Source of the DNA: Litchfieldia alkalitelluris
GTDB lineage: Bacteria > Bacillota > Bacilli > Bacillales > Bacillaceae_L
DNA length: 64,000 bases
Direction of reading: 5' to 3'
NCBI RefSeq assembly: GCF_002019645.1
Contig: NZ_KV917374.1
Location: forward strand, 2,678,696 to 2,742,695
The translations under genes and the position numbers were made by a program. Numbering within the stretch: the first letter of the stretch is position 1; each line of letters opens with the position of its first letter. Under the pieces are notes generated by a model that saw nothing but the letters and a program-made list of their open reading frames with translations, searched no databases and was not told where the DNA came from. This document shows, in pieces, positions 1-64,000 of the stretch.

Positions 1-69
1 GCAAATTTTATAATCAAAAGTTTAAGAATGACCATGGTAAAAGAAGGACAATAACAGGAAGTGTCAACC

Positions 70-1350
70 ATGAAACAGATGTATCCTAAAAATGGTAGAG
101 TGATTCTCCACGTTGATATGAATAGCTTTTATGCCTCCGTTGAAATGGCGTACGATCCTTTATTAAAGGGAAAACCTCTTGCGATAGCTGGTAATGTGGA
201 GGAACGACGGGGAATTATTATAACTTGTAGCTATGAGGCTAGGAGTAAGGGCGTAAAAACGACGATGCCTTTATGGGAAGCAAAGCGTCTTTGTCCAGAT
301 TTAATCATAAAGAAACCTAATTTTGAGAGATATCGTAAGGCATCTTTAGCGATGTTTGAGTTTCTGAAAACGTACACTTCAGTTGTTGAACCTGTCTCTG
401 TCGATGAAGGCTATATGGATATCACCGATTGTTTTGAGCAAGGAGCACCGATTGAAATTGCAAAAGAAATACAAAGTCGGTTGTATGAGCAATTAAAATT
501 ACCATGTAGTATCGGCATCGCGCCAAATAAGTTCTTGGCAAAGATGGCCTCTGATATGAAAAAACCCATGGGTATTACAATTTTAAGGAAACGAGATGTA
601 GAGCATATTCTCTGGCCACTTTCGGTTGGGCAAATGCATGGGGTTGGGAGCAAAACTGCTGAAAAATTGAATGGTATTGCGATTCATTCAATTGGTGACC
701 TTGCCAACGGAAATGAAGTTCAGTTAAAGACACTGCTAGGGATAAATGGCGAGAGACTTAAGCAGCGTGCGAACGGAATTGATCCAAGACCAGTTGATCC
801 TGATAGCATTTCCGATTTTAAAAGTATTGGTAATTCAACAACATTACCTAGGGATTCGACGGATTTAAATGAAATATATGAAGTAATTAAGCGCCTAGCC
901 GACTCGGTTGCCTCACGGATCAAACGAAAAAATATGCTAACATCTAATGTACAGCTAACCATTCGCTATTCTGATCGTCAAACGGTCACCAGAAGTAGAA
1001 AATTAAATAATCCGATTGAGAGTGAAGAGGATATTTATAGAAAAGCTCTGTATCTGTGGAAGCAGCATTGGAATGAAGAACCCGTTCGATTAATTGGTGT
1101 AACAGCACAAGATTTAGTTGAAAAAGGGGAAGCATATAAACAATTAGACTTATTCTCATACGAAAAAGACGCTAAAAAGGAACCGTTATTAAGAGTGATT
1201 GATTCCTTGATGCAAAAGTATGGAGAAAACATTGTAAAAAAAGGAATTCCACGCAGTGAACAAGGAAGTCTTGGGGATAATAATCACGGAACAAGCTTTG
1301 AGAAGGATTTTTTAAGCGATATTAATAACAAAAAAGATTCACAGACCTAA
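70..1350 (+). CDS. yqjH: Y-family DNA polymerase IV
   Basis: Error-prone DNA polymerase that copies past lesions. The N-terminal motif DMNSFYASVE supplies the first catalytic aspartate (about D16), and SVDEGYMD (about residues 110-117) supplies the paired D/E. A QLDLF beta-clamp binding motif lies at about residue 358 in the C-terminal tail. At 426 aa it is a normal length for the family and closely resembles B. subtilis YqjH throughout. I chose the ATG at 70 because AGGAAG at 56-61 sits 8 nt ahead of it; an in-frame GTG at 61 would overlap that ribosome binding site. The next gene on this strand is gnd, as in B. subtilis. A second, SOS-controlled Y-family polymerase lies at 18.1 kb. Confidence 0.95.
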   Translation: MKQMYPKNGRVILHVDMNSFYASVEMAYDPLLKGKPLAIAGNVEERRGIIITCSYEARSKGVKTTMPLWEAKRLCPDLIIKKPNFERYRKASLAMFEFLKTYTSVVEPVSVDEGYMDITDCFEQGAPIEIAKEIQSRLYEQLKLPCSIGIAPNKFLAKMASDMKKPMGITILRKRDVEHILWPLSVGQMHGVGSKTAEKLNGIAIHSIGDLANGNEVQLKTLLGINGERLKQRANGIDPRPVDPDSISDFKSIGNSTTLPRDSTDLNEIYEVIKRLADSVASRIKRKNMLTSNVQLTIRYSDRQTVTRSRKLNNPIESEEDIYRKALYLWKQHWNEEPVRLIGVTAQDLVEKGEAYKQLDLFSYEKDAKKEPLLRVIDSLMQKYGENIVKKGIPRSEQGSLGDNNHGTSFEKDFLSDINNKKDSQT

Positions 1351-1570
1351 TAGGTGACAGTTTTAAAGAAATTTGCTAAAGTAAAGGTTATTATGCTAAA
1401 TATCTAAAGGATTTTTTTTAGCTACTTTTTAGCTATAAATGAATGAGCAAGTATCGATTTTGAGTACTTTTTGAATGGAAAAAGATATCTCAGGTGATAC
1501 GGTTGCTTTTTTAGCACATTCATTAGAAAAAAAGACTTTGTAAAAAGAGCGCAAGAAAGGAAGAAGAAAA

Positions 1571-2983
1571 ATGGCAAAACAACAAATTGGTGTCGTTGGT
1601 TTAGCGGTTATGGGTAAAAACCTAGCTTTTAATATTGAAAGTAGAGGTTATTCAGTAGCTGTTTATAATCGTTCTTCAGAGAAAACTGAAGAAGCTCTTA
1701 AAGAAGCAGAAGGTAAAAATCTAGTTGGTACATATAGTGTAGAAGAATTTGTTCAATCCCTTGAAACTCCAAGAAAAATCTTATTGATGGTAAAAGCGGG
1801 AGCAGCTACAGATGCGACAATCGAAGCTTTAAAGCCTCATTTAGATAAAGGTGATATCCTTATTGATGGTGGAAATACATTTTTCGTGGATACACAACGC
1901 AGAAATAAAGAGTTAGAAGAAGCTGGAATCCATTTCATAGGTACTGGTGTATCTGGTGGGGAAGAAGGCGCATTAAAGGGTCCTTCTATCATGCCTGGCG
2001 GGCAAAAAGAGGCTTATGATCTTGTTGAACCAATCCTGAAAGACATCTCTGCAAAAGTAGATGGAGACCCATGTTGTACATATATTGGTCCAGATGGAGC
2101 GGGACATTATGTGAAAATGGTCCATAATGGAATTGAGTATGGCGACATGCAGCTTATTTCTGAAGCATATTTCTTATTAAAACAAGTTCTGGGTACGTCT
2201 GCTGCTGAGTTACATGAAATCTTTGCAGAATGGAATAAGGGTGAGTTAGATAGCTACCTTATCGAAATTACAGCAGATATCTTCACAAAAATGGATGAAG
2301 AAACTGGTAAACCTCTTGTAGATGTGATTTTAGATACTGCAGGACAAAAAGGAACTGGTAAATGGACGAGCCAAAGTGCATTAGATCTTGGTGTACCACT
2401 TCCAATCATCACTGAATCTGTATTTGCTCGTTTTATTTCTGCAATGAAGGATGAGCGTGTTAAAGCTAGTAAGATCTTAAGTGGACCAGCTGCAACGCCA
2501 TTTACGGGTGATAAAGCAGCATTAATTGAGTCTGTTCGAAAAGCTCTTTATATGAGCAAGATTTGTTCATATGCACAAGGATTCGCTCAAATGAGAGCAG
2601 CTTCTGATGAGTATGATTGGAATTTAAGTTATGGAGAAATTGCAATGATCTTCAGAGGCGGATGTATCATTCGTGCAGCATTCCTACAAAAGATCAAAGA
2701 TGCGTATGACCGTGAAGCAGATCTTCCTAACTTATTGCTTGATCCATACTTCAAAGAAATCGTTGAGAGCTACCAAGGCGCATTACGTGAAATCTTAGGC
2801 GTAGCGATCACTAATGGTATTCCTGTACCATCATTCTCAAGTGCATTAGCATACTACGATAGCTACCGTACTGAAACATTGCCTGCAAACCTATTGCAAG
2901 CACAAAGAGATTACTTCGGTGCACATACGTACCAACGTATTGACAAAGAAGGCGTATTCCATACTGAGTGGATGGAGAAATAA
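1571..2983 (+). CDS. gndA: 6-phosphogluconate dehydrogenase, decarboxylating
   Basis: Oxidises 6-phosphogluconate to ribulose 5-phosphate, giving NADPH (or NADH) in the oxidative pentose phosphate pathway. The N-terminal Rossmann motif GLAVMG lies at residues 10-15. The substrate signature [11 protein letters not shown] begins at about residue 124, and the catalytic region [11 protein letters not shown] follows. At 470 aa it is full length. AAAGGAAG stands just ahead of the ATG. It is followed by an intrinsic terminator and then directly by a group II intron. zwf, for the first step of the same pathway, lies 3 kb away on the other strand. Confidence 0.97.
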
Positions 2984-2993
2984 GTTTTTTAGA

Positions 2994-3022
2994 CAGTCGA
3001 TTTTCGGATCGGCTGTTTTTTT
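2994..3022 (+). terminator. Intrinsic terminator of gndA
   Basis: The stem CAGTCGA / TCGGCTG (one G-T pair) has an 8-nt loop and is followed by seven T residues. The group II intron begins one or two bases after the T-run, which is the usual target position of bacterial class C introns. Confidence 0.85.
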
Positions 3023-3023
3023 G

Positions 3024-4878
3024 GTGTGCCAGGCATGGCAACTATCTAGGTGGTGAAAGTCCACTGTGGGGATACACATCGACCAACCACTAAGGAAGCG
3101 CAAGGTACTTACCGTGAGGTAAGGGCTGGAGGAAGCGTGGTAATAAAATCTTGGCTCGACGAACAGGAATCTGATACTAAGGCTCTACAAAGGGATAAGG
3201 CTCCCAAACAAGCCAAAGTCCAAAAGATGTGCGTAACTCTGTAGGGTAAATCAGGCGAGTAAAAGAGGAAAGATAGTTGTCTTACCCTGGGAGGTCTTGC
3301 GGATGTACATGGGTACAGTCGAAAAAGGTTTGCCGCAAGAAGTCAGCAGAAGCCATAGTAATGAAGTAATTCATGAAGGGCTGAACAATTTATAGTGTTT
3401 CAACGCCACGAATGCATAAGTGACCTACTCCGAATGTGTTAATGGGGAAAGTATGAGCGTATCTCAAAGGATAACCAAAATGGAGCTATCACTTATTACG
3501 TGAGGGGAAAGGAGAAACGAGTGTGGAACTTTTAGAACAGATTCTAAGTAATCAAAATATGAATGAAGCCTACCTGCGTGTCTATAAAAATAAAGGTGCT
3601 AGTGGAGTCGATGGAATAACGGTCGACGAACTAAAGCAATATCTGAAAGAGAACAAAGATGAGCTACGTCAGCGCATCAGAACAAGAAAATACCAACCAC
3701 AAGCTGCCTTAAGAGTGGAAATCCCAAAAGAAAATGGCAAGATGCGCAAGTTGGGAATACCAACAGTAGTGGATAGAGTTGTTCAACAAGCCATTCATCA
3801 AGTTCTCAGTCCGATATTTGAAAAGCAATTTAGTGAATACAGTTACGGCTTTAGACCGAAAAGAAGTTGTGAGATGGCTACTATTAAAAGCTTGGAATAT
3901 CTGAATGATGGACACGATTGGGTAGTGGACATTGACCTGGAAAGATTCTTCGATACTGTTCATCACGATAAACTGATGCGAATTATATCCAACACAATAA
4001 AAGACGGAGATGTCATCTCGTTAATCAGGAAATACTTAGTCAGTGGAGTCATGATAAATGGAAAATATGAAGACACACCTGTCGGTACTCCGCAAGGAGG
4101 AAACCTCAGCCCATTATTGAGTAATATTATGTTAAACGAACTCGATAAGGAATTAGAGAAAAGAGGACTAAGGTTCGTGAGGTACGCTGATGATGCCCTC
4201 ATCTTTGTGAAAAGTGAAAAAGCAGCGAATCGAATAATGAACTCAATCGTGAGATTTATAGAAGAGGAATTAGGTCTAATAGTCAACGTAGAGAAGAGTA
4301 GAATCTCACGTCCAAAAGAACTAAAATTCTTAGGATTTGGGTATTATTACGAATCTAAAAACGAGAAATATCGAGTGAAGCCTCATTCAACCTCAATACA
4401 GAAATTCCAAAGGAAGCTTCGACAATTAACAAAGCGCAACTGGAGTATTTCGCTAGACTTTAGAATATTGAAACTTAGACAAGTCATATTCGGATGGGTA
4501 AACTACTTCAGAATCTCAAACATGAAAGAAGCTACAAAGCAAATTGATAAGAAGCTTCGCTCCAGAATTAGAGTCATCATCTGGAAGCAATGGAAAATTA
4601 CAAGAAAACAAATCAAATCGCTAATTCAACTAGGGATACCCGAAGAAGAAGCGAAAGGACTAACGTTCTGTCGAAAAGGTTACCGGTTTATCGGATTATC
4701 GAAAGTTGTTCAAAGAGCAATTTCAAACAAAAGACTAAAGCAGAGGGGACTTCCCTCTGCTTTAGAACATTATCTAAAAGTACACACTGTAATATAAATT
4801 GAACCGCCGTATACGGAACCGTACGTACGGTGGTGTGAGAGGGGCGAAAATAATTAACTTATTTTCCCTCTACTCGAT
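3024..4878 (+). mobile_element. Group IIC intron with internal reverse transcriptase
   Basis: The 5' end begins GTGTG at 3024, matching the group II 5' consensus. About 500 nt of structured non-coding RNA (domains I-III) precede the reverse transcriptase ORF. After the ORF, 4801-4836 folds as domain V, with ACCGCCGTA pairing TACGGTGGT. Then 4837-4875 folds as domain VI (GAGAGGGG... pairing ...CCCTCTACTC), with an unpaired A at 4872, and the sequence ends in AT at about 4878. The boundary bases are inferred from consensus. Three points support class C: a ~1.85 kb size, a 424-aa protein without an endonuclease domain, and insertion right behind a terminator hairpin. It looks intact. Confidence 0.88.
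3523..4797 (+). CDS. ltrA: Group II intron reverse transcriptase/maturase
   Basis: Intron-encoded protein that helps the intron RNA fold and copies it back into DNA. Reverse transcriptase blocks are visible from residue 1: GIPTVVDRVVQQAI, FSEYSYGFRPKRS, VDIDLERFFDTV, GTPQGGNLSPLLSNI and the catalytic YADD at residues 221-224. A maturase (X) domain follows, with WVNYFRIS and a basic helix. No HNH endonuclease domain is present after it, as expected for class C proteins; it closely resembles known IIC enzymes of about 420 aa. The GTG start at 3523 has GGAAAGGAG 8 nt upstream. The frame is intact, so the element could be active. Confidence 0.95.
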   Translation: MELLEQILSNQNMNEAYLRVYKNKGASGVDGITVDELKQYLKENKDELRQRIRTRKYQPQAALRVEIPKENGKMRKLGIPTVVDRVVQQAIHQVLSPIFEKQFSEYSYGFRPKRSCEMATIKSLEYLNDGHDWVVDIDLERFFDTVHHDKLMRIISNTIKDGDVISLIRKYLVSGVMINGKYEDTPVGTPQGGNLSPLLSNIMLNELDKELEKRGLRFVRYADDALIFVKSEKAANRIMNSIVRFIEEELGLIVNVEKSRISRPKELKFLGFGYYYESKNEKYRVKPHSTSIQKFQRKLRQLTKRNWSISLDFRILKLRQVIFGWVNYFRISNMKEATKQIDKKLRSRIRVIIWKQWKITRKQIKSLIQLGIPEEEAKGLTFCRKGYRFIGLSKVVQRAISNKRLKQRGLPSALEHYLKVHTVI

Positions 4879-4958
4879 TGTTTGGAAGGGGAAGAAGTGA
4901 CAAGGACCTTGTTGTATGATTAGATTTTGTTACAGGAGTCATATTGAGTACTATGCTG

Positions 4959-5110
4959 CAGTTAGTGGTGGAAAAGTAGAGAGGAAGTGAATCATAGGCA
5001 CTCTATGATTCAGTTAGTGGCGGAAAAGTAAGGAGGAAGTGAATCATAGGAACTCTATGCTGCAGTTAGTGACTGAAAAGGAAGAAGTAAGTGAATCAGA
5101 GCGATTCTGT
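4959..5110. repeat. 52-bp tandem repeat array, about 3 units
   Basis: CAGTTAGTG recurs at 4959, 5011 and 5063, exactly 52 bp apart. Each unit carries GGAAGTGAATCATAG followed by CTCTATG, which can pair as a hairpin (clearest as GAATCATA / TATGATTC). The third unit decays. The same unit design occurs in a longer array at 62.6-63.0 kb. The whole 4880-5205 gap contains no convincing gene. Confidence 0.8.
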
Positions 5111-5209
5111 GAAGCTTTTACTGGTTCAAGTTAGGGAGTAAGTGTATTCAAGCATTAACCTAAATCGCTACATTTACCAACAGTTACAGAAGAGAGTAAC
5201 CACATAAAA

Positions 5210-5243
5210 GAAAAACCCCCACTCCACAAGGTAGAGTGAGGTT
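5210..5243 (-). terminator. Terminator of the zwf-cyclase unit
   Basis: On the minus strand CCTCACTC pairs with GAGTGGGG across a 9-nt loop and is followed by TTTTTC, 12 nt beyond the stop codon of the cyclase gene. Confidence 0.75.
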
Positions 5244-5254
5244 CAAAGTACTAA

Positions 5255-5878
5255 TTATGAAGCTTGTACACCTTCAAGTAATAAAATACGTGCAGGGGAA
5301 GCATCTGTGCCAGTTAGTTTTAAAGGTGCAGCGACCATAAAGAATTCGCCTGCTGGAACGTCTTTAAGGCGTAACCCCTCAATGATAATGATATTTGCCC
5401 CGAAAAGTGTTTTGTGCGTAGGATGGCCTTCTTGGCTACGTTCAATGCCAAGTGCATCTGTTGCAACACCTCTAATTCCTTTTTCAACTAAATATCTTGC
5501 ACCGTCTTCAGCTAAAAAGACAAAATCAAAGTTAAATTCTTCTTCGAATGAATTCTTCGTCTTGAATATAATGAAATCATTTTTTTCGATATTTAAGGAT
5601 TCAAGATCTTCTTTTGTAATTCGGTCTTCAACATTTGTTAAGTCAAATACTTTACTCGATCCAACTAGATCCTCAAGTGCTAAGGTTTCAATTGTTTCAC
5701 CGTCAATTACCATATGTAAGGGTGCATCAACATGTGTTCCTCCGTGAACATCCATATCAAGTCTTGTTTCAGTTACGTAACCATTTGTTGCCGTTGTAAT
5801 ATTTGGTTGTTTTTCTGGCTTGTTTTTATATACAGCCATTCCTTTTTGGATCGTTGTTGAAACATCATAAATTTTCAT
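5255..5878 (-). CDS. Cyclase family protein (kynurenine formamidase-like)
   Basis: Metal-dependent hydrolase of the cyclase/kynurenine formamidase fold. The metal-binding signature HGGTHVDAPLH (H45, H49, D51, H55) is complete. At 207 aa it is typical for the bacterial family. The gene starts 18 nt after the zwf stop codon, with AAAGGGG before the ATG, so the two are almost certainly co-transcribed. The substrate is unknown: the family includes kynurenine formamidases, but nothing nearby suggests tryptophan breakdown. Its partner zwf hints at a housekeeping role, which is inference only. Confidence 0.85.
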   Translation of the reverse strand: MKIYDVSTTIQKGMAVYKNKPEKQPNITTATNGYVTETRLDMDVHGGTHVDAPLHMVIDGETIETLALEDLVGSSKVFDLTNVEDRITKEDLESLNIEKNDFIIFKTKNSFEEEFNFDFVFLAEDGARYLVEKGIRGVATDALGIERSQEGHPTHKTLFGANIIIIEGLRLKDVPAGEFFMVAAPLKLTGTDASPARILLLEGVQAS

Positions 5879-5896
5879 AATACTTATTTCCCCTTT

Positions 5897-7399
5897 CTAT
5901 TTTTCAAGCTCGGATACGGCCCACCAGTGGTCACCATTTGTAGCTAGTAAGTCATCTGCTGCCTTTGGTCCCATAGATCCTGCAGGGTAGTTAGGGAAAT
6001 CAGTAGTGATTTGGCTTTCCCATACAGCTGAAATGGGATCCACAAAATTCCATGAAAGTGACACTTCATCCCAATGAGTAAAATTAGTTGCATCTCCACG
6101 GATACAATCATAAATAAGTCTTTCGTAAGCTTCAGGTGTATTGATACCGTCAATTGAGTTATTGCTAAAATCTAATTTAACAGGAGTCGTTTGTGTTTCT
6201 TGTCCTGATTTTCTCACATTTAAATGTAACGTGATTCCTTCATCTGGTTGTATATGTATCACAAGAAGGTTAGGGTTTTGAATTGGTTCATTAACACCCT
6301 TTTTATAATATAAATTCATTGGAATGTCTTTAAATTGAACGACAATTTTTGTGGATTTCGTTGTCATTCTCTTACCAGTACGAATATAGAACGGAACTCC
6401 AGCCCATCTAAAGTTATCAATCATTAGTTTTCCAGCAACATATGTTTCAGTTATTGATTCTGGGTTTACGTTATTTTCTTCGCGATAACCTTTTACATTT
6501 TCGCCATTCATTGTTCCGGGTCCATATTGTCCTCTTACAAAATATTCGTCCAAGTTCGTTTCATCTACAGGACGAAGAGCGCGAAGAACCTTAATTTTTT
6601 CACTTCTGATTTCTTCTGTTGTTAGTTTAATTGGCGGTTCCATTGCAAGTAAAGAAACCATTTGTAGCATATGATTTTGAACCATATCACGAATTGCTCC
6701 TGATTTCTCATAATATCCACCACGATCTTCAACACCTAGTGTTTCGCTTGACGTAATTTGGATGTTGGAAATGAAGCGATTATTCCATAATGGCTCAAAA
6801 ATCGCATTTGCAAAACGAATGACTTCAATGTTTTGAACCATTTCTTTTCCAAGGTAATGGTCAATACGATAAATTTGATCTTCTTTAAATGCTTGACGAA
6901 TTTGTTTATTTAATTGTTGAGCAGAAGGGTGGTTATGCCCAAATGGCTTTTCAATAACAAGACGAGTATATCCTTTTGTTTTGGTTAGCCCTTCTTTTTT
7001 CAAATGCTCTGCAATTGTTCCGAAAAATTCCGGAGCCATTGCGAGATAGAAAATGCGGTTACCTTCTGTGTTATATGTCTCATCAAGTGTACTAAGTAAA
7101 TGATTTAGTTCCTGATATGATGCTGTATTTGTTACATCAAAAGGATGGTAATAGAAGTGATTTGAAAAATTCTCAAGTCCTTCAGTCTCTTTAGCAACTT
7201 CTGAAACAGAACTAACCACATTTTGACGGAAATCTTCATTGGTTAATGGTCTTCTAGCAACTCCAACAACAGCGAAGTCTTCCGAGATTTGTTCTTTTTT
7301 AAATAGTTGGTAAATCGAAGGAAACAGTTTACGCTTTGCTAAGTCTCCCGTAGCTCCAAAAATAACGATGATTGTTTTAGGTTTTGTATATGTATTCAC
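5897..7399 (-). CDS. zwf: Glucose-6-phosphate 1-dehydrogenase
   Basis: Oxidises glucose 6-phosphate to 6-phosphogluconolactone with NADP, the first step of the oxidative pentose phosphate pathway. The nucleotide-binding motif GATGDLAKRK lies at residues 15-24 and the active-site signature RIDHYLGK at about 178-185. Length is 500 aa from the chosen start. I prefer the GTG at 7399 over an upstream in-frame GTG at 7414, because GTGAGG sits 9 nt ahead of 7399 and the protein then matches homologues. A cyclase gene follows in the same unit. gndA lies beyond the intron. Confidence 0.95.
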   Translation of the reverse strand: MNTYTKPKTIIVIFGATGDLAKRKLFPSIYQLFKKEQISEDFAVVGVARRPLTNEDFRQNVVSSVSEVAKETEGLENFSNHFYYHPFDVTNTASYQELNHLLSTLDETYNTEGNRIFYLAMAPEFFGTIAEHLKKEGLTKTKGYTRLVIEKPFGHNHPSAQQLNKQIRQAFKEDQIYRIDHYLGKEMVQNIEVIRFANAIFEPLWNNRFISNIQITSSETLGVEDRGGYYEKSGAIRDMVQNHMLQMVSLLAMEPPIKLTTEEIRSEKIKVLRALRPVDETNLDEYFVRGQYGPGTMNGENVKGYREENNVNPESITETYVAGKLMIDNFRWAGVPFYIRTGKRMTTKSTKIVVQFKDIPMNLYYKKGVNEPIQNPNLLVIHIQPDEGITLHLNVRKSGQETQTTPVKLDFSNNSIDGINTPEAYERLIYDCIRGDATNFTHWDEVSLSWNFVDPISAVWESQITTDFPNYPAGSMGPKAADDLLATNGDHWWAVSELEK

Positions 7400-7777
7400 G
7401 AATAGTAACCTCACTTTTATTCATGCTTGATTGTCGAAAAAATTTTATCTATACGAATAATTAATTTTAGACTTTTATTTACGTTAAATCAAACATTTCT
7501 TCTCTTTTTTCAGAAAATTTTTCATTTATAATTTTGAATTTATCATTAATCTTAATCTATTCTGTATTGTTACCGTTTTCCTGCATTATTACTATGTTTT
7601 CATTGTTTTTTATCTAATGTGGTATCGATATCACTACTTTTACATTCTATTGATTGTACGATAGAATAAATGAAATATATTGTATTTCTATTAGTTTAAA
7701 CAAAAATTAAACTAGTTACAATTAACTTGCTTTTAAGTTATCAATTTATTTTATAAAACTTGGAGGGAGATACCAAG
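7400..7777. other. AT-rich divergent intergenic region zwf / rnz
   Basis: About 380 bp of very AT-rich DNA lie between two divergently transcribed genes. It must hold both promoters. I see no ORF, no strong hairpin and no repeat here, and no single promoter is clear enough to call. Confidence 0.6.
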
Positions 7778-8695
7778 GTGGAGGTTGTTTTTTTAGGAAC
7801 AGGAGCGGGTGTACCAGCTAAAGAAAGAAATGTTTCATCAATCGCCTTACAGCTTGTAGCAGAGCGGGGATCAACATGGCTATTTGATTGTGGTGAAGCT
7901 ACTCAGCATCAAATTTTATACACATCGATTAAGCCCAGACGGATTGAAAAAATATTTATTACTCATTTACATGGAGATCATATTTTTGGTTTACCAGGTT
8001 TACTAGGAAGTCGTTCATTCCAGGGTGGGGAATCAACACTTACCGTCTATGGACCAAAAGGATTAAGAGAATACATACTCACATCTTTAAAATTAAGTAG
8101 CACACACCTAAAGTATCCTTTAGATATCGTGGAAATCGAAGAAGAAGGAATAATTTTTGACGATCAACAGTTTTCAGTTGAGGTTAGAAAACTGGATCAC
8201 GGGATTCATTCTTATGGCTTTCGTGTAATTGAGAAGGACCTTCCTGGAACCTTACTCGTTGAAGAACTAAAGAAGATACATGTGCCTCCTGGCCCTATTT
8301 ACCAAAAGTTAAAAGAGGGAGAGACGGTTACGTTGGAGGATGGAAGAACCATTGATGGATTGAAGTTTATTGGACCATCCAAAAGAGGAAGAGTAATTAC
8401 CATATTAGGTGATACGCGTTTTTGTGATGCAAGCGTAGAACTATCACAAAATGCTGATCTTCTTATTCATGAAGCAACCTTTGGAGCGGACGAACATGAA
8501 CTTGCACATAATTATTTCCACTCAACAACAAAACAAGCGGCAGAAATTGCTTTGAAAGCAAATGTTAAGAGCTTAATTTTAACTCATATCAGTTCAAGAT
8601 ACCAAGGTGAGGACGTAAAAGTTCTTGAAAAGGAAGCAAATGACCTTTTTGAAAATACTTATGTGGCCAAAGATTTTTATACTTATGAACTTTGA
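7778..8695 (+). CDS. rnz: Ribonuclease Z
   Basis: Metallo-beta-lactamase-fold endonuclease that trims the 3' end of CCA-less tRNA precursors. The zinc motif HLHGDH lies at residues 63-68. GDTRFCD and HEATF supply further metal ligands, and LTHISSRY supplies the C-terminal histidine. The [10 protein letters not shown] segment belongs to the tRNA-binding exosite region. At 305 aa it matches B. subtilis Rnz. The GTG at 7778 is chosen because GGAGGG lies 10 nt upstream and homologues begin at the same point; a TTG at 7760 would overlap that site. Confidence 0.95.
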
Positions 8696-8696
8696 C

Positions 8697-8740
8697 GAAA
8701 CAGGTTTAGGGAAGAAGCAAGGTCTCCTAAACCTGTTTTC
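8697..8740 (+). terminator. Terminator of rnz
   Basis: A long stem, GAAACAGGTTTAGG pairing CCTAAACCTGTTTTC across a 15-nt loop, begins right after the rnz stop. Confidence 0.85.
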
Positions 8741-8750
8741 GTTCCGGATT

Positions 8751-8867
8751 CACCCTGAAAATAATTTAGGATAGAGAGCTCCAATCGCTACAATCCACTT
8801 GCGGGATACCGCGGGGCGGTCCGTGAGCCTCCTCGTTGCTTTTTGGCTTCTGCGGGGTCTCATCGTT
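8751..8867 (+). repeat. GC-rich dispersed repeat, truncated copy
   Basis: It begins ACCCTGAAAATAA and contains CTTGCGGGATACCGCGGGG, GTCCGTGAGCCTCCTCG and CTGCGGGGTCTCA, the core of a repeat found again at 17.0, 17.2, 19.8, 28.3 and 57.7 kb. The second half is missing. The GC content is far above its neighbours. No coding frame is supported. Confidence 0.85.
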
Positions 8868-8882
8868 CAAAAACGAGCTTGA

Positions 8883-9308
8883 CTAAATCTTCTTCTCCAT
8901 CAATGTAGATACGTCAGCAAAGCCTAACTTTTCATATAGTTTTTTTGCATGGTTTCCTGCAAATACATTTAAGTGGACTCTTCTTAAGCCTATTTGTTTA
9001 AAGTAAGATAGGGCAGCTTTCGTTAATTTTTTGCCTAATCCCTTGTTGCGATGGGATTTAAATACATATAATTCTAAAATGATTCCGACAGGATCATTAT
9101 GATAATAATCCATGCTTTCACCAATTAAAATCCAGCCTTCTAAACGTCCTTTATGATTAACAGACACAAGGTAGTTATTAAAGGCTTGCAGTTCTTCTTG
9201 GGCAACCGTACTATTTTTAAGATAGCCCATTGAGGCTTCATCTCTGACTTTCTCTCCGTAACTTTTAATTAATACAATTTCCTCATAGGTGGCACTTCGA
9301 ATGGTCAT
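8883..9308 (-). CDS. GNAT family N-acetyltransferase
   Basis: Acetyl-CoA-dependent acyltransferase of unknown substrate. The acetyl-CoA pyrophosphate-binding motif RNKGLGKKL follows a beta strand (LELYVF), and the C-terminal ANxAxxLYxKLGF-type region (GNHAKKLYEKLGF) is clear. Length from the chosen start is 141 aa. I use the ATG at 9308 (MTIRSAT) because GAGGAGAG lies 5-6 nt ahead of it; seven further upstream codons are in frame but carry that site. It is convergent with rnz, with a truncated repeat between them. Confidence 0.85.
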   Translation of the reverse strand: MTIRSATYEEIVLIKSYGEKVRDEASMGYLKNSTVAQEELQAFNNYLVSVNHKGRLEGWILIGESMDYYHNDPVGIILELYVFKSHRNKGLGKKLTKAALSYFKQIGLRRVHLNVFAGNHAKKLYEKLGFADVSTLMEKKI

Positions 9309-9568
9309 TTGTACTCTCTCCTCATCCACGATGTTTTCCTAGGGCTATGTTCGTAAACTTTGTTGCTTATAAGATTTTTTCTCCTAACCTACTATCACGC
9401 TTACTTAATACCTTGTTTAAATGTAAAATTAGTTCAATAAGCAACAATCTTTTAGAAAAGAGCCTTTCCTATATATATTCAAGGAGAGGGCATAAGGTTA
9501 ATTTTGTGTTTTTTAGGAGCATTTTTGATATAAATATAAGGAGAGTCAATTATTAGGAGGGGTATTAG

Positions 9569-10318
9569 ATGAATTCTGTTATAGAAACAATGTTAAATCA
9601 TACGTCTATTCGAAAATTTACTGACAAGCCACTTTCAAAGGAGCAGATCAAACTTATTGTTGAAAGTGCACAAAGTGCTTCAACTTCAAGTTTTGTTCAA
9701 GCCTACACAATTATAGGGGTTAGTGATAAAGAAAAGAAAAAGAAATTAGCTGAAATTGCTGGGAATCAGAGTTATGTAGAACATAATGGCCATTTTTTTA
9801 TTTTTTGTGCTGATCTTTTAAGACATGAGGTTTCTGCCGAGATGGAGCAAAAAAATATTCAACAGTCATTAGAAAGTACAGAAACATTTATAGTGTCTGT
9901 TGTAGATGCTTCTCTTGCTTCTCAAAATGCTGTTTTAGCTGCTGAATCAATGGGCCTTGGGGCTTGTTATATCGGTGGAATTAGGAATAAGTTAGAAGAG
10001 GTAAGGGAGTTGCTAAATATACCTGAAAGAGTCTTTCCATTATTTGGGGTTGCAGTAGGTTATCCAAATCAAGAGACTTCAACAAAACCTAGACTTCCTT
10101 TTACACAGGTCTACCACGAAGATGAATACCAGCAAGATATGTCGCTCTACCAAAAACAACTTGAGGAATATAATAATACTATTTCGGCATATTATCACGA
10201 GCGTACCGGTGGGAAAAGAAGAGATAGATGGACTGAACAAATAGCAAATATGATGGAAAAGCCAAAAAGAACATATATGAAAGAGTTCGTAAAGAAGCAA
10301 GGCTTTTTAAAGGACTAA
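9569..10318 (+). CDS. NADPH-dependent flavin nitroreductase (NfsA/NfrA type)
   Basis: FMN-containing oxidoreductase. The N-terminal HTSIRKFTDKPLS motif binds the flavin phosphate. The central SQNAVLAAESMGLGACYIGGIRN region and FPLFGVAVGYP are family hallmarks, and the ~250-aa length with a C-terminal helical arm (KRRDRWTEQI) fits the NfsA/NfrA branch. AGGAGGGG lies 6 nt before the ATG. The stop codon overlaps that of the next, convergent gene by 4 bp. The physiological substrate cannot be read from the sequence. Confidence 0.9.
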   Translation: MNSVIETMLNHTSIRKFTDKPLSKEQIKLIVESAQSASTSSFVQAYTIIGVSDKEKKKKLAEIAGNQSYVEHNGHFFIFCADLLRHEVSAEMEQKNIQQSLESTETFIVSVVDASLASQNAVLAAESMGLGACYIGGIRNKLEEVRELLNIPERVFPLFGVAVGYPNQETSTKPRLPFTQVYHEDEYQQDMSLYQKQLEEYNNTISAYYHERTGGKRRDRWTEQIANMMEKPKRTYMKEFVKKQGFLKD

Positions 10319-10710
10319 TCTTCCTTATTTCGTACATACTCTGCTTCATAGGAATTTTCACCAGCATGTACCGATAAAAGTGTATCTGCAAAACCTACTA
10401 AGCGATTAACAATTTCATCACAAAGCTGATAGATGAGCTGTTGTTGTTTTTTGTCAAAAAGATGAGGATCATCAAAGATGATTGTTGTATTAATAAATAC
10501 GTCTCGGTTCCCGAGTAGGTCATAGTGAATAATAGTCTTACCAGCCGCACCGCCTGTTCTCGGGTCGTGAAATTGGTCTAAAAAGATATACCATTCTTCA
10601 GCGGTTTGGGAGCGAAAGTTTTTAGTGAAACGAAGATTATCTAACTCATTTTGAATAAATAATTGTTGCTCTTCATTTAAAAAGTTTATGATTTTAGGAT
10701 CTTTGTCCAT
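10315..10710 (-). CDS. Conserved hypothetical protein, 131 aa
   Basis: I do not recognise this protein. It is hydrophilic and acidic with no membrane segment or signal peptide. A distinctive central segment, DQFHDPRTGGAAGKTIIHYD, is followed by helical sequence rich in Q, D and L. The frame is open from an ATG with GGAGGCC (on the minus strand) just upstream, and codon use resembles its neighbours. It converges on the nitroreductase gene with a 4-bp overlap of the stops. The function is unknown. Confidence 0.7.
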   Translation of the reverse strand: MDKDPKIINFLNEEQQLFIQNELDNLRFTKNFRSQTAEEWYIFLDQFHDPRTGGAAGKTIIHYDLLGNRDVFINTTIIFDDPHLFDKKQQQLIYQLCDEIVNRLVGFADTLLSVHAGENSYEAEYVRNKED

Positions 10711-10778
10711 TGTTGGCCTCCGGGTTTTGTGTATTTTTCATAGTATTTCATATTCTGTAAACCTTATTTATCGTAAAT

Positions 10779-10809
10779 AAAAATACAGGTCAATGGACCT
10801 GTATTTTTG
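10779..10809. terminator. Terminator, usable from both strands
   Basis: AAAAATACAGGTC pairs with GGACCTGTATTTTT around a 3-nt loop. On the minus strand it ends namA; the A- and T-runs on both sides make it potentially bidirectional. Confidence 0.85.
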
Positions 10810-10819
10810 CTAGGTTGCT

Positions 10820-11836
10820 TTACCAACCACGATCATATTGCTCAGGGCTCTTAATCTCTACTCCAAGCTCCTTAGCCGCGGTTCTTGGCCAATATGGATC
10901 TCTTAATAATTCACGAGCAACAAAAATCAAATCTGCTCTGTCATTTCTTAAAATCTCTTCTGCTTGTAAGCCACTCGTAATTAGTCCTACAGCACCTGTT
11001 GCAATTTCTGCTTCATGTTTAATTTTTTCAGCATACGTCACTTGATAACCGGGGTAGACCTCAATCTTTGCAGGAACAAGTGCACCAGAGCTTACATCAA
11101 TTAAATCGACGCCTTGCTGCTTCATTAACTTTGCCATCTCGACATAGTCATCAGGAGTAAGCCCATCTTGATGATAATCATTGGCTGAAACACGCACCAT
11201 CAATGGACCATCCCAAACTTCCTTCACGGCTTTAATAATTTCACGTAAAAGACGGTAGCGATTTTCAAAGCTTCCACCAAATTGATCTTTTCTATGATTA
11301 GAAAGTGGTGATAAAAATTGATTGATAAGATAGCCATGAGCGGCGTGCAGTTCAATAATTTCAAATCCTGCTTCCTTCGCGCGACGAACTCCATCCTTAA
11401 AAGCTTGAACAGTTTCTTCGATTTCGTCAATACTCATTTCTTTTGGTTGCTTACTTTGTTCATTAAAAGCGATTGGTGAAGCGGAGATGATTTCACCATC
11501 GATTGTTGCTTTTCTACCTGCATGTGCAATTTGAATAGAGGTCGTTGCACCATATTGTTTTAGTTGGTTGACGAGTTTAGCAAAACCCGCTATATGGTTA
11601 TCGCTCCAAATACCTAAATCACCTGCAGAAATTCGCCCTTGTGGTGTAACAGCAGTTGCTTCAACCATGATTAGACCAACCTGTCCAACTGCTCTACTAA
11701 TATAATGTGTGTAATGAAAGTCTTGTAAGTGGCCATCATGATTATGACTTGAATACATACACATTGGGGACATAACAATCCGATTTTTTATTGTTACATT
11801 TTTTATTGTATATGGTGAAAAAAGAGCACTACTCAT
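10820..11836 (-). CDS. namA: NADPH dehydrogenase, old yellow enzyme family
   Basis: FMN enzyme that reduces activated C=C bonds (enones, nitro compounds). All YqjM hallmarks are present: C26 and Y28 in MSPMCMYSS, the histidine pair in [16 protein letters not shown], and the C-terminal arginine in QYDRGW that completes the partner subunit's active site. At 338 aa the length equals B. subtilis YqjM. It has its own terminator and lies between an unknown gene and proI. B. subtilis YqjM responds to oxidative and xenobiotic stress; regulation here is not visible. Confidence 0.96.
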
Positions 11837-11970
11837 TTAAATCCTCCTATATGTATAAATTTCGTTTACCTAAACAATTATATCATTTGCTCTTTTTACT
11901 CGTCATATTTATTGCCTACATTTCATGAACACTTGACCTGAGGGTAAGATACAAACAAGTAAATTTCCAT

Positions 11971-12010
11971 AAAAAAACCCCAACAACTGGTTATATAATT
12001 GTAGGGTTAG
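11971..12010 (-). terminator. Terminator of proI
   Basis: On the minus strand AACCCTACAA pairs with TTGTTGGGGTT across an AT loop, followed by T7. It lies just past the proI stop. Confidence 0.8.
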
Positions 12011-12025
12011 TATTATTACTCTAAA

Positions 12026-12880
12026 TTATCTCTTAGAATCCACATTTACAGTTTCAAGCAATGTTTGCCCAAGCTCTGAAGATCGTTCAGTTGCTCTTGT
12101 TATACATGCAATCATCGCTTCTTGGTAGTGATATTTCTCTAAAACTCCAATTCCAGCTTCGGTTGTTCCGCCTGGGCTTGTTACTTCCTTTCTAAGAACG
12201 GAAGGGTGTTTTGGAGATGATTTTAACATTTCTGCAGCACCGATGATGGTTTGAAGAATTAAATCTTTTGCTACGTCTTGTTCAAGTCCTATTTGGTTAG
12301 CGGCTTTTTCCATTGCTTCAACTAAATAGTACACATACGCGGGTCCACTTCCTGATAATCCTGTGACTGCATGTAAGTGTTCTTCTTCGACAATGGATAC
12401 AAGACCAACTGTTTCAAATAATTCTTGAACAATCTTTACTTGGTCTTCAGTAGCATATTCTCCAGGGGCAAGAGCCGTAGCGGATTTCCCAATTGCAGCG
12501 GATGTATTAGGCATGGCACGAACAACTGCCATGTTCTGTTCAAATAATTGAAGAAATGTGCTTGTTGATACTCCTGCTAACACTGAGATGACTAGCTGAT
12601 CGCCATTTGAAAATGGAGCGATTTCTTGTACACCACTTCTTACATCTTTTGGCTTCATTGCTAATAGAAGGATGTCAGCGTGTTGTACTGCTTCTTCTTT
12701 ATTTTGAGTAACATTTACTTTATAGGTTTCGTGTAGTTCTCGAAGTCTTTCTGTATTAGAACGATTTGTTACTGTAATTTGATTTGGTTTAAATAATTCC
12801 TCTTGTAGCATTCCTGCAATGATTGCTTCAGCCATTGAACCGGCTCCAACAAATGTGATTTTTATGTTTTCCTTCATCAT
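12026..12880 (-). CDS. proI: Pyrroline-5-carboxylate reductase
   Basis: Catalyses the last step of proline synthesis, reducing pyrroline-5-carboxylate with NAD(P)H. The Rossmann motif FVGAGSMAEAI is at the N-terminus. VRAMPNT and the C-terminal signature region (ALTGLSGSGPAYVY-like, then EVTSPGGTTEAGIGVLE) are complete. Length is 284 aa. Position next to yqjQ and the T-box leader both identify it with the B. subtilis proI paralogue (yqjO) rather than another pro gene. Expression is expected to rise when uncharged tRNA-Pro accumulates. Confidence 0.95.
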   Translation of the reverse strand: MMKENIKITFVGAGSMAEAIIAGMLQEELFKPNQITVTNRSNTERLRELHETYKVNVTQNKEEAVQHADILLLAMKPKDVRSGVQEIAPFSNGDQLVISVLAGVSTSTFLQLFEQNMAVVRAMPNTSAAIGKSATALAPGEYATEDQVKIVQELFETVGLVSIVEEEHLHAVTGLSGSGPAYVYYLVEAMEKAANQIGLEQDVAKDLILQTIIGAAEMLKSSPKHPSVLRKEVTSPGGTTEAGIGVLEKYHYQEAMIACITRATERSSELGQTLLETVNVDSKR

Positions 12881-12909
12881 GCTTCCTCCAATGACTTAAG
12901 TAGTAATTA

Positions 12910-13205
12910 AAAGGAACTAAAAAGACCCAAAGCCTCCTTTATATAAAAGGACGAATTGGGTCTTATCCGCGGTACCACCTTTGTTAACGATCTAATCGTT
13001 CAACTCTTTACCCGTATCGTGGGGGACGGTTAGGTTTTTCCTAACTGCTCATAGGTAGGTTCAATCATTTAGTGGGTTATGAAATCTTTCAGCCGACGGA
13101 TTTCACTCTCTTGAACCGTAAATTGATTTACTAGTCCTAATCTTCGCACATCTCTATGGATTTGATTGTCATTATCTATGATTCTTTCCTCGATGTCAAT
13201 ACTTT
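12910..13205 (-). promoter_or_regulatory. T-box leader, proline specific
   Basis: On the minus strand the leader holds every T-box part. The base of stem I is CATAG / CTATG and CAATCA / TGATTG. Between the two 3' arms lies AACCTAC, whose CCT is a proline codon. An AGAGAG-containing loop follows in stem I. The T-box sequence AAGGTGGTACCGCG is present. A terminator GACCCAA... / ...TTGGGTC with T5 at 12919-12963 precedes proI. Binding of uncharged tRNA-Pro would favour the antiterminator. Specifier assignment is my own folding. Confidence 0.93.
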
Positions 13206-13304
13206 ATCACAATATCAGTTTGATAATAGGCTTGACTTTCTTCTTTTTTTCATAGAGATTAAATATATCGCTTATATTGCTATAATATTCAGAGGGGATT
13301 TCTT

Positions 13305-14102
13305 ATGAAAAATTCTAAATTACATAAAAAAAATATTGTGATTACTGGTGCATCAAGTGGAATTGGTGAACGAATTTCATATATGGTGGCAGAGCAGGGG
13401 GCTATCCCTATCCTTATGGCTAGAAATTATGAACGGCTAGTTTCGATTGCAACAAAAATCAAGAACCAAACAGGTATCGAGGCTCTTATATATCAAGTTG
13501 ATGTTAGTGATACAGATGCTGTTGAATCTGTTTTTAGTGACCTTTTAAAAAAGGTCGATAAAATTGATGTTCTCATCAATAACGCCGGATTTGGAAAATT
13601 TGATTCAGTTATGGATGCGACCCTTTCAGAGATGAAGGAAATGTTTGAGGTTAATGTATTTGGTCTGATGGCTTGTACCAAAATGGTCCTTCCATCGATG
13701 TTACAACAAAATGTTGGTCATATTGTTAATATCGCGTCACAGGCAGGTAAGCTTGCTACTCCTAAAGCAGGTGCTTACTCTGGGTCAAAGCACGCTGTAC
13801 TAGGCTTTACTAATAGTCTGCGAATGGAGCTTGCTCACACGAATATTCATGTAACAGCTGTTAATCCGGGGCCTATCCGTACTAGATTTTTTGATATTGC
13901 TGATCAATCCGGGAACTATGTCAAAAATGTTGAGAAATTTATGCTTGAGCCCGATGATGTGGCAAAAAAGATTGTGGATACATTATTCACACCGAAGCGG
14001 GAGCTTAATCTACCTGTATGGATGAATATCGGTAGTATCCTATATACCTTATTTCCTTCCGTCGTTGAAAAAGTTGGCGGGAAGGCACTGTTTAAAAAAT
14101 AA
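13305..14102 (+). CDS. yqjQ: Short-chain dehydrogenase/reductase
   Basis: Classical SDR oxidoreductase. The cofactor motif TGASSGIGE lies at about residues 14-22, NNAG at 92-95, and the catalytic triad is S145, Y158, K162 (YSGSKH). Length is 265 aa, ending in a hydrophobic C-terminal segment (LPVWMNIGSILYTLFP) that may contact the membrane, as in other YqjQ-type proteins. The substrate is unknown. AGAGGGG precedes the ATG. A possible -10 TATAAT lies about 25 nt upstream of the start with a weak -35. It is divergent from proI. Confidence 0.9.
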   Translation: MKNSKLHKKNIVITGASSGIGERISYMVAEQGAIPILMARNYERLVSIATKIKNQTGIEALIYQVDVSDTDAVESVFSDLLKKVDKIDVLINNAGFGKFDSVMDATLSEMKEMFEVNVFGLMACTKMVLPSMLQQNVGHIVNIASQAGKLATPKAGAYSGSKHAVLGFTNSLRMELAHTNIHVTAVNPGPIRTRFFDIADQSGNYVKNVEKFMLEPDDVAKKIVDTLFTPKRELNLPVWMNIGSILYTLFPSVVEKVGGKALFKK

Positions 14103-14184
14103 TTTCAATTTAGGCACATGTAAAAATTAATCCTGCTGTAACATTGACAGTTTAATCCTCGTCAAATTAAATGAGGTGAAACTG

Positions 14185-14715
14185 ATGAGAAAATTGCTTG
14201 CACTAGCTTTTTTCCTTTGCTTTTTAGTCTGTTTTGGGTGTACTAATGAGCCAAAAGGAGTAAAAGATTTAACAGGTTATATTATTTTTACAAGTCCAAC
14301 GTCGGAAAATATTTTGGTTTCTGAGAAAGAGTCGTCCTCGGATATACCACTAGCTTCTAGTTACTACATTTTTGAAGATACAGTCATCGAAGGTACATCT
14401 GGGAAGAAATACTCTCCTGAAGACTTTTCACTCGGCATGCTTGTGGATGCTTATCATACTGGAGAAGTTCGTGAATCTTATCCCCCACAATCGGATGTTA
14501 CTACAATTTTAATTCATGATGATGAAGCTTCATTAGAAACCGCCAAAGCTTTATCTATAGCCTTGAAGACACTTGATTCTATGTCCCAGTGGCTTGTTGT
14601 TTCGGTGAACCATGTAACAAGTGATTTGTATGAAATCCAGTTAGTCGAGTTAATGGGTTCTGAACAACCAATAACTCTGAAGGTCGATTTGAAAACCGAA
14701 CAAGTCATTGAGTAG
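14185..14715 (+). CDS. DUF3221-type lipoprotein
   Basis: Predicted surface lipoprotein of unknown function. A short basic start and hydrophobic stretch lead to a lipobox ending in Cys (VCFGC). The next ~90 residues (GYIIF..., then GMLVDAYHTGEVRESYPPQS) resemble DUF3221 proteins, in which a G-x-V-x-x-SYP-x-Q segment recurs. A C-terminal ~60-aa region contains AKALSIALKTLDSM and QWLVVSVN. I start at the ATG at 14185, with GAGG just upstream, rather than the GTG at 14176. It sits before an ECF sigma gene, so a role in envelope stress is possible but inferred. Confidence 0.75.
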   Translation: MRKLLALAFFLCFLVCFGCTNEPKGVKDLTGYIIFTSPTSENILVSEKESSSDIPLASSYYIFEDTVIEGTSGKKYSPEDFSLGMLVDAYHTGEVRESYPPQSDVTTILIHDDEASLETAKALSIALKTLDSMSQWLVVSVNHVTSDLYEIQLVELMGSEQPITLKVDLKTEQVIE

Positions 14716-14719
14716 TCAC

Positions 14720-14768
14720 CAATATTGAACATGATTTGTGTTATCTCATGTTCAAGTTGGTGTTTTTT
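14720..14768 (+). terminator. Terminator of the lipoprotein gene
   Basis: ACCAATATTGAACATGA pairs with TCATGTTCAAGTTGGT around a short loop and is followed by GTTTTTT. Confidence 0.8.
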
Positions 14769-14804
14769 ATTTTGGATACATATAGAAAAATTTTAAAAAA
14801 CTAA

Positions 14805-14830
14805 AACCTTTTCATACCCTAAAATGTCTA
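14805..14830 (+). promoter_or_regulatory. Candidate ECF-type promoter of the sigma operon
   Basis: AACCTT at 14805-14810 and GTCTA at 14826-14830 are 15 nt apart. This fits the usual ECF pattern of an AAC-containing -35 and a GTC-containing -10, and it stands about 40 nt before the sigma gene. It suggests autoregulation, an inference from the motif only. Confidence 0.5.
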
Positions 14831-14870
14831 ATTGGTAGAAAAACAACAAAAGTAGTAGGAGAGGATTCAC

Positions 14871-15377
14871 TTGAACGATATAGACCTTGTTAAAAAGGCA
14901 AGGAAAGGGGATGAACATGCATTATATTCTCTAATTCTTGGCTCTAAAGAACAGTTATATAGAATTGCTTATTCTTATCTGAAATCGGAACAGGATGCTT
15001 TAGAAGCGATTCAGGAAGTAACTTACCGTGCCTTTAAATCTATTCGAAAGTTAAAGGAAGATCACTATTTTTCCACATGGCTTATTCGAATTATGATCAA
15101 TTACTGTAATGATGAACTTCGCAAAAGGAAACGAACGATTCCAAGTTCTGATGTTGGTTCTGACTTATCGGTTACTCAAAATCAAGATCGATTTGAATTA
15201 GAGGAAGCAATTGAAGCTCTAGAATCTCCGACAAAAGAGGTGCTTAAGCTTAAATATTTTGAAGATCTAAAGATTAAAGAGATTGCTGAAGTCCTTGATT
15301 GTCCGGAGGGTACAGTGAAAACCTGGCTTAACAAAGGGCTTAGGAAATTACGCTATCAGCTTGAGGGAAGGTTGTGA
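14871..15377 (+). CDS. ECF RNA polymerase sigma factor
   Basis: Alternative sigma factor of the extracytoplasmic-function group, 168 aa. Region 2 spans about residues 10-80 (LYRIAYSYLKSEQDALEAIQEV, then FSTWLIRIMINYCNDELRK). Region 4 spans about 105-165 (LKYFEDLKIKEIAEVLDCPEGTVKTWLNKGLRKLR), with a clear helix-turn-helix. It starts with TTG; GGAGAGG lies 6 nt upstream and no other start is nearby. The next gene, 6 nt downstream, encodes a membrane protein likely to hold it inactive. It most resembles the SigV/YlaC type, but the exact subgroup is not certain. Confidence 0.9.
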   Translation: MNDIDLVKKARKGDEHALYSLILGSKEQLYRIAYSYLKSEQDALEAIQEVTYRAFKSIRKLKEDHYFSTWLIRIMINYCNDELRKRKRTIPSSDVGSDLSVTQNQDRFELEEAIEALESPTKEVLKLKYFEDLKIKEIAEVLDCPEGTVKTWLNKGLRKLRYQLEGRL

Positions 15378-15383
15378 TGAGCT

Positions 15384-16715
15384 ATGTTTGAAAAAGAAGA
15401 AAAACAATTACAAGAGCTAGGGGAGCATTATAATGAGATGAAGATTCCAGACGAAATTGATGAATATATATTAAAAGGGATGACACAAGCGAAGAAAAAG
15501 AAACAATCCAGGAAGCGATTCATGGTTGGTGCATTTGCTGCAACTCTGTTTATTGCCTTTTTCTTAACATCTATTCGAGTATCTCCTACATTTGCAAACT
15601 ATGTAAGTCATATCCCTGGCTTAGAGAAAATTGTTGAACTAGTTAGATTTGATAAAGGTTTGCTTTCAGCGATTGACAATGATTTGATGCAAGAAATAAA
15701 TGTTTCGGATAAACATGAGGGACTTGAAATAACTGTGGATGCGGTTATTGTTGATGAGCAAAAGATGGTCTTGTTTTATTCACTTGAAAGTGATCGGAAT
15801 CGTGAACAAGAATATCTTAGTCTTGTAAATGTATCATTTGGTGAGAAGCTTCCATTGGCCGGGATAACATATGGTAGTATCCATGAAAATCTGAAAAAAG
15901 GGGTTCCTGTTTCTGGATCAATTGACTTTTACTTTGATGGTGATATTCCTGAACAGCTTACTCTTTCTCTCGGTATTGAAACGGGCGAATCGGAAAAACT
16001 AGCTTCCACTTGGACGTTACCTTTCTCTATTGATAAAGTAAAGTTTGCGGGGTTAAAAGAAGAAATCCAGTTAAACGAAACCGTTGAAGTAGAAGGACAA
16101 AAAATAACCTTTGAAAAAATGACGATTCTACCAACTCGAGTAGCCGTTCATGTAAAATATGATGAAAATAATAGTAAAGAGTTGTTCACCTTCGAGGATT
16201 TGCGACTTGTTGATGAAACTGGGGAGCAATGGAGTGGAATAGCGAATGGAATTACAGCTCAGCATATAAGTGAAAATGAAAAAATACTTTATTTACAATC
16301 TAACTATTTTAACCAACCGGAAGAACTGTATCTCGTATTTAGCTCCATTCGAGCACTTGATAAGGATGAGTTAGAAGTGGTTGTTGATCTAGAAAATAAG
16401 ATGATTATAAAAGCACCTGCTGATGGCTTACTCACAAATGATGTGGAAAAAAGTGGGGCGAATTTGGTTTTTTGGCTAAGTTTGACTGAGGAGGATGACC
16501 CTCATAGGGGGTACAGTCTTTTTGATCATGAGTATAAAGATTCTGAAGGAACTGTTTTTCATTCTAACACCTCATCTTCAGGGACAAATCATGAGGAAAA
16601 CACTCAGCGAAATGGGTTTGTTTTAGAACAAGCTAATCATTCAAGTCCAATCACTTTAACAATTCAAGATTATCCAGCACGAATTAAAAAGGATGTTCGG
16701 ATACAGGTGAAATAA
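15384..16715 (+). CDS. DUF4179 membrane protein, probable anti-sigma factor
   Basis: Single-pass membrane protein of 443 aa. An N-terminal cytoplasmic part of about 45 aa (basic, KKKKQSRKR at its end) precedes one membrane helix (about 47-65, FMVGAFAATLFIAFFLTSI). A DUF4179-like extracellular domain comes next (SPTFANYVSHIPGLEKIVELV...), and beta-rich extracellular sequence continues to the C-terminus. The gene lies 6 nt after the ECF sigma gene. This pairing is typical of sigma/anti-sigma operons, so it probably sequesters the sigma factor and senses an envelope signal; the signal is unknown. Confidence 0.8.
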   Translation: MFEKEEKQLQELGEHYNEMKIPDEIDEYILKGMTQAKKKKQSRKRFMVGAFAATLFIAFFLTSIRVSPTFANYVSHIPGLEKIVELVRFDKGLLSAIDNDLMQEINVSDKHEGLEITVDAVIVDEQKMVLFYSLESDRNREQEYLSLVNVSFGEKLPLAGITYGSIHENLKKGVPVSGSIDFYFDGDIPEQLTLSLGIETGESEKLASTWTLPFSIDKVKFAGLKEEIQLNETVEVEGQKITFEKMTILPTRVAVHVKYDENNSKELFTFEDLRLVDETGEQWSGIANGITAQHISENEKILYLQSNYFNQPEELYLVFSSIRALDKDELEVVVDLENKMIIKAPADGLLTNDVEKSGANLVFWLSLTEEDDPHRGYSLFDHEYKDSEGTVFHSNTSSSGTNHEENTQRNGFVLEQANHSSPITLTIQDYPARIKKDVRIQVK

Positions 16716-16717
16716 AC

Positions 16718-16747
16718 TAGTAGGCTCTCAGGGTTGAGAGCCTACTT
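16718..16747. terminator. Bidirectional terminator between convergent genes
   Basis: AGTAGGCTCTCA pairs with TTGAGAGCCTACT around GGG. It separates the anti-sigma gene from yqzH and overlaps the end of the latter. Confidence 0.85.
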
Positions 16748-16936
16748 TGTTAAGTATTCGTATACAAAATCATTTATTACATCATAAATATCCTGATCAG
16801 GATTTAATTCTTTTTCTTTTTTTATTAAAATCATCAATTCCGTATATTCTTCTGCTGTAAGTGGAACTGAATCAAGGTTATGATGATATTGTAGAAAACA
16901 GTTTCTTATCATTTTCTGAAGTAATTTCTCATCCAA
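16742..16936 (-). CDS. yqzH: YqzH-like small protein
   Basis: A 64-aa hydrophilic protein of unknown function, with helical N-terminal sequence (LLQKMIRNCF) and an acidic C-terminal half (LTAEEYTELMILIKKEKEL). Synteny between yqjQ and yqjW and its general shape agree with B. subtilis YqzH. The start is probably TTG at 16936, since AGAGGTG lies 6-8 nt before it; a GTG at 16945 is in frame but too close to that site. Assignment rests mainly on position. Confidence 0.6.
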   Translation of the reverse strand: MDEKLLQKMIRNCFLQYHHNLDSVPLTAEEYTELMILIKKEKELNPDQDIYDVINDFVYEYLTK

Positions 16937-16991
16937 TGCACACACCTCTATTTCTAATACCTTATTATACTTCTTCTCATTTCTTTTGGTC

Positions 16992-17210
16992 TATCCTGAA
17001 AATAACCTAGGTAGAGGAGTTCCATGAGCTGCGATCCACTTGCTTTCCGCGGGGTGGTCCGTGAGCCTCCTCGTCGCTTCTGGGCTCCTGCGGGGTCTCA
17101 CGAGACCACTAGATCCCGCAGGAGTCAAGTGGCTCTCCGCTCATTCCACACTGTGGAATAAATAATTTCATTCTCATGGTGCGAAATACTTATTTAGCAT
17201 GAAGGTCTAC
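16992..17210 (+). repeat. GC-rich dispersed repeat, full copy
   Basis: About 215 bp. It starts TATCCTGAAAATAACCTAGG, runs through TTCCGCGGGGTGGTCCGTGA and GGGCTCCTGCGGGGTCTCAC, and ends with TCATTCCACACTGTGGAATA and an AT-rich arm. The middle is a near-palindrome (CTCCTGCGGG... / ...CCCGCAGGAG). It is related to copies at 8.8, 17.2, 19.8, 28.3, 57.7 and 63.1 kb. No gene is supported. Confidence 0.88.
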
Positions 17211-17780
17211 CCTGAAAAATAACTTAGGTAGTGGAGTTCCAATCGCTATAGTTGACTCGCGGGACACCGCGGGGTGTGCGGTGAGCCTCGTTGCTTTTGG
17301 CTCCGGGGTTGTTTGATTCCTTTACTGACTCCAAAAGCCCAAGAAAGGGAATCAAAGGTGTTGTCTGATTCCCTTACTGTTGCCAAAAGCCAAGAAAGGG
17401 AATCAAAGCTGTTGTCTGATTCCCTTACTGTTGCCAAAAGCCCAAGAAAGGGAATCAAAGGCGTTGTCTGATTCCCTTATTGTTGTCAAAAGCCCAAGAA
17501 AGGGAATCAAAGGCGTTGTCTGATTCCCTTATTGTTGTCAAAAGCCCAAGAAAGGGAATCAAAGGCGTGATTCCCTTACTGTTGTCAAAAGCCCAAGAAA
17601 GGGAATCAAAGGCGTTGTCTGATTCCCTTACTGTTGTCAAAAGCCCAAGAAAGGGAATCAGGCGTTCCCCCTAGTTCCCTTGCTCGTGCCAAAGGACTAT
17701 TAAGGGAATTAAAGGCGTTTGTTTGATTCCCTTGTTTAGCATAAATGGTGCGAATTTTTATTATCATTGAGGTCTACCCC
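17211..17780 (+). repeat. GC-rich repeat interrupted by a 52-bp tandem array
   Basis: The left arm (GTCTACCCTGAAAAATAACT...) and GC-rich core of the dispersed repeat occupy 17211-17312. The right arm (AAATGGTGCGAA... GAGGTCTACCCC) reappears at 17742-17780. Between them stands the 52-bp tandem array. The array therefore seems to have grown inside a copy of the dispersed repeat. Confidence 0.75.
17313..17735. repeat. 52-bp tandem repeat array, about 8 units
   Basis: GGGAATCA starts at 17347, 17398, 17450, 17502, 17554, 17601 and 17653: steps of 51, 52, 52, 52, 47 and 52 bp, with decayed units at both ends. Each unit is a hairpin, GGGAATCA... / ...TGATTCCC, plus a constant 25-bp linker containing GTTGCCAAAAGCCCAAG. 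Open frames across it on both strands arise from the repeat and are not genes. The linkers are near-identical, so it is not a CRISPR array. Confidence 0.92.
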
Positions 17781-17786
17781 GAATTT

Positions 17787-18027
17787 CTGCAGGCGCTATA
17801 GGCTCGGGGTCATAAGTCAATCCGCCCTAGAAGGTGAAGGACAACCTTCCAGTCGGCTTGTCTTATGCCTGTCGCCGATGAACGAGCGCCTTTCGCTTTT
17901 CTTTGTCTAGCTGCAGGCGCTATCGGCTCGGGGTCATAAGTCAATCCGCCCTAGAAGGTGAAGGACAACCTTCCAGTCGGCTTGTCTTATGCCTGTCGCC
18001 GATGAACGAGCGCCTTTCGCTTTTCTT
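17787..18027. repeat. 124-bp direct tandem duplication
   Basis: Two copies, 17787-17910 and 17911-18027, are almost identical (TATAGG in one, TATCGG in the other). Each begins CTGCAGGCGCTAT, contains GGGGTCATAAGTCAATCCGC, GAAGGTGAAGGACAACCTTC and GGCTTGTCTTATGCCTGTCG, and ends GAGCGCCTTTCGCTTTTC. The unit folds strongly on itself. Degenerate relatives lie at 20.73-20.83 kb and probably 21.5 kb. Confidence 0.93.
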
Positions 18028-18052
18028 ATTTGTTTTAAATTTCCATTGAATT

Positions 18053-18105
18053 CGAACGTATATTCGCTTATTATAAAGAATATAATAAATGCGAACATAC
18101 ATTCT
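18053..18105 (+). promoter_or_regulatory. Two LexA (DinR) boxes flanking a -10 element
   Basis: CGAACGTATATTCG at 18053-18066 and CGAACATACATTCT at 18092-18105 match the Gram-positive SOS box CGAAC-N4-GTTCG with one and two mismatches. A -10 TATAAT lies between them at 18081-18086. The pair stands 20-70 nt before yqjW. Confidence 0.82.
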
Positions 18106-18123
18106 TTTAGTGAAGGTGATTTT

Positions 18124-19386
18124 ATGATTGATTATAGTCAACTTCCAGCACATAAAATTTTATGCATTGATATGAAAAGCTTTTATGCGAGCTGTGCTGC
18201 CGTGTTATTAGGGTTAAATCCATTAGAGTGTTATCTTGCGGTAGTGGGTGATACAGATCGGCAGGGAAGCATTGTTTTGGCGGCGTCACCAAAGATGAAG
18301 CAGGAGTTCGGGATCAAAACAGGTTCAAGATTGTTTGAAATACCGAAGGATCCAAGGATTCAAATTGTCAATCCGAAAATGGCTACATATTTAAGGATTT
18401 CGACCGAGATCACAAAGCTCTTTAATCGCTATGTCCCAAAGGATGCGATTCATACCTATAGTGTTGATGAAAGCTTTTTAAAGGTGGATGGAGTTGAAAA
18501 ATTGTGGGGAAGCGCAACAACAGTTGCAGAAAAAATAAAACTTGAAATTGAACGGGAATATGGTCTTCCATGTGCAATTGGCATAGGCCCGAATATGCTC
18601 ATTGCTAAGTTGTGTCTGGACCTAGAAGCAAAGAAAAAGGGAATTGCTGAATGGACCTATGACGATATCAAGAAAAAGCTTTGGCCTTTGTCACCATTGA
18701 GTCAAATGTGGGGGATTGGGAGCAGAGTTGAAAAAACATTAAATCGAATGGGGATTACAACGATTGGCCAGCTCGCCAATTATCCGCTTGAACTACTCGA
18801 GAAAAAATTCGGCATTATGGGAAATCAACTTTACCATCATGCATGGGGAGTAGATTTATCTGAATTAGGAGCGCCACTTATTCAAGGACAAATTAGCTTT
18901 GGAAAGAGTCAAATCTTGCTGAGAGACTATCCTGATCCAGAAGAAGTAAAACATGTCATCCTGGAAATGTGTGAGGAAGTCGCACGTCGAGCAAGGCGTG
19001 AAAAGAAAGCAGGGAGAACGATCAGTCTAGGGATAGGCTATAGCCATGAGGAATTCGGTGGAGGATTTTACCGTTCAAAAACAATTGATTCATATACAAA
19101 TATTACAATGGAAATTTATAAGGTTTGTTTGGAGTTATTTGAAAAGCATTATGTTCCAAAAACTGTTCGAAAGATTTCTATTATGTTATCAAATATAGAA
19201 GAAGATCAGGAATTGCAACTTGATTTATTTTACGCTAACCGTCTAAAGCAACGCGAGGTTGGCTATGTGATGGACTCAATTCGAAACAAGTTTGGTTCGA
19301 ATGCGATTCTTAGAGCTGTTTCCTACACAAATGCTGGAACTGCGAGGCATCGAAGTAGGCTAGTTGGCGGACATAAAGCGAACTAA
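18124..19386 (+). CDS. yqjW: SOS-induced Y-family DNA polymerase (UvrX/YqjW type)
   Basis: Translesion DNA polymerase, 420 aa. The catalytic motifs are DMKSFYASC near residue 16 and YSVDESF near 118. The finger/little-finger regions follow (WGIGSRVEKTLNRMGI). A QLDLF clamp-binding motif lies at about residue 365. The ATG at 18124 has GAAGGTG 6-8 nt upstream; longer frames into the repeat are not credible. Two SOS boxes upstream predict LexA control. The YolD-family gene follows 21 nt later, the standard pairing. It is distinct from yqjH, which has no such boxes. Confidence 0.95.
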   Translation: MIDYSQLPAHKILCIDMKSFYASCAAVLLGLNPLECYLAVVGDTDRQGSIVLAASPKMKQEFGIKTGSRLFEIPKDPRIQIVNPKMATYLRISTEITKLFNRYVPKDAIHTYSVDESFLKVDGVEKLWGSATTVAEKIKLEIEREYGLPCAIGIGPNMLIAKLCLDLEAKKKGIAEWTYDDIKKKLWPLSPLSQMWGIGSRVEKTLNRMGITTIGQLANYPLELLEKKFGIMGNQLYHHAWGVDLSELGAPLIQGQISFGKSQILLRDYPDPEEVKHVILEMCEEVARRARREKKAGRTISLGIGYSHEEFGGGFYRSKTIDSYTNITMEIYKVCLELFEKHYVPKTVRKISIMLSNIEEDQELQLDLFYANRLKQREVGYVMDSIRNKFGSNAILRAVSYTNAGTARHRSRLVGGHKAN

Positions 19387-19407
19387 TAGAGAAAGAGGTG
19401 AACCATC

Positions 19408-19740
19408 ATGATTCGAGATCGTGGTGCGATAAAATGGACATCAATGATGCTACCAGAGCATGTAAAATTATTGCGCGATTGGGCGGCAGAGGATTTGCAT
19501 CAACAAAAGCCAGAACTTGATGAGCAGCAGCTCGAAGAAATGAACAGTTTAATGTGTGAAGCCATGGAAACAGGTAACCAATTAATCATTACTTACTACG
19601 AGCAAAACCGTCACAAGCTTCTAATAGGAACCGTGCATCATTATGATGAATTCACTCAAAAACTACATGTAATTGATAAATTTAATGATCCACACTATAT
19701 AGCAGTAAACCAACTAATTGACTTAAGAATAGCTGATTAA
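19408..19740 (+). CDS. yqjX: YolD-like protein
   Basis: A 110-aa YolD-family protein, commonly encoded next to YqjW/UvrX polymerases. The N-terminus MIRDRGAIKWTSMMLPEH carries the family signature (DRG-x-x-KW-x-x-MMLPEH). A C-terminal beta-rich part (LLIGTVHHYDEF, then IDLRIAD) follows. It is co-transcribed with yqjW behind the SOS boxes. AGAGGTG precedes the ATG. Its molecular job is not established; an accessory or control role for the polymerase is the usual inference. Confidence 0.88.
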   Translation: MIRDRGAIKWTSMMLPEHVKLLRDWAAEDLHQQKPELDEQQLEEMNSLMCEAMETGNQLIITYYEQNRHKLLIGTVHHYDEFTQKLHVIDKFNDPHYIAVNQLIDLRIAD

Positions 19741-19762
19741 ATAATCGATAATAAACTTTTTA

Positions 19763-19988
19763 GAGGTAGACCTCCATGCTAATTCGATTCACACCATGGG
19801 GATTGAAAATAGTGTACTTACTAAGTGTGGAATGTGCGGAGAGCGACTTGACTCCTGCGGGACCCTAGTGGTTTCGGGAGACCCCCGCAGGAGCCCAGGC
19901 AACGAGGAGGATCCCGGACCGCCCCGCGGTATCCCGCAAGTGGAGCGCAGCTCATGGAACTCCACAACCAAAGTTATTTTCAGGGTAC
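19763..19988 (-). repeat. GC-rich dispersed repeat, full copy
   Basis: About 225 bp in the opposite orientation to the copy at 17.0 kb. It starts GAGGTAGACCTCCATGCTAA, includes GACTTGACTCCTGCGGGACC and GGACCGCCCCGCGGTATCCC, and ends TTATTTTCAGGGTA. Small open frames on both strands here are by-products of the repeat. Confidence 0.88.
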
Positions 19989-20003
19989 ACAATATAGACA
20001 TAT

Positions 20004-20040
20004 AAAAAGGACAACTTGACCTACTAAGTTGTCCTTTTTA
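20004..20040. terminator. Bidirectional terminator between yqjX and the HPr-like gene
   Basis: AAAAAGGACAACTT pairs with AAGTTGTCCTTTTT around a short loop. Confidence 0.88.
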
Positions 20041-20096
20041 GCTTTAATATTAATTTTGAAAGCGCATTAATTATACTAGAAAAAATTTTAGAAGAA

Positions 20097-20336
20097 TTAT
20101 TTTTTCTCGAAAATATTTAAGTCCAGCAAAGCTTGGAAAACTTCTTCCCCAGCATCAGATGTAAGCTCAACTTCCTGACCAGGTTGTAAAGATAAAGCTA
20201 AAACACCTAAAAGACTCTTTGCATCAACAACCCAATGTTCTTTTTTGATTAGAACAGTTCCAGGAAATTGGCTAGTTGTGTTCACTAATTTACTTGCTGC
20301 TTCAGCAAAAATTGGTTTTAAGACATTAACAACCAT
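20097..20336 (-). CDS. HPr-like (Crh-like) protein lacking the catalytic histidine
   Basis: A 79-aa protein with the HPr fold. The C-terminal half AKSLLGVLALSLQPGQEVEL aligns with the HPr region around Ser46 (KSIMGVMSLGIAKGAEI), so the regulatory serine is kept. The HARP motif holding His15 and Arg17 is absent; the equivalent sequence is IFAEA. It therefore cannot carry sugar phosphotransfer in the usual way and resembles Crh in that respect. The start is the ATG at 20336, with GAGGGAG 8 nt upstream. Regulation through serine phosphorylation is inference. Confidence 0.78.
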   Translation of the reverse strand: MVVNVLKPIFAEAASKLVNTTSQFPGTVLIKKEHWVVDAKSLLGVLALSLQPGQEVELTSDAGEEVFQALLDLNIFEKK

Positions 20337-20474
20337 CAAAAACACTCCCTCAAAATTATGTATTTATATTCTAAGTATAGATAGGAATAGAGGATGTAGC
20401 AATACAAAATTTAAAAGTTAGTAGAAAAGACAAAAATAAGAGAAGAGCGGGGAAGTAAAGCCCGCTTAAAAATG

Positions 20475-20672
20475 TTATTCTGCACCTACACTAGACTCAA
20501 ATCTTCCTTTATGTGAGCCATCACAAAAAGGTTTCTTCTCAGATAAACCACATCGACAAAGTGAAAAGGTTTGTTTGGTAGTAAAAACTTTTCCATTGGC
20601 ATCAACAAGCTCAACATCACCAGTAACACGAAGTGAGCCATTATTATTAACTTTAATTTGAGCTTTAGACAA
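20475..20672 (-). CDS. CDGSH iron-sulfur domain protein
   Basis: A 65-aa protein with a single CDGSH motif. The predicted [2Fe-2S] ligands are C39, C41, C50 and H54 (CRCG, then FCDGSHKG). TTG start with AAAGGAGG 7 nt upstream. Small soluble CDGSH proteins handle redox or Fe-S transfer; the exact partner is unknown. It stands alone between the HPr-like gene and yqkB, itself an Fe-S assembly-like gene on the other strand. Confidence 0.9.
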   Translation of the reverse strand: MSKAQIKVNNNGSLRVTGDVELVDANGKVFTTKQTFSLCRCGLSEKKPFCDGSHKGRFESSVGAE

Positions 20673-20726
20673 ATCTAGACCTCCTTTGAAAAGCTACGTT
20701 CTTTAATTGTTTCGTTTCGAATGTAA

Positions 20727-20832
20727 TCAGCTCGGGCCAAAAGTCAATCTGTCTAGAATGGTTAAAAGCAACTTCCAGACGTCTCGACTTATACTCGCCC
20801 ATCTGTTGGGAGCGCCTTTTAGCTTTTTGTTG
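20727..20832. repeat. Degenerate copy of the 124-bp repeat
   Basis: AGCTCGGGCCAAAAGTCAAT, then CTTCCAGACGTCTCGACTTA and GGGAGCGCCTTTTAGCTTTT follow the same order as in the duplication at 17.79-18.03 kb, with many changes. Confidence 0.7.
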
Positions 20833-20906
20833 TTATAGATACAATATGTGTAAATAATAGAAATATGATAAAATGGAAGCATAAAGAAGTAAAGGGGATT
20901 TATGTT

Positions 20907-21254
20907 GTGGAAATTACGTTTACAGAACAAGCAATCGGAAAATTAACTGAACGATTGATAGATAAAGAAACATTAATTAAGTTAAGATATGAAACAGAGG
21001 GATGTGGCTGTGTGGTAAGTGGCGTTCCAACACTTTGGATCGTTGACCAGCAAGAGGATGACGATATCATCATTGAAACGAATTTTTGTTCGGTAGCAGT
21101 CGAAAGAACAAAAATGGTTTTTTTAGATGAAAAGTTAAAAATTGATTATGTAGAATCAGCAAATTGCTATTCTTTAAAAAGTCCTAATCAAATCTTAAAT
21201 CCGCGTATGATGTTAATAGAAAAGAGAGAGTCGACAAATGAATCAAAAGCTTAA
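20907..21254 (+). CDS. yqkB: YqkB, HesB/IscA-like iron-sulfur protein
   Basis: A 115-aa protein of the HesB/YadR/YfhF (IscA-like) superfamily. [14 protein letters not shown] (about residues 31-44) carries the cysteines, and [11 protein letters not shown] and [11 protein letters not shown] match B. subtilis YqkB. The likely start is GTG at 20907, with AAAGGGG 7 nt upstream; the frame extends further back but without a site. The last 17 nt overlap yqkC. A role in Fe-S cluster handling is inferred from the family. Confidence 0.85.
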
Positions 21255-21480
21255 AACGATAAAGAATGTAGCTGAAAATAAAACTTGGGTTTCCTTTTTA
21301 AGTAATAACCATCCATTTAGTTTACTACATTGGTCAGTAGCAGGTAGTAATAAGGATCAAAAAAATGTATGGCTAATTCAAGATGAGGTCACCTTTGAAG
21401 CAAAGGAATTTGAAACAATTGAATTAGCAATCGCGTATATTGAGGAGAACTACCAAGATATTACAGATGTATTAGGATAG
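21238..21480 (+). CDS. yqkC: YqkC, DUF2552 protein
   Basis: An 80-aa protein of unknown function matching the DUF2552 pattern ([14 protein letters not shown], then [16 protein letters not shown]). It starts inside the end of yqkB, with AGAGAG just ahead, and is translationally coupled to it. This order is the same in B. subtilis. It is followed by a terminator. Confidence 0.82.
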
Positions 21481-21507
21481 AGGCTGAAAAATTCAGCCTC
21501 TTTATTA
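21479..21507 (+). terminator. Terminator of yqkB-yqkC
   Basis: GAGGCTGAA pairs with TTCAGCCTC around AAAA, followed by TTTATTATT. Confidence 0.88.
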
Positions 21508-21510
21508 TTG

Positions 21511-21605
21511 TGTCTAGCTCCTCTAAAGCTTCAGACCCTTCCGACGGACGCAAGTTTCCTGGTGTCAGGTTCAGGTCATCGATTCTCTAATCGGGTTAAC
21601 CAAGG
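21511..21605. repeat. Possible remnant of an intergenic repeat
   Basis: The stretch begins TGTCTAGCTCC, close to the TGTCTAGCTGC that precedes the second 124-bp unit at 17.9 kb, and is more GC-rich than its surroundings. No further homology is clear. Confidence 0.4.
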
Positions 21606-21623
21606 TGGGCCTTATATAAGCTA

Positions 21624-22526
21624 TCATTCAATCTCAGCCAAAAACTCATCAATCGCAGCCTCATAGTCTTCTTTATTATCAGCAAACGAGTATGCATGAT
21701 TCCCATTTACCGCGAGGAATAATTTTTTTGGTCCTTCCTTTGATTCATATAACTTCTGAGTCATTTCAGGCAGGATATAGTCATCTTTCTCACTATGAAT
21801 GAACAGAATTGGACTTTTAATCTTTTTGATTACCGCAATAGGTGATACTTCCTCAATTCGATACCCATCTCTTAGCTTTAAGAAAAAATTTGCAACAGGA
21901 AGCACCAAAAAGGAAGGAAGCTTAAATTCTTTTTTTAAACGATATTGCAATTGCTCCTTAAAATCGGAAAAAGGACAATCAGCAATATAAAAGTCCGCAC
22001 CATCTTCAATCATTCCCGCATATAGTAAGGCGGTGACCGCACCCATAGATTCACCGTGGATACCAATGGTAGCATCTTCACCATACTGCTTCTTAACCCA
22101 GTTAACAACAGCCTGTAGATCAAATTTTTCATAGTGACCATAGCTTGTTGTGTTCCCACCGGATTGACCGTGTCTTCTTTGATCATAGATAATTACATTC
22201 CATCCACGACTAAGAAAAAGTTTCATATACTTAATGGAATTAATTTTATTCATTGTCACGCCATGAGAAATGATGATGAATTTCTTCTCTAAGTTAGCTT
22301 TTGTAAACCAACCATGAATATCATAGCCAAAGGGAGAAGGGATACGAATGTTTTTTTTATTGAACTGATGGTATTCTTCCATTGTAAATCTACCTTCAGA
22401 TAACTCACGATATAAAATAGCTTGATCGCTTTTCTTTTTTATAAACATGACGATATTAGTGAAAAAAAGGCCGATTGCGGTGAGAGTAGCAAGTAGAGCT
22501 CCAAGTGTGATGAATAGTCTTTTCAT
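21624..22526 (-). CDS. yqkD: Membrane-anchored alpha/beta hydrolase
   Basis: A 300-aa protein with one N-terminal membrane helix (about residues 4-28) and an alpha/beta-hydrolase domain. The oxyanion region is SHGVTMNK, the nucleophile elbow is HGESMG, the acid lies near SEKDDYILP and the histidine near NGNHAYS. It matches B. subtilis YqkD in place and layout. The substrate is unknown; the helix suggests it is tethered to the membrane. The family is annotated as hydrolase/esterase only. Confidence 0.88.
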   Translation of the reverse strand: MKRLFITLGALLATLTAIGLFFTNIVMFIKKKSDQAILYRELSEGRFTMEEYHQFNKKNIRIPSPFGYDIHGWFTKANLEKKFIIISHGVTMNKINSIKYMKLFLSRGWNVIIYDQRRHGQSGGNTTSYGHYEKFDLQAVVNWVKKQYGEDATIGIHGESMGAVTALLYAGMIEDGADFYIADCPFSDFKEQLQYRLKKEFKLPSFLVLPVANFFLKLRDGYRIEEVSPIAVIKKIKSPILFIHSEKDDYILPEMTQKLYESKEGPKKLFLAVNGNHAYSFADNKEDYEAAIDEFLAEIE

Positions 22527-22643
22527 TTGATTCCTCCTAGCGGGCGTTCAGATATTAGTAATCAGTATGTACAAAGCGTGTTCTTATTTAAAATAACCAA
22601 TCATGATATACTATTATAAACGAATTTTTAGTGGGGGAGAAAC

Positions 22644-22898
22644 ATGGCAAAGAAGAAACATAAAGAAAAGCCTAAAAAGAAACAGGATGACAAACTAAGT
22701 CTAGGAGACTTATTAAATGAAGATATCGTATCAAAATTAAAAAATACTCAAAAAGAATTAAAGGAAAAAGAGCAAAGAGAGCTTGAATTAGAGGAAGAAA
22801 GAAAGCGGAAAGAGCGTAAAGAACGTGAAAAAAATAAATCGTTTGAAGAATTATTTAATGAAAGTTCGTTAAAGTGGAGTGACTTTAAAGATAAATAA
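22644..22898 (+). CDS. yqkE: YqkE, small highly charged protein
   Basis: An 84-aa protein, mostly lysine and glutamate, predicted as one long charged helix or coiled coil (residues 30-70), with conserved ends (KLSLGDLLNEDIVSKL, then FEELFNESSLKWSDFK). It corresponds to B. subtilis YqkE (DUF3886). Function unknown. GGGGGAG precedes the ATG. It stands alone with its own terminator. Confidence 0.85.
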   Translation: MAKKKHKEKPKKKQDDKLSLGDLLNEDIVSKLKNTQKELKEKEQRELELEEERKRKERKEREKNKSFEELFNESSLKWSDFKDK

Positions 22899-22902
22899 CA
22901 TG

Positions 22903-22946
22903 AAAAAGCTTGTGGATTCATATCTAGAATTCACAAGCTTTTTATA
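22903..22946. terminator. Terminator between yqkE and yqkF
   Basis: AAAAAGCTTGTGGATTC pairs with GAATTCACAAGCTTTTT. It is usable by both convergent genes. Confidence 0.88.
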
Positions 22947-22948
22947 TT

Positions 22949-23872
22949 TTAGAGACTATGGTGCTGATACCCAATTGATTTTGTCACTTCTTTAATGCTA
23001 TGTATTTCCTCATCTGTTAGTGGGTTTGAAGAAGCAGCAGCAATATTAGCTTTTAGTTGCTCAACGGTACTAGCTCCTACAATTACAGAGGCAACTGTTT
23101 GTTCATGGAGGAGATAACGTAAAGCGATATCGGTAAGAGAACGACCTGCACAAATCTCTTTTACTTGTGTTACTGCTTTTTGTAGTTCTTCGGAAGTATA
23201 ATCTAAATAACCTTTATTAAATAACATTTGCTTTGTAGGGTCAAAAGAACGCTCTGTTAAAAAGCCTTTTGCAACAGGACCTCGCGCCAATATACTAACT
23301 TGGTTGTTCTTGAGTAAAGGTAGTGCCTGATCTTCCGGTCGGCGGTCCAGAATACTGTACTGCATCATCACACTAACAATCGAAGAACGATTCACAAACT
23401 CGTTTATGACAGTTGGCCGGATGGAGGAAATCCCATAATAACGAATAACTCCCTCTTTTTTTAACTGTTCGAAAGCATCGATTGTTTCATCGATATGATC
23501 TTCCATGGTTCCACCGTGTAGTTGATATAAGTCAATGTAATCAGTTTGTAGTCGACGTAAACTGTTCTTCACAGCCTCCATAATATATTGCTTTGAAGGG
23601 TCCCAGGACCAACCATCCTTACCTTTTTCAAATCGATTACCTACTTTAGTTGCTAAGATAATTGACTTGCGTTTCTCCTTTATGACTTTACCGACATATT
23701 CTTCGTTTAGACCTTGGTCGTATAAATCAGCAGTATCAAGATAGTTAATGCCACCTTCAATAGCTTCATTAATAATGCGAGTGCCTTTTGCTTCCTCCGT
23801 CCCAATACTCATACACCCTAGTCCAATTTCACTAGCATATAAATCTGATGTCCCAATCTGTCGTTTCTTCAT
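22949..23872 (-). CDS. yqkF: Aldo/keto reductase
   Basis: NADPH-dependent oxidoreductase with a TIM-barrel fold, 307 aa. The catalytic tetrad is visible: D in LDTADLYDQG with Y, K in ATKVGNR, H in YQLHGG. The C-terminal cofactor-binding segment is VIVGASTVEQLKAN. The ATG at 23872 follows AGGGAGGAATCGAA; 26 upstream in-frame codons lack support. It is placed as in B. subtilis, beside mciZ. The substrate is unknown. Confidence 0.92.
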   Translation of the reverse strand: MKKRQIGTSDLYASEIGLGCMSIGTEEAKGTRIINEAIEGGINYLDTADLYDQGLNEEYVGKVIKEKRKSIILATKVGNRFEKGKDGWSWDPSKQYIMEAVKNSLRRLQTDYIDLYQLHGGTMEDHIDETIDAFEQLKKEGVIRYYGISSIRPTVINEFVNRSSIVSVMMQYSILDRRPEDQALPLLKNNQVSILARGPVAKGFLTERSFDPTKQMLFNKGYLDYTSEELQKAVTQVKEICAGRSLTDIALRYLLHEQTVASVIVGASTVEQLKANIAAASSNPLTDEEIHSIKEVTKSIGYQHHSL

Positions 23873-24017
23873 TTCGATTCCTCCCTTTATGGAATCATTG
23901 TAGCAAGTTTTATGATAGGAGCTCAAATAGTTAAACTGAAAGTTTTTCATGATGAAAGGAATTATTCAGGTTGTAGCCTGACCTTGAGTAAATTGAGAGT
24001 TAAGATTCACTAAAAGA

Positions 24018-24182
24018 TTATTGGCGAAATGACACTACCTTTCCATGTTTTTTGTCGGGTTTAGAATAATTAATCCATTGTTCGACGGTTTCAAATTGCT
24101 TGCTATATTCTTTGAGTTTCTGTCTGATTTCCCATGACTTCCCTGTCAGTGTAATGCCCTTATCCATAATGTAAATTTTCAC
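24018..24182 (-). CDS. mciZ: MciZ-like peptide, FtsZ inhibitor
   Basis: A 54-aa ORF too short for most gene callers. Its first 42 residues track B. subtilis MciZ: KGITLTGKSWEIRQKLKEY corresponds to KGVVLVGKAWEIRAKLKEY, then WINYSKP to WISKP. MciZ is a sporulation peptide that caps FtsZ filaments in the mother cell. The GTG start has AAGGAG about 10 nt upstream. CATACATT on this strand at 24240-24233 resembles the -10 of mother-cell sigma factors. Its place between yqkF and nudF is the same as in B. subtilis. The last ~12 residues (DKKHGKVVSFRQ) extend beyond the 40-aa B. subtilis peptide. Confidence 0.85.
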   Translation of the reverse strand: MKIYIMDKGITLTGKSWEIRQKLKEYSKQFETVEQWINYSKPDKKHGKVVSFRQ

Positions 24183-24276
24183 TGAAAATTCACTCCTTCA
24201 TCATTCTTAGGTCTATCTGCAGATTATGGTAAAATGTATGAGGACATATTGATTAGTAGAACAGGAGTGTTTAATA

Positions 24277-24828
24277 ATGGAACATTTAGTAGAGAAAACA
24301 ATAGCAAGGCAAACAATCTTTGAAGGGAAAATAATTGATTTACATGTTGAAGATGTTGAATTACCTAATGGGAAAACTAGTAAAAGAGAAATAATTAAAC
24401 ATCCAGGGGCTGTGGCAGTAATAGGAGTTACGAAAGAAGATAGGATATTAATGGTAAGACAGTACCGCAAGCCAATGGAACGAGTAATGGTAGAAATACC
24501 TGCAGGAAAGCTCGAAAAGGGAGAAGAGCCAATTGTGACAGCAGCAAGAGAGTTGGAAGAAGAAACAGGGTATGTATGTGAAAAGCTAACTCCGCTTATC
24601 TCCTTTTATACATCACCCGGTTTCGCAGATGAATTAGTCCATTTATACGTTGCAGAGAATCTGCAGAAAAAAGAAAATGCAGCTTCATTAGACGAAGATG
24701 AGTTTGTCGACTTATTAGAGGTAACCTTAGAGGAGGCGCTGGATTTACTAGATAAAAGAGAAATTTATGATGCGAAAACAGCGTATGCCATTCAATATTT
24801 ACAGCTTCAACGGAAGGTAAATGGATGA
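24277..24828 (+). CDS. nudF: ADP-ribose pyrophosphatase (Nudix)
   Basis: Hydrolyses ADP-ribose to AMP and ribose 5-phosphate. The Nudix box runs from AGKLEKGEEP to RELEEETGY and holds the metal-binding glutamates. SFYTSPGFADE after the box is the ADP-ribose-type signature. Length is 183 aa. AGGAGTG precedes the ATG. Its stop overlaps the start of yqxK (ATGA), so the two are translationally coupled. Confidence 0.94.
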   Translation: MEHLVEKTIARQTIFEGKIIDLHVEDVELPNGKTSKREIIKHPGAVAVIGVTKEDRILMVRQYRKPMERVMVEIPAGKLEKGEEPIVTAARELEEETGYVCEKLTPLISFYTSPGFADELVHLYVAENLQKKENAASLDEDEFVDLLEVTLEEALDLLDKREIYDAKTAYAIQYLQLQRKVNG

Positions 24829-25997
24829 ATCAATATTACGTAGATTTACATATTCATATAGGTCGTACAAATTCAGGAAAACCAGTCAAAATCACAGGTG
24901 CAAAATCATTAACGATTGAAAATATTTTAAAAGAAGCCACTGAAGTGAAGGGCATGGACATGATTGGAGTTATTGATTGTCATGTCCCAGAGGTTCTAGA
25001 TAAGCTAGAACTATTAATACAAGAAGGTGAAGTGTATCCTCTTGAAGAAGGTGGATTACGATTTAAGGATGTAACTCTATTACTTGGTTCAGAAATAGAG
25101 ATTTATGATGAAAATTGTAAAGGGCCAATCCATGTTCTTGCATTTTTACCAACCCTTGAGAAAATGCGAGATTTCTCCATATGGTTATCAGGACGTATGA
25201 AAAATATAACCTTAAGCTCTCAACGAATGTATGAAACAGCCTTAAACCTACAGTATAAGGTGAAAGAACTATCTGGAATTTTTATACCAGCCCATGTGTT
25301 CACTCCGTATAAAAGCTTATATGGAAAAGGGGTAACCACTTCTCTTGAAGAGGTGTTTGACCCAGACCTTATAGATGCAATGGAACTAGGTTTAAGTTCC
25401 AATACTGAAATGGCAGACGAAATTAAGGAATTACACAACTATACATATGTAACTAATTCTGATGCCCATTCACTTGCTAAAATCGCAAGAGAATATCAGC
25501 TAGTTGAGATGGAACAACCAACTTTTGAGGAACTAAGAAAAGCACTTCATCGCCGAGAGGGAAGAAGAATCGTTGCAAATTATGGACTAGATCCTTTATT
25601 AGGGAAGTATCATCGAACAACCTGTGAAAAATGTGAGAAGCTAATGGATGATTTGTTAGAAGAAGTCTGTCCACATTGTGGTAGTAACCGCTTTGTAAAA
25701 GGAGTCTATGATCGAATAAAGGAACTTGCTAGTGATGAGGATAAGACCTCACCATTAAATCGTGCCACATATATTCACCAAGTTCCATTAGAATTTATAC
25801 CAGGTCTTGGCCCGAAAACCTTGAAGAAACTACGCAACTATTTTAAAACTGAAATGGCAATTATCCATGAAGCACCAGAGTCCGCCATTAGGGAGCTATT
25901 ACCAACAGGGATAGCAGAATCGATTATCCTAGCTAGAAGGGGTGAACTAACACTTCAATCCGGTGGCGGTGGAGTCTATGGGAAAGTGAAAAAATAA
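24825..25997 (+). CDS. yqxK: Endonuclease Q-family / PHP-like protein
   Basis: A 390-aa protein with an N-terminal PHP-type metal site (DLHIHIGRT, then IDCHVPEV, PAHVFTP, SDAHSLAKI). A zinc-ribbon-like element follows (CEKCEK... CPHCGS) at about residues 267-292. The C-terminal helix-hairpin-helix FIPGLGPKTLKKLR suits DNA binding. These parts match the endonuclease Q family, which cuts DNA at deaminated bases in archaea and some Bacillus; activity here is inferred. It is coupled to nudF by a 4-nt overlap. Confidence 0.85.
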   Translation: MNQYYVDLHIHIGRTNSGKPVKITGAKSLTIENILKEATEVKGMDMIGVIDCHVPEVLDKLELLIQEGEVYPLEEGGLRFKDVTLLLGSEIEIYDENCKGPIHVLAFLPTLEKMRDFSIWLSGRMKNITLSSQRMYETALNLQYKVKELSGIFIPAHVFTPYKSLYGKGVTTSLEEVFDPDLIDAMELGLSSNTEMADEIKELHNYTYVTNSDAHSLAKIAREYQLVEMEQPTFEELRKALHRREGRRIVANYGLDPLLGKYHRTTCEKCEKLMDDLLEEVCPHCGSNRFVKGVYDRIKELASDEDKTSPLNRATYIHQVPLEFIPGLGPKTLKKLRNYFKTEMAIIHEAPESAIRELLPTGIAESIILARRGELTLQSGGGGVYGKVKK

Positions 25998-26015
25998 AAA
26001 ACTCTAGTGGCAAGT

Positions 26016-26878
26016 AACGGGTTGTGTTGACGGGGAGAAACAATACAATCATCAAGGGAATTAGCAGACCAATTTTAGCATAGCTATTTGGTCTCTTCAT
26101 TTACTTTAGTCTTGATTTAATGGGATTTGACCTTGAAATTAGACGCTTTTAGATTGCCGATTTATCCGATGCATAGTAATTATTATTCAATGTCCATGCC
26201 TGATAAAATATAGGTAAAGCATAAGAAGTTTGATCATTAATCGAGTGCCAAAGTTAGTTGAAATAAGGGAACATTTTCCCTTTAAACTGCAGAATATAAC
26301 TTGGTTAGGGGTAATTAAGGGGAAATTTTCCCTTAAAGCAAAGCACAATCACCCTATTTGTATGTTTTTCAAGTAAATAGCGGGAAATTTTACCTCTATT
26401 TTAGCTATTTTTAGTCCCATTCCCTAAATAAAGGAAGTTTCGAGACTGTCGATTAATAGGGTAAGCAAATTTAGTTAAGTTGAATTTCTCAAATAATAGA
26501 CCTATTTGGCTTGATTTTATGTATATTCCACCTGTTTTTACGCATTATTTGCTTTAATTTAACCAAGTTGTTCATGTTTTTAAACGAGATGGTGAGTTAA
26601 TCGACAGTCTCGTTTCTCCCCTTATTTTATCAGCCCATGCTGCTGATTCCTTTTCTTCATCTGGGTCCGAGGGTTTCCGTTTTTTATGCCCGGGTGGGAC
26701 TATGAATTAGGAATCACTTATTGAACGAACGGTTACTATTTTATAAATAAAAAAGCTCCGTAAGTTCCGAACTGTTTACTATATCAGGTGCTAATAGGGT
26801 TGTAGTTGTAAAAACATATGCTTTTCCCTTGCATTTTCTTTGTTAAATCCCACCTTCTCCCCCACAAAGGAACCCGTT
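26016..26878. mobile_element. Non-coding TIR element, copy 1 (with nested MITE)
   Basis: This 863-bp segment shares order and sequence with 44031-44723: AGCATAGCTATTTGGTCTCT, CTTGATTTAATGGGATTT, AAGTAAATAGCGGGAAATTT, TTTTATCAGCCCATGCTGCT, and TCCCCCACAAAGGAACCCG against TCCCCACAAAGGAATCCG. Terminal inverted repeats of about 24 bp start AACGGGTT and continue to GGGGAGAA. Without the nested 172-bp element it is about 690 bp, the same as copy 2. No reading frame is conserved. It looks like a non-autonomous transposon of unknown family. It fills most of the yqxK-spoIIM gap. Confidence 0.78.
26441..26612. mobile_element. Nested 172-bp MITE
   Basis: Perfect 16-bp terminal inverted repeats, CGAGACTGTCGATTAA and TTAATCGACAGTCTCG, are flanked by TTT on each side. 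The homologous site in copy 2 (about 44475) lacks it, so the empty site is known from the same window. There is no coding capacity. Confidence 0.85.
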
Positions 26879-26980
26879 TGCACAAGGCTACAGGAGTTTC
26901 ATTTAAAATCTTCTATTAAAAGTCATAGTTTCTATTTTTTTTCATAGAATCTAGTAAGAGACTGATAGGAGGAACAATGA

Positions 26981-27625
26981 ATGAATAAACAGACTCCAAT
27001 AAAAATGGCGATTGCAAATCATATCCGTGAGCATTCCTCAATTTATATGTTCATCACAGTACTTTTTTTAATGGGTGTGATTTTTGGGGCAATTGTTGTA
27101 AATAGTTTAAATTGGAACCAAAAAGAAGATCTCTATTATTACTTAAGTCAATTTTTCGGACAAGTATCAGAGGGGCAATTTGCTACATCAACAGAGATGT
27201 TTAAGCAAAGCTATCTGCATAATATAAAATCGGTAGGATTAATGTGGCTACTAGGAATATCGATTATCGGTTTACCGGTTATTTTAATTCTATTATTTCT
27301 AAAAGGTGTAGTAGTAGGATTCACGGTAGGTTTCCTGGTTAACAAAATGGGGTGGGGAGGATTTTTACTATCACTTGTATCCGTCCTTCCGCAAAACCTA
27401 TTAGTCATTCCTGCATTTATTGTAATTGGAACAATGGCGGTATCATTTTCATTAAAAATGATAAGACAACAGTTTGTAAAACGAGCAAATGAACCCATTT
27501 TACAGTTATTCACTAAATATACAATAATGATGGTTGGAATTAGTGTTATATTAGTAATAGCTTCGGGATTCGAAGCTTTTGCCTCACCTTATTTAATGAA
27601 GAACGTAATTGAAGTGCTCAAATAA
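26981..27625 (+). CDS. spoIIM: Stage II sporulation protein M
   Basis: Membrane component of the mother-cell DMP complex (SpoIID, SpoIIM, SpoIIP) that drives septal peptidoglycan remodelling and engulfment. At 214 aa it has about five hydrophobic segments (from [17 protein letters not shown] to [15 protein letters not shown]), which fits SpoIIM. AGGAGG lies 8 nt before the ATG. It stands alone before fur, as in B. subtilis, and ends in an AT-rich hairpin at about 27652-27682 (TTAAGAAA / TTTCTTAA). Confidence 0.93.
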
Positions 27626-27698
27626 GTGTATAATCCAAAAAAATAATAATAATTATAAATTAAGAAATATTATTTTTCTTAATTTGTAATAATTTTAT

Positions 27699-27727
27699 TT
27701 GGACAGTTCCTTTAACTTTGTTATAAT
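27699..27727 (+). promoter_or_regulatory. SigA-type promoter of fur
   Basis: TTGGAC (27699-27704), a 17-nt spacer and TATAAT (27722-27727) lie 34 nt before the fur start. Confidence 0.75.
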
Positions 27728-27760
27728 AAGATGGTAATGGCGAGGGAGGGAAATTGTTGG

Positions 27761-28231
27761 ATGGAAAATCGGATTGAACGGATCAAGAAACAGCTGCATT
27801 CATCTAGCTATAAGTTAACACCACAACGTGAAGCAACTGTTAGGGTACTTCTTGAACATGAAGAGGATCATTTGAGTGCTGAAGATGTATACCTTCTCGT
27901 TAAAGAAAAAGCGCCGGAAATAGGTTTAGCAACGGTTTATCGTACATTAGAATTATTAACGGAATTAAAAATTGTTGATAAAATTAACTTTGGAGATGGA
28001 GTATCGAGATATGACCTGCGTCAAGAAGGAGCAGCTCATTTCCATCATCACTTAGTTTGTATTGAATGTGGCGCGGTAGATGAAATTCAGGAAGATCTGC
28101 TCGGAGATGTAGAAGAAATCGTCGAGAGAGATTGGAATTTTAAAATAAAGGATCACCGTCTAACTTTCCATGGAATCTGTCATAGATGTCATGAAAAAGC
28201 TGATGCTGAACCAGAAGAAATAGAAGCGTAA
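27761..28231 (+). CDS. fur: Ferric uptake regulator Fur
   Basis: Iron-dependent repressor of iron-uptake genes. The first 130 residues are nearly identical to B. subtilis Fur: a winged helix (SSYKLTPQREATVRVLLEH), the metal-binding HFHHHLVCIECG, and two CxxC zinc pairs (CIEC, CHRC). Length is 156 aa from the ATG at 27761; 10 upstream codons in frame are excluded since homologues begin MENRI. GGGAGGG stands about 11 nt upstream, a little far but acceptable. Confidence 0.95.
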   Translation: MENRIERIKKQLHSSSYKLTPQREATVRVLLEHEEDHLSAEDVYLLVKEKAPEIGLATVYRTLELLTELKIVDKINFGDGVSRYDLRQEGAAHFHHHLVCIECGAVDEIQEDLLGDVEEIVERDWNFKIKDHRLTFHGICHRCHEKADAEPEEIEA

Positions 28232-28268
28232 TTACCTTTTCCATTGGAAGAGGTTTTATTTTATTTAT

Positions 28269-28477
28269 AGGTCTTGGTATCCATGCTAATATCATTCGCA
28301 CCATGGAGGATGAAAATGTTGTTAACATAGTTTGGAATGAGCGGAGAGCCACCTGACTCCTGCGGGATCTAGCGGTCACGTGAGACCCCGCTGGAGCCAA
28401 AAAGCGACGAGGAGGCTCACGGGCCGCACCGCGGAAAGCAGGTGGATCGCAGCGAATGCAACTCACTAACCTTAAGC
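28269..28477 (-). repeat. GC-rich dispersed repeat, full copy
   Basis: About 210 bp, in the same orientation as the copies at 19.8 and 57.7 kb. It starts AGGTCTTGGTATCCATGCTA and holds CCTGACTCCTGCGGGATCTA and GACGAGGAGGCTCACGGGCC. The right end has lost the usual TTTTCAGGG. A 108-codon frame on the minus strand is an artefact of this repeat. Confidence 0.87.
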
Positions 28478-28646
28478 CTTGGTACTAAGCAAAATTGACG
28501 CTTCCGCTTCATGAGTAAAAATTTTCGAAAGAATTCGGACAACCGTGTATAAAAACAGGTCGTTTTGGCATATCTTCTAATATAGTTCTTCTAAGAGATA
28601 AGTAATATAAGTCTCTTATAAAGTAACAATTGGAGGATATGAAATT

Positions 28647-28871
28647 ATGAGAAAAATGTTGCAAATGACTTATGATACACTCAAAATTTTTATATTATTT
28701 ACTGGCTGTACCATTTTGTTTTATTATGGAATTATGTGGATAAATCAAGAGTATGAAAATTACCATAGATACGATGAACCGCAAGGAACTGCTGTAAAAG
28801 TTTCAACGGTGGTTGAAGAAGAGTACAGTTGGTTCGATCGGTTAAAATTTTTCTACCATTATGGGGAGTAA
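28647..28871 (+). CDS. yqzK: YqzK, DUF4227 membrane protein
   Basis: A 74-aa protein with one membrane helix (about residues 12-32, [21 protein letters not shown]) and a hydrophilic tail ending [16 protein letters not shown]. It corresponds to B. subtilis YqzK (DUF4227), which also stands directly before xerD. TTGGAGG precedes the ATG. Its end abuts the xerD start region, so they are co-transcribed. Function unknown. Confidence 0.85.
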
Positions 28872-28876
28872 TGAAC

Positions 28877-29767
28877 TTGGAAGATCAAATTAAAGACTTT
28901 TTGCATTATTTAATGGTTGAACGTCGATTAGCAGATAATACAATCATTTCATATGAACGAGATCTGAAGGAATATCATAAATACATAACGAAAGTGGAAA
29001 ACCTACGATCCTTCAATGACGTTTCAAGAGCGCATATTATTCATTTTTTAAAACATTTACGAGAAAACGGTAAATCAACAAATACATTAGCAAGAAACAT
29101 AGCTTCTATACGGTCATTACATCAGTTTCTGCTTCGTGAAAAAGTGACATCACAAGACCCTTCAGTTCATATTGAATCACCTCAGTTAACAAAAACACTG
29201 CCTAAAGTGCTTAGTATAAATGAGGTGGAAGCACTATTAGAGGCTCCTAAAAGCAATTCTCCCCTAGGGATACGTGATAAGGCAATGCTAGAATTACTTT
29301 ATGCAACAGGTATTCGAGTAAGTGAGCTAATTGGTTTGAATCTCCATGATGTTCACTTAACAATGGGGTTTCTTCGTTGTATAGGAAAAGGAAACAAAGA
29401 ACGTGTAATCCCGTTAGGTTCTACTGCGGCCGAAGCAATTAAAGTATATATTGAGAATGCTAGACCTAATATTTTAAGCCAGAAAAAATCAGAGGCATTA
29501 TTTTTAAATCATCATGGAAATCCAATGACAAGACAAGGTTTTTGGAAAAATCTAAAAAAGCTAGCAATGATAGCGAACATCCAAAAAGAACTTACTCCAC
29601 ACACATTGAGACATTCATTTGCGACACACCTTTTAGAAAACGGTGCAGATATTCGTGCCGTTCAAGAAATGCTAGGTCATGCTGACATCTCAACCACTCA
29701 AATCTACACCCATGTAACCAAAGCTAGAATAAAGGATGTTTACAAACAATTTCATCCTAGAGCGTAA
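28877..29767 (+). CDS. xerD: Site-specific tyrosine recombinase XerD (RipX)
   Basis: Acts with XerC/CodV at dif to resolve chromosome dimers. The N-terminal SAM-like domain starts [14 protein letters not shown]. The catalytic residues are R147 (ATGIRVSEL), H242/R245 (HTLRH), H268 (GHADI) and Y277 (QIYTHV). The TTG at 28877 is preferred because GGGGAG is 8 nt upstream; an ATG at 28871 would be too close. From the TTG the length is 296 aa, equal to B. subtilis RipX. Confidence 0.95.
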
Positions 29768-29783
29768 TGAACGGCTTATAAAA

Positions 29784-29823
29784 TTAAGATTACGGGATGA
29801 AACAAAGCTCGTAATCTTTTTTC
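29784..29823 (+). terminator. Terminator of yqzK-xerD
   Basis: AAGATTACG pairs with CGTAATCTT across a loop, followed by TTTTTTC. Confidence 0.82.
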
Positions 29824-30205
29824 TTTTGTGATCACCAGCTATTGAATCCTACCTATAGAATGATAAGGTTTATTAAAGAGAGACCTATAAACTCTGAGTA
29901 TACGAACATACAAAAGAAAGGATATGTGCACTTTGCATGGAATGAGGGAGAAGGGAATGGAATGCAGCAAATGAAACTCTTTCAGCCCAAGTGTTTTTTT
30001 TAGGATAACTACTATATTTTTTTACCTTTTCACAGAAATTCTACTTGCAATAAGAGACTATCAAATTTATACTCAGGTTGTCAGACTTCTGACAAGTGAA
30101 AAAGTGTGGGTTAGTAACCTTATATGAGGGGAATATAATAAAAAGGTAAAGCCTCAGGCAAGAATACATAAAAAAACATCTAAGAATATAAAAAAGGAGG
30201 AAGCA
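29824..30205. other. Intergenic region before drm, with an 18-bp palindrome
   Basis: This 380-bp gap holds no convincing gene. TTGTCAGA-CT-TCTGACAA at 30078-30095 is a perfect inverted repeat with a 2-bp centre and looks like an operator. A TATAAT at 30134-30139 has no good -35. A 25-codon frame near 29932 exists but has little support. Confidence 0.45.
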
Positions 30206-31399
30206 ATGATGTCAACGCATACATATAAACGAGTATTTTTAATAGTAATGGATTCAGTTGGAATTGGTGAAGCACCTGACGCTGAGAAGTTTGGTGATGT
30301 TGGATCTGACACCCTAGGCCATATTGCTGACCATGTAAAGGGCTTGAAGATGCCTTCCATGGAAAAGTTAGGGCTAGGCAATATCAAAGAAGTACAAGGA
30401 ATTGCTAAAGTGGATGCTCCATTGGCCTACTATTCAAAAATGGAAGAAGCATCAAATGGAAAAGATACAATGACAGGTCATTGGGAGTTGATGGGCCTTT
30501 ATATCGATACTCCATTCCGTGTTTTCCCTAATGGTTTTCCAGATGAATTATTGAATGAGTTAAAGGAAAGAACAGGAAGAGAGATTATCGGTAATAAGCC
30601 TGCTTCTGGAACCGAAATATTAGATGAACTTGGGAAAGAACATATGGAATCAGGCGCTTTAATTGTGTACACATCTGCAGACTCTGTATTACAAATTGCT
30701 GCACATGAAGAAATTGTGCCACTTGAGGAGTTATACAAAATTTGTGAAATTGCCCGTGAGTTAACATTGAATGAGAAATATATGGTCGGACGTATTATTG
30801 CACGACCATTTGTAGGTACACCTGATAAGTTTGAGAGAACGGCAAATCGTCATGATTATGCGTTAAAACCATTTGATCGTACAGTCATGAATGAATTAGC
30901 AGATTCAAAGTATGATGTGATTTCAATTGGGAAAATTGCAGACATATATGATGGAGAGGGCGTCACAAAGGCGCTACGTACGAAGTCAAATATGGATGGT
31001 ATGGATAAATTAGTAGAAACCTTACATATGAATTTTACAGGTTTAAGCTTTTTGAATTTAGTTGATTTTGATGCACTTTTTGGTCATCGTCGAGATCCGG
31101 AAGGGTATGGACAAGCGCTTGAAGAATTTGATGCAAGGCTACCTGAAGTGTTCGAACTATTACAAGAAGATGACTTGTTAATCATTACAGCTGACCATGG
31201 AAATGACCCAACATACCCAGGCACGGATCATACAAGAGAATTTGTACCATTACTAGCATATAGTCCTAGTATGACAGCAGGAAAAGAATTTCCTGTGCGC
31301 AAAACATTTGCAGATGTTGGAGCGACAATCGCTGAGAATTTTCATGTAGCATTACCTAAATATGGAGAAAGCTTTCTTTCAAACTTAAGGGGGAAATAA
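30206..31399 (+). CDS. drm: Phosphopentomutase
   Basis: Interconverts ribose/deoxyribose 1- and 5-phosphate, linking nucleoside breakdown to the pentose pathway. It belongs to the alkaline-phosphatase superfamily: metal site [23 protein letters not shown], catalytic threonine region [14 protein letters not shown], and [19 protein letters not shown]. Length is 397 aa. AAGGAGG precedes two adjacent ATGs at 30206 and 30209; either could be used (5- or 8-nt spacing). It is the first gene of drm-punA-pdp. Confidence 0.96.
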
Positions 31400-31402
31400 A
31401 AA

Positions 31403-32221
31403 ATGGTGAATAAACAAGCAATTAATACTTCAGCGGAGTTTTTAAAAAATAAGTTTTCAACAGCACCTGAAATAGGATTAATATTAGGGTCAGGCTTAGG
31501 TGTACTAGCTGACGAAATTGAAAATGCAATTAAAATTCCTTATTCAGACATTCCTGAATTTCCTGTATCAACGGTTGAGGGACATGCAGGTCAGCTAGTT
31601 TATGGAACGTTAAGAGGGAAAACAGTTTTAGCTATGCAAGGTAGATTCCATTTTTATGAAGGATATAGCTTAGAAAAGGTTACTTTCCCAATTCGAGTGA
31701 TGAAGCAACTTGGGGTTTCAACATTGATTGTTACTAATGCAGCTGGTGGGGTAAATGAATCGTTTGAGGCTGGCGATTTAATGCTTATTTCTGACCATAT
31801 TAATAATATGGGGACAAATCCGTTACTCGGCGAAAACGATAAAGACTTAGGGGTTCGTTTTCCTGATATGTCAGAAGCATATTCAAAAGAATTAAGAAAG
31901 TTAGCTCGATCGGTTGCTGAAAAATTAAATATCAATATTAAAGAAGGAATTTATGTTGGTAACACAGGACCAAGCTATGAAACACCAGCTGAAGTAAGAA
32001 TGCTTCGTGTTCTTGGCGGTGACGCGGTCGGAATGTCTACTGTTCCAGAGGTAATTGTTGCTCGTCATTCAGGACTAAAAGTTCTAGGGATTTCTTGTAT
32101 TTCTAACATGGCTGCAGGAATTTTAGACCAACCTTTAACACATGATGAGGTTATCGAAACAACTGAAAAAGTGAAAGCAAACTTCTTAGCATTTGTTAAA
32201 GAGATTGTTAATCGAATTTAA
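31403..32221 (+). CDS. punA: Purine-nucleoside phosphorylase
   Basis: Splits guanosine and inosine type nucleosides with phosphate. Trimeric PNP family: ILGSGLGVLADEI, EGHAGQLVYG, MQGRFHFYEGY, VTNAAGG, NTGPSYETPAEVRM and the substrate asparagine in SNMAAG. Length is 272 aa. It lies 3 nt after drm, with AAGGGGG before the ATG. It supplies the ribose 1-phosphate used by Drm. Confidence 0.95.
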   Translation: MVNKQAINTSAEFLKNKFSTAPEIGLILGSGLGVLADEIENAIKIPYSDIPEFPVSTVEGHAGQLVYGTLRGKTVLAMQGRFHFYEGYSLEKVTFPIRVMKQLGVSTLIVTNAAGGVNESFEAGDLMLISDHINNMGTNPLLGENDKDLGVRFPDMSEAYSKELRKLARSVAEKLNINIKEGIYVGNTGPSYETPAEVRMLRVLGGDAVGMSTVPEVIVARHSGLKVLGISCISNMAAGILDQPLTHDEVIETTEKVKANFLAFVKEIVNRI

Positions 32222-32263
32222 ATTAAATATACCCAAATTGCTTAAAGGGAATAGGTGAATAAT

Positions 32264-33565
32264 ATGAGAATGGTCGATTTAATTGAGAAAAAAAGAGATG
32301 GGCAACCTCTTACAAAAGAAGAAATCTCCTTTATTATTGATGGCTATACAAAAGGGGAAATTCCAGATTACCAAATAAGTGCTTTTACGATGGCTGTGTT
32401 CTTTCAAGGAATGACAGCACAAGAGCGCGCGGATTTAACGATGGCTATGGTTCATTCGGGAGAGACCATTGACTTATCAGAAATAGAAGGTATTAAGGTG
32501 GATAAACATAGTACTGGTGGTGTTGGTGATACAACAACACTTGTTCTTGCTCCGCTTGTTGCATCGGTTGGTGTTCCTGTTGCTAAAATGTCAGGACGTG
32601 GATTGGGTCATACAGGAGGCACCGTAGATAAACTCGAATCGGTTCCAGGTTTTCATGTGGAAATCACAAATGAAGTATTCATCCACTTAGTAAATAAAAA
32701 TAAAGTGGCTGTTATTGGTCAAAGTGGTAACTTAACGCCTGCTGATAAGAAACTTTATTCATTAAGAGATGTAACAGCAACAGTCAACAGTATTCCGTTG
32801 ATTGCGAGTTCAATCATGAGTAAAAAAATTGCAGCTGGAGCTGATGCAATTGTCCTTGATGTAAAAACGGGTGCTGGTGCCTTCATGAAGGATTTGGAAG
32901 ATGCGAAGGAATTAGCGAAGGCTATGGTTAGTATTGGCAATAATGTTGGTAGACAAACGATCGCAGTTATTACTGATATGAGTCAACCACTTGGATATGC
33001 GATTGGTAATTCCCTAGAAGTTCAAGAGGCAATTGACACATTAAAAGGGGAAGGCCCAAGTGATCTTGAGGAGCTATGTTTAACCTTAGGGAGCCAAATG
33101 GTTTATTTAGCAAAGAAAGCAGATTCATTAGACCAAGCAAAATCGCTTTTAATAGAATCTATAAAAAGTGGTAAAGCTCTTGAAACACTCAAAATATTTT
33201 TAAGTGCTCAAGGTGGAGATGCTTCTGTTGTTGATGATTATTCAAAACTTCCACAAGCAGCACATACATTTGAGCTTGAGGCTAAGGAAGAAGGATATGT
33301 TTCTGAAATGATAGCTGACGGAATTGGTACTGCAGCTATGCTACTCGGTGCTGGGAGAGCAACAAAGGATTCAGTCATTGATTTATCCGTAGGACTTTTA
33401 CTTAGGAAGAAAATCGGTGAAAAAGTACAAAAAGGCGATAGCTTAGTTACTCTTTTTAGCAATCAAGAAGATGTTGAAGAAGTGAAAGAGAAGTTATATC
33501 AAAGTATTAAAATTTCTCCTGAGATCGTTGAAAGTCCAAAGCTTGTCCTTGATAAGATTGAATAG
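32264..33565 (+). CDS. pdp: Pyrimidine-nucleoside phosphorylase
   Basis: Splits uridine, thymidine and deoxyuridine with phosphate. The phosphate-binding loop [13 protein letters not shown] and the family signature [17 protein letters not shown] are exact, and the C-terminal lipoyl-like domain is present. Length is 433 aa. I start at ATG 32264 ([10 protein letters not shown], as homologues), behind ATAGGTG, not at the GTG at 32255. In B. subtilis pdp lies in the dra-nupC operon; here it completes a salvage operon with drm and punA. Confidence 0.95.
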
Positions 33566-33588
33566 ATGAATAAGTAAAAAGTCAGTCA

Positions 33589-33645
33589 GACTGCATCCTA
33601 ATTATTAGAGACCATCTAAAAATTAGTGATGCAGTTTTTTTTTAT
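33589..33645 (+). terminator. Terminator of drm-punA-pdp
   Basis: ACTGCATC...CTAAT pairs with ATTAG...GATGCAGT, followed by nine T residues. Confidence 0.82.
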
Positions 33646-33691
33646 CACTTTGAGACAAAAAATATTATGCCAAAATCGACCAATATTTTTT

Positions 33692-33720
33692 GTATATAAT
33701 TGTTTGAATTGGGAAAAATG
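33692..33720 (+). promoter_or_regulatory. Candidate forespore (SigF/SigG) promoter of dacF
   Basis: GTATA at 33692-33696 and GGGAAAAATG at 33711-33720 are 14 nt apart. The second part fits the SigF -10 pattern GGnnAnAnTR exactly. In B. subtilis dacF is forespore-expressed and reads through into spoIIA. Confidence 0.65.
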
Positions 33721-33748
33721 GGATGTATATAAGAATGGAGGTTTGGAG

Positions 33749-34909
33749 ATGAAGCGTTTTTTCTTTAGTTTAATAATTATATCAATGATCGTATCAATCA
33801 GTTCCCCGGCATTTGCTGAAGAATCATCTGTTAATCTAGCTGAGAATGCTAGATCAGCGGTCATTATTGAAAGAGATACAGGTACAGTTCTCTATGATAA
33901 AAATAGTCATGAAAAGCTTCCACCTGCAAGTATGACCAAAATTATGACGATGCTCCTAATCATGGAAGCAATTGATACTGGAAGTCTTTCTTTAGATGAG
34001 AAGGTAAGAACAAGTGAGCATGCAGCGTCAATGGGTGGATCACAAATATTCCTTGAAGCTGGGGAGGAAATGACTGTCGATGAAATGTTAAGAGGAATTG
34101 CAATTGCATCTGGAAATGATGCTTCTGTTGCTATGGCGGAGAGAATTGCAGGGTCTGAAGAAGCATTCGTTGAAAAGATGAATAAAAAGGTAAAAGATCT
34201 GGGATTAGAAAATACATTATTTCAAAACCCAACAGGATTACCTGCAGATGAACACTATAGTACAGCCTACGATATGGCAATTATGGCCAAAGAACTACTT
34301 AAATATGAAATGATTACTAAGTACACAGGGAAATATGAAGACTACTTAAGGGAAAATACAGAAAAAAAATTCTGGTTAGTTAATACGAATCGACTTGTTA
34401 AGTTTTATCCTGGTGTTGATGGCTTAAAGACTGGGTTTACAAGTGAAGCTAAATATTGTTTAACTGCAACCGCTGAAAAAGATGGGATGCGTTTAATTAC
34501 GGTGGTAATGGGTGCGCCAACACCAAAGGACCGCAATGCTCAAATTACAAAAATGTTAGATTATGGATTTAGTCAATTTAAAACACATCCAATGTATGAA
34601 AGAAATGAAGTAGTTTCAAATGTTAAGGTTGGAAAAGGGAGTAAAAAGTCAGTCGATTTAGTCACTTCTGAGCCAATCTCTATTTTAACAAAAAAAGGCG
34701 AAGCAATTGATGATGTTCAAAAGGAATTTGTTATAAACAAGGATGTTCATGCACCTATTAAAAAAGGGGACGTTCTTGGTAAATTAGTGTTGAAAAAGGA
34801 AAATGAAGTGTTAAGCGAAAGTGCTTTAGTAGCAAAAGAAGACATTACTGAAGCAAGCTGGTGGAAATTATTTAAAAGAACTATTGGAACATTTACAAAA
34901 TCTTCTTAA
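33749..34909 (+). CDS. dacF: D-alanyl-D-alanine carboxypeptidase DacF
   Basis: Low-molecular-weight penicillin-binding protein that trims peptide cross-linking in spore peptidoglycan. A signal peptide (FFFSLIIISMIVSISSPAFA) leads to the catalytic SMTK (S61, K64), SGN in ASGNDAS and KTG in LKTGFTS. A C-terminal beta-domain ends with a short amphipathic anchor (WWKLFKRTIGTF). Length is 386 aa. The ATG at 33749 follows TGGAGG; 41 upstream codons are excluded. It precedes spoIIAA as in B. subtilis. Confidence 0.94.
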   Translation: MKRFFFSLIIISMIVSISSPAFAEESSVNLAENARSAVIIERDTGTVLYDKNSHEKLPPASMTKIMTMLLIMEAIDTGSLSLDEKVRTSEHAASMGGSQIFLEAGEEMTVDEMLRGIAIASGNDASVAMAERIAGSEEAFVEKMNKKVKDLGLENTLFQNPTGLPADEHYSTAYDMAIMAKELLKYEMITKYTGKYEDYLRENTEKKFWLVNTNRLVKFYPGVDGLKTGFTSEAKYCLTATAEKDGMRLITVVMGAPTPKDRNAQITKMLDYGFSQFKTHPMYERNEVVSNVKVGKGSKKSVDLVTSEPISILTKKGEAIDDVQKEFVINKDVHAPIKKGDVLGKLVLKKENEVLSESALVAKEDITEASWWKLFKRTIGTFTKSS

Positions 34910-34954
34910 CCTATAAATTTATTCAAATTACTTAATGAGAAGTTTAACTAGTTT

Positions 34955-34961
34955 TGACGAA
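34955..34961 (+). promoter_or_regulatory. Candidate Spo0A box before spoIIAA
   Basis: TGACGAA matches the 0A-box TGNCGAA exactly and lies 85 nt before spoIIAA. The B. subtilis spoIIA operon is activated by Spo0A~P with SigH. A seven-base match alone is weak; position makes it plausible. I could not settle on a SigH promoter. Confidence 0.5.
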
Positions 34962-35046
34962 TGAACACTAGTTTTGTCACGAAGAAGGAATCTAACAGGT
35001 GCATATAGAAAAACTCATTATACGGAAAACCAAGGAGGAAAGTATA

Positions 35047-35397
35047 GTGAGTCTTGCAATAGAACTAGAAGTAAAACATACAGTGTTATGCATTCGTCTT
35101 ACTGGTGAACTAGATCATCATACAGCAGAAGAATTGCGTCTAAAAGTAACAAATGTACTTGAGAGTAGAGAGATAAACCATATTTTATTAAATTTAGAGA
35201 ATTTATCGTTTATGGATAGCTCAGGTCTTGGTGTTATTCTTGGAAGATATAAGCAAGTGAAAAATAATGGTGGTGAAATGGTTGTTTGTTCCATTTCTCC
35301 AGCAGTCAAACGATTATTCGATATGTCAGGTTTATTTAAGATTATCCGCTTAGAAACAGATGAAGATTACGCGTTGCGTTCATTGGGGGTGGCATAA
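35047..35397 (+). CDS. spoIIAA: Anti-sigma F factor antagonist
   Basis: STAS-domain protein that releases SigF by binding SpoIIAB when unphosphorylated. The phosphorylation site is S58 in [21 protein letters not shown] and the C-terminal [12 protein letters not shown] match B. subtilis closely. Length is 116 aa. The GTG at 35047 has AAGGAGG 8 nt upstream; 16 further codons upstream contain that site and are excluded. First of three coupled genes. Confidence 0.96.
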
Positions 35398-35398
35398 C

Positions 35399-35842
35399 AT
35401 GAGAAATGAGATGCATCTTCAATTTTCAGCACTTAGTCAAAATGAGTCGTTCGCGCGCGTGACTGTTGCTGCATTCATCTCACAGCTTGATCCAACATTA
35501 GATGAACTAACAGAAATTAAAACAGTTGTATCTGAAGCAGTTACAAATTCGATTATTCATGGTTATGATAATAACCCAAGTGGTGTTATCTATATCTCAT
35601 GCACACTTGAAGAAGACGGATTAATAACTCTAACAGTAAAAGATGAAGGGATTGGAATCCCAAACCTTGATGAAGCACGTCAGCCGTTATTTACGACGAA
35701 ACCTGAATTAGAGCGTTCAGGGATGGGCTTTACAATCATGGAAAACTTTATGGATGAGGTTGAAATCTTAACTTCCGAGTCTAATGGAACAATTATTCAT
35801 CTTAAAAAGCATTTGTCGAAAAGCAAAGCGCTATGCAATTAA
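35399..35842 (+). CDS. spoIIAB: Anti-sigma F factor / serine kinase
   Basis: GHKL-fold kinase that holds SigF inactive and phosphorylates SpoIIAA. The ATP-binding boxes are [11 protein letters not shown] (N box), [10 protein letters not shown] (G1) and [10 protein letters not shown] (G2). Length is 147 aa. The ATG is 1 nt past the spoIIAA stop codon, with GGGGGTGG upstream, so translation is coupled. Confidence 0.97.
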
Positions 35843-35854
35843 GGAGACTAGCCT

Positions 35855-36616
35855 ATGGATGTGGAGGTCAAGAACGAAAAAACTGAAACGTATTTAAAAG
35901 ATAATGAAGTAAAAAGCTTGATCAAACGAAGCCAAAATGGTGATCAAGAAGCAAGAGACCTTATCGTTCAAAAGAATATGAGATTGGTTTGGTCGGTTGT
36001 TCAACGCTTTTTAAACCGTGGTTATGAACCAGATGATTTATTCCAAATTGGTTGTATTGGATTGCTGAAATCAGTGGATAAATTTGATCTGTCATATGAC
36101 GTGAAGTTTTCTACTTATGCTGTTCCAATGATTATCGGTGAAATTCAACGATTCATTCGTGATGATGGGACTGTTAAGGTAAGTCGTTCATTAAAGGAAA
36201 CCGGTAATAAAATTAGAAAAGCTAAAGATGAATTATCTAAACGTTTAGGCAGAGTGCCAACAGTCGCGGAGATAGCAGACTTTCTAGAAATCACACCAGA
36301 GGATGTAGTGTTAGCACAAGAGGCTAGTCGAACACCATCGTCTATCCATGAAACTGTGTATGAGAATGATGGTGATCCAATCACTTTGCTGGATCAAATT
36401 GCGGATAATAGTGAAACAAAATGGTTTGATAAAATTGCTCTAAAAGAAGCCATTCGAGAATTAGATGAAAGAGAAAGATTGATTGTCTATTTAAGGTATT
36501 ATAAAGATCAGACACAATCAGAGGTTGCAACAAGATTAGGTATTTCACAAGTTCAGGTATCAAGACTTGAGAAAAAAATACTTCAGCAAATGAAGGATCA
36601 AATGGATGCTATATAG
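35855..36616 (+). CDS. sigF: RNA polymerase sigma-F factor
   Basis: Forespore-specific sigma factor that starts the spore programme. Region 2 includes DDLFQIGCIGLLKSVDKFDLSYDVKFSTYAVPMIIGEIQR (given in the family's usual order), region 3 includes VPTVAEIADFL, and region 4 ends TRLGISQVQVSRLEKKIL. Length is 253 aa. AAGGAGA precedes the ATG. It is the last gene of spoIIA and ends with a strong terminator. Confidence 0.97.
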   Translation: MDVEVKNEKTETYLKDNEVKSLIKRSQNGDQEARDLIVQKNMRLVWSVVQRFLNRGYEPDDLFQIGCIGLLKSVDKFDLSYDVKFSTYAVPMIIGEIQRFIRDDGTVKVSRSLKETGNKIRKAKDELSKRLGRVPTVAEIADFLEITPEDVVLAQEASRTPSSIHETVYENDGDPITLLDQIADNSETKWFDKIALKEAIRELDERERLIVYLRYYKDQTQSEVATRLGISQVQVSRLEKKILQQMKDQMDAI

Positions 36617-36626
36617 GGTAAAATTA

Positions 36627-36667
36627 AAAAAGATCGGATGGAATGTTACTTCCACCGATCTTTTTTG
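36627..36667. terminator. Bidirectional terminator between sigF and the redoxin gene
   Basis: AAAAAAGATCGG pairs with CCGATCTTTTTT around a GGAA...TTCC inner stem, serving both convergent genes. Confidence 0.9.
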
Positions 36668-36670
36668 TGT

Positions 36671-37174
36671 TTAATTTATTTTCTCATATTCTTCCTTGAT
36701 TTCTGCTAAGGTTTTATCGAGTTCTTCGCCCCAATGATCATTTATTGTATGGAAGATTACGTTGCCTTCTGCATCCATCAACCCATAGCCTCTATAAGCA
36801 ACATCTCCATTTTTCATATCAAATAAAGAAGCTAACTCTAAGTCTGGATCTGATACAAAAGGTAAGCTATTTCCAAGCTGTTCTTTTATGGCAGTATACA
36901 ACTCCTGTTGCTGCTCTGGGGTATCGTTACTAAGGATGTACATATTTACATCCATATCATTAAATTTATCTAAATTTTTATGCAACTGAACCAGTTGCTG
37001 TTGGCAAAGTCCTCAGGTGTAAGTAGTGATGAAAAAGAAAAGAGTTGGTTTTTCTTGTGGAAAGGTAACTTCTTCTTTTTGCTGATTTAATAATGTCATG
37101 GACTCTTTTAATTGAGGTTGTCCACATGCAGTTAATATAACTAACATTGATATAAGTGCTATTAATTTCTTCAT
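36671..37174 (-). CDS. Thioredoxin-fold lipoprotein with in-frame TGA, candidate selenoprotein
   Basis: Read through one TGA (37013-37015, codon 54) this frame gives 167 aa. An N-terminal signal peptide ends at a lipobox (ILTAC, C17). A redoxin-like domain begins EKPTLFFFITTYT-x-GLCQQQLVQLHKNL, where x is the TGA, and continues with LPFVSDPDLELASLFDM and YGLMDAEGNVIFHTI. The TGA stands where the first Cys of a CxxC motif would be, giving U-G-L-C if decoded as selenocysteine. A SECIS-like hairpin follows. AAAGGAG precedes the ATG and there is no frameshift. The alternative is a nonsense-mutated gene. It lies alone between sigF and spoVAA, facing sigF. Substrate unknown. Confidence 0.75.
36982..36998 (-). 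promoter_or_regulatory. Candidate bacterial SECIS hairpin
   Basis: On the minus strand GCAACT-GGTTC-AGTTGC forms a perfect 6-bp stem with a 5-nt loop starting GG. It begins 14 nt after the TGA codon, so the loop is 20 nt from it. Known bacterial SECIS elements have a short apical stem, a G within the first two loop bases and a similar distance. Confidence 0.65.
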
Positions 37175-37404
37175 ATTTACTCCTTTATAATTTTCTGTCT
37201 GTAAGGTGTTTTATCACTTCATGTGGAAACAGATACCCCTTCATATAGTGTAACCTACCCAGGAAAGGGTCAATTAGCAACTAATAAAAACATCATATCT
37301 GTTTGGGTCGTTATTTTCCAGTAATTTGTTCATAGTCATCTTATAAAAATGGCAAGTGCTAAATTTTTCAGACTGTGGTAATTAATGGTGTAGTAGGGAT
37401 AGTT

Positions 37405-37434
37405 GCATTAGAAAAACTAACAAATACCATACTA
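37405..37434 (+). promoter_or_regulatory. SigG-type promoter of the spoVA operon
   Basis: GCATTA (37405-37410), a 17-nt spacer and CATACTA (37428-37434) match the forespore SigG pattern. It lies 38 nt before spoVAA; the B. subtilis operon is SigG-dependent. Confidence 0.8.
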
Positions 37435-37471
37435 CAGATACAAGGATAACAATGTGTAGGGTGTGAATGTA

Positions 37472-38092
37472 ATGGAGAATAAAGTATATATACGCTTGCG
37501 CCATCGTATACAAGTTAGGCCTAATGAGTTAATTAGATTAGGTGATATAGCACAGGTTATCACACAAGGAATTGAACAGAATTTCTTATGTAACATGCCA
37601 CTATACCAAATTACAATTCAAGATAAAACAATTGTGGTTATTGATATTATTGAGATCATTAAAAAGGTAAAAGATTTTGATCCGAAATTGACGATTGAAA
37701 CATTTGGCCCTCCACAAACATTAGTTGAGGTTGTCTATGAAAAAAAGAAATATTCAGTTGCTTTCTTTGTTGCCATTTGGTTTTTGCTTTTTGTCGGTGC
37801 TGCATTAACAATCATGAATTTTCATGAAGATGTCAGCATGCAACAAGTCCATCAGAAACTTTATCTTCTTATTACAGGCGAAGAGGTAAAGCAGCCTTTA
37901 TTACTTCAAGTGCCTTATTCGATTGGTTTGGGGTTAGGGATGATTTTGTTTTTTAATCATATCTTTAAAAAGCGTATTAATGAAGAGCCAAGTCCATTGG
38001 AAGTTGAAATGTTTAATTACCAACAAGATTTAGATAATTATATGGTCATGAATGAAAATAAAGAAAGCATGAAAAAACTAGATGACCATTAA
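37472..38092 (+). CDS. spoVAA: Stage V sporulation protein AA
   Basis: First protein of the SpoVA complex, which moves dipicolinic acid in sporulation and germination. At 206 aa it equals B. subtilis. An N-terminal cytoplasmic part (MENKVYIRLRHRIQV) precedes two membrane helices (SVAFFVAIWFLLFVGAALTI and YSIGLGLGMILFFNH). NFHEDVSMQQVHQKLY is conserved. The ATG at 37472 has TAGGGTG 8 nt upstream and is preferred over the GTG at 37463. It overlaps spoVAB by 11 nt. Confidence 0.95.
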   Translation: MENKVYIRLRHRIQVRPNELIRLGDIAQVITQGIEQNFLCNMPLYQITIQDKTIVVIDIIEIIKKVKDFDPKLTIETFGPPQTLVEVVYEKKKYSVAFFVAIWFLLFVGAALTIMNFHEDVSMQQVHQKLYLLITGEEVKQPLLLQVPYSIGLGLGMILFFNHIFKKRINEEPSPLEVEMFNYQQDLDNYMVMNENKESMKKLDDH

Positions 38093-38504
38093 AATTCTTT
38101 TTATTGCTTTTATGGGTTTAGCCAGTGGACTAGCTGTTGGAGCAGGATTCGTCGCATTTTTAGCGGTCTTAGGAATTATACCGAGATTAACCCAACTAAC
38201 AAAAACAATGAAGTACATTCAATTATATGAGTGGGCCGTAGTAGCTGGAGCTGTAATTGGAGGATGGTATAGTCTCTCAGACACAGTCTTGTCATTACCA
38301 GTCATAACAACCATCCCAATTGGTTTAGCTAATGGTATTTTTGTAGGCATGCTTGCTGCCGCTCTTACAGAAGTACTTAATGTTCTTCCTATTTTAGCAA
38401 AACGAATTAGAGTTGATGATAAGATTGTGCATCTGTTAATGGCAATTGTACTAGGCAAGGTAGCAGGCTCTTTATTTCATTGGATTTACTATGTAAATAT
38501 GTAG
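38082..38504 (+). CDS. spoVAB: Stage V sporulation protein AB
   Basis: A 140-aa membrane protein with four hydrophobic segments (from ILFIAFMGLASGLAVGAGFV to IVHLLMAIVLGKVAGSLFHWI). The start lies inside spoVAA by 11 nt, a typical coupled arrangement in this operon. It belongs to the inner-membrane SpoVA set. Confidence 0.94.
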   Translation: MTIKILFIAFMGLASGLAVGAGFVAFLAVLGIIPRLTQLTKTMKYIQLYEWAVVAGAVIGGWYSLSDTVLSLPVITTIPIGLANGIFVGMLAAALTEVLNVLPILAKRIRVDDKIVHLLMAIVLGKVAGSLFHWIYYVNM

Positions 38505-38538
38505 CTACAAAATCTTCTCATCTCTAGGAGGAGTAATA

Positions 38539-38991
38539 ATGTCAAATAAGTTAAAAGACAATTATCAAAAGAATATAAAAACATTTCAACCTAAAGCCCC
38601 ACTGTTTATGAATTGTTTTAAGGCATTTATGGTCGGTGGATTGATTTGTACCTTTGGTCAAGGGATCCAAAATTTTTATTTAACCTTTTTTAACTTCACT
38701 GAAAAAACAGTGGGTAATCCTACTGTAGCAACACTCATTTTGATTGCCTCTCTTCTTACAGGATTAGGTGTGTATGATAAGCTGGGGCAATTCGCAGGAG
38801 CGGGATCGGCAGTCCCAGTAACCGGTTTTGCTAACTCGATGACTAGTGCAGCACTCGAATATAAAAGTGAAGGGATTGTTTTAGGGACTGCTACTAATAT
38901 GTTTAAGCTAGCTGGCAGTGTTCTAGTGTTTGGGGTAGTTGCTACCTATGTTGTTGGGACTTTACGGTATTTATTCCACCTCGCATTATGA
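38539..38991 (+). CDS. spoVAC: Stage V sporulation protein AC
   Basis: A 150-aa membrane protein; SpoVAC is a channel-forming member of the dipicolinate transport complex. FMVGGLICTFGQGIQNFYL, the GTATNMFKLAGSVLVFGV segment and the GAGSAVPVTGFANSMTSAA loop are hallmarks shared with SpoVAEB. GGAGGAG precedes the ATG. Confidence 0.96.
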   Translation: MSNKLKDNYQKNIKTFQPKAPLFMNCFKAFMVGGLICTFGQGIQNFYLTFFNFTEKTVGNPTVATLILIASLLTGLGVYDKLGQFAGAGSAVPVTGFANSMTSAALEYKSEGIVLGTATNMFKLAGSVLVFGVVATYVVGTLRYLFHLAL

Positions 38992-39009
38992 AAGTGAGTG
39001 ATGTGAACG

Positions 39010-40017
39010 ATGAGATTAGTTGGAAAGCAAACATGGGTATTTGAACACTCGATCTATTTAAATTCAGTTGGTACTGCAGTAGGTCCAAAAGAAGCAGAGG
39101 GACCATTAGGCTTACAATTTGATGTTACTCATAAGGACTTGCATTGTGACGAAGAAACTTGGGAACTTGCTGAAAGGCGTTTAATGGAGCAATCAATTTC
39201 TACTTGCTTAGAAAAAGCTCAGTTAAACAACGAGGATGTTGATCTTTTTTTGGCAGGTGATTTATTGAACCAAAATGTGACTGCAAATTATGTAGCAAGG
39301 CATAACCAGATTCCTTTTTTATGTATGTTTGGTGCATGCTCAACCTCCATGGAGACATTAGCTGTCGGATCAGCCCTTGTTGATGGTGGATTTGCAAAAC
39401 GGATCATTGCAGCAACTAGTAGTCATAATGCAACAGCCGAACGACAATTTCGTTATCCAACAGAGTATGGTGGTCAGAAACCAAGCACTGCTACTTTTAC
39501 AGTAACTGGATCTGGAGCTGCACTGGTTAGTAGAGAAGTGGGCCCAATTAAGATTACCTCAGCCACTATTGGCAGGGTGACTGATTATGGAATAACCAAC
39601 CCATTTGATATGGGAGCGGCAATGGCACCAGCAGCTGCTGATACTATTCAGAGACATTTTCAGGATTTACAAACAACACCTGAAGACTATGATTTAATCA
39701 TCACTGGTGATTTGTCAGGAGTTGGAAGCCCAATTGTTAGAAAGTTGTTGTTTGACGAAGGCTACGATTTAGACACAAAACATAATGATTGTGGTTTAAT
39801 GATTTATTCAAAAGACCAGAATACATTTGCAGGTGGCAGTGGGTGCGCATGCTCAGCAGTTGTCACATATGGACATATTGTAAAACAACTTATGTTAGGA
39901 AACATAAAGAAGGTGTTTATAGTCGCAACAGGTGCATTATTAAGTCCAACGATGATCCAGCAAAAGGAATCAATACCAACGATAGCACACGGTGTTGTGC
40001 TAGAAAAGAACAGTTGA
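39010..40017 (+). CDS. spoVAD: Stage V sporulation protein AD
   Basis: A 335-aa soluble protein with a thiolase-like fold that binds dipicolinic acid. FGACSTSMETLAVGSALVDGG corresponds to the thiolase nucleophile region, and CGLMIYSKDQNTFAGGSGCACSA and FIVATGALLSPTMIQQKESIP are conserved. It lies on the + strand between spoVAC and spoVAEB with short gaps. Confidence 0.96.
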   Translation: MRLVGKQTWVFEHSIYLNSVGTAVGPKEAEGPLGLQFDVTHKDLHCDEETWELAERRLMEQSISTCLEKAQLNNEDVDLFLAGDLLNQNVTANYVARHNQIPFLCMFGACSTSMETLAVGSALVDGGFAKRIIAATSSHNATAERQFRYPTEYGGQKPSTATFTVTGSGAALVSREVGPIKITSATIGRVTDYGITNPFDMGAAMAPAAADTIQRHFQDLQTTPEDYDLIITGDLSGVGSPIVRKLLFDEGYDLDTKHNDCGLMIYSKDQNTFAGGSGCACSAVVTYGHIVKQLMLGNIKKVFIVATGALLSPTMIQQKESIPTIAHGVVLEKNS

Positions 40018-40039
40018 AAAAAGAATCGGGGTATAAACC

Positions 40040-40390
40040 ATGGAATACTTAATTGCATTTTTAGTTGGCGGAAGTATATGCGTAATTGGCCAGATATTAT
40101 TAGATGTTGTTAAGCTTACACCGGCACATGTGATGAGTACATTTGTTGTGTTAGGAGTCATTCTTGATGGTTTTGACATATATGATAATTTTATTGAATT
40201 CGCTGGAGCAGGTGCAACTGTTCCGATTACAAGCTTTGGTCATTCCCTGTTACATGGAGCAATGCATCAGGCCGAACAGCATGGTTTCATAGGAATTGGA
40301 ATCGGGATTTTTGAATTAACGTCAGCTGGAATTTCCTCAGCCATCCTGTTTGCTTTTCTTGTCGCATTACTATTCAAACCGAAAGGATAA
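40040..40390 (+). CDS. spoVAEB: Stage V sporulation protein AEB
   Basis: A 116-aa membrane protein related to Spo[23 protein letters not shown], the [22 protein letters not shown] loop and a C-terminal helix [13 protein letters not shown]. Fourth membrane component of the complex; it sits 22 nt after spoVAD. Confidence 0.95.
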
Positions 40391-40396
40391 TGAGTG

Positions 40397-40969
40397 ATGA
40401 AAAAAACACCGAGAAAGGTGATCCTGATAACAGATGGAGATGAATATGCGCTAAAAACAATAGAATATATAGCGAAGGAATTTGGAGGAAGATGTATTTC
40501 AAAATCGCATGGTAATCCTACGACGCTGTCCGGTGAAGAAATTGTTGAACTTATCCATAAGGCTCCATATGACCCTGTATTCGTTATGTTTGATGATAGT
40601 GGTTTTATTGGAGAGGGTGCAGGCGAATTAGCTCTAAAGTATGTAGCAACACATGAGAGTATCGAGGTTTTAGGGGTGATTGCTGTGGCTTCAAAAACAC
40701 ATCAAGATGAATGGGCGAGAGTGGATGTGAGTATCAATAGATACGGTGAGCTTACCCATTATGGTGTTGATAAAAGTGGCGTAGAAGAATTCGATATAGG
40801 CCGTATTAATGGAGATACAGTGTATTGCTTAGATGGGTTAAATATCCCAATCATTGTTGGAATTGGCGATATAGGTAAAATGGCAAGAAAAGACCATGTG
40901 CAAAATGGTTCTCCTATTACAAAGAAAGCAGTGGAGCTTATTTTAGAAAGGAGTGGATATTATGACTAA
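40397..40969 (+). CDS. spoVAEA: Stage V sporulation protein AEA
   Basis: A 190-aa soluble protein of the SpoVAE family ([21 protein letters not shown], then [15 protein letters not shown] and [10 protein letters not shown]). The ATG at 40397 follows AAAGGA; an adjoining GTG at 40394 is also in frame. It ends 8 nt inside spoVAF. SpoVAEA is part of the conserved heptacistronic operon in Bacillus. Confidence 0.94.
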
Positions 40970-42440
40970 CAGCACTCAAAATAAAAAAACTCCGATTTCT
41001 ACTGATGTTGAGATCAATGAGAAATTCTTTAAAGAGCATATTGAAATCGGCACAGGAAGTTTTGATATTGGTGTAAGAAAAATAACTGTTCAAGAAAAGT
41101 CAATCAATATCTATTACCTAAATGGTTTATGTGACACTAGTTTTATCATGCTGTTAATGAGAGAACTTGTTAATATGAATGATAAAGAAAAGTTAACAAG
41201 CCAAGCCATGAAAATTATTGAAAATCGAATGGTTCACCAACAAGTAGCCACAGTGAAAAATTTAGATGAAGCAGTAGATAAATTATTGTCAGGACTTATT
41301 ATTATTTTTGTTGAAGGTGAAGATACGAGCCTTGCGATTGATGTAAGAAGCTATCCAGGAAGAAACCCTGAAGAGCCTGATACTGAAAAAGTAATTAGAG
41401 GGGCAAGAGATGGATATACCGAGAACCTTGTCATTAATGTCGCTCTTACTAGAAGAAGAATTCGTGATGAAAGACTGAGAAATGAAATTATGCAGGTTGG
41501 GGAACGTTCCAAGACTGATATTTGTGTTTCTTATATTAAAGATGTTGCTAATCCAAGGCTAGTTGAAAAAATCAAAAAAGAACTACAAGCAATAAAAGTG
41601 GATGGTCTAACAATGGCAGATAAAACAGTCGAAGAATTTTTAGTCAAACAAGGCTTTAATCCATATCCACTTGTTAGATATACTGAACGTCCAGATGTAG
41701 CAGCAAATCATTTATTAGAAGGGCATGTTATTATTACTGTTGATACCTCACCAAGCGTGATTATTACTCCAACAACGATGTTTCATCATGTTCAGCATGC
41801 GGAAGAATATCGTCAAGCACCTGCTGTTGGAACATATCTAAGATGGGTTCGTTTCTTAGGCATAATTGCATCCATTTATTTATTGCCACTATGGTTTTTG
41901 TTTACGTTGCAGCCAGAGTTACTACCAAAGGCATTAGATTTTATTGGGCCAAGCGAAAAGGGAAACATTCCACTTGTTGTTCAAATATTTCTTGCTGATT
42001 TTGGTATAGAGTTTTTAAGAATGGCGGCCATTCATACACCAACACCATTATCAACAGCCATGGGACTAATTGCAGCAGCGTTAATTGGTCAAATTGCAAT
42101 TGATGTAGGCTTGTTTGTGCCAGAGGTTATCATGTATGTAGCTGTTGCAGCAATTGGTTCATTTGCTACTCCAAGTTATGAATTAAGTATCGCTAATAAG
42201 ATGGCAAGGTTAGTCTTATTAGTGTTTGTTGCAATCTTTAAGTTACCCGGATTTGTCATCGGAGCCACTGTATACTTTCTGTTACTAGCAAGTATTAGAT
42301 CATTAAATACCCCTTACTTATGGCCATTTTTACCGTTTAATTTTAAAGCCTTATGGCAAATTGTTGTACGTCCATCCGTACCTGGTCAAAAACTAAGACC
42401 TAGTATTGTGCATCCTAGAAATCCACATAAACAACAGTAA
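40962..42440 (+). CDS. spoVAF: Stage V sporulation protein AF
   Basis: A 492-aa membrane protein related to the A subunits of GerA germinant receptors. A soluble N-terminal half ([29 protein letters not shown] region) precedes several membrane helices from about residue 285. The ATG at 40962 has AAAGGAG 9 nt upstream and overlaps the end of spoVAEA. Last gene of the operon. Confidence 0.95.
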
Positions 42441-42520
42441 GGAGGTTATTGCAAGCTAATAGGGAATATGGTATGTTATTTTCTATATAGCTGTAATAAT
42501 TGTTGTTTAAATATGCTAGG

Positions 42521-42551
42521 GCAGCTAATATTTGTATTAGCTGTCTTTTTT
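42521..42551 (+). terminator. Terminator of the spoVA operon
   Basis: GCAGCTAATA pairs with TATTAGCTGT, followed by CTTTTTTAT. Confidence 0.85.
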
Positions 42552-42681
42552 ATATGAGCTTAATTAAATTTAAATTTAATTGCATGGGACATCTAATTAG
42601 GTCAGGAGCTATACATAAACATAGCCTGATATAGAGGGGTCTTTGCCAGTAGTAGAATTGTAATGAAAAGAGGGAATGAAT

Positions 42682-44001
42682 GTGTATTTACATGGAACTA
42701 GTCGTGTTAATGATAGAGGACATTTAGAAATTGGTGGAATTGATACAGTTGATTTAGCAAATAAATACGGAACCCCTTTGTATGTATACGATACCACATT
42801 AATTCGTGAACGAGCGAAAGGGTTTCGTGATACTTTTACAAAATTAGGTGTTAAGGCACAAGTTGCATACGCAAGCAAAGCATTTTCAACTGTTGCTATG
42901 ATTCAACTAGTTGAAGAGGAAGGGTTATCTCTAGATGTAGTTTCAGGTGGGGAGCTATATACTGCTTTGCAAGCAGGTTTCCCTGTTGAAAGAATCCATT
43001 TTCATGGTAACAATAAAAGCTATCATGAACTTGAGATGGCTGTGAAACATAAAGTAGGGTGTATTGTTGTTGATAATTTCTATGAGCTTACATTATTGGA
43101 TGAGATTAGCAACAAACACGAGGTGAAAACACCGATTTTATTGAGAGTCACACCCGGTATTGAAGCACATACACATGACTATATTTTAACTGGACAGGAA
43201 GATTCGAAATTTGGATTTGGGTTGGAAAATGGACAAGCGGATGCAGCGGTTGATACGGTTCTGTCTTTATCTGGTGTAACTTTGTTAGGGATCCACAGTC
43301 ATATTGGGTCTCAAATCTTTGAAACTACCGGATTTGTCCTTGCGGTGAAAAAAATGTTCGGGAAATTTAAAGAGTGGAGAGATACTTTCAACTATGTACC
43401 GACTGTATTAAATGTTGGCGGTGGTTTTGGAATCCGTTATACAAATGAAGATGACCCACTCCCTGTTTCTCAATATGTGGAAGAGATTATTGAAGAAGTG
43501 AAAAAACATTCAGCAGAATTAGATTTCCCTATTCCTGAGATATGGATTGAACCAGGTCGCTCTATGGTTGGTGATGCTGGTACTACTCTCTATTCAATAG
43601 GATCAAGAAAAGAAGTTCCAAACATTCGTAACTATGTAGCAATCGATGGGGGAATGAATGATAATATTCGTCCTGCATTGTATCAAGCTAAATATGAGGC
43701 AGTATTAGCAAACAGAGTGAATGATCAGGTAGAAGAAACGGTTTCAATTGCTGGTAAATGTTGCGAATCAGGAGATATGCTAATCTGGGATATACCACTA
43801 CCTAAATCTAACTCGGCGGATTTACTAGCTGTTTTCTGTACAGGAGCCTATGGTTATTCAATGGCGAACAACTATAATCGTATTCCTAGACCACCTGTTG
43901 TGTTTGTTGAAAATGGAGAAGATCAATTAGTCGTAAAACGCGAGAGTTATGAAGATATTGTGAGATTAGACGTGCCATTAAAAGCTAATGTAAAAAAATA
44001 A
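42682..44001 (+). CDS. lysA: Diaminopimelate decarboxylase
   Basis: PLP enzyme for the last step of lysine synthesis. AYASKAFS carries the PLP lysine, with GGELYTAL, HSHIGSQIF, LNVGGGFGI, EPGRSMVGDAGTTLY and the active-site cysteine motif CCESGD. From GTG 42682 the protein is 439 aa, as in B. subtilis. AGAGGG lies 7 nt before that GTG, but only 1-2 nt before an ATG at 42676, which is why I prefer GTG. No lysine riboswitch is visible upstream. It follows spoVAF as in B. subtilis. Confidence 0.95.
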   Translation: MYLHGTSRVNDRGHLEIGGIDTVDLANKYGTPLYVYDTTLIRERAKGFRDTFTKLGVKAQVAYASKAFSTVAMIQLVEEEGLSLDVVSGGELYTALQAGFPVERIHFHGNNKSYHELEMAVKHKVGCIVVDNFYELTLLDEISNKHEVKTPILLRVTPGIEAHTHDYILTGQEDSKFGFGLENGQADAAVDTVLSLSGVTLLGIHSHIGSQIFETTGFVLAVKKMFGKFKEWRDTFNYVPTVLNVGGGFGIRYTNEDDPLPVSQYVEEIIEEVKKHSAELDFPIPEIWIEPGRSMVGDAGTTLYSIGSRKEVPNIRNYVAIDGGMNDNIRPALYQAKYEAVLANRVNDQVEETVSIAGKCCESGDMLIWDIPLPKSNSADLLAVFCTGAYGYSMANNYNRIPRPPVVFVENGEDQLVVKRESYEDIVRLDVPLKANVKK

Positions 44002-44030
44002 AAATCGAAAAAACCAGAGAGAGTCTTTCT

Positions 44031-44723
44031 AACGGGTTCCATTGATAGAGAAAAATACATCAGCAAATGAATTAGCAGATCAACTAGCATAGCTATTTGG
44101 TCTCTTCATTTACTATAAAGTCTTGATTTAATGGGATTTAACCTTAATATTAGCACGCTTTATGCTTGCAGGTTTATCGGATGCATATTAATTATAAATA
44201 TTATACAGTGTCCAATTTCTTTGCTAAATTGCCTGATAATATAATGTAAAGCATAGGAAGTTTTTTTCATTTATCAATAATCGAGTGATCAATGAACCTT
44301 AAAATAAAGGGATATTTCCCTTTAAACTGCAGAATATGGCTGGTTAGGGCTAATTAAGGGGAAGTTTTCCCTTTAACCAAGCACAATCACCCTATTTTTC
44401 ATGTTTTTCAAGTAAATAGCGGGAAATTTTACTTCTATGTCACCTATTTTTTGCCCTATTTTCTAAATAAGGGAATTTTCTTACCTTATTTTATCAGCCC
44501 ATGCTGCTGATTCACTTATCAGGGTCCGAGGGTTACCGCTTTTTTATAGCCGGGCGGGACATGGATTAGGGACGAACAGGTGCTATGTTATAAGTGAAAA
44601 AGTTCGGTAAGTTGTACCGAGCTTTTTATTATTTCAGTTGCTAATAGGATTGTTAAAATCATATGCTTCTACCAGTGCATTTTCCTTTGTTAGATCCATC
44701 TTCTCCCCACAAAGGAATCCGTT
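44031..44723. mobile_element. Non-coding TIR element, copy 2
   Basis: 693 bp, homologous along its full length to 26016-26878 apart from the nested MITE there. Ends are AACGGGTTCCATTG and (reverse complement of the right end) AACGGATTCCTTTG. AGAGTCTT occurs on both outer sides (44020-44027 and 44725-44732), an 8-bp target-site duplication. Repeated AAGGG...CCCTT mini-palindromes lie at 44307-44375. No protein is supported; a 60-codon frame at its right end is incidental. It fills the lysA to DUF218 gap. Confidence 0.8.
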
Positions 44724-44820
44724 AAGAGTCTTCCCTCTGGATTATTTGCTTGGATTTCTGTATTCTCGGTTATCTTTAAATAGTACAAACAAGTCTAAGA
44801 ATTTTAAAGGAATGATTTGA

Positions 44821-45417
44821 GTGACTAAAAAAGTGAAGTTAAGAATAGTTTTAGCCATAATCGTTATCATCCTAATCCTTATATCCTACTCTGGTTATAG
44901 CATTTGGTCGTTTAGTGAAAAAGTTCAATTAGTCAAGACCGATGTGGCAGTCGTACTTGGTGCTGCTGTGTGGGGTGATGAACCATCTCCGGTTTTTCGT
45001 GAAAGGATTAATCATTCCATCTGGCTGTATGAGAATGGGTATGTAGATAAAATAATTTTTACTGGTGGCAAGGGCGAAGGTGATAAGGTTGCAGAGTCAG
45101 AGGTTGAAAGGAATTATGCTATTGAAAATAATGTTAACTCAAAGGATATATTGATTGAAACTAAATCGAAAATTACAGAAGAGAACCTCAAATACGCCCA
45201 AGAAATTGCAGTAGAGAAAAACTTAAAAACATATACGATTGTAAGCGACCCATTACATATGAAAAGAGCCATCTTAATGGCCAGCAACACCGGAATGGAA
45301 GCATATTCATCACCGACTCAAAGTTCTGCTTATAAGACATTGAAAAGTAAAATGCCGTTTCTCATACGCGAGGTGTTTTTCTATGTTGGTTATGTAGTTA
45401 GTTTGCCATTTAGGTAG
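44821..45417 (+). CDS. DUF218 (SanA/YdcF-like) membrane-anchored protein
   Basis: A 198-aa protein with one N-terminal membrane helix (about residues 8-28, IVLAIIVIILILISYSGYSI) and a DUF218 domain: DVAVVLGAAVWGDEPSPVFRERI, IIFTGGKGEGDKVAESE, VSDPLHMKRA. Related proteins (SanA, YdcF) are envelope-associated; the reaction is unproven. GTG start with AAAGGA upstream. It follows copy 2 of the TIR element. Confidence 0.85.
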   Translation: MTKKVKLRIVLAIIVIILILISYSGYSIWSFSEKVQLVKTDVAVVLGAAVWGDEPSPVFRERINHSIWLYENGYVDKIIFTGGKGEGDKVAESEVERNYAIENNVNSKDILIETKSKITEENLKYAQEIAVEKNLKTYTIVSDPLHMKRAILMASNTGMEAYSSPTQSSAYKTLKSKMPFLIREVFFYVGYVVSLPFR

Positions 45418-45567
45418 ATAAAAAAGGGCGAGTGGATTGTACGAGTGAAAAGTTTTATCACACTTTCTCTAAGAAAAATATCAAAATTGGATTATTCTTA
45501 TCGAATATAGTAGAATGGAATACGTTCAATCTGATATTGAAAATACATAATTATTTGGAGGTCCAAA

Positions 45568-46002
45568 ATGAAAAAAGCAAGTATTGAATTTGAAAATGGT
45601 GAAAAAATTCTTATTGATTTATATGAAGATGCAGCACCAGGTACTGTTGCTAACTTCGAAAAGCTAGCTAAAGAAGGCTATTATGATGGGCTAACATTCC
45701 ACCGTGTTATTCCTGGATTTGTTGCTCAAGGCGGATGCCCTCATGGAACTGGTACTGGTGGCCCTGGATACACAATTAAATGTGAAACAGCAGGAAATCC
45801 TCATAAGCATGTAGCTGGTTCACTTTCAATGGCACATGCAGGTAAAGATACTGGTGGGAGCCAATTTTTCATTGTTCATGAACCACAACCACATTTAAAT
45901 GGTGTGCATACAGTTTTTGGACAAGTTACTGAAGGAATGGATTCTGTATTAAGAATTCACCAAGGTGATGTAATGAAAGAAGTAAAGGTTTGGGAAGAAT
46001 AA
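45568..46002 (+). CDS. ppiB: Peptidyl-prolyl cis-trans isomerase B (cyclophilin)
   Basis: Speeds cis-trans isomerisation at proline bonds. Cyclophilin core: [59 protein letters not shown]. Length is 144 aa with no signal peptide, so cytoplasmic. TTGGAGG precedes the ATG. It lies before the rib operon, as in B. subtilis. Confidence 0.96.
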
Positions 46003-46011
46003 TCACTTAAT

Positions 46012-46045
46012 AAGCACAGCAAGCATTTTGCTTGTTGTGTTTTTT
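46012..46045 (+). terminator. Terminator of ppiB
   Basis: CACAGCAAGCA pairs with TGCTTGTTGTG around TTT, followed by T6. Confidence 0.88.
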
Positions 46046-46153
46046 AAATTTTAAGAAATCATAAATTAGTTTAGTCTTACTGTTTGGCTCGGGGGTGCTA
46101 TTGGCTCTTTGGCTAAGTTTAAGGTCTTATCTTTTATTAGAGGTGAAATGTAA

Positions 46154-46240
46154 TTGAAATCATCTAACTGGATCTTACTTATTATTATGGTTGCTATAAG
46201 TCTTATTTGGGGACTTGTTTATTGGTTTTTTATCGTATAA
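46154..46240 (+). CDS. Possible 28-aa single-helix membrane peptide
   Basis: TTG start with AGAGGTG 8 nt upstream. The translation is almost one hydrophobic helix (WILLIIMVAISLIWGLVYWF) with a short polar N-terminus. Nothing is recognised. It stands alone between ppiB and the FMN riboswitch. Small membrane peptides of this form are common in Bacillus but are easily mimicked by AT-rich DNA. Confidence 0.4.
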   Translation: MKSSNWILLIIMVAISLIWGLVYWFFIV

Positions 46241-46336
46241 AAAGTTATCTTCACAAAAAGTTAACAGAAGAAGTAATAAGAGAGCCAATAATACGACAAA
46301 CTTTTAGTATTATGATATAATAATCAAAATGAATAT

Positions 46337-46473
46337 TATTTCCTTCGGGGTAGGGTGAAATTCCCGACCGGCGGTGATCATTTTTTGTAGCCCGCGACCC
46401 ATATAGAATACTCTATATGGCTGACTTGGTGAGATTCCAAGGCCGACAGTAAAGTCTGGATGGGAGAAGGAAA
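46337..46473 (+). promoter_or_regulatory. FMN riboswitch (RFN element)
   Basis: All conserved blocks are present in order: CCTTCGGGGTAGGGTGAAAT, CCCGACCGGCGGTGATCA, AGCCCGCGACC, a variable stem (CCATATAGA / TCTATATGG), GGTGAGATTCCAAGGCCGAC, AGTAAAGTCTGGATGGGAGA. FMN binding would stop expression of the rib genes. Confidence 0.97.
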
Positions 46474-46484
46474 TCACAGGTACA

Positions 46485-46542
46485 GGTATGCCAAAAAAAT
46501 TTTAAAAATAGTACCTTTTATTTGGTGTGCCATAATGTTTTT
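46485..46542 (+). terminator. Candidate riboswitch-controlled terminator
   Basis: GGTATGCCAAA can pair fully with TTTGGTGTGCC (three G-U pairs) across an AT-rich loop, with GTTTTT shortly after. It lies directly behind the FMN riboswitch. Confidence 0.55.
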
Positions 46543-46691
46543 ACATATGTATTGTGATATCTGATTCTTAGAGGCTACTCTTAAGTCAAAACTCCCATGC
46601 TTTTATTGATTTGTATAAAGTCGAGGGAATGTAATGACTATAGAGATGGTCTTTTTTGTTTTTAATTTTCTTATATGAGAGGGGTGAAATC

Positions 46692-47342
46692 TTGTTTACA
46701 GGTATTATTGAAGAAATAGGAAAGATTAGTGATATTGCGAGTACTAAAGACTCAATTGTATTGAAGATAAAAGCCACTAAAATCTTAAAAGATGTCAACC
46801 TAGGAGATAGTATCGCAGTGAATGGAGTTTGTTTAACGGTCACTTCATTTACGACCGATGAGTTTTCAGTAGATGTTATGCCTGAAACTGTAAAATCAAC
46901 CTCACTTAGAACCTTGAAAAAACAATCATCTGTTAATTTAGAACGTGCAATGTCAGCTGGTGGAAGATTTGGTGGGCATTTTGTTTCTGGTCATGTCGAT
47001 GGAATGGGAACCATTGTTAAAAAAGAGCATCTTTCAAATGCTGTTTATTATGGAATTAAGATTAATCCCTCACTCCGTAATTATTTAATTTTAAAAGGCT
47101 CAGTAGCAGTTGATGGAACCAGTTTAACAATATTTGGATTGACAGATGATACATTTACGATCTCCCTAATACCTCATACTGTTTCTGAAACGATCATTGG
47201 TGAGAAAAGCATTGGTGATACCGTAAATATCGAATGTGATATGCTTGGAAAATATGTTGAACAATTTGTTAGTCATTCTGGGACTCAACAAAGAAAATCA
47301 TCAATAACATCAAGCTTTTTAGTTGATAATGGATTTAAGTAA
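46692..47342 (+). CDS. ribE: Riboflavin synthase, alpha subunit
   Basis: Joins two 6,7-dimethyl-8-ribityllumazine molecules to give riboflavin. Two repeated lumazine-binding domains are seen: MFTGIIEEIG... GDSIAVNGVCLTV, and GGHFVSGHVDGMG... GSVAVDGTSLTIFG. Length is 216 aa. The TTG at 46692 follows AGGGGTG and gives the universal MFTGIIEE start. It is the first gene after the riboswitch; ribD, which normally comes first, is missing. Confidence 0.95.
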   Translation: MFTGIIEEIGKISDIASTKDSIVLKIKATKILKDVNLGDSIAVNGVCLTVTSFTTDEFSVDVMPETVKSTSLRTLKKQSSVNLERAMSAGGRFGGHFVSGHVDGMGTIVKKEHLSNAVYYGIKINPSLRNYLILKGSVAVDGTSLTIFGLTDDTFTISLIPHTVSETIIGEKSIGDTVNIECDMLGKYVEQFVSHSGTQQRKSSITSSFLVDNGFK

Positions 47343-47364
47343 GTTTAAGAGAGGATGATTACTA

Positions 47365-48558
47365 ATGTTCGATCATATTGAAGAAGCACTTAGCGATTTA
47401 ATGAATGGGAAGGTTGTTATTGTTTGTGATGATGAGGATAGGGAGAATGAAGGGGATTTTATCGCTCTAGCTGATAAAGCTACACCTGAAGTTATCAATT
47501 TTATGATTACACATGGACGTGGACTGGTGTGCACTCCTATTACAGAAGAGTTGGCGGAAAAGCTTAACTTGGTCCCAATGGTAAATCATAATACAGATGC
47601 TCATGGTACTGCCTTTACTGTAAGTATCGATCATAAAACAACTACAACGGGGATTAGTGCATTTGAAAGATCTACAACCATTCTAGAACTATTAAAACCC
47701 AGTACAAAGGGAACTGATTTCAAAAGACCGGGTCATGTTTTTCCATTAGTCGCAAAGAATGGTGGAGTGTTGAGACGGGCAGGACATACTGAAGCTGCGG
47801 TTGATTTAGCACGCCTTTGTGGTTCAGCACCGGTAGGAGTTATCTGCGAAATAATTAATGAAGACGGATCAATGGCTAGAGTTCCTGATCTTAGAGAAAT
47901 TGCGAACCAATTTAATTTAAAAATGATTACGATTAAAGATCTGATTGAGTATCGTAATCGCAAAGAAAACCTTATCAATAGAGAAGTGGAAATCACCTTA
48001 CCGACTGAATTTGGTGATTTTACAGCCATTGGGTTTTCGAATGTTGTTGATGGCAAAGAGCATGTAGCACTAGTAAAGGGAAATATTTTACCTGATGAGG
48101 ATACACTTGTAAGGGTTCATTCAGAATGTTTAACTGGGGATGTTTTCGGGTCGTTCCGCTGTGATTGTGGTCCGCAGCTTCATGCTGCACTAGCACAAAT
48201 TGAAAAAGAAGGTAAAGGCGTCTTGTTGTATATGAGACAAGAAGGACGTGGGATAGGTCTTATTAACAAAATGCGTGCTTATAAGCTGCAAGAAGAAGGT
48301 TATGATACAGTTGAAGCAAATGAAAAACTTGGTTTTGCTCCTGATTTAAGAGATTATGGAATTGGAGCTCAAATCTTGAAAGATCTAGGAATAACAAAAA
48401 TGAAATTATTGACTAATAATCCAAGGAAAATAACAGGGTTAAAAGGATATGATTTAGAAGTAACTGAACGAATCCCACTGGAGATGCAGTCAAATAAAGA
48501 TAACGAAAATTATCTAAAGACGAAACATTTAAAGCTTGGGCATATGTTTCACTTTTAA
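47365..48558 (+). CDS. ribBA: Bifunctional DHBP synthase / GTP cyclohydrolase II
   Basis: Two fused enzymes of riboflavin synthesis, 397 aa. Residues 1-200 form 3,4-dihydroxy-2-butanone-4-phosphate synthase ([31 protein letters not shown]). Residues 205-397 form GTP cyclohydrolase II, with its zinc cysteines in [18 protein letters not shown] and the loop RQEGRGIGL. It makes both precursors of the pathway. Confidence 0.97.
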
Positions 48559-48624
48559 CATATAGTTAATTTTCAAAAATCACATATACAAATAATCTGG
48601 TTAGCTTATTAGGAGGATATAGAT

Positions 48625-49095
48625 ATGAATACAAAGATATACGAAGGTAATTTAATTGGAACAGGTTTAAAAGTAGGAATAGTAGTTGCTCGATTTAATG
48701 AATTTATTAATAGTAAACTACTTGATGGAGCTTTAGATGGATTAAAAAGACACGGAGTGGAAGAAGAAAACATTAGTATTGCTTGGGTACCCGGTGCTTT
48801 TGAAATACCAGTAATTGCGAAGAGAATGGCCGAGTCAAATAACTATGATGCAGTTATTACATTAGGAACAGTGATTAGAGGGGCAACTACACATTATGAT
48901 TATGTATGTAATGAGGTTGCAAAAGGTGTTGCATCAACTGCACTTTCAACTGGAAAACCAGTCGTGTTTGGTGTACTCACTACTGAAAATATTGAACAAG
49001 CAATTGAAAGAGCTGGAACAAAAGCAGGGAACAAAGGATGGGAAACAGCTATATCTGCAATTGAAATGGCTAATTTAATTCGATCTATTTCTTAG
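48625..49095 (+). CDS. ribH: 6,7-dimethyl-8-ribityllumazine synthase
   Basis: Condenses the butanone phosphate with the pyrimidine precursor to make lumazine; assembles into 60-mer capsids. [29 protein letters not shown] and [14 protein letters not shown] (with the catalytic His) are all present. Length is 156 aa. TAGGAGG precedes the ATG. It follows ribBA after a 66-nt gap. Confidence 0.97.
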
Positions 49096-49198
49096 GTTCC
49101 TAAAAGTTTTGATTGATTGTTATGTAAAAATAAGGCATTATTGAATAATAATCAAAATAAATGGATATGCTTATTATGTTTATAATGATACGAGTAAA

Positions 49199-49246
49199 GA
49201 CCAGGGTGATTTTTGGAAGATTAAATATCACTACTGGTTTTCTTTC
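49199..49246 (+). terminator. Terminator behind ribH
   Basis: ACCAGGGTGAT pairs with ATCACTACTGGT (one bulge), followed by TTTCTTTC. It separates ribH from ribT. Confidence 0.75.
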
Positions 49247-49400
49247 TTTTCAAATCCATTTTATAAAGTCAAGAGTTAATAGGCATATGACTAAAATATT
49301 TGATAACTATGGAAAAAAATTAAAGAAAATGTTAATCTAAATTATGTAAAATGACTTACCAAATTATTTTCAGTTTCAAGAAAAGCTATTTCATTAATGA

Positions 49401-49763
<363 letters not shown>

Positions 49764-49815
49764 ACCCTATTTTTAGCCAAATCTAGTGGTAGTGTAATTT
49801 GTTATTGTAATGTAG

Positions 49816-49852
49816 AAAGAAAGGACTTTATTAAATGTCCCTTCTTTTTTTT
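49816..49852. terminator. Terminator between ribT and the DUF309 gene
   Basis: AGAAAGGAC pairs with GTCCCTTCT, followed by T8 on the + strand. It overlaps the end of the minus-strand DUF309 gene. Confidence 0.7.
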
Positions 49853-50358
49853 AACTCCATTTGTCTTTCACGCTCGGTGATTACCTCACTTCTATCTCGT
49901 AAAGAATGCTTATGGATAAGATTTTTGTTGCTCAGTTCTGAGTTTGATCCCCAAACAAAACCATTTTCTTTACAACGCTGCTTACATAAACTGATAAGAG
50001 TAGGATTTTGTAAAGGAAGGTTAATACTCGTATAAGGCTGCTTATTTTTAATTTCATCAAGCCTTTGTTCTAAAAGTATGACTAGTTTATCCCATTCAAA
50101 ACCAAGTGAAGTCATATTTTCTTTTTCTTTTTGAACAATTGAAACGGCATTATTCATCATTCGAAGTGCACCTGGAAAATTACCTCTTCGCTGATGGTAT
50201 AATGCAACAGCAATCTGAATTAACCCTACAAGATATTGTTTCCGATGTTCTTTCAAATCCTCTTTCCAAAGCTCTTCTAATTCTTCGTGACATTCAAAGT
50301 AATCACGATCACCATGAAAATGGACTAAGTAATTAATATATTTTTCTGGGTAGGTCAA
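49831..50358 (-). CDS. ypuF: DUF309 protein (YpuF-like)
   Basis: A 175-aa protein of the DUF309 family. The N-terminal metal-site-like motif HFHGDRDYFECHEELEELWK and LVGLIQIAVALYHQRRGN are the family signature. The C-terminal 60 aa are basic and variable. The probable start is TTG at 50358, with GGAGGAG 9 nt upstream. Function unknown. It lies between ribT and scpA, the ypuF position, and is transcribed away from scpA. Confidence 0.85.
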   Translation of the reverse strand: MTYPEKYINYLVHFHGDRDYFECHEELEELWKEDLKEHRKQYLVGLIQIAVALYHQRRGNFPGALRMMNNAVSIVQKEKENMTSLGFEWDKLVILLEQRLDEIKNKQPYTSINLPLQNPTLISLCKQRCKENGFVWGSNSELSNKNLIHKHSLRDRSEVITERERQMELKKRRDI

Positions 50359-50500
50359 TCTTATGCACTCCTCCAAAAGTCACTTTATGATTAGTTTATC
50401 ATATTACATCAATTTTCCTAAGAAAATACTATTGGACAAGGGGTAAATTTGGACTATACTATTAATTATCTATCTATATAGGAATTTGGTGTAGTTAAAG

Positions 50501-51247
50501 ATGGAATATAATGTGAAAATTGATTCGTTTGAAGGACCGCTTGATTTATTATTACATTTAATAAATCGCCTTGAAATAGATATATATGATATACCTGTTG
50601 CGAATATAACAGAGCAATATATGCTATATATCCAGACAATGTCAGAGATGAAGTTGGATATTGCCAGTGAGTATTTAGTTATGGCGGCAACCCTACTAGC
50701 AATAAAAAGCAAGATGCTTTTACCTAAACAGGAAGAATTATATGATGAGGACCTAGAGATCGAATTCGAAGAAGATCCTCGTGAAGAACTGATGAATCGA
50801 CTAATTGAATATCGAAAATATAAAAGTGCAGCAGAAGACTTAAAGATATTAGAAGAGGAAAGAAGTCATGTCTTTACGAAACCACCAAGTGACATGGGAG
50901 AGTTAGCGGATGAGAAAGAGGCTGTTCAGCATAAAATAGATGTCAACCTCTATGACATGCTTGGTGCCCTACAAAAATTAATGAGAAGAAAAAAACTACA
51001 AAAGCCACTTACAACTAAAATTGCTAGGCAAGAGATTCCGATTGAAAGAAGAATGGAAGAAATCCTTTTAGAATTAAAATCTCTTAATCGACCTAAGAAT
51101 TTCTTTGAACTATTCCCGGTTCCAATTAGAGAACACATTGTTGTTACTTTTTTAGCAATTTTAGAACTTCTAAAAAACAATTTAATTATTCTTGAACAAG
51201 ATAATAATTTCTCTGATATATTCGTATCATCTAAAGAAAGGATTTGA
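50501..51247 (+). CDS. scpA: Segregation and condensation protein A
   Basis: Kleisin subunit that joins the two SMC heads in the chromosome condensin. The N-terminal part [27 protein letters not shown] and [17 protein letters not shown] bind the SMC neck. An acidic linker lies at about 80-95, and a C-terminal winged helix ([12 protein letters not shown]) contacts the other head. Length is 248 aa. Only a weak ribosome site precedes the ATG. It overlaps the scpB leader. Confidence 0.95.
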
Positions 51248-51251
51248 CGTT

Positions 51252-51842
51252 GTGAAATTGACACAATGGAAAGGCATCGTTGAGGGACTTCTTTTTGTTG
51301 CTGGTGATGAAGGATTGTCTCTTAAACAAATATCTACAGTGTTGGAAGTAGAATCAGATATTGTTGAAGATATCATAAATGAGTTAAGAGATGATTATTT
51401 AACTGAAGATCGCGGTTTGCGTTTAGTAGAGGTTGCAGGTGCGTTTCAATTAACTACAAAAAAAGAGCATTCAGGATTTTTGAAGAGATTGATTGATTCA
51501 CCTTCAACTACAACTCTTTCTCAGGCTGCGCTTGAAACGTTGGCAATTGTCGCGTATCGTCAGCCAATTACAAGACAAGAAATCGAGGAAATAAGAGGGG
51601 TTAAAACAGAAAGACCGATTCACACATTAGTAGCTAAAGCGTTAATAAAAGAAGTTGGAAGAGTTGAAGGGACAGGAAGGGCTATTCTTTACGGTACAAC
51701 AAAGGAATTCCTTGATTATTTTGGTCTCAAAACAATAGAAGAGCTGCCACCCCTACCTGAAAAGATTGATGATGAATATGTACAAGAGGAAGCGGATTTA
51801 TTCTTTGAAAAGTTTCAAGAAACGATTGATGAATCAAAATAA
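51252..51842 (+). CDS. scpB: Segregation and condensation protein B
   Basis: Dimeric winged-helix partner of ScpA in the SMC complex. [50 protein letters not shown] and [19 protein letters not shown] are the expected blocks. Length is 196 aa. The GTG at 51252 has AAAGGA upstream and is 4 nt past the scpA stop; the frame upstream runs inside scpA and is excluded. Confidence 0.95.
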
Positions 51843-51930
51843 CCATCCATACTAGCTCGTAGTATGTTAAAATAAACTTAATGTTAGTTGAATTAGTTTA
51901 TGCAAGTAAGACGTACAAAGAGGTGGAATA

Positions 51931-52344
51931 ATGAAGTTAAATCAATGTATGGGTTACGAATTAGAAAAAGCTCAATCTAATACCTCTGAGGACTTTTTTA
52001 ACCAATCGGAGGTTATTTTTACTGATCAAGGTGAAGAAAAGACATTTCATTTATTATATGTTCGATATTTTGACGAACAATTATTAGAAGTAATTCCCTT
52101 TGATCAGGAGCCACTGTTCACATCTGGTGATCGTTCAGTTACCATTAAGGACATTGTTGGATTAATATGTTTACTAAGTAATCCGAGTTTTAGAAAGCGA
52201 AAAAGAGTATATATAAATTCTGTAGATGAGCTAATCTCATATTTTAAAGGATTTAATTACAATATGCTTCAAGATCTTTTCGAAAAGCTTGGAAATAATC
52301 AACCTTATACAATAAATCCATCAATTATCTATTCAATGAATTAG
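51931..52344 (+). CDS. Unrecognised 137-aa protein between scpB and ypuI
   Basis: I do not recognise this gene and do not recall a counterpart here in B. subtilis. It is soluble and acidic, with no signal peptide and no membrane helix. Segments include TFHLLYVRYFDEQLLEVIPF and DIVGLICLLSNPSFRKRKRVYINSVDEL. AGAGGTGG precedes the ATG. Codon use and AT content resemble its neighbours, so recent transfer is not obvious. Confidence 0.75.
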   Translation: MKLNQCMGYELEKAQSNTSEDFFNQSEVIFTDQGEEKTFHLLYVRYFDEQLLEVIPFDQEPLFTSGDRSVTIKDIVGLICLLSNPSFRKRKRVYINSVDELISYFKGFNYNMLQDLFEKLGNNQPYTINPSIIYSMN

Positions 52345-52392
52345 AAATAAAGCATAAGATAAAACTACATATACCACTGTGGAGGGAAACAA

Positions 52393-52881
52393 ATGGGAAA
52401 CCTGATAGTTAAATCACAAATCGAGCAAGTTGAACTATTTCTGCGAAAGACAGTTTTAGATATAACGACTTACCTAAATCAAACAACCATTTCATCGGTT
52501 ATGGATGAAGTCGAGGGTGACAAAGAGTATTTTGAAAGCTTACTCAGCAATATTAGGAGACTTGTTGTATATTGTGAAGAGGGGCTAGATGCATGTCAAG
52601 TTGTTCTTGCAAACGAACCCTTTAGAAAGGGAGCTGCCGAAAAGACATTATATAAAATCTATCATCAGTGTATTGAAGAATTTTTCTCACCAAAAAATGA
52701 CTCTTGGTTTGAGGATAGTCGATCAGCGTATACTGGTAAAAATGCGTTAACGTTTAGACAAACACCTCCACCTTCTGTTGGAAAACTATTATCTTCGCTT
52801 GAAGGGGGATTTCAAGCGGTTAGAGAAGAGCTAGAATTTTATGAGACAGATTATCGAACAAAAATGTTACAATCTAAATAA
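52393..52881 (+). CDS. ypuI: YpuI, DUF3907 protein
   Basis: A 162-aa soluble protein resembling B. subtilis YpuI. LFLRKTVLDITTYLNQTT, YHQCIEEFFSPKNDSWFEDSR and RAAYTGKNAI-like YTGKNALTFR are its visible blocks. Function unknown. TGGAGGG precedes the ATG. It lies after scpB plus one extra gene and ends with a terminator. Confidence 0.85.
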   Translation: MGNLIVKSQIEQVELFLRKTVLDITTYLNQTTISSVMDEVEGDKEYFESLLSNIRRLVVYCEEGLDACQVVLANEPFRKGAAEKTLYKIYHQCIEEFFSPKNDSWFEDSRSAYTGKNALTFRQTPPPSVGKLLSSLEGGFQAVREELEFYETDYRTKMLQSK

Positions 52882-52967
52882 TACGCGAAACACTTTATTT
52901 AAAAGATTATTGTTACAACCAATAGCAATTTCTCCTTAAAAAAACAAAGCTTTCTGATTGTAACTTA

Positions 52968-53013
52968 CAAAAGAAACTGTTGATGTCCCCCGGGCACCAC
53001 GGTTTCTTTTTTT
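52968..53013 (+). terminator. Terminator after ypuI
   Basis: AAAGAAACTGT pairs with ACGGTTTCTTT around a GC-rich loop (CCCCCGGGC), followed by T7. Confidence 0.82.
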
Positions 53014-53029
53014 ACTTTGGTTCTTAAAA

Positions 53030-53836
53030 CTAAACCTCTGTTCTTGGTTTGGTAGGGTCACAAGCAGGCATTTTTACCTCTTTTGTCGTTTGAGCTAGTT
53101 TAGTTAAATAATAGCATTCCTCTCTAGCCATATGATCTGCCATTAAAGGAGTAAGGACACCTAATAATTCTTTGGTAAGCTCCATTTCTTCCAATTCATT
53201 GAGAAACCCTTTGAAAACAGTCATTTCTAACTCGACCTGATTATTAAATCGCGAAAGAGCGGGGAACTCAAATTTATTCGTTCGTAAATATCCAACCAGT
53301 TCAACAGCTTTTAAGTAAAAATCCTCCCACTGTTTGACATACTCCTGTCCTTTTTCTTTTAGATTTTTTTCCACGCGATCTAAATTATCATTTATAGCAC
53401 CAGCGTGTCCGGCGGCGTCTAAGAGCCACAACAGGTGATGGTGTAAAGCATGTGTCGCTGGTACTTTACGACCTTCTACTAAAAATGAAGAAACGCGTTG
53501 CCACTCCTCAAGTTCATTTACCATGTGACTTATAAATGATGGTGGTAGATTAATAGAAATAGTACCAGTAAGATGTTCTTCAATGATTTGAAGTTTAAAC
53601 GTTCTTAATTTTTCACTTTCCTGCCTAGCTTGTCGGATTACTGTTAGAAGCTCTGTCTGATGAAGGCGCAGCCTTGATTTAGTGAGTAAATCATCAAAAA
53701 CCTCGATAAAGTTTTTGGCTGTAGTCACTTTATTTTTTTCTTTAGGAGACAAGGAATCGTGAATAAAGCGACTATGATCTCCTAAGATTTGCATCCAAAA
53801 ACTTAATTCAAATACCGCTTCTTCAGTAAAGTTCAT
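53030..53836 (-). CDS. DUF2935 helical protein
   Basis: A 268-aa all-helical protein of DUF2935, a family thought to be ferritin- or hemerythrin-like with metal ligands. Conserved H/E positions appear as FELSFWMQILGDHSRFIHDSL, HALHHHLLWLLDAAGHAG, LEMTVFKGFLNELEE and MADHMAREECYY. The ATG at 53836 follows TTGGAGG. Function unknown. It is divergent from sodF; a joint role in oxidative stress or spores is only a guess. Confidence 0.85.
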   Translation of the reverse strand: MNFTEEAVFELSFWMQILGDHSRFIHDSLSPKEKNKVTTAKNFIEVFDDLLTKSRLRLHQTELLTVIRQARQESEKLRTFKLQIIEEHLTGTISINLPPSFISHMVNELEEWQRVSSFLVEGRKVPATHALHHHLLWLLDAAGHAGAINDNLDRVEKNLKEKGQEYVKQWEDFYLKAVELVGYLRTNKFEFPALSRFNNQVELEMTVFKGFLNELEEMELTKELLGVLTPLMADHMAREECYYLTKLAQTTKEVKMPACDPTKPRTEV

Positions 53837-54159
53837 AGAGCCACCTCCAAAATTTGTTTGCATTTGCCACTAACACCAGGTGCTGTACTTTTTATGTGTA
53901 TGACAAACATCTTGTCTAAATGTAAGGCTTTTTTCTAAAGAATGTTGCTAATTGGAAAATAATAGAGATTAAATTATTTGTATTATTCACTAACAGTGAA
54001 CATCTCGAAAGAATGAATAAAAGCCTCTCCACTTAATTCAAAATAATAAGTTTACGAAAATAGCCAAATCTAAAAATAAGTTAAAAACAAAATAGGATAA
54101 TGTCACAATAATAATATCCTGCATACAATAAAGCTGAATCGGAAACGAGGAGGAGACGT

Positions 54160-55065
54160 ATGACTAACCAAGGTTCATATGGACAGTATGTAAATGATGT
54201 GAAATTGTGGGGAGAACAAATACTTACTTTAGCAAGAGATGTACGAACGAATCAGAGAGAGGAAGTCGTCTATATTGAACAAGATATGAAGGACTTTCTT
54301 CAATATCTAAACCAGCTAGATAAGGATATCACCTATGAGCATATTAATGAGATAAAAACAAAGGTTGATAAGCTATATTCACAGAGTTCTGAAATTTTAT
54401 TAAACAATCAATCTGAAGATAGGTTGATGGATCATAGTGGAGTAACGATCGGAGGACATTCACTTCCGCCACTGCCTTACAGCTATGATGCATTGGAACC
54501 TTATATTTCAAAAGAAATAATGGAACTTCACCATGATAAACATCATAAAAGCTATGTGGATGGATTAAACAAAGCTGAAAAAATGATGCAGACAGCAAGA
54601 AATACCGGGGATTTTGAATTGTTAAAGCATTGGGAAAGAGAAGCTGCATTTAATGGTTCTGGTCATTATCTTCATACTATTTTTTGGCATGTAATGAGTC
54701 CTAATGGTAAAAAGATTCCAACTGGGAAATTATTTACTCAAATCACACAAAATTTTGGTAGCTTTGATGCATTTAAAGCTCACTTTACTGAAGCAGCAAA
54801 TAAAGTTGAAGGAGTTGGTTGGGCCATTCTGGTTTGGTCTCCAAGGTCGCATCGACTTGAAATCCTACAATCTGAGAGGCATCAATTAATGACGCAATGG
54901 GACACGATTCCATTACTTGTACTAGATGTATGGGAACATGCTTATTATCTACAATATAAAAACGAGAGAGCAGATTATGTGAAAAACTGGTGGAACATTG
55001 TTGATTGGAGCGAGGTAGAAAGACGGTTTAAAGAAGCTTCAAAGCTTAAATGGTCCCCGGCTTAG
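54160..55065 (+). CDS. sodF: Superoxide dismutase with N-terminal extension
   Basis: Dismutates superoxide using Fe or Mn. The SOD domain starts at about residue 100 (LPPLPYSYDALEPYISKEIMELHHDKHHKSYV region, cited in two parts by motif) with ligands in HHDKHHKSYV, GHYLHTIFWH and DVWEHAYY. The first ~95 residues are an acidic, coiled, extra domain, as in B. subtilis SodF (281 aa). Length here is 301 aa. GAGGAGG precedes the ATG. The metal cannot be told from sequence with certainty. No signal peptide. Confidence 0.92.
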   Translation: MTNQGSYGQYVNDVKLWGEQILTLARDVRTNQREEVVYIEQDMKDFLQYLNQLDKDITYEHINEIKTKVDKLYSQSSEILLNNQSEDRLMDHSGVTIGGHSLPPLPYSYDALEPYISKEIMELHHDKHHKSYVDGLNKAEKMMQTARNTGDFELLKHWEREAAFNGSGHYLHTIFWHVMSPNGKKIPTGKLFTQITQNFGSFDAFKAHFTEAANKVEGVGWAILVWSPRSHRLEILQSERHQLMTQWDTIPLLVLDVWEHAYYLQYKNERADYVKNWWNIVDWSEVERRFKEASKLKWSPA

Positions 55066-55089
55066 ATTATTAAATAAACCACAATATAA

Positions 55090-55136
55090 ACAAATAACCT
55101 GACCCTAAAAATTTTAAGGGTTCAGGTTATTTTGTT
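55090..55136 (+). terminator. Terminator of sodF
   Basis: AATAACCTGACCCT pairs with AGGGTTCAGGTTATT around AAAAATTTTA, followed by TTG TTT. Confidence 0.88.
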
Positions 55137-55258
55137 TATAAAAATAATTTTTGCTGCGGATATTGGACTATCAATAAGTAAGACGATATTTTTTTCGGGT
55201 CATATAAGGACATGTTCTGCATAAACTTGTACAAAACAGTAAAAGGGACGGGGATTAA

Positions 55259-56413
55259 ATGAAGCAATTAAGTAAGATAACCATACTGTTCATAGCAGCG
55301 ACTATGCTTTTTTCTTATTTTCCTCAAAAATCAGCTGCATTTGGGTCTGTTAGCGCTCTTAGTGCAGTTTTAATAGAACAGCAGTCTGGGAGAGTATTAT
55401 ATGAAAAAGATGCACATGAGAAGAGACGGATTGCAAGTATAACTAAAATAATGACAGCTATTTTAGCTGTAGAGTCAGGGAAGATGGATGAAATGGTTAC
55501 GGTTAGTGATAACGCTTTTGGAACTGAAGGTTCTTCTATTTATCTTCAAAAAAACGAAAAAATTAAACTTGAAGACTTAGTGTACGGCTTAATGCTCCGT
55601 TCAGGTAATGATGCAGCAGTTGCGATTGCAGAGCATGTTGGCGGGAGTTTAGATGGATTTATCTTTTTAATGAATGAAAAAGCTGCTGAAATTGGAATGA
55701 CTAACACGGAGTTTGCAAATCCACATGGACTTGATGACCATGAAAATCATTATTCAACTGCATATGATATGGCAATCTTAACTCAATATGCAATGAATAA
55801 TGAACATTTCAGAACGATTTTTGGGACAGAGGTACACCGTGCGCCAAACCCTAATGAAAAATGGGATCGAGTTTGGAAAAATAAGAATAAGCTTTTAACA
55901 GGGCTCTATCGTTATAGTACTGGTGGAAAAACAGGTTATACAAAGCGAGCAAAACGTACCCTCGTATCCACAGCATCTAAAGATGGCTTAGATTTAATTG
56001 CAGTTACGATTAATGCTGGGGATGACTGGAATGATCATATGAGTCTGTTCAATTATGCATTTGATCATTATAAGTTAGTTAAATTGATGAAACAAGGTAC
56101 TCTTAACAAGATAAAAGATGAATTCTATAAAAATAAAATTTCTGTCAATCGGGACCTGTTATATCCACTAACAGAAGAAGAAAAAAGCGACATTAAAATA
56201 GATATTAAGTTATTAAATCCTAAAGACAAGGACTGGGACGATCCGGAAGATGTTCCAAGAATTGTGGGGACTGTAATTGTAAAACAAGGCAACTCATCAA
56301 TAGGCAAGCTCCCGATATATTTTGATAGTGAAGAGGTTGAAAGTTCAAGTGGTTTTTGGGGATTTTTTAAAAAAATATTCTTGATTACTTTAGGTGTTGA
56401 AAAACATGGTTAA
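55259..56413 (+). CDS. dacB: D-alanyl-D-alanine carboxypeptidase DacB (PBP5*)
   Basis: Mother-cell carboxypeptidase that lowers cross-linking of spore cortex. A signal peptide ([23 protein letters not shown] region) precedes SITK (S60, K63), RSGNDAA and [10 protein letters not shown]. Length is 384 aa. It ends with a hydrophobic segment ([15 protein letters not shown]). It overlaps the start of spmA, the B. subtilis arrangement dacB-spmA-spmB, which is transcribed by SigE there. Confidence 0.95.
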
Positions 56414-57002
56414 TATTATATGGGTATTAATGACAATTATAGGAATCGTCTTTGCTATTATTAATGGGACAATTGAACAAGTAAATGAAGCTGTTTTTAA
56501 GGGTGCAAAGGAAGCAGTAACAATATGTATTGGTTTAATAAGCATTTTGGTCTTTTGGTTAGGATTAATGAGGATAGCGCAAGATGCTGGATTATTACAG
56601 AAGCTTGCAAATCTTTTTCAGCCAATTGTTAAGAGATTGTTTCCAGAAGTACCTGTTAATCATCCTGCCATGGGGTATATTTTATCCAATATGATGGCTA
56701 ATTTATTCGGCCTAGGTAATGCAGCTACACCTATGGGGATAAAAGCAATGGAGCAATTAAGAGAACTTAATGGAGGATCAACTGAAGCAAGCAGATCGAT
56801 GATTACCTTTTTAGCAATTAACACTTCAAGTTTGACACTCATCCCTACAACTGTCATTGCAATAAGAATGACTTATGATTCCGCGAGTCCAACAGAAATA
56901 GTAGGAACTACACTTGTCGCAACTTTTGCATCAACGGTTGGTGCGATAATGATTGATCGTTATTTTCATTATCGAAGAACGCGGAAAAAAGGGGGGAAGT
57001 AA
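56406..57002 (+). CDS. spmA: Spore maturation protein A
   Basis: A 198-aa membrane protein needed for full dehydration of the spore core. The NupG/gate-type motif [22 protein letters not shown] (in two runs) and [13 protein letters not shown] are shared with nucleoside-transporter-like families. The ATG at 56406 overlaps the dacB end by 8 nt. Confidence 0.94.
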
Positions 57003-57005
57003 ATC

Positions 57006-57539
57006 TTGGGTATTGTAAGTCTTGTCTCACTTTATATTATTCCAGTAATTATTGGATTCATTTTAATCTACGGAACTCTCAAAAAAGTTCCTACATATGA
57101 GGCGTTTGTTGAGGGTGGAAAAGAAGGAATTAATATCGCGTTTTCAATTATTCCTTATTTAGTGGGCATGTTAGTTTCAATCTCTATCTTTAGAGCATCT
57201 GGAGCAATGGACTTTTTTGTGGAATTCCTTCGACCTGCATTACAGTTTATCGGTGTCCCTGCAGAAATTGCACCTCTTGCAATAATACGTCCAATCTCTG
57301 GCACTGCCGCACTTGGAATGACAACTGATTTAATTGCAACATACGGACCGGATTCTTTTATTGGTCGACTTGCTTCTACCTTACAAGGTAGTACTGACAC
57401 GACGTTTTACGTATTAACAGTTTATTTCGGAGCAGTAGGGATTAAGAAAATGGGTGATGCATTAAAGGTAGGCTTACTGGCTGACTTGGTCGGAATTATT
57501 GCTTCATTAGTAATCGTTACACTAATATTTGGATATTAA
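57006..57539 (+). CDS. spmB: Spore maturation protein B
   Basis: A 177-aa membrane partner of SpmA. IIPYLVGMLVSISIFRASGA, IIRPISGTAALGMTTDLI and QGSTDTTFYVLTVYFGAVG are conserved. It starts with TTG behind GGGGGG, 3 nt after the spmA stop. Transport of an unknown solute is suggested by the fold. Confidence 0.94.
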   Translation: MGIVSLVSLYIIPVIIGFILIYGTLKKVPTYEAFVEGGKEGINIAFSIIPYLVGMLVSISIFRASGAMDFFVEFLRPALQFIGVPAEIAPLAIIRPISGTAALGMTTDLIATYGPDSFIGRLASTLQGSTDTTFYVLTVYFGAVGIKKMGDALKVGLLADLVGIIASLVIVTLIFGY

Positions 57540-57547
57540 AATTAATT

Positions 57548-57591
57548 TTAGAGCATGTAGAGAGTTTTTCTCTATGTGCTCTTTTAGTTTG
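57548..57591 (+). terminator. Terminator of dacB-spmA-spmB
   Basis: GAGCATGTAGAGAG pairs with TCTCTATGTGCTC around TTTT, followed by TTTTAG. Confidence 0.85.
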
Positions 57592-57686
57592 GACGTTATT
57601 TTTTATAGGCTCTTTTATGAAAGGTTGTTGCCCCATTTTTAAATAGGTTACACTTTTTCACGTGATGTAGTGGGGAGACAACCATA

Positions 57687-57900
57687 CTAAATAAGTATCT
57701 CACACCATGGTGAATGAAAATGTTTACTCTTCAGTGTGGAATGAGCGAAGAGCCACTTGACTCCTGCGGGATCTAGTGGTCTCGTGAGTCCCCGCAGAAG
57801 CCCGTCCCTGACGACGAGGAGGCTCACGGAACACCCCGCGGTATCCCGCGAGTGGATCGCAGCTCATGGGACTCCACAACCAAAGTTATTTTCAGGGTAG
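57687..57900 (-). repeat. GC-rich dispersed repeat, full copy
   Basis: 214 bp, the cleanest copy: CTCACACCATGGTGAATGAA, GCCACTTGACTCCTGCGGGA, ACGAGGAGGCTCACGGAACA, CCCCGCGGTATCCCGCGAGT, TCATGGGACTCCACAACCAA, ending TTATTTTCAGGGTAG. No gene lies in the 57592-58133 gap. Confidence 0.9.
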
Positions 57901-58133
57901 AACTTACTAAAAAAGATGCCACTCAGTTCATAGTGTTTTTAAAAGAACTTTAAACCCAATAAAGTATGCGAAAATAGCCTTTGTAAAAGATAAATATTTT
58001 TATCATTATTTAATCAAAAAAAGGATAATAACCAAGAATAATAATAACACTAACAATCTAAGTAGATAATCATAATTTCTTTATCTTGTGTATTAGGTAA
58101 GAAACAAGTAAGATGTTACAAGAGGTGAACAGA

Positions 58134-58871
58134 ATGGAACGATTACAAAAATTGATAGCCCAAGCAGGAGTTGCATCAAGAAGAAAAGCAGAAGAGCTTA
58201 TTCTTGAGGGGAAAGTAAAAGTAAATGGAAAAGTGATAAAAGAACTCGGAACAAAAGTGACGCAAAACGATAAAATTGAAGTGAATGGAATTCCATTAGA
58301 GAAGGAACTACCGGTGTATTTCTTGCTTTATAAACCTAGGGGAGTTATTTCGAGTGTTTCTGATGATAAAGGTAGAAAAGTTGTTACAGACTTGTTTCCA
58401 TATATTGAGCAGAGGATCTATCCGATTGGAAGATTAGATTATGATACTTCAGGTTTATTATTACTGACAAATGATGGGGACTTTGCAAATGTTTTAATGC
58501 ATCCTAAATATGAAGTTGATAAGGTATATGTTGCGAAAGTTAAGGGGATCCCTTTTAGAGAAAAAATCCGCCAACTAGAAAAGGGGATAATGCTAGAAGA
58601 TGGAAAAACAGCACCAGCAAAAGTAAAAGTTTTATCTGTTGATAAGAAGAAACAGACTTCAATTGTGGAGATTATCATTCACGAGGGTAGAAATCGACAA
58701 GTAAGAAGAATGTTTGAAGCTATTGGGCACGAGGTCATGAAACTAAAGCGTGAACGTTTTGGGTTTTTAACCTTACAAGGCCTATCAACAGGCGAATATC
58801 GAGAGCTTTCACGACATGAAGTAAAACAACTTAGGGCTCTTGCTACAACTGAAGGAAATCGTTTGAAATAA
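58134..58871 (+). CDS. rluB: 23S rRNA pseudouridine synthase
   Basis: Makes pseudouridine in 23S rRNA helix 93. An N-terminal S4 domain (RLQKLIAQAGVASRRKAEEL) is followed by the catalytic motif GRLDYDTSGLLLLTNDG, whose Asp attacks the base, and IIHEGRNRQVRRMFEAIGH. Length is 245 aa, as B. subtilis RluB. The ATG at 58134 follows AGAGGTG; seven codons upstream are excluded. Confidence 0.94.
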   Translation: MERLQKLIAQAGVASRRKAEELILEGKVKVNGKVIKELGTKVTQNDKIEVNGIPLEKELPVYFLLYKPRGVISSVSDDKGRKVVTDLFPYIEQRIYPIGRLDYDTSGLLLLTNDGDFANVLMHPKYEVDKVYVAKVKGIPFREKIRQLEKGIMLEDGKTAPAKVKVLSVDKKKQTSIVEIIIHEGRNRQVRRMFEAIGHEVMKLKRERFGFLTLQGLSTGEYRELSRHEVKQLRALATTEGNRLK

Positions 58872-58984
58872 ATTGTAATAATTATAAATAGACACATAAT
58901 GTTCAATAATAGACAACGTAGATATAGTGATAAATGCTATAATTACGATGTGTATTTTAGATTATTAAATATGGGAGAGGTAGT

Positions 58985-59506
58985 ATGAAGAGGTATCGTT
59001 TATTCATTCGTACAATCATTTTACTTTTATTAACTACAGCCCTAGGATATACCTTATATTCTAATTTTTTCGTTGAAAAAGTAAAATTGAAAATTGGCGA
59101 TGAAGCTCCTAATTTTGTTATAGAGGATCTAAATGGTAATAAACATAAATTATCTGATTACCGTGGTAAAGGTGTCATTGTTAATTTCTGGGGAACTTGG
59201 TGTAAACCATGTGAAAGAGAAATGCCCTATTTAGAAAATCAATATCAAATATATAAGGATCAAGGAGTCGAAATATTTGCCATTAATGTAAATGAACCAA
59301 AGTTTAGTGTTGAAACATTTGTAGACAAATATGACATGACTTTTCCAGTTGCAATTGATAAAGGAAATCAACTCCTTCATCTATACGGGGTAGATCCTTT
59401 GCCGACGACATTCTTTATTGATAAAAATGGGGTTATTATCGATATTGTATCGTTGGAATTAACAGAAAGAATGATTCATGATTATATGGAACAAATCAAG
59501 CCATAG
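58985..59506 (+). CDS. resA: Thiol-disulfide oxidoreductase ResA
   Basis: Membrane-anchored, outward-facing thioredoxin that reduces apocytochrome c cysteines. One N-terminal helix (FIRTIILLLLTTALGYTLYS) and the redox site WGTWCKPCEREMPYLE are visible. Length is 173 aa. A possible -10 TATAAT lies at 58938-58943. It is the first gene of resABC. Confidence 0.96.
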   Translation: MKRYRLFIRTIILLLLTTALGYTLYSNFFVEKVKLKIGDEAPNFVIEDLNGNKHKLSDYRGKGVIVNFWGTWCKPCEREMPYLENQYQIYKDQGVEIFAINVNEPKFSVETFVDKYDMTFPVAIDKGNQLLHLYGVDPLPTTFFIDKNGVIIDIVSLELTERMIHDYMEQIKP

Positions 59507-59518
59507 GGAGTTTTATGT

Positions 59519-61180
59519 ATGGAACAAATCACCTGTACGTGTGGACATGCTAATCGACATGGTACAATTTTTTGTGAGTCTTGTGGTAGAACAATTGAAG
59601 AAAAGAAGACTCAAAAATTACTAGATATGCGCTATGAAGGAAGTGCCAGAAGGTCTCAAACGTATAATAAGACCGTGGTGGACAAGATATGGAACTTCTT
59701 TTCGTCTGTAAAAGTTGGAGTGTGGCTGATTGTTGTCACTTTAGTAACTTCGGCTGTTGGAACGATCTTTCCACAAGAGATGTACATACCTCCAACTGTT
59801 GATGCTAGTGAATTCTATGAAGATGAGTATGGGGTTTTAGGACAATTATATTATCTTCTTGGTTTCCATAATTTATATGGTTCATGGTGGTATATGATCC
59901 TAATTGCTTCAATCGGGATTTCTCTCACTATTGCTAGTATTGATCGAGTGGTACCATTGTATCGTGCACTTAAGAAACAAGGTGTAAAGCGTCATGAGAG
60001 CTTTTTAAAAAGACAACGTCTTTATAGTGTAACTAGTGAAGAAACCATAGAAACTAGTGATTTAGATGTAGTAAAAGCGAATTTGAAGAAAAAACGCTAT
60101 AATGTTAAAGAAGAAGATGGAAGTCTCTTAGCAGAAAAAGGTCGGTTCTCAAGATGGGGGCCATATGTAAACCATACAGGTCTGGTTATATTTTTAATTG
60201 GGGCAATGCTAAGGTTTGTACCTGGAATGTATGTGGATGAGGTATTATGGATCCGAGAAGGAGAAACGACAAGCATCCCGGGGACGAACGGAATGTATTT
60301 CTTAGAGAGTAATGGCTTTATCATGGAAGTCTATGAAAAAGAAAATGAAGATGAGGTCTTCGGTGAAGCGATTGACCGTGTCGGTAATGGGATGGCAGTT
60401 AAAAACTATCAAACCAATGTAGTACTATATGAACGAGACCAAAACTCTATTGTCGGAGAAAACCAAGAGCTCAAGAAAATAAAAGACTGGCAAATTCGTG
60501 TGAATGAGCCATTAAAACACGATAACTATGCCCTTTATCAGGTCGATTTTAAATTAAATGAGTTTAAAGCGATGTCATTCAACTTGATTGATAAAGAAAC
60601 AGAAACCAACCATGGAAAGATTACAGTAAATCTAAGGGATCCTCAAAAAACCTATGAAATTAATGAAGACTACCATGTTGAAATGGTAAGTTATTTTCCT
60701 GACTTCTATTTTGATAATGCAGGTGATCCTGCGACTAAATCTAAGATTCCAAACAATCCAGCGTTTGTTTTTAAAATGTTTTCACCAGAAAACCCAGAAG
60801 GGGAAGTTAGTTTTGTAGCAATTCAACAAAATATTGAACCTTTCGGAGATAATGAATATAAAATGACCTTTGCAGGGCTCGAAACAACGAATGTATCTGG
60901 ATTAATTGTCCGCAAGGATTTAACTTTATGGTTATTAGGATTAGGTGGTTTTATTTTTATGATTGGGGTTATTCAAGGAATGTACTGGAATCACCGTCGA
61001 ATCTGGGTTCAGAAAATAAATGGAAATATTTTGTTAGCTGGACATTCAAATAAGAACTGGTTTGGTTTGAAACGCGAAATGGAATTCATTGTCTCTGGCA
61101 CTAGTATTAAAGAGCCAGTGGATCAGGTAGAATTAAAGAATGAGCAAGTAGAGAGACAAAATGTAGAAAAGGAGGGGTAG
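59519..61180 (+). CDS. resB: Cytochrome c biogenesis protein ResB
   Basis: A 553-aa membrane protein of the system II cytochrome c heme-ligation machinery. It begins with a short zinc-ribbon-like piece (CTCGHANRHGTIFCESCGR), as in B. subtilis. Membrane helices follow near residues 66-85, 123-145, 216-234 and 466-485. A large outside domain lies between the last two. It acts with ResC. Confidence 0.95.
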   Translation: MEQITCTCGHANRHGTIFCESCGRTIEEKKTQKLLDMRYEGSARRSQTYNKTVVDKIWNFFSSVKVGVWLIVVTLVTSAVGTIFPQEMYIPPTVDASEFYEDEYGVLGQLYYLLGFHNLYGSWWYMILIASIGISLTIASIDRVVPLYRALKKQGVKRHESFLKRQRLYSVTSEETIETSDLDVVKANLKKKRYNVKEEDGSLLAEKGRFSRWGPYVNHTGLVIFLIGAMLRFVPGMYVDEVLWIREGETTSIPGTNGMYFLESNGFIMEVYEKENEDEVFGEAIDRVGNGMAVKNYQTNVVLYERDQNSIVGENQELKKIKDWQIRVNEPLKHDNYALYQVDFKLNEFKAMSFNLIDKETETNHGKITVNLRDPQKTYEINEDYHVEMVSYFPDFYFDNAGDPATKSKIPNNPAFVFKMFSPENPEGEVSFVAIQQNIEPFGDNEYKMTFAGLETTNVSGLIVRKDLTLWLLGLGGFIFMIGVIQGMYWNHRRIWVQKINGNILLAGHSNKNWFGLKREMEFIVSGTSIKEPVDQVELKNEQVERQNVEKEG

Positions 61181-61183
61181 ACA

Positions 61184-62356
61184 ATGGCACAACTAAGTGC
61201 AAATTTATTATATACTGCGTTTATCCTTTATCTAGTAGCAACCTTTTTCTTCGGGGGAGCTATTCGTGATAAGAAGGAGAAGTCTAATATTAACCGTTGG
61301 TCACAAATTGGAATAATTCTAACAATCATTGGATTTCTTGCCCAAACGGCTTATTTTTTCATTCGTTGGGTAGCGGCGGGACATGCTCCTGTAAGTAATC
61401 TATTTGAGTTTACAACATTTTTTGGGCATATGGTTGTACTAGCCTTTATCCTGATTTATTTTATTTATAAAACAAGTGCGCTAGGACTGTTTACACTTCC
61501 AGTTGCAGTTCTGTTAATCGCATATGCAAGTATGTTTCCGAGGGAGATTTCACCATTAATTCCTGCCCTTCAGAGTGATTGGCTTCACATACACGTAACT
61601 ACCGCAGCTCTAGGTCAAGCTGTTTTGGCTATCAGCGCGATTGCAGGTACATTGTATTTAGTAAAAGTTGTTGATCAAACAGTTGCTAGTAAGCGAACAT
61701 TTTGGCTAGAATCGATCATGTTCACTGTTGTAACAACCATTGCATTTATTATTGTTTCAACAATTTTTAGTTTTATGAGTTATGAAGCAACATTTTCTTG
61801 GATTGATAAGAATGAACAGGAATCAGAAATGGTATTTCACCTTCCTGCCCTTGTTGGTCCCAATGAAGGTGAATTATTAACTGCTGGAAAGTTTGAACCA
61901 GCCATTGAGGTTCCTGCTCTTATTAGTGCTAGGAAATTAAACACTGTTATATGGTCATTATTAGCTGGAACATTATTATATGGTTTATTAAGACTTATTC
62001 TTCGTCGAAGAATAGCAGCAGTATTACAGCCATTAGTTAAAAATGTTAATCTTGATTTAGTTGATGAAATAGGTTATCGATCAGTAACGATTGGTTTCCC
62101 AATCTTTACTCTTGGAGCACTTATTTTTGCAATGATATGGGCCCAGATTGCCTGGACAAGATTTTGGGGCTGGGACCCCAAAGAAGTGTGGGCATTAATC
62201 ACATGGCTTTTCTATGCAGTATTTCTTCATTTAAGACTATCAAAAGGGTGGCATGGTGAAAAATCCGCATGGCTAGCAGTGATTGGATTTGCAATTATTA
62301 TGTTCAATTTAATCTTTGTAAACTTAGTTATTGCCGGATTACATTCATATGCATAA
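61184..62356 (+). CDS. resC: Cytochrome c biogenesis protein ResC (CcsA family)
   Basis: A 390-aa polytopic membrane protein that handles heme for cytochrome c. The WWD-type motif [20 protein letters not shown] lies near residue 327 and marks the heme-handling family. [17 protein letters not shown] supplies a likely heme-ligand His. It starts 3 nt after resB, behind GGAGGGG. Confidence 0.95.
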
Positions 62357-62386
62357 AAAAAGACCAATTTGGTCTTTTTTTATTGC
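62356..62386 (+). terminator. Terminator of resABC
   Basis: AAAAAAAGACCAA pairs with TTGGTCTTTTTTT around TT. Confidence 0.9.
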
Positions 62387-62560
62387 TCTGTAAAATCTAT
62401 CTTATACAGATGTAAATATATTATAAAACTTTCCATGTGAGCGCTTGTTCTTGAAGTTATTTAACATATAGACACCCATGATCGTTTGATTCGGACTATG
62501 GTTATATTAAGGGTTTGCTTGGTGCTTAGTTAAAATGATCAGGAATTTAGGTGATTCCCA
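62387..62560. other. Intergenic DNA with no assigned feature
   Basis: AT-rich sequence between the resC terminator and the 52-bp array. I see no gene, strong hairpin or promoter that I would call. Confidence 0.5.
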
Positions 62561-62572
62561 GTGGCTTTAATA

Positions 62573-63048
62573 CAGTTGCCGAGGGGAAAATAGGGAGGAA
62601 ATAAATCATAGCCCCTCTATGATCCAGTTGCCGAGGCGAAACCAAGGAGGAAGTGAATCATACGCCTTCTATGATTCAGTTGCCGAGGCGAAACCAAGGA
62701 GGAAGTGAATCATACACACTCTATGATCCAGTTGCCAAGGCGAAGCCAAGGAGGAAGTGAATCATACACACTCTATGATCCAGTTGCCAAGGCGAAAATA
62801 AGGAGGAAGTGAATCATACGCCCTCTATGATCCAGTTGCCGAGGCGAAACCAAGGAGGAAGTGAATCATACGCCCTCTACGATCCAGTTGGCAAGGCGAA
62901 AATAAGGAGGAAGTGAATCATAGCCCCTCTATGATACAGTTGCCGAGGCGAAGCCAAGGAGGAAATAAATCATAGCCCCTCTATGATCCAGTTGCCGAGG
63001 CGAAACCAAGGAGGAAGTGAATCATAGGACCACACTTTGAGGTAGTTG
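62573..63048. repeat. 52-bp tandem repeat array, about 9 units
   Basis: CAGTTGCC (or a close variant) starts at 62573, 62625, 62677, 62729, 62781, 62833, 62885, 62937, 62989 and 63041, exactly 52 bp each time. Each unit reads AGTTGCCGAGGCGAAACCAA, GGAGGAAGTGAATCATACGC, then CTCTATGATC. GAATCATA pairs with TATGATTC/TATGATCC. Substitutions occur but no indels. There is no reading frame, and no variable spacers as in CRISPR. Confidence 0.95.
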
Positions 63049-63077
63049 CCCCAAGTAGGTTTATCCCCAAACTGGTC

Positions 63078-63184
63078 TTCAGGGTAGACTCCAATCCAAA
63101 GATAATATTCGAACCATGGAGAATGAAAATGTTTATTCCACAGTGAATGGAATTCCCCACCCTAAGTATTTTCAGGGGTAAACT
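63078..63184. repeat. GC-rich repeat derivative lacking its core
   Basis: Left-arm sequence (GAACCATGGAGAATGAAAAT, TTTATTCCACAGTG) joins directly to right-arm sequence (GGAATTCC... TTTTCAGGGG). The GC-rich middle found in other copies is absent, leaving about 100 bp. TTCAGGGTAGAC directly upstream may be the end of another copy. Confidence 0.7.
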
Positions 63185-63396
63185 TAAGATAAATCCCTAG
63201 TAATTTTCGTTTCATGGAAAATTATGATAAATTTGTGTCAAGGCTATTTATTATTAATTATATTGTGACAAATGTTATAGAACTTTGTGTCTTTATTATG
63301 TACGATAATGTTGTCTTAAGTTTTTTATATTTTCATTGTAAATAAACAGATATTTAACGATTGTAGCTTGCTGCAATCTCATTTGGAGGGTTAAGA

Positions 63397-64000
63397 ATGG
63401 AAAAGGAAGCAAAAATTCTTGTAGTTGATGATGAAGAACGTATTCGTCGCCTATTAAAAATGTATTTAGAGAGAGAAAATTATCAAATTGACGAAGCTGA
63501 AAACGGAGAAATAGCATTAGAGAAGGCAATCAATTCTGAATATGACTTAATATTGTTAGACCTAATGATGCCAGGAAAAGACGGAATCGAGGTATGTAAG
63601 GATATACGTGAAAAGAAATCCACTCCAATTATTATGTTAACAGCTAAAGGAGAAGAAACTAACAGAGTTCAAGGCTTTGAGGTTGGAACTGATGACTATA
63701 TTGTTAAGCCATTTAGTCCACGTGAAGTTGTATTAAGGGTAAAAGCTTTACTTAGAAGATCTTCACCAACTTCTTTTTTACAGACAGAAACGACAACTAA
63801 GGATGTTATTGTTTTCAGTCACTTAACGATTGACAATGACGCACACAGGGTTACTGCTGATGGGAAAGAAGTCAGTTTAACCCCTAAGGAATATGAATTA
63901 TTATTATTCCTTGCCAAAGCCCCGGATAAAGTATATGACCGTGAGGCTTTATTAAAAGAGGTTTGGCATTATGAATTTTTTGGAGACTTGAGAACAGTAG
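63397..64000 (+). CDS. resD: Response regulator ResD, cut by window end
   Basis: OmpR-family regulator of aerobic/anaerobic respiration, partnered by the kinase ResE. The receiver domain holds VVDDEERI (acidic pair), the phosphorylated Asp in LILLDLMMPGKDGIE, MLTAKGEE (Thr) and DYIVKPFSP (Lys). A winged-helix DNA-binding domain begins at about residue 137 (HLTIDNDAHRV) and is cut after about 201 residues. GGAGGG lies 6 nt before the ATG. It follows resABC as in B. subtilis. Confidence 0.95.
   Translation, partial: MEKEAKILVVDDEERIRRLLKMYLERENYQIDEAENGEIALEKAINSEYDLILLDLMMPGKDGIEVCKDIREKKSTPIIMLTAKGEETNRVQGFEVGTDDYIVKPFSPREVVLRVKALLRRSSPTSFLQTETTTKDVIVFSHLTIDNDAHRVTADGKEVSLTPKEYELLLFLAKAPDKVYDREALLKEVWHYEFFGDLRTV

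What the first reader, a model, noticed from the sequence alone, without database searches (positions are those of the whole stretch)
36671..37174. Candidate selenoprotein: redoxin-like lipoprotein with TGA in place of the first Cys of a CxxC motif
One frame runs from a good ribosome site and lipobox signal peptide to a stop at 36671, broken only by a TGA at codon 54. The codon stands in TTYT-x-GLCQQQL, where the thioredoxin fold normally has its first redox cysteine. A random nonsense change would hit that codon only rarely, while Sec replaces exactly this Cys in many thiol oxidoreductases. Automatic annotation would give a 104-aa fragment or a pseudogene. Selenoproteins are uncommon in Bacillaceae, and a Sec-containing lipoprotein beside sigF/spoVA would be new to me.
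Basis: partly seen in the sequence, partly recalled or inferred. Interest (0 to 1): 0.9.

Follow-up and report, generated by a model that had tools for sequence, protein, structure and literature searches.

The report
Selenium-containing surface redox lipoprotein of bacilli
The apparently broken gene is almost certainly an intact gene for a membrane-anchored redox protein that carries selenium at its active site, one of a family of such proteins in spore-forming bacilli whose TGA codon would normally be read as a stop.

Summary
The minus-strand frame 36671-37174 is open except for TGA at codon 54. The same genome has SelA, SelB, a tRNA-Sec with anticodon TCA, and a SelD that itself carries an in-frame TGA. 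Relatives were found in 61 of 396 genomes of the order (64 matches). In 62 of the 64 I verified a UxxC site, TGA every time; the other two are decayed copies, one with the TGA kept. No Cys form of this clade was found. All 61 genomes have SelA, against 180 of 396 overall. A stem-loop fitting the published bacterial SECIS model follows the TGA, with compensatory changes. All 63 distinct members have a lipobox. The fold is peroxiredoxin-like. Best reading: a lipid-anchored, extracytoplasmic Sec version of the known redoxin-like UxxC oxidoreductases; substrate unknown. In four other GTDB families the gene follows a SCO1-like gene and in one genus it precedes a cupredoxin gene, a hint at copper or oxidase-site redox work. 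No selenium labelling was available.

The parts
36671..37174 (-). gene of the Sec-containing redoxin-like lipoprotein, 167 residues plus TAA stop
   Evidence: conserved in relatives
37180..37186 (-). AAAGGAG ribosome-binding site, 5 nt before ATG
   Evidence: sequence
37124..37135 (-). lipobox LTAC; Cys17 is 37124-37126
   Evidence: a lipobox matches in 63 of 63 distinct members by a permissive pattern
37013..37015 (-). TGA, codon 54, read as selenocysteine (U of the UGLC motif)
   Evidence: TGA at this codon in 63 of 63 distinct sites
37004..37006 (-). Cys57, second residue of the UxxC redox pair
   Evidence: invariant in the 63-member alignment
36982..36998 (-). SECIS-like stem-loop GCAACT-GGTTC-AGTTGC, starting 14 nt after the TGA, loop 20 nt after it
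36791..36793 (-). Arg128, invariant; aligns with an Arg of thiol peroxidase 2cx3
36637..36656 (-). terminator-like hairpin after the gene, between it and the convergent sigF-type gene
   Evidence: consensus match only, 1 found against a shuffled mean of 0.6

Best explanation
The gene encodes an exported lipoprotein with a peroxiredoxin-like thioredoxin fold and a Sec54-x-x-Cys57 redox pair. SelB with Sec-tRNA(Sec) reads UGA-54 as selenocysteine because a SECIS stem-loop starts 14 nt after it. The protein is exported, lipid-anchored at Cys17, and works outside the membrane as a thiol/selenol oxidoreductase: the selenol of Sec54 attacks an oxidised substrate (a protein disulfide or a peroxide), Cys57 resolves the intermediate as a selenenylsulfide, and an extracytoplasmic thiol donor reduces it. 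Shown computationally: frame, TGA conservation, Sec machinery, SECIS covariation, lipobox, predicted fold. Inferred: export, lipidation, chemistry, substrate. I put Sec decoding at about 0.97, UxxC thiol-disulfide type chemistry at about 0.7, and no single substrate above 0.35.
For: Sec machinery in the same genome: SelB 363.8 bits (cut-off 242.25), SelA 479.1 bits (cut-off 22.8), tRNA-Sec 57.8 bits (gathering 47), all within about 4 kb; ARAGORN tRNA-SeC with anticodon TCA; SelD 425.6 bits (cut-off 125) with TGA in SSKGGUGCK. Order search: 64 matches in 61 of 396 genomes and 26 of 135 genera, 63 with TGA and one C-terminal remnant without. 63 distinct site regions (from 62 of those 64 matches plus M. 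foraminis L031) all have TGA in UxxC. A deeper search of the same genomes added 17 Sec lipoproteins in two further GTDB families. Co-occurrence: 61 genomes with homologue and SelA, 0 with homologue only, 119 SelA only, 216 neither; Fisher 1.6e-24, not corrected for kinship. SECIS: 98.4% of cells paired (shuffled 92.8), 26 double-change cells (shuffled 9.5), covariation score 0.205 (0.093), each reached by 0 of 500 shuffles; over 80 sites pair 4 is A-U 22, G-C 53, G-U 5, A-C 0, and the outer pair is G-C 51, U-A 18, C-G 3, unpaired 8; loop position 2 is G in 80 of 80, as in the model of PMC13188914 section 5. Predicted model pLDDT 91.1, residue 54 just before helix 55-66.
Against: No selenium labelling or peptide data. 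Two SECIS measures do not stand out: pairs with a change on both sides was reached by 290 of 500 shuffles, further pair types by 297. The outer pair is broken in 6 of 63 sites. By eye, in 6 of 63 (L032, L070, L086, L088, L090, L092) the lowest-energy fold of 48 nt is not this hairpin; 1 of 63 misses -7.5 kcal/mol (L032, -7.2), as does L125 of the later set (-7.4). The CAA/TTG versus CAG/CTG covariation could partly follow genome G+C. The tRNA-Sec family model is not specific alone: 5 of 14 control genomes pass its cut-off. Two copies are decayed (G312, G154) although both genomes keep SelA. The window gene's neighbourhood gives no functional clue.
Confidence: 0.93

Rival explanations
1. Function rival: the lipoprotein is a redox partner of extracytoplasmic copper-site assembly, keeping Cys ligands of SCO1-like proteins or the CuA centre reduced, rather than a general disulfide oxidoreductase. 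Still a selenoprotein.
For: In 17 of 70 loci mapped, which are all 17 from GTDB families f3, f35, f42 and f45, a gene of the SCO1/SenC cluster lies upstream on the same strand: directly before it (23-138 nt from the matched region) in 15, with a YtkA-cluster gene between in 2. A CtaG cluster occurs in 17 loci, printed next to the SCO1-like gene in 14 of these 17. In genus g49 a cupredoxin-cluster lipoprotein gene follows on the same strand in 8 of 8 loci mapped (8 of 11 found). One member of each cluster was identified by Pfam and NCBIfam.
Against: The window gene and most other lineages lack these neighbours. Neighbourhood is not function, and the 17 loci are related to each other.
Confidence: 0.3
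2. Function rival: it is a lipid-anchored peroxidase, reducing peroxides at the cell surface with Sec54 as the peroxidatic residue. Still a selenoprotein.
For: Best structural matches are peroxiredoxins: Bcp4 3hjp E 8.7e-12, AhpE 1xxu 2.1e-11, AhpC 5y63 3.3e-11. Arg128 is invariant in 63 members and aligns with an Arg of thiol peroxidase 2cx3.
Against: The peroxiredoxin signature PxxxTxxC/U is absent: in the profile alignment Cys57, not Sec54, falls on the Cys of the 2cx3 active-site segment, and Sec54 on the Ser three residues before it.
Confidence: 0.3
3. Nonsense mutation or pseudogene.
For: A single in-frame stop by the standard code; decayed copies exist in G154 and G312.
Against: The same TGA in 63 of 63 distinct sites, over 26 genera; dN/dS at most 0.42 beyond it in six close pairs; strict co-occurrence with SelA.
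Confidence: 0.01
4. UGA read through as Cys or Trp by suppression without selenium, or used as a switch that gives a 53-residue lipopeptide when selenium is scarce.
For: The homologous residue is Cys in distant relatives; both outcomes would keep TGA.
Against: TGA is an ordinary stop in this genome, and the Sec machinery plus a SECIS fit make suppression unnecessary. The switch is not excluded as an addition to Sec decoding.
Confidence: 0.02

Closest known systems
Prx-like thiol:disulfide oxidoreductase selenoproteins (PF00578, UxxC/UxxU; PMC13188914 Table 1)
   Same: PF00578 domain and Sec in UxxC; by that review's rule (same domain, same Sec motif) this family falls under such an entry.
   Different: Lipid-anchored, confined in our samples to one order, no Cys form seen in the clade, own conserved SECIS stem. 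The listed representative WP_010940744.1 was not compared, so whether it shares these features is unknown.
Redoxin family selenoprotein (PF08534, UxxC; PMC13188914 Table 1)
   Same: All 63 members also match PF08534 (window protein 39.4 bits, cut-off 26.6) and have UxxC; an equally possible filing.
   Different: Window protein scores better on PF00578. The listed representative HEU0032618.1 was not compared.
Sec peroxiredoxins (PF00578, PxxxTxxU)
   Same: Peroxiredoxin-type fold and an invariant Arg.
   Different: No PxxxTxxU; Sec sits three residues before the place of the peroxiredoxin Cys.
NCBIfam NF040769 SelL-related redox protein and NF053656 TUGYCR thioredoxin-fold (seleno)protein
   Same: Weak similarity over the redoxin core.
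   Different: Window protein scores 32 against 120 and 16.8 against 100: outside both.
TlpA/ResA/StoA-type extracytoplasmic thiol-disulfide oxidoreductases
   Same: Thioredoxin fold and CxxC-type motif; weak NCBIfam hits to ResA in 32 of 63 members.
   Different: Sec for the first Cys; window protein far below the ResA and StoA cut-offs; RG where TlpA-type proteins usually have a cis-Pro (recalled, not tested).

Membership tests
Bacterial selenoprotein | In-frame TGA at a redox-active Cys position | tested here: met
   TGA in UxxC; Cys at the matching place in distant paralogues
Bacterial selenoprotein | Sec machinery (SelA, SelB, tRNA-Sec, SelD) in the genome | tested here: met
Bacterial selenoprotein | bSECIS: stem 4-16 bp, loop 3-9 nt, G in first two loop positions, loop 16-37 nt after UGA, MFE at most -7.5 | tested here: met
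   6 bp and a 5-nt loop with G at position 2 (or 7 bp and GUU), 20 nt after the UGA; -9.6 kcal/mol over 48 nt for the window; 62 of 63 sites pass the energy limit on my 48-nt choice; model from PMC13188914 section 5
Bacterial selenoprotein | TGA and downstream frame conserved in Sec users, gene absent from non-users | tested here: met
   61 of 61 homologue-bearing genomes have SelA; none of the 216 sampled genomes without SelA has a match at E up to 1e-18
Bacterial selenoprotein | Selenium incorporated (75Se or mass spectrometry) | not testable with these tools
   needs an experiment
Prx-like thiol:disulfide oxidoreductase (PF00578, UxxC) | PF00578 above cut-off | tested here: met
   window protein 53.9 bits against 26; all 63 members match at E up to 0.001
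Prx-like thiol:disulfide oxidoreductase (PF00578, UxxC) | UxxC motif | tested here: met
   Sec54 and Cys57 columns invariant in 63 members
Classical Sec peroxiredoxin | PxxxTxxU | tested here: not met
   sequence FFFITTYTUGLC; profile alignment to 2cx3 puts Cys57, not Sec54, on its Cys
NF040769 SelL-related redox protein | score above curated cut-off 120 | tested here: not met
   32 bits for the window protein
NF053656 TUGYCR (seleno)protein | score above curated cut-off 100 | tested here: not met
   16.8 bits for the window protein
Bacterial lipoprotein | signal peptide with lipobox Cys | tested here: met
   LTAC in the window protein, permissive lipobox pattern in 63 of 63 members, lipobox Cys column invariant; export and lipidation not tested

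The most novel reading that the evidence does not exclude
A family of selenocysteine-only lipoproteins acts at the outer face of the membrane of bacilli in redox handling of copper sites (SCO1, CtaG, cupredoxin, CuA). Selenium would then matter for respiratory oxidase assembly in this order, and would help explain why 180 of 396 sampled genomes keep SelA.
Probability: 0.3. Interest if true: 0.8.

Novelty: new variant of a known kind. Interest (0 to 1): 0.62.

Why it matters
It turns an apparent pseudogene into an intact gene, with intact-looking relatives in 75 of 396 sampled genomes of the order (59, its two decayed copies left out, and 16 more). It supplies a ready pattern (UxxC, then GCARCU-NGKNN-AGYUGC with a variable outer pair) by which annotation pipelines could read these TGA codons. 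It also raises a testable question: what does a selenium enzyme do on the outer face of a Gram-positive cell?

Tried and rejected
Pseudogene, sequencing error and simple read-through were rejected on conservation and co-occurrence. The first SelA search used PF12390, a 40-position N-terminal model, and found nothing; the SelA model PF03841 then found it, so one search is a false negative of model choice. Plasmid records hold no match at E up to 1e-5. A sample of 398 genomes of the phylum gave matches at E up to 1e-15 in 2, both of this order, so no outside Cys orthologue was found. One search's match list was cut by the tool; of its matches without a stop I opened 11 (L129-L139): ten carry CPxC and look BCP-like by my reading, one is AhpC-like. 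In the tree these lie apart from the 63 Sec members (one group, support 80/90, not starred) and from the f25/f28 Sec group (100/100); because Cys rows and these two groups are not resolved into one Sec clade, a single origin of Sec is not shown. A PADLOC hit (cyclase, E 0.002) and weak lipoprotein-motif hits were dismissed as chance or signal-peptide likeness. The promoter scan found 1 site against a shuffled mean of 4.2, so no promoter is claimed. How RefSeq annotates these loci could not be seen. Papers: PMC13188914, section 5, section 7 parts 1-2 of 3, outline and passages; PMC9312934, PMC5029168, PMC1794560 and PMC1242214, passages only; PMC8318568, word search without hits. PMC1794560 counts 3 Sec families with 3 proteins for Firmicutes/Bacillales and did not name them in the passages I saw, so an earlier sighting of this family cannot be excluded. 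Paper searches behind 'not found in print'; open-licence PMC papers only.

Full report
What is there. The minus-strand frame 36671-37174 starts with ATG after AAAGGAG, carries a signal peptide ending in LTAC, is broken once by TGA at codon 54 (37015-37013) in TTYT-TGA-GLC, and ends in TAA after 167 residues. Ordinary ORF finding gives a 104-aa piece. Read through, the protein matches AhpC-TSA (PF00578, 53.9 bits, cut-off 26) and Redoxin (PF08534, 39.4 bits, cut-off 26.6), and none of the 17 NCBIfam families listed for it reaches its cut-off. The neighbours, a sigF-type gene converging from 36616 and a spoVAA-type gene diverging at 37463, are named from recall of the sporulation locus; I did not test those names.

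The genome can make selenocysteine. SelA (C1:3286183-3287274), SelB (3288064-3289920) and tRNA-Sec (3290253-3290345) lie within about 4 kb. SelA and SelB are open frames of 469 and 628 aa, and ARAGORN calls the RNA tRNA-SeC with anticodon TCA; the RNA family model alone is not specific, since 5 of 14 control genomes pass its cut-off. SelD (C1:1164052) has a TGA of its own in SSKGGUGCK, so the genome appears to have at least two Sec genes. TGA is otherwise an ordinary stop: 5 of 41 ORFs of 180 aa or more in the window end with it.

Relatives keep the TGA. Within the genus 3 of 3 genomes have the gene with one TGA; within the family, the genus included, 6 of 17. A profile of 8 members (A1) found 64 matches in 61 of 396 genomes of the order, in 26 of 135 genera, at E up to 1e-18; 63 contain TGA and one (G154) is a C-terminal remnant without. 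I extracted the sites. Sixty-two of the 64 matches plus M. foraminis L031 give 63 distinct regions, every one with TGA in UxxC. Set aside were G154 and G312; the latter is frameshifted just before a kept TGA (PYTUGLC). M. selenatarsenatis L032 and the G387 copy are identical over the region and were counted once. A permissive lipobox pattern matches in 63 of 63. Identity to the window protein falls to 23%, yet lipobox Cys17, Sec54, Cys57, Gln60, Leu61, Arg128 and Gly129 are among the invariant columns. In six close pairs dN/dS is 0 to 0.42 on either side of the TGA; in the two pairs with the window gene downstream dS is saturated.

A second search of the same 396 genomes with the 63-row profile A3 went to E 1e-11; its match list was cut by the tool. 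It added Sec members in 16 more genomes of families f25 and f28, and a further copy in G043. I opened these 17 loci (L111-L127): all have UxxC with TGA, a lipobox by eye, and a SECIS-like stem. An 18th, L128 in G144, is a different redoxin with UPNC and no lipobox by eye. Eleven matches without a stop were opened (L129-L139): ten carry CPxC (BCP-like by my reading), one is AhpC-like. In a tree of 92 rows the 63 Sec members form one group (80/90, not starred) with none of the 11 Cys rows inside; the f25/f28 members form a second Sec group (100/100); a single origin of Sec is not shown. A sample of 398 genomes of the phylum had matches in 2, both of this order. So within what was searched the clade is Sec-only and limited to the order; the samples are not exhaustive.

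Co-occurrence. SelA (E up to 1e-60) is in 180 of the same 396 genomes. All 61 homologue genomes are among them: 61 with both, 0 homologue only, 119 SelA only, 216 neither; Fisher 1.6e-24, not corrected for kinship. On the printed genus tallies (26 and 67 of 135, the 26 all being SelA genera) the hypergeometric figure is 5.9e-10. By inspection of the list the 16 extra genomes also have SelA.

SECIS. Fourteen nt after the TGA begins GCAACT-GGTTC-AGTTGC. RNAalifold on 63 sites predicts just this hairpin. On 61 distinct rows 98.4% of cells pair (shuffled 92.8), 26 cells change on both sides (shuffled 9.5 +- 2.3) and the covariation score is 0.205 (0.093), each reached by 0 of 500 shuffles; sliding the partners destroys the signal. 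Two further measures are not exceptional (290 and 297 of 500). Pair 4 switches between CAA...TTG and CAG...CTG, synonymous on both sides: over 80 sites A-U 22, G-C 53, G-U 5, A-C 0. The outer pair is G-C 51, U-A 18, C-G 3, unpaired 8. The loop has G at position 2 and U or G at position 3 in 80 of 80. This meets the published bSECIS model (PMC13188914, section 5 read). Caveats: G+C content could drive part of the CAA/CAG switch; for 6 of 63 sites the 48-nt lowest-energy fold differs (by eye) and 1 of 63 misses the energy limit, as does L125 of the later set.

Fold and chemistry. AlphaFold2 on the 63-row alignment, Sec modelled as Cys, gives mean pLDDT 91.1, with residue 54 just before helix 55-66. 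The best PDB matches are peroxiredoxins: Bcp4 3hjp, AhpE 1xxu, AhpC 5y63. In the profile alignment with thiol peroxidase 2cx3, Arg128 falls on an Arg, Cys57 on its Cys, Sec54 on the Ser three residues before; that these are the catalytic Arg, the peroxidatic Cys and the usual Thr place of peroxiredoxins is recalled. So the protein has a peroxiredoxin body with a thioredoxin-type UxxC pair. I therefore favour thiol-disulfide type selenol chemistry outside the membrane, with a peroxidase as a live rival.

Context. I mapped neighbours in 70 loci. These include L103, the same contig as L032; L128, not a member; and the decayed L140 and L141. In 17 loci, all of those from families f3, f35, f42 and f45, a SCO1/SenC-cluster gene lies upstream on the same strand, directly adjacent in 15 and with a YtkA-cluster gene between in 2. 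A CtaG cluster occurs in 17 loci, printed next to the SCO1-like gene in 14 of these 17. In 8 of 8 mapped loci of genus g49 (of 11 found) a cupredoxin-cluster lipoprotein gene follows. One member of each cluster was identified. Two loci (L031, L106) have a DoxX-cluster gene just upstream, and 5 of 11 f25 loci a UbiD-cluster gene. The window gene is alone between convergent and divergent neighbours. The copper and oxidase link is a lineage-limited hint, not a shown function.

Known or new. The 2026 review (PMC13188914; section 5 and section 7 parts 1-2 read, other passages searched) lists 119 families or subfamilies, among them 'Prx-like thiol:disulfide oxidoreductase, PF00578, UxxC/UxxU' and 'Redoxin family protein, PF08534, UxxC'; by its rule this protein falls under such an entry. 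The words lipoprotein, Bacilli and Bacillota do not occur in its text. The 63 members have only weak NCBIfam matches by E-value; cut-offs were printed only for the window protein. PMC1794560 (passages only) counts 3 Sec proteins in Firmicutes/Bacillales without naming them in what I saw. I call it a new variant of a known kind: a lipid-anchored, apparently Sec-only, order-restricted branch of the redoxin-like UxxC selenoproteins. A stricter reader could say new member of a known kind.

Noticed in passing
L033 (G000:C1:1164052-1164981): SelD of the window's genome has an in-frame TGA (SSKGGUGCK) and so appears to be a selenoprotein itself.
   Followed up: partly
L128 (G144:C15:245839-246216): A separate redoxin with TGA in FUPNC and no lipobox by eye, in a genome that also has the lipoprotein; not a member of the clade.
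   Followed up: no
L064/L140 (G312) and L100/L141 (G154): Two decayed copies, one frameshifted just before the TGA and one N-terminally truncated, in genomes that keep SelA.
   Followed up: partly
L042/L095 (G387), L046/L099 (G251), L047/L098 (G128): Three genomes carry two diverged Sec copies each, in different parts of the tree.
   Followed up: partly
L076-L092: SCO1-like gene upstream of the Sec lipoprotein gene on the same strand in 17 loci; in L084 and L087 a YtkA-cluster gene lies between.
   Followed up: partly
L111-L114, L120, L123: In family f25 a UbiD-cluster gene lies upstream in 5 of 11 loci (L111-L114, L120), and a short cluster-15 protein (its tested member has no Pfam match) follows in L111-L114 and L123.
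   Followed up: no
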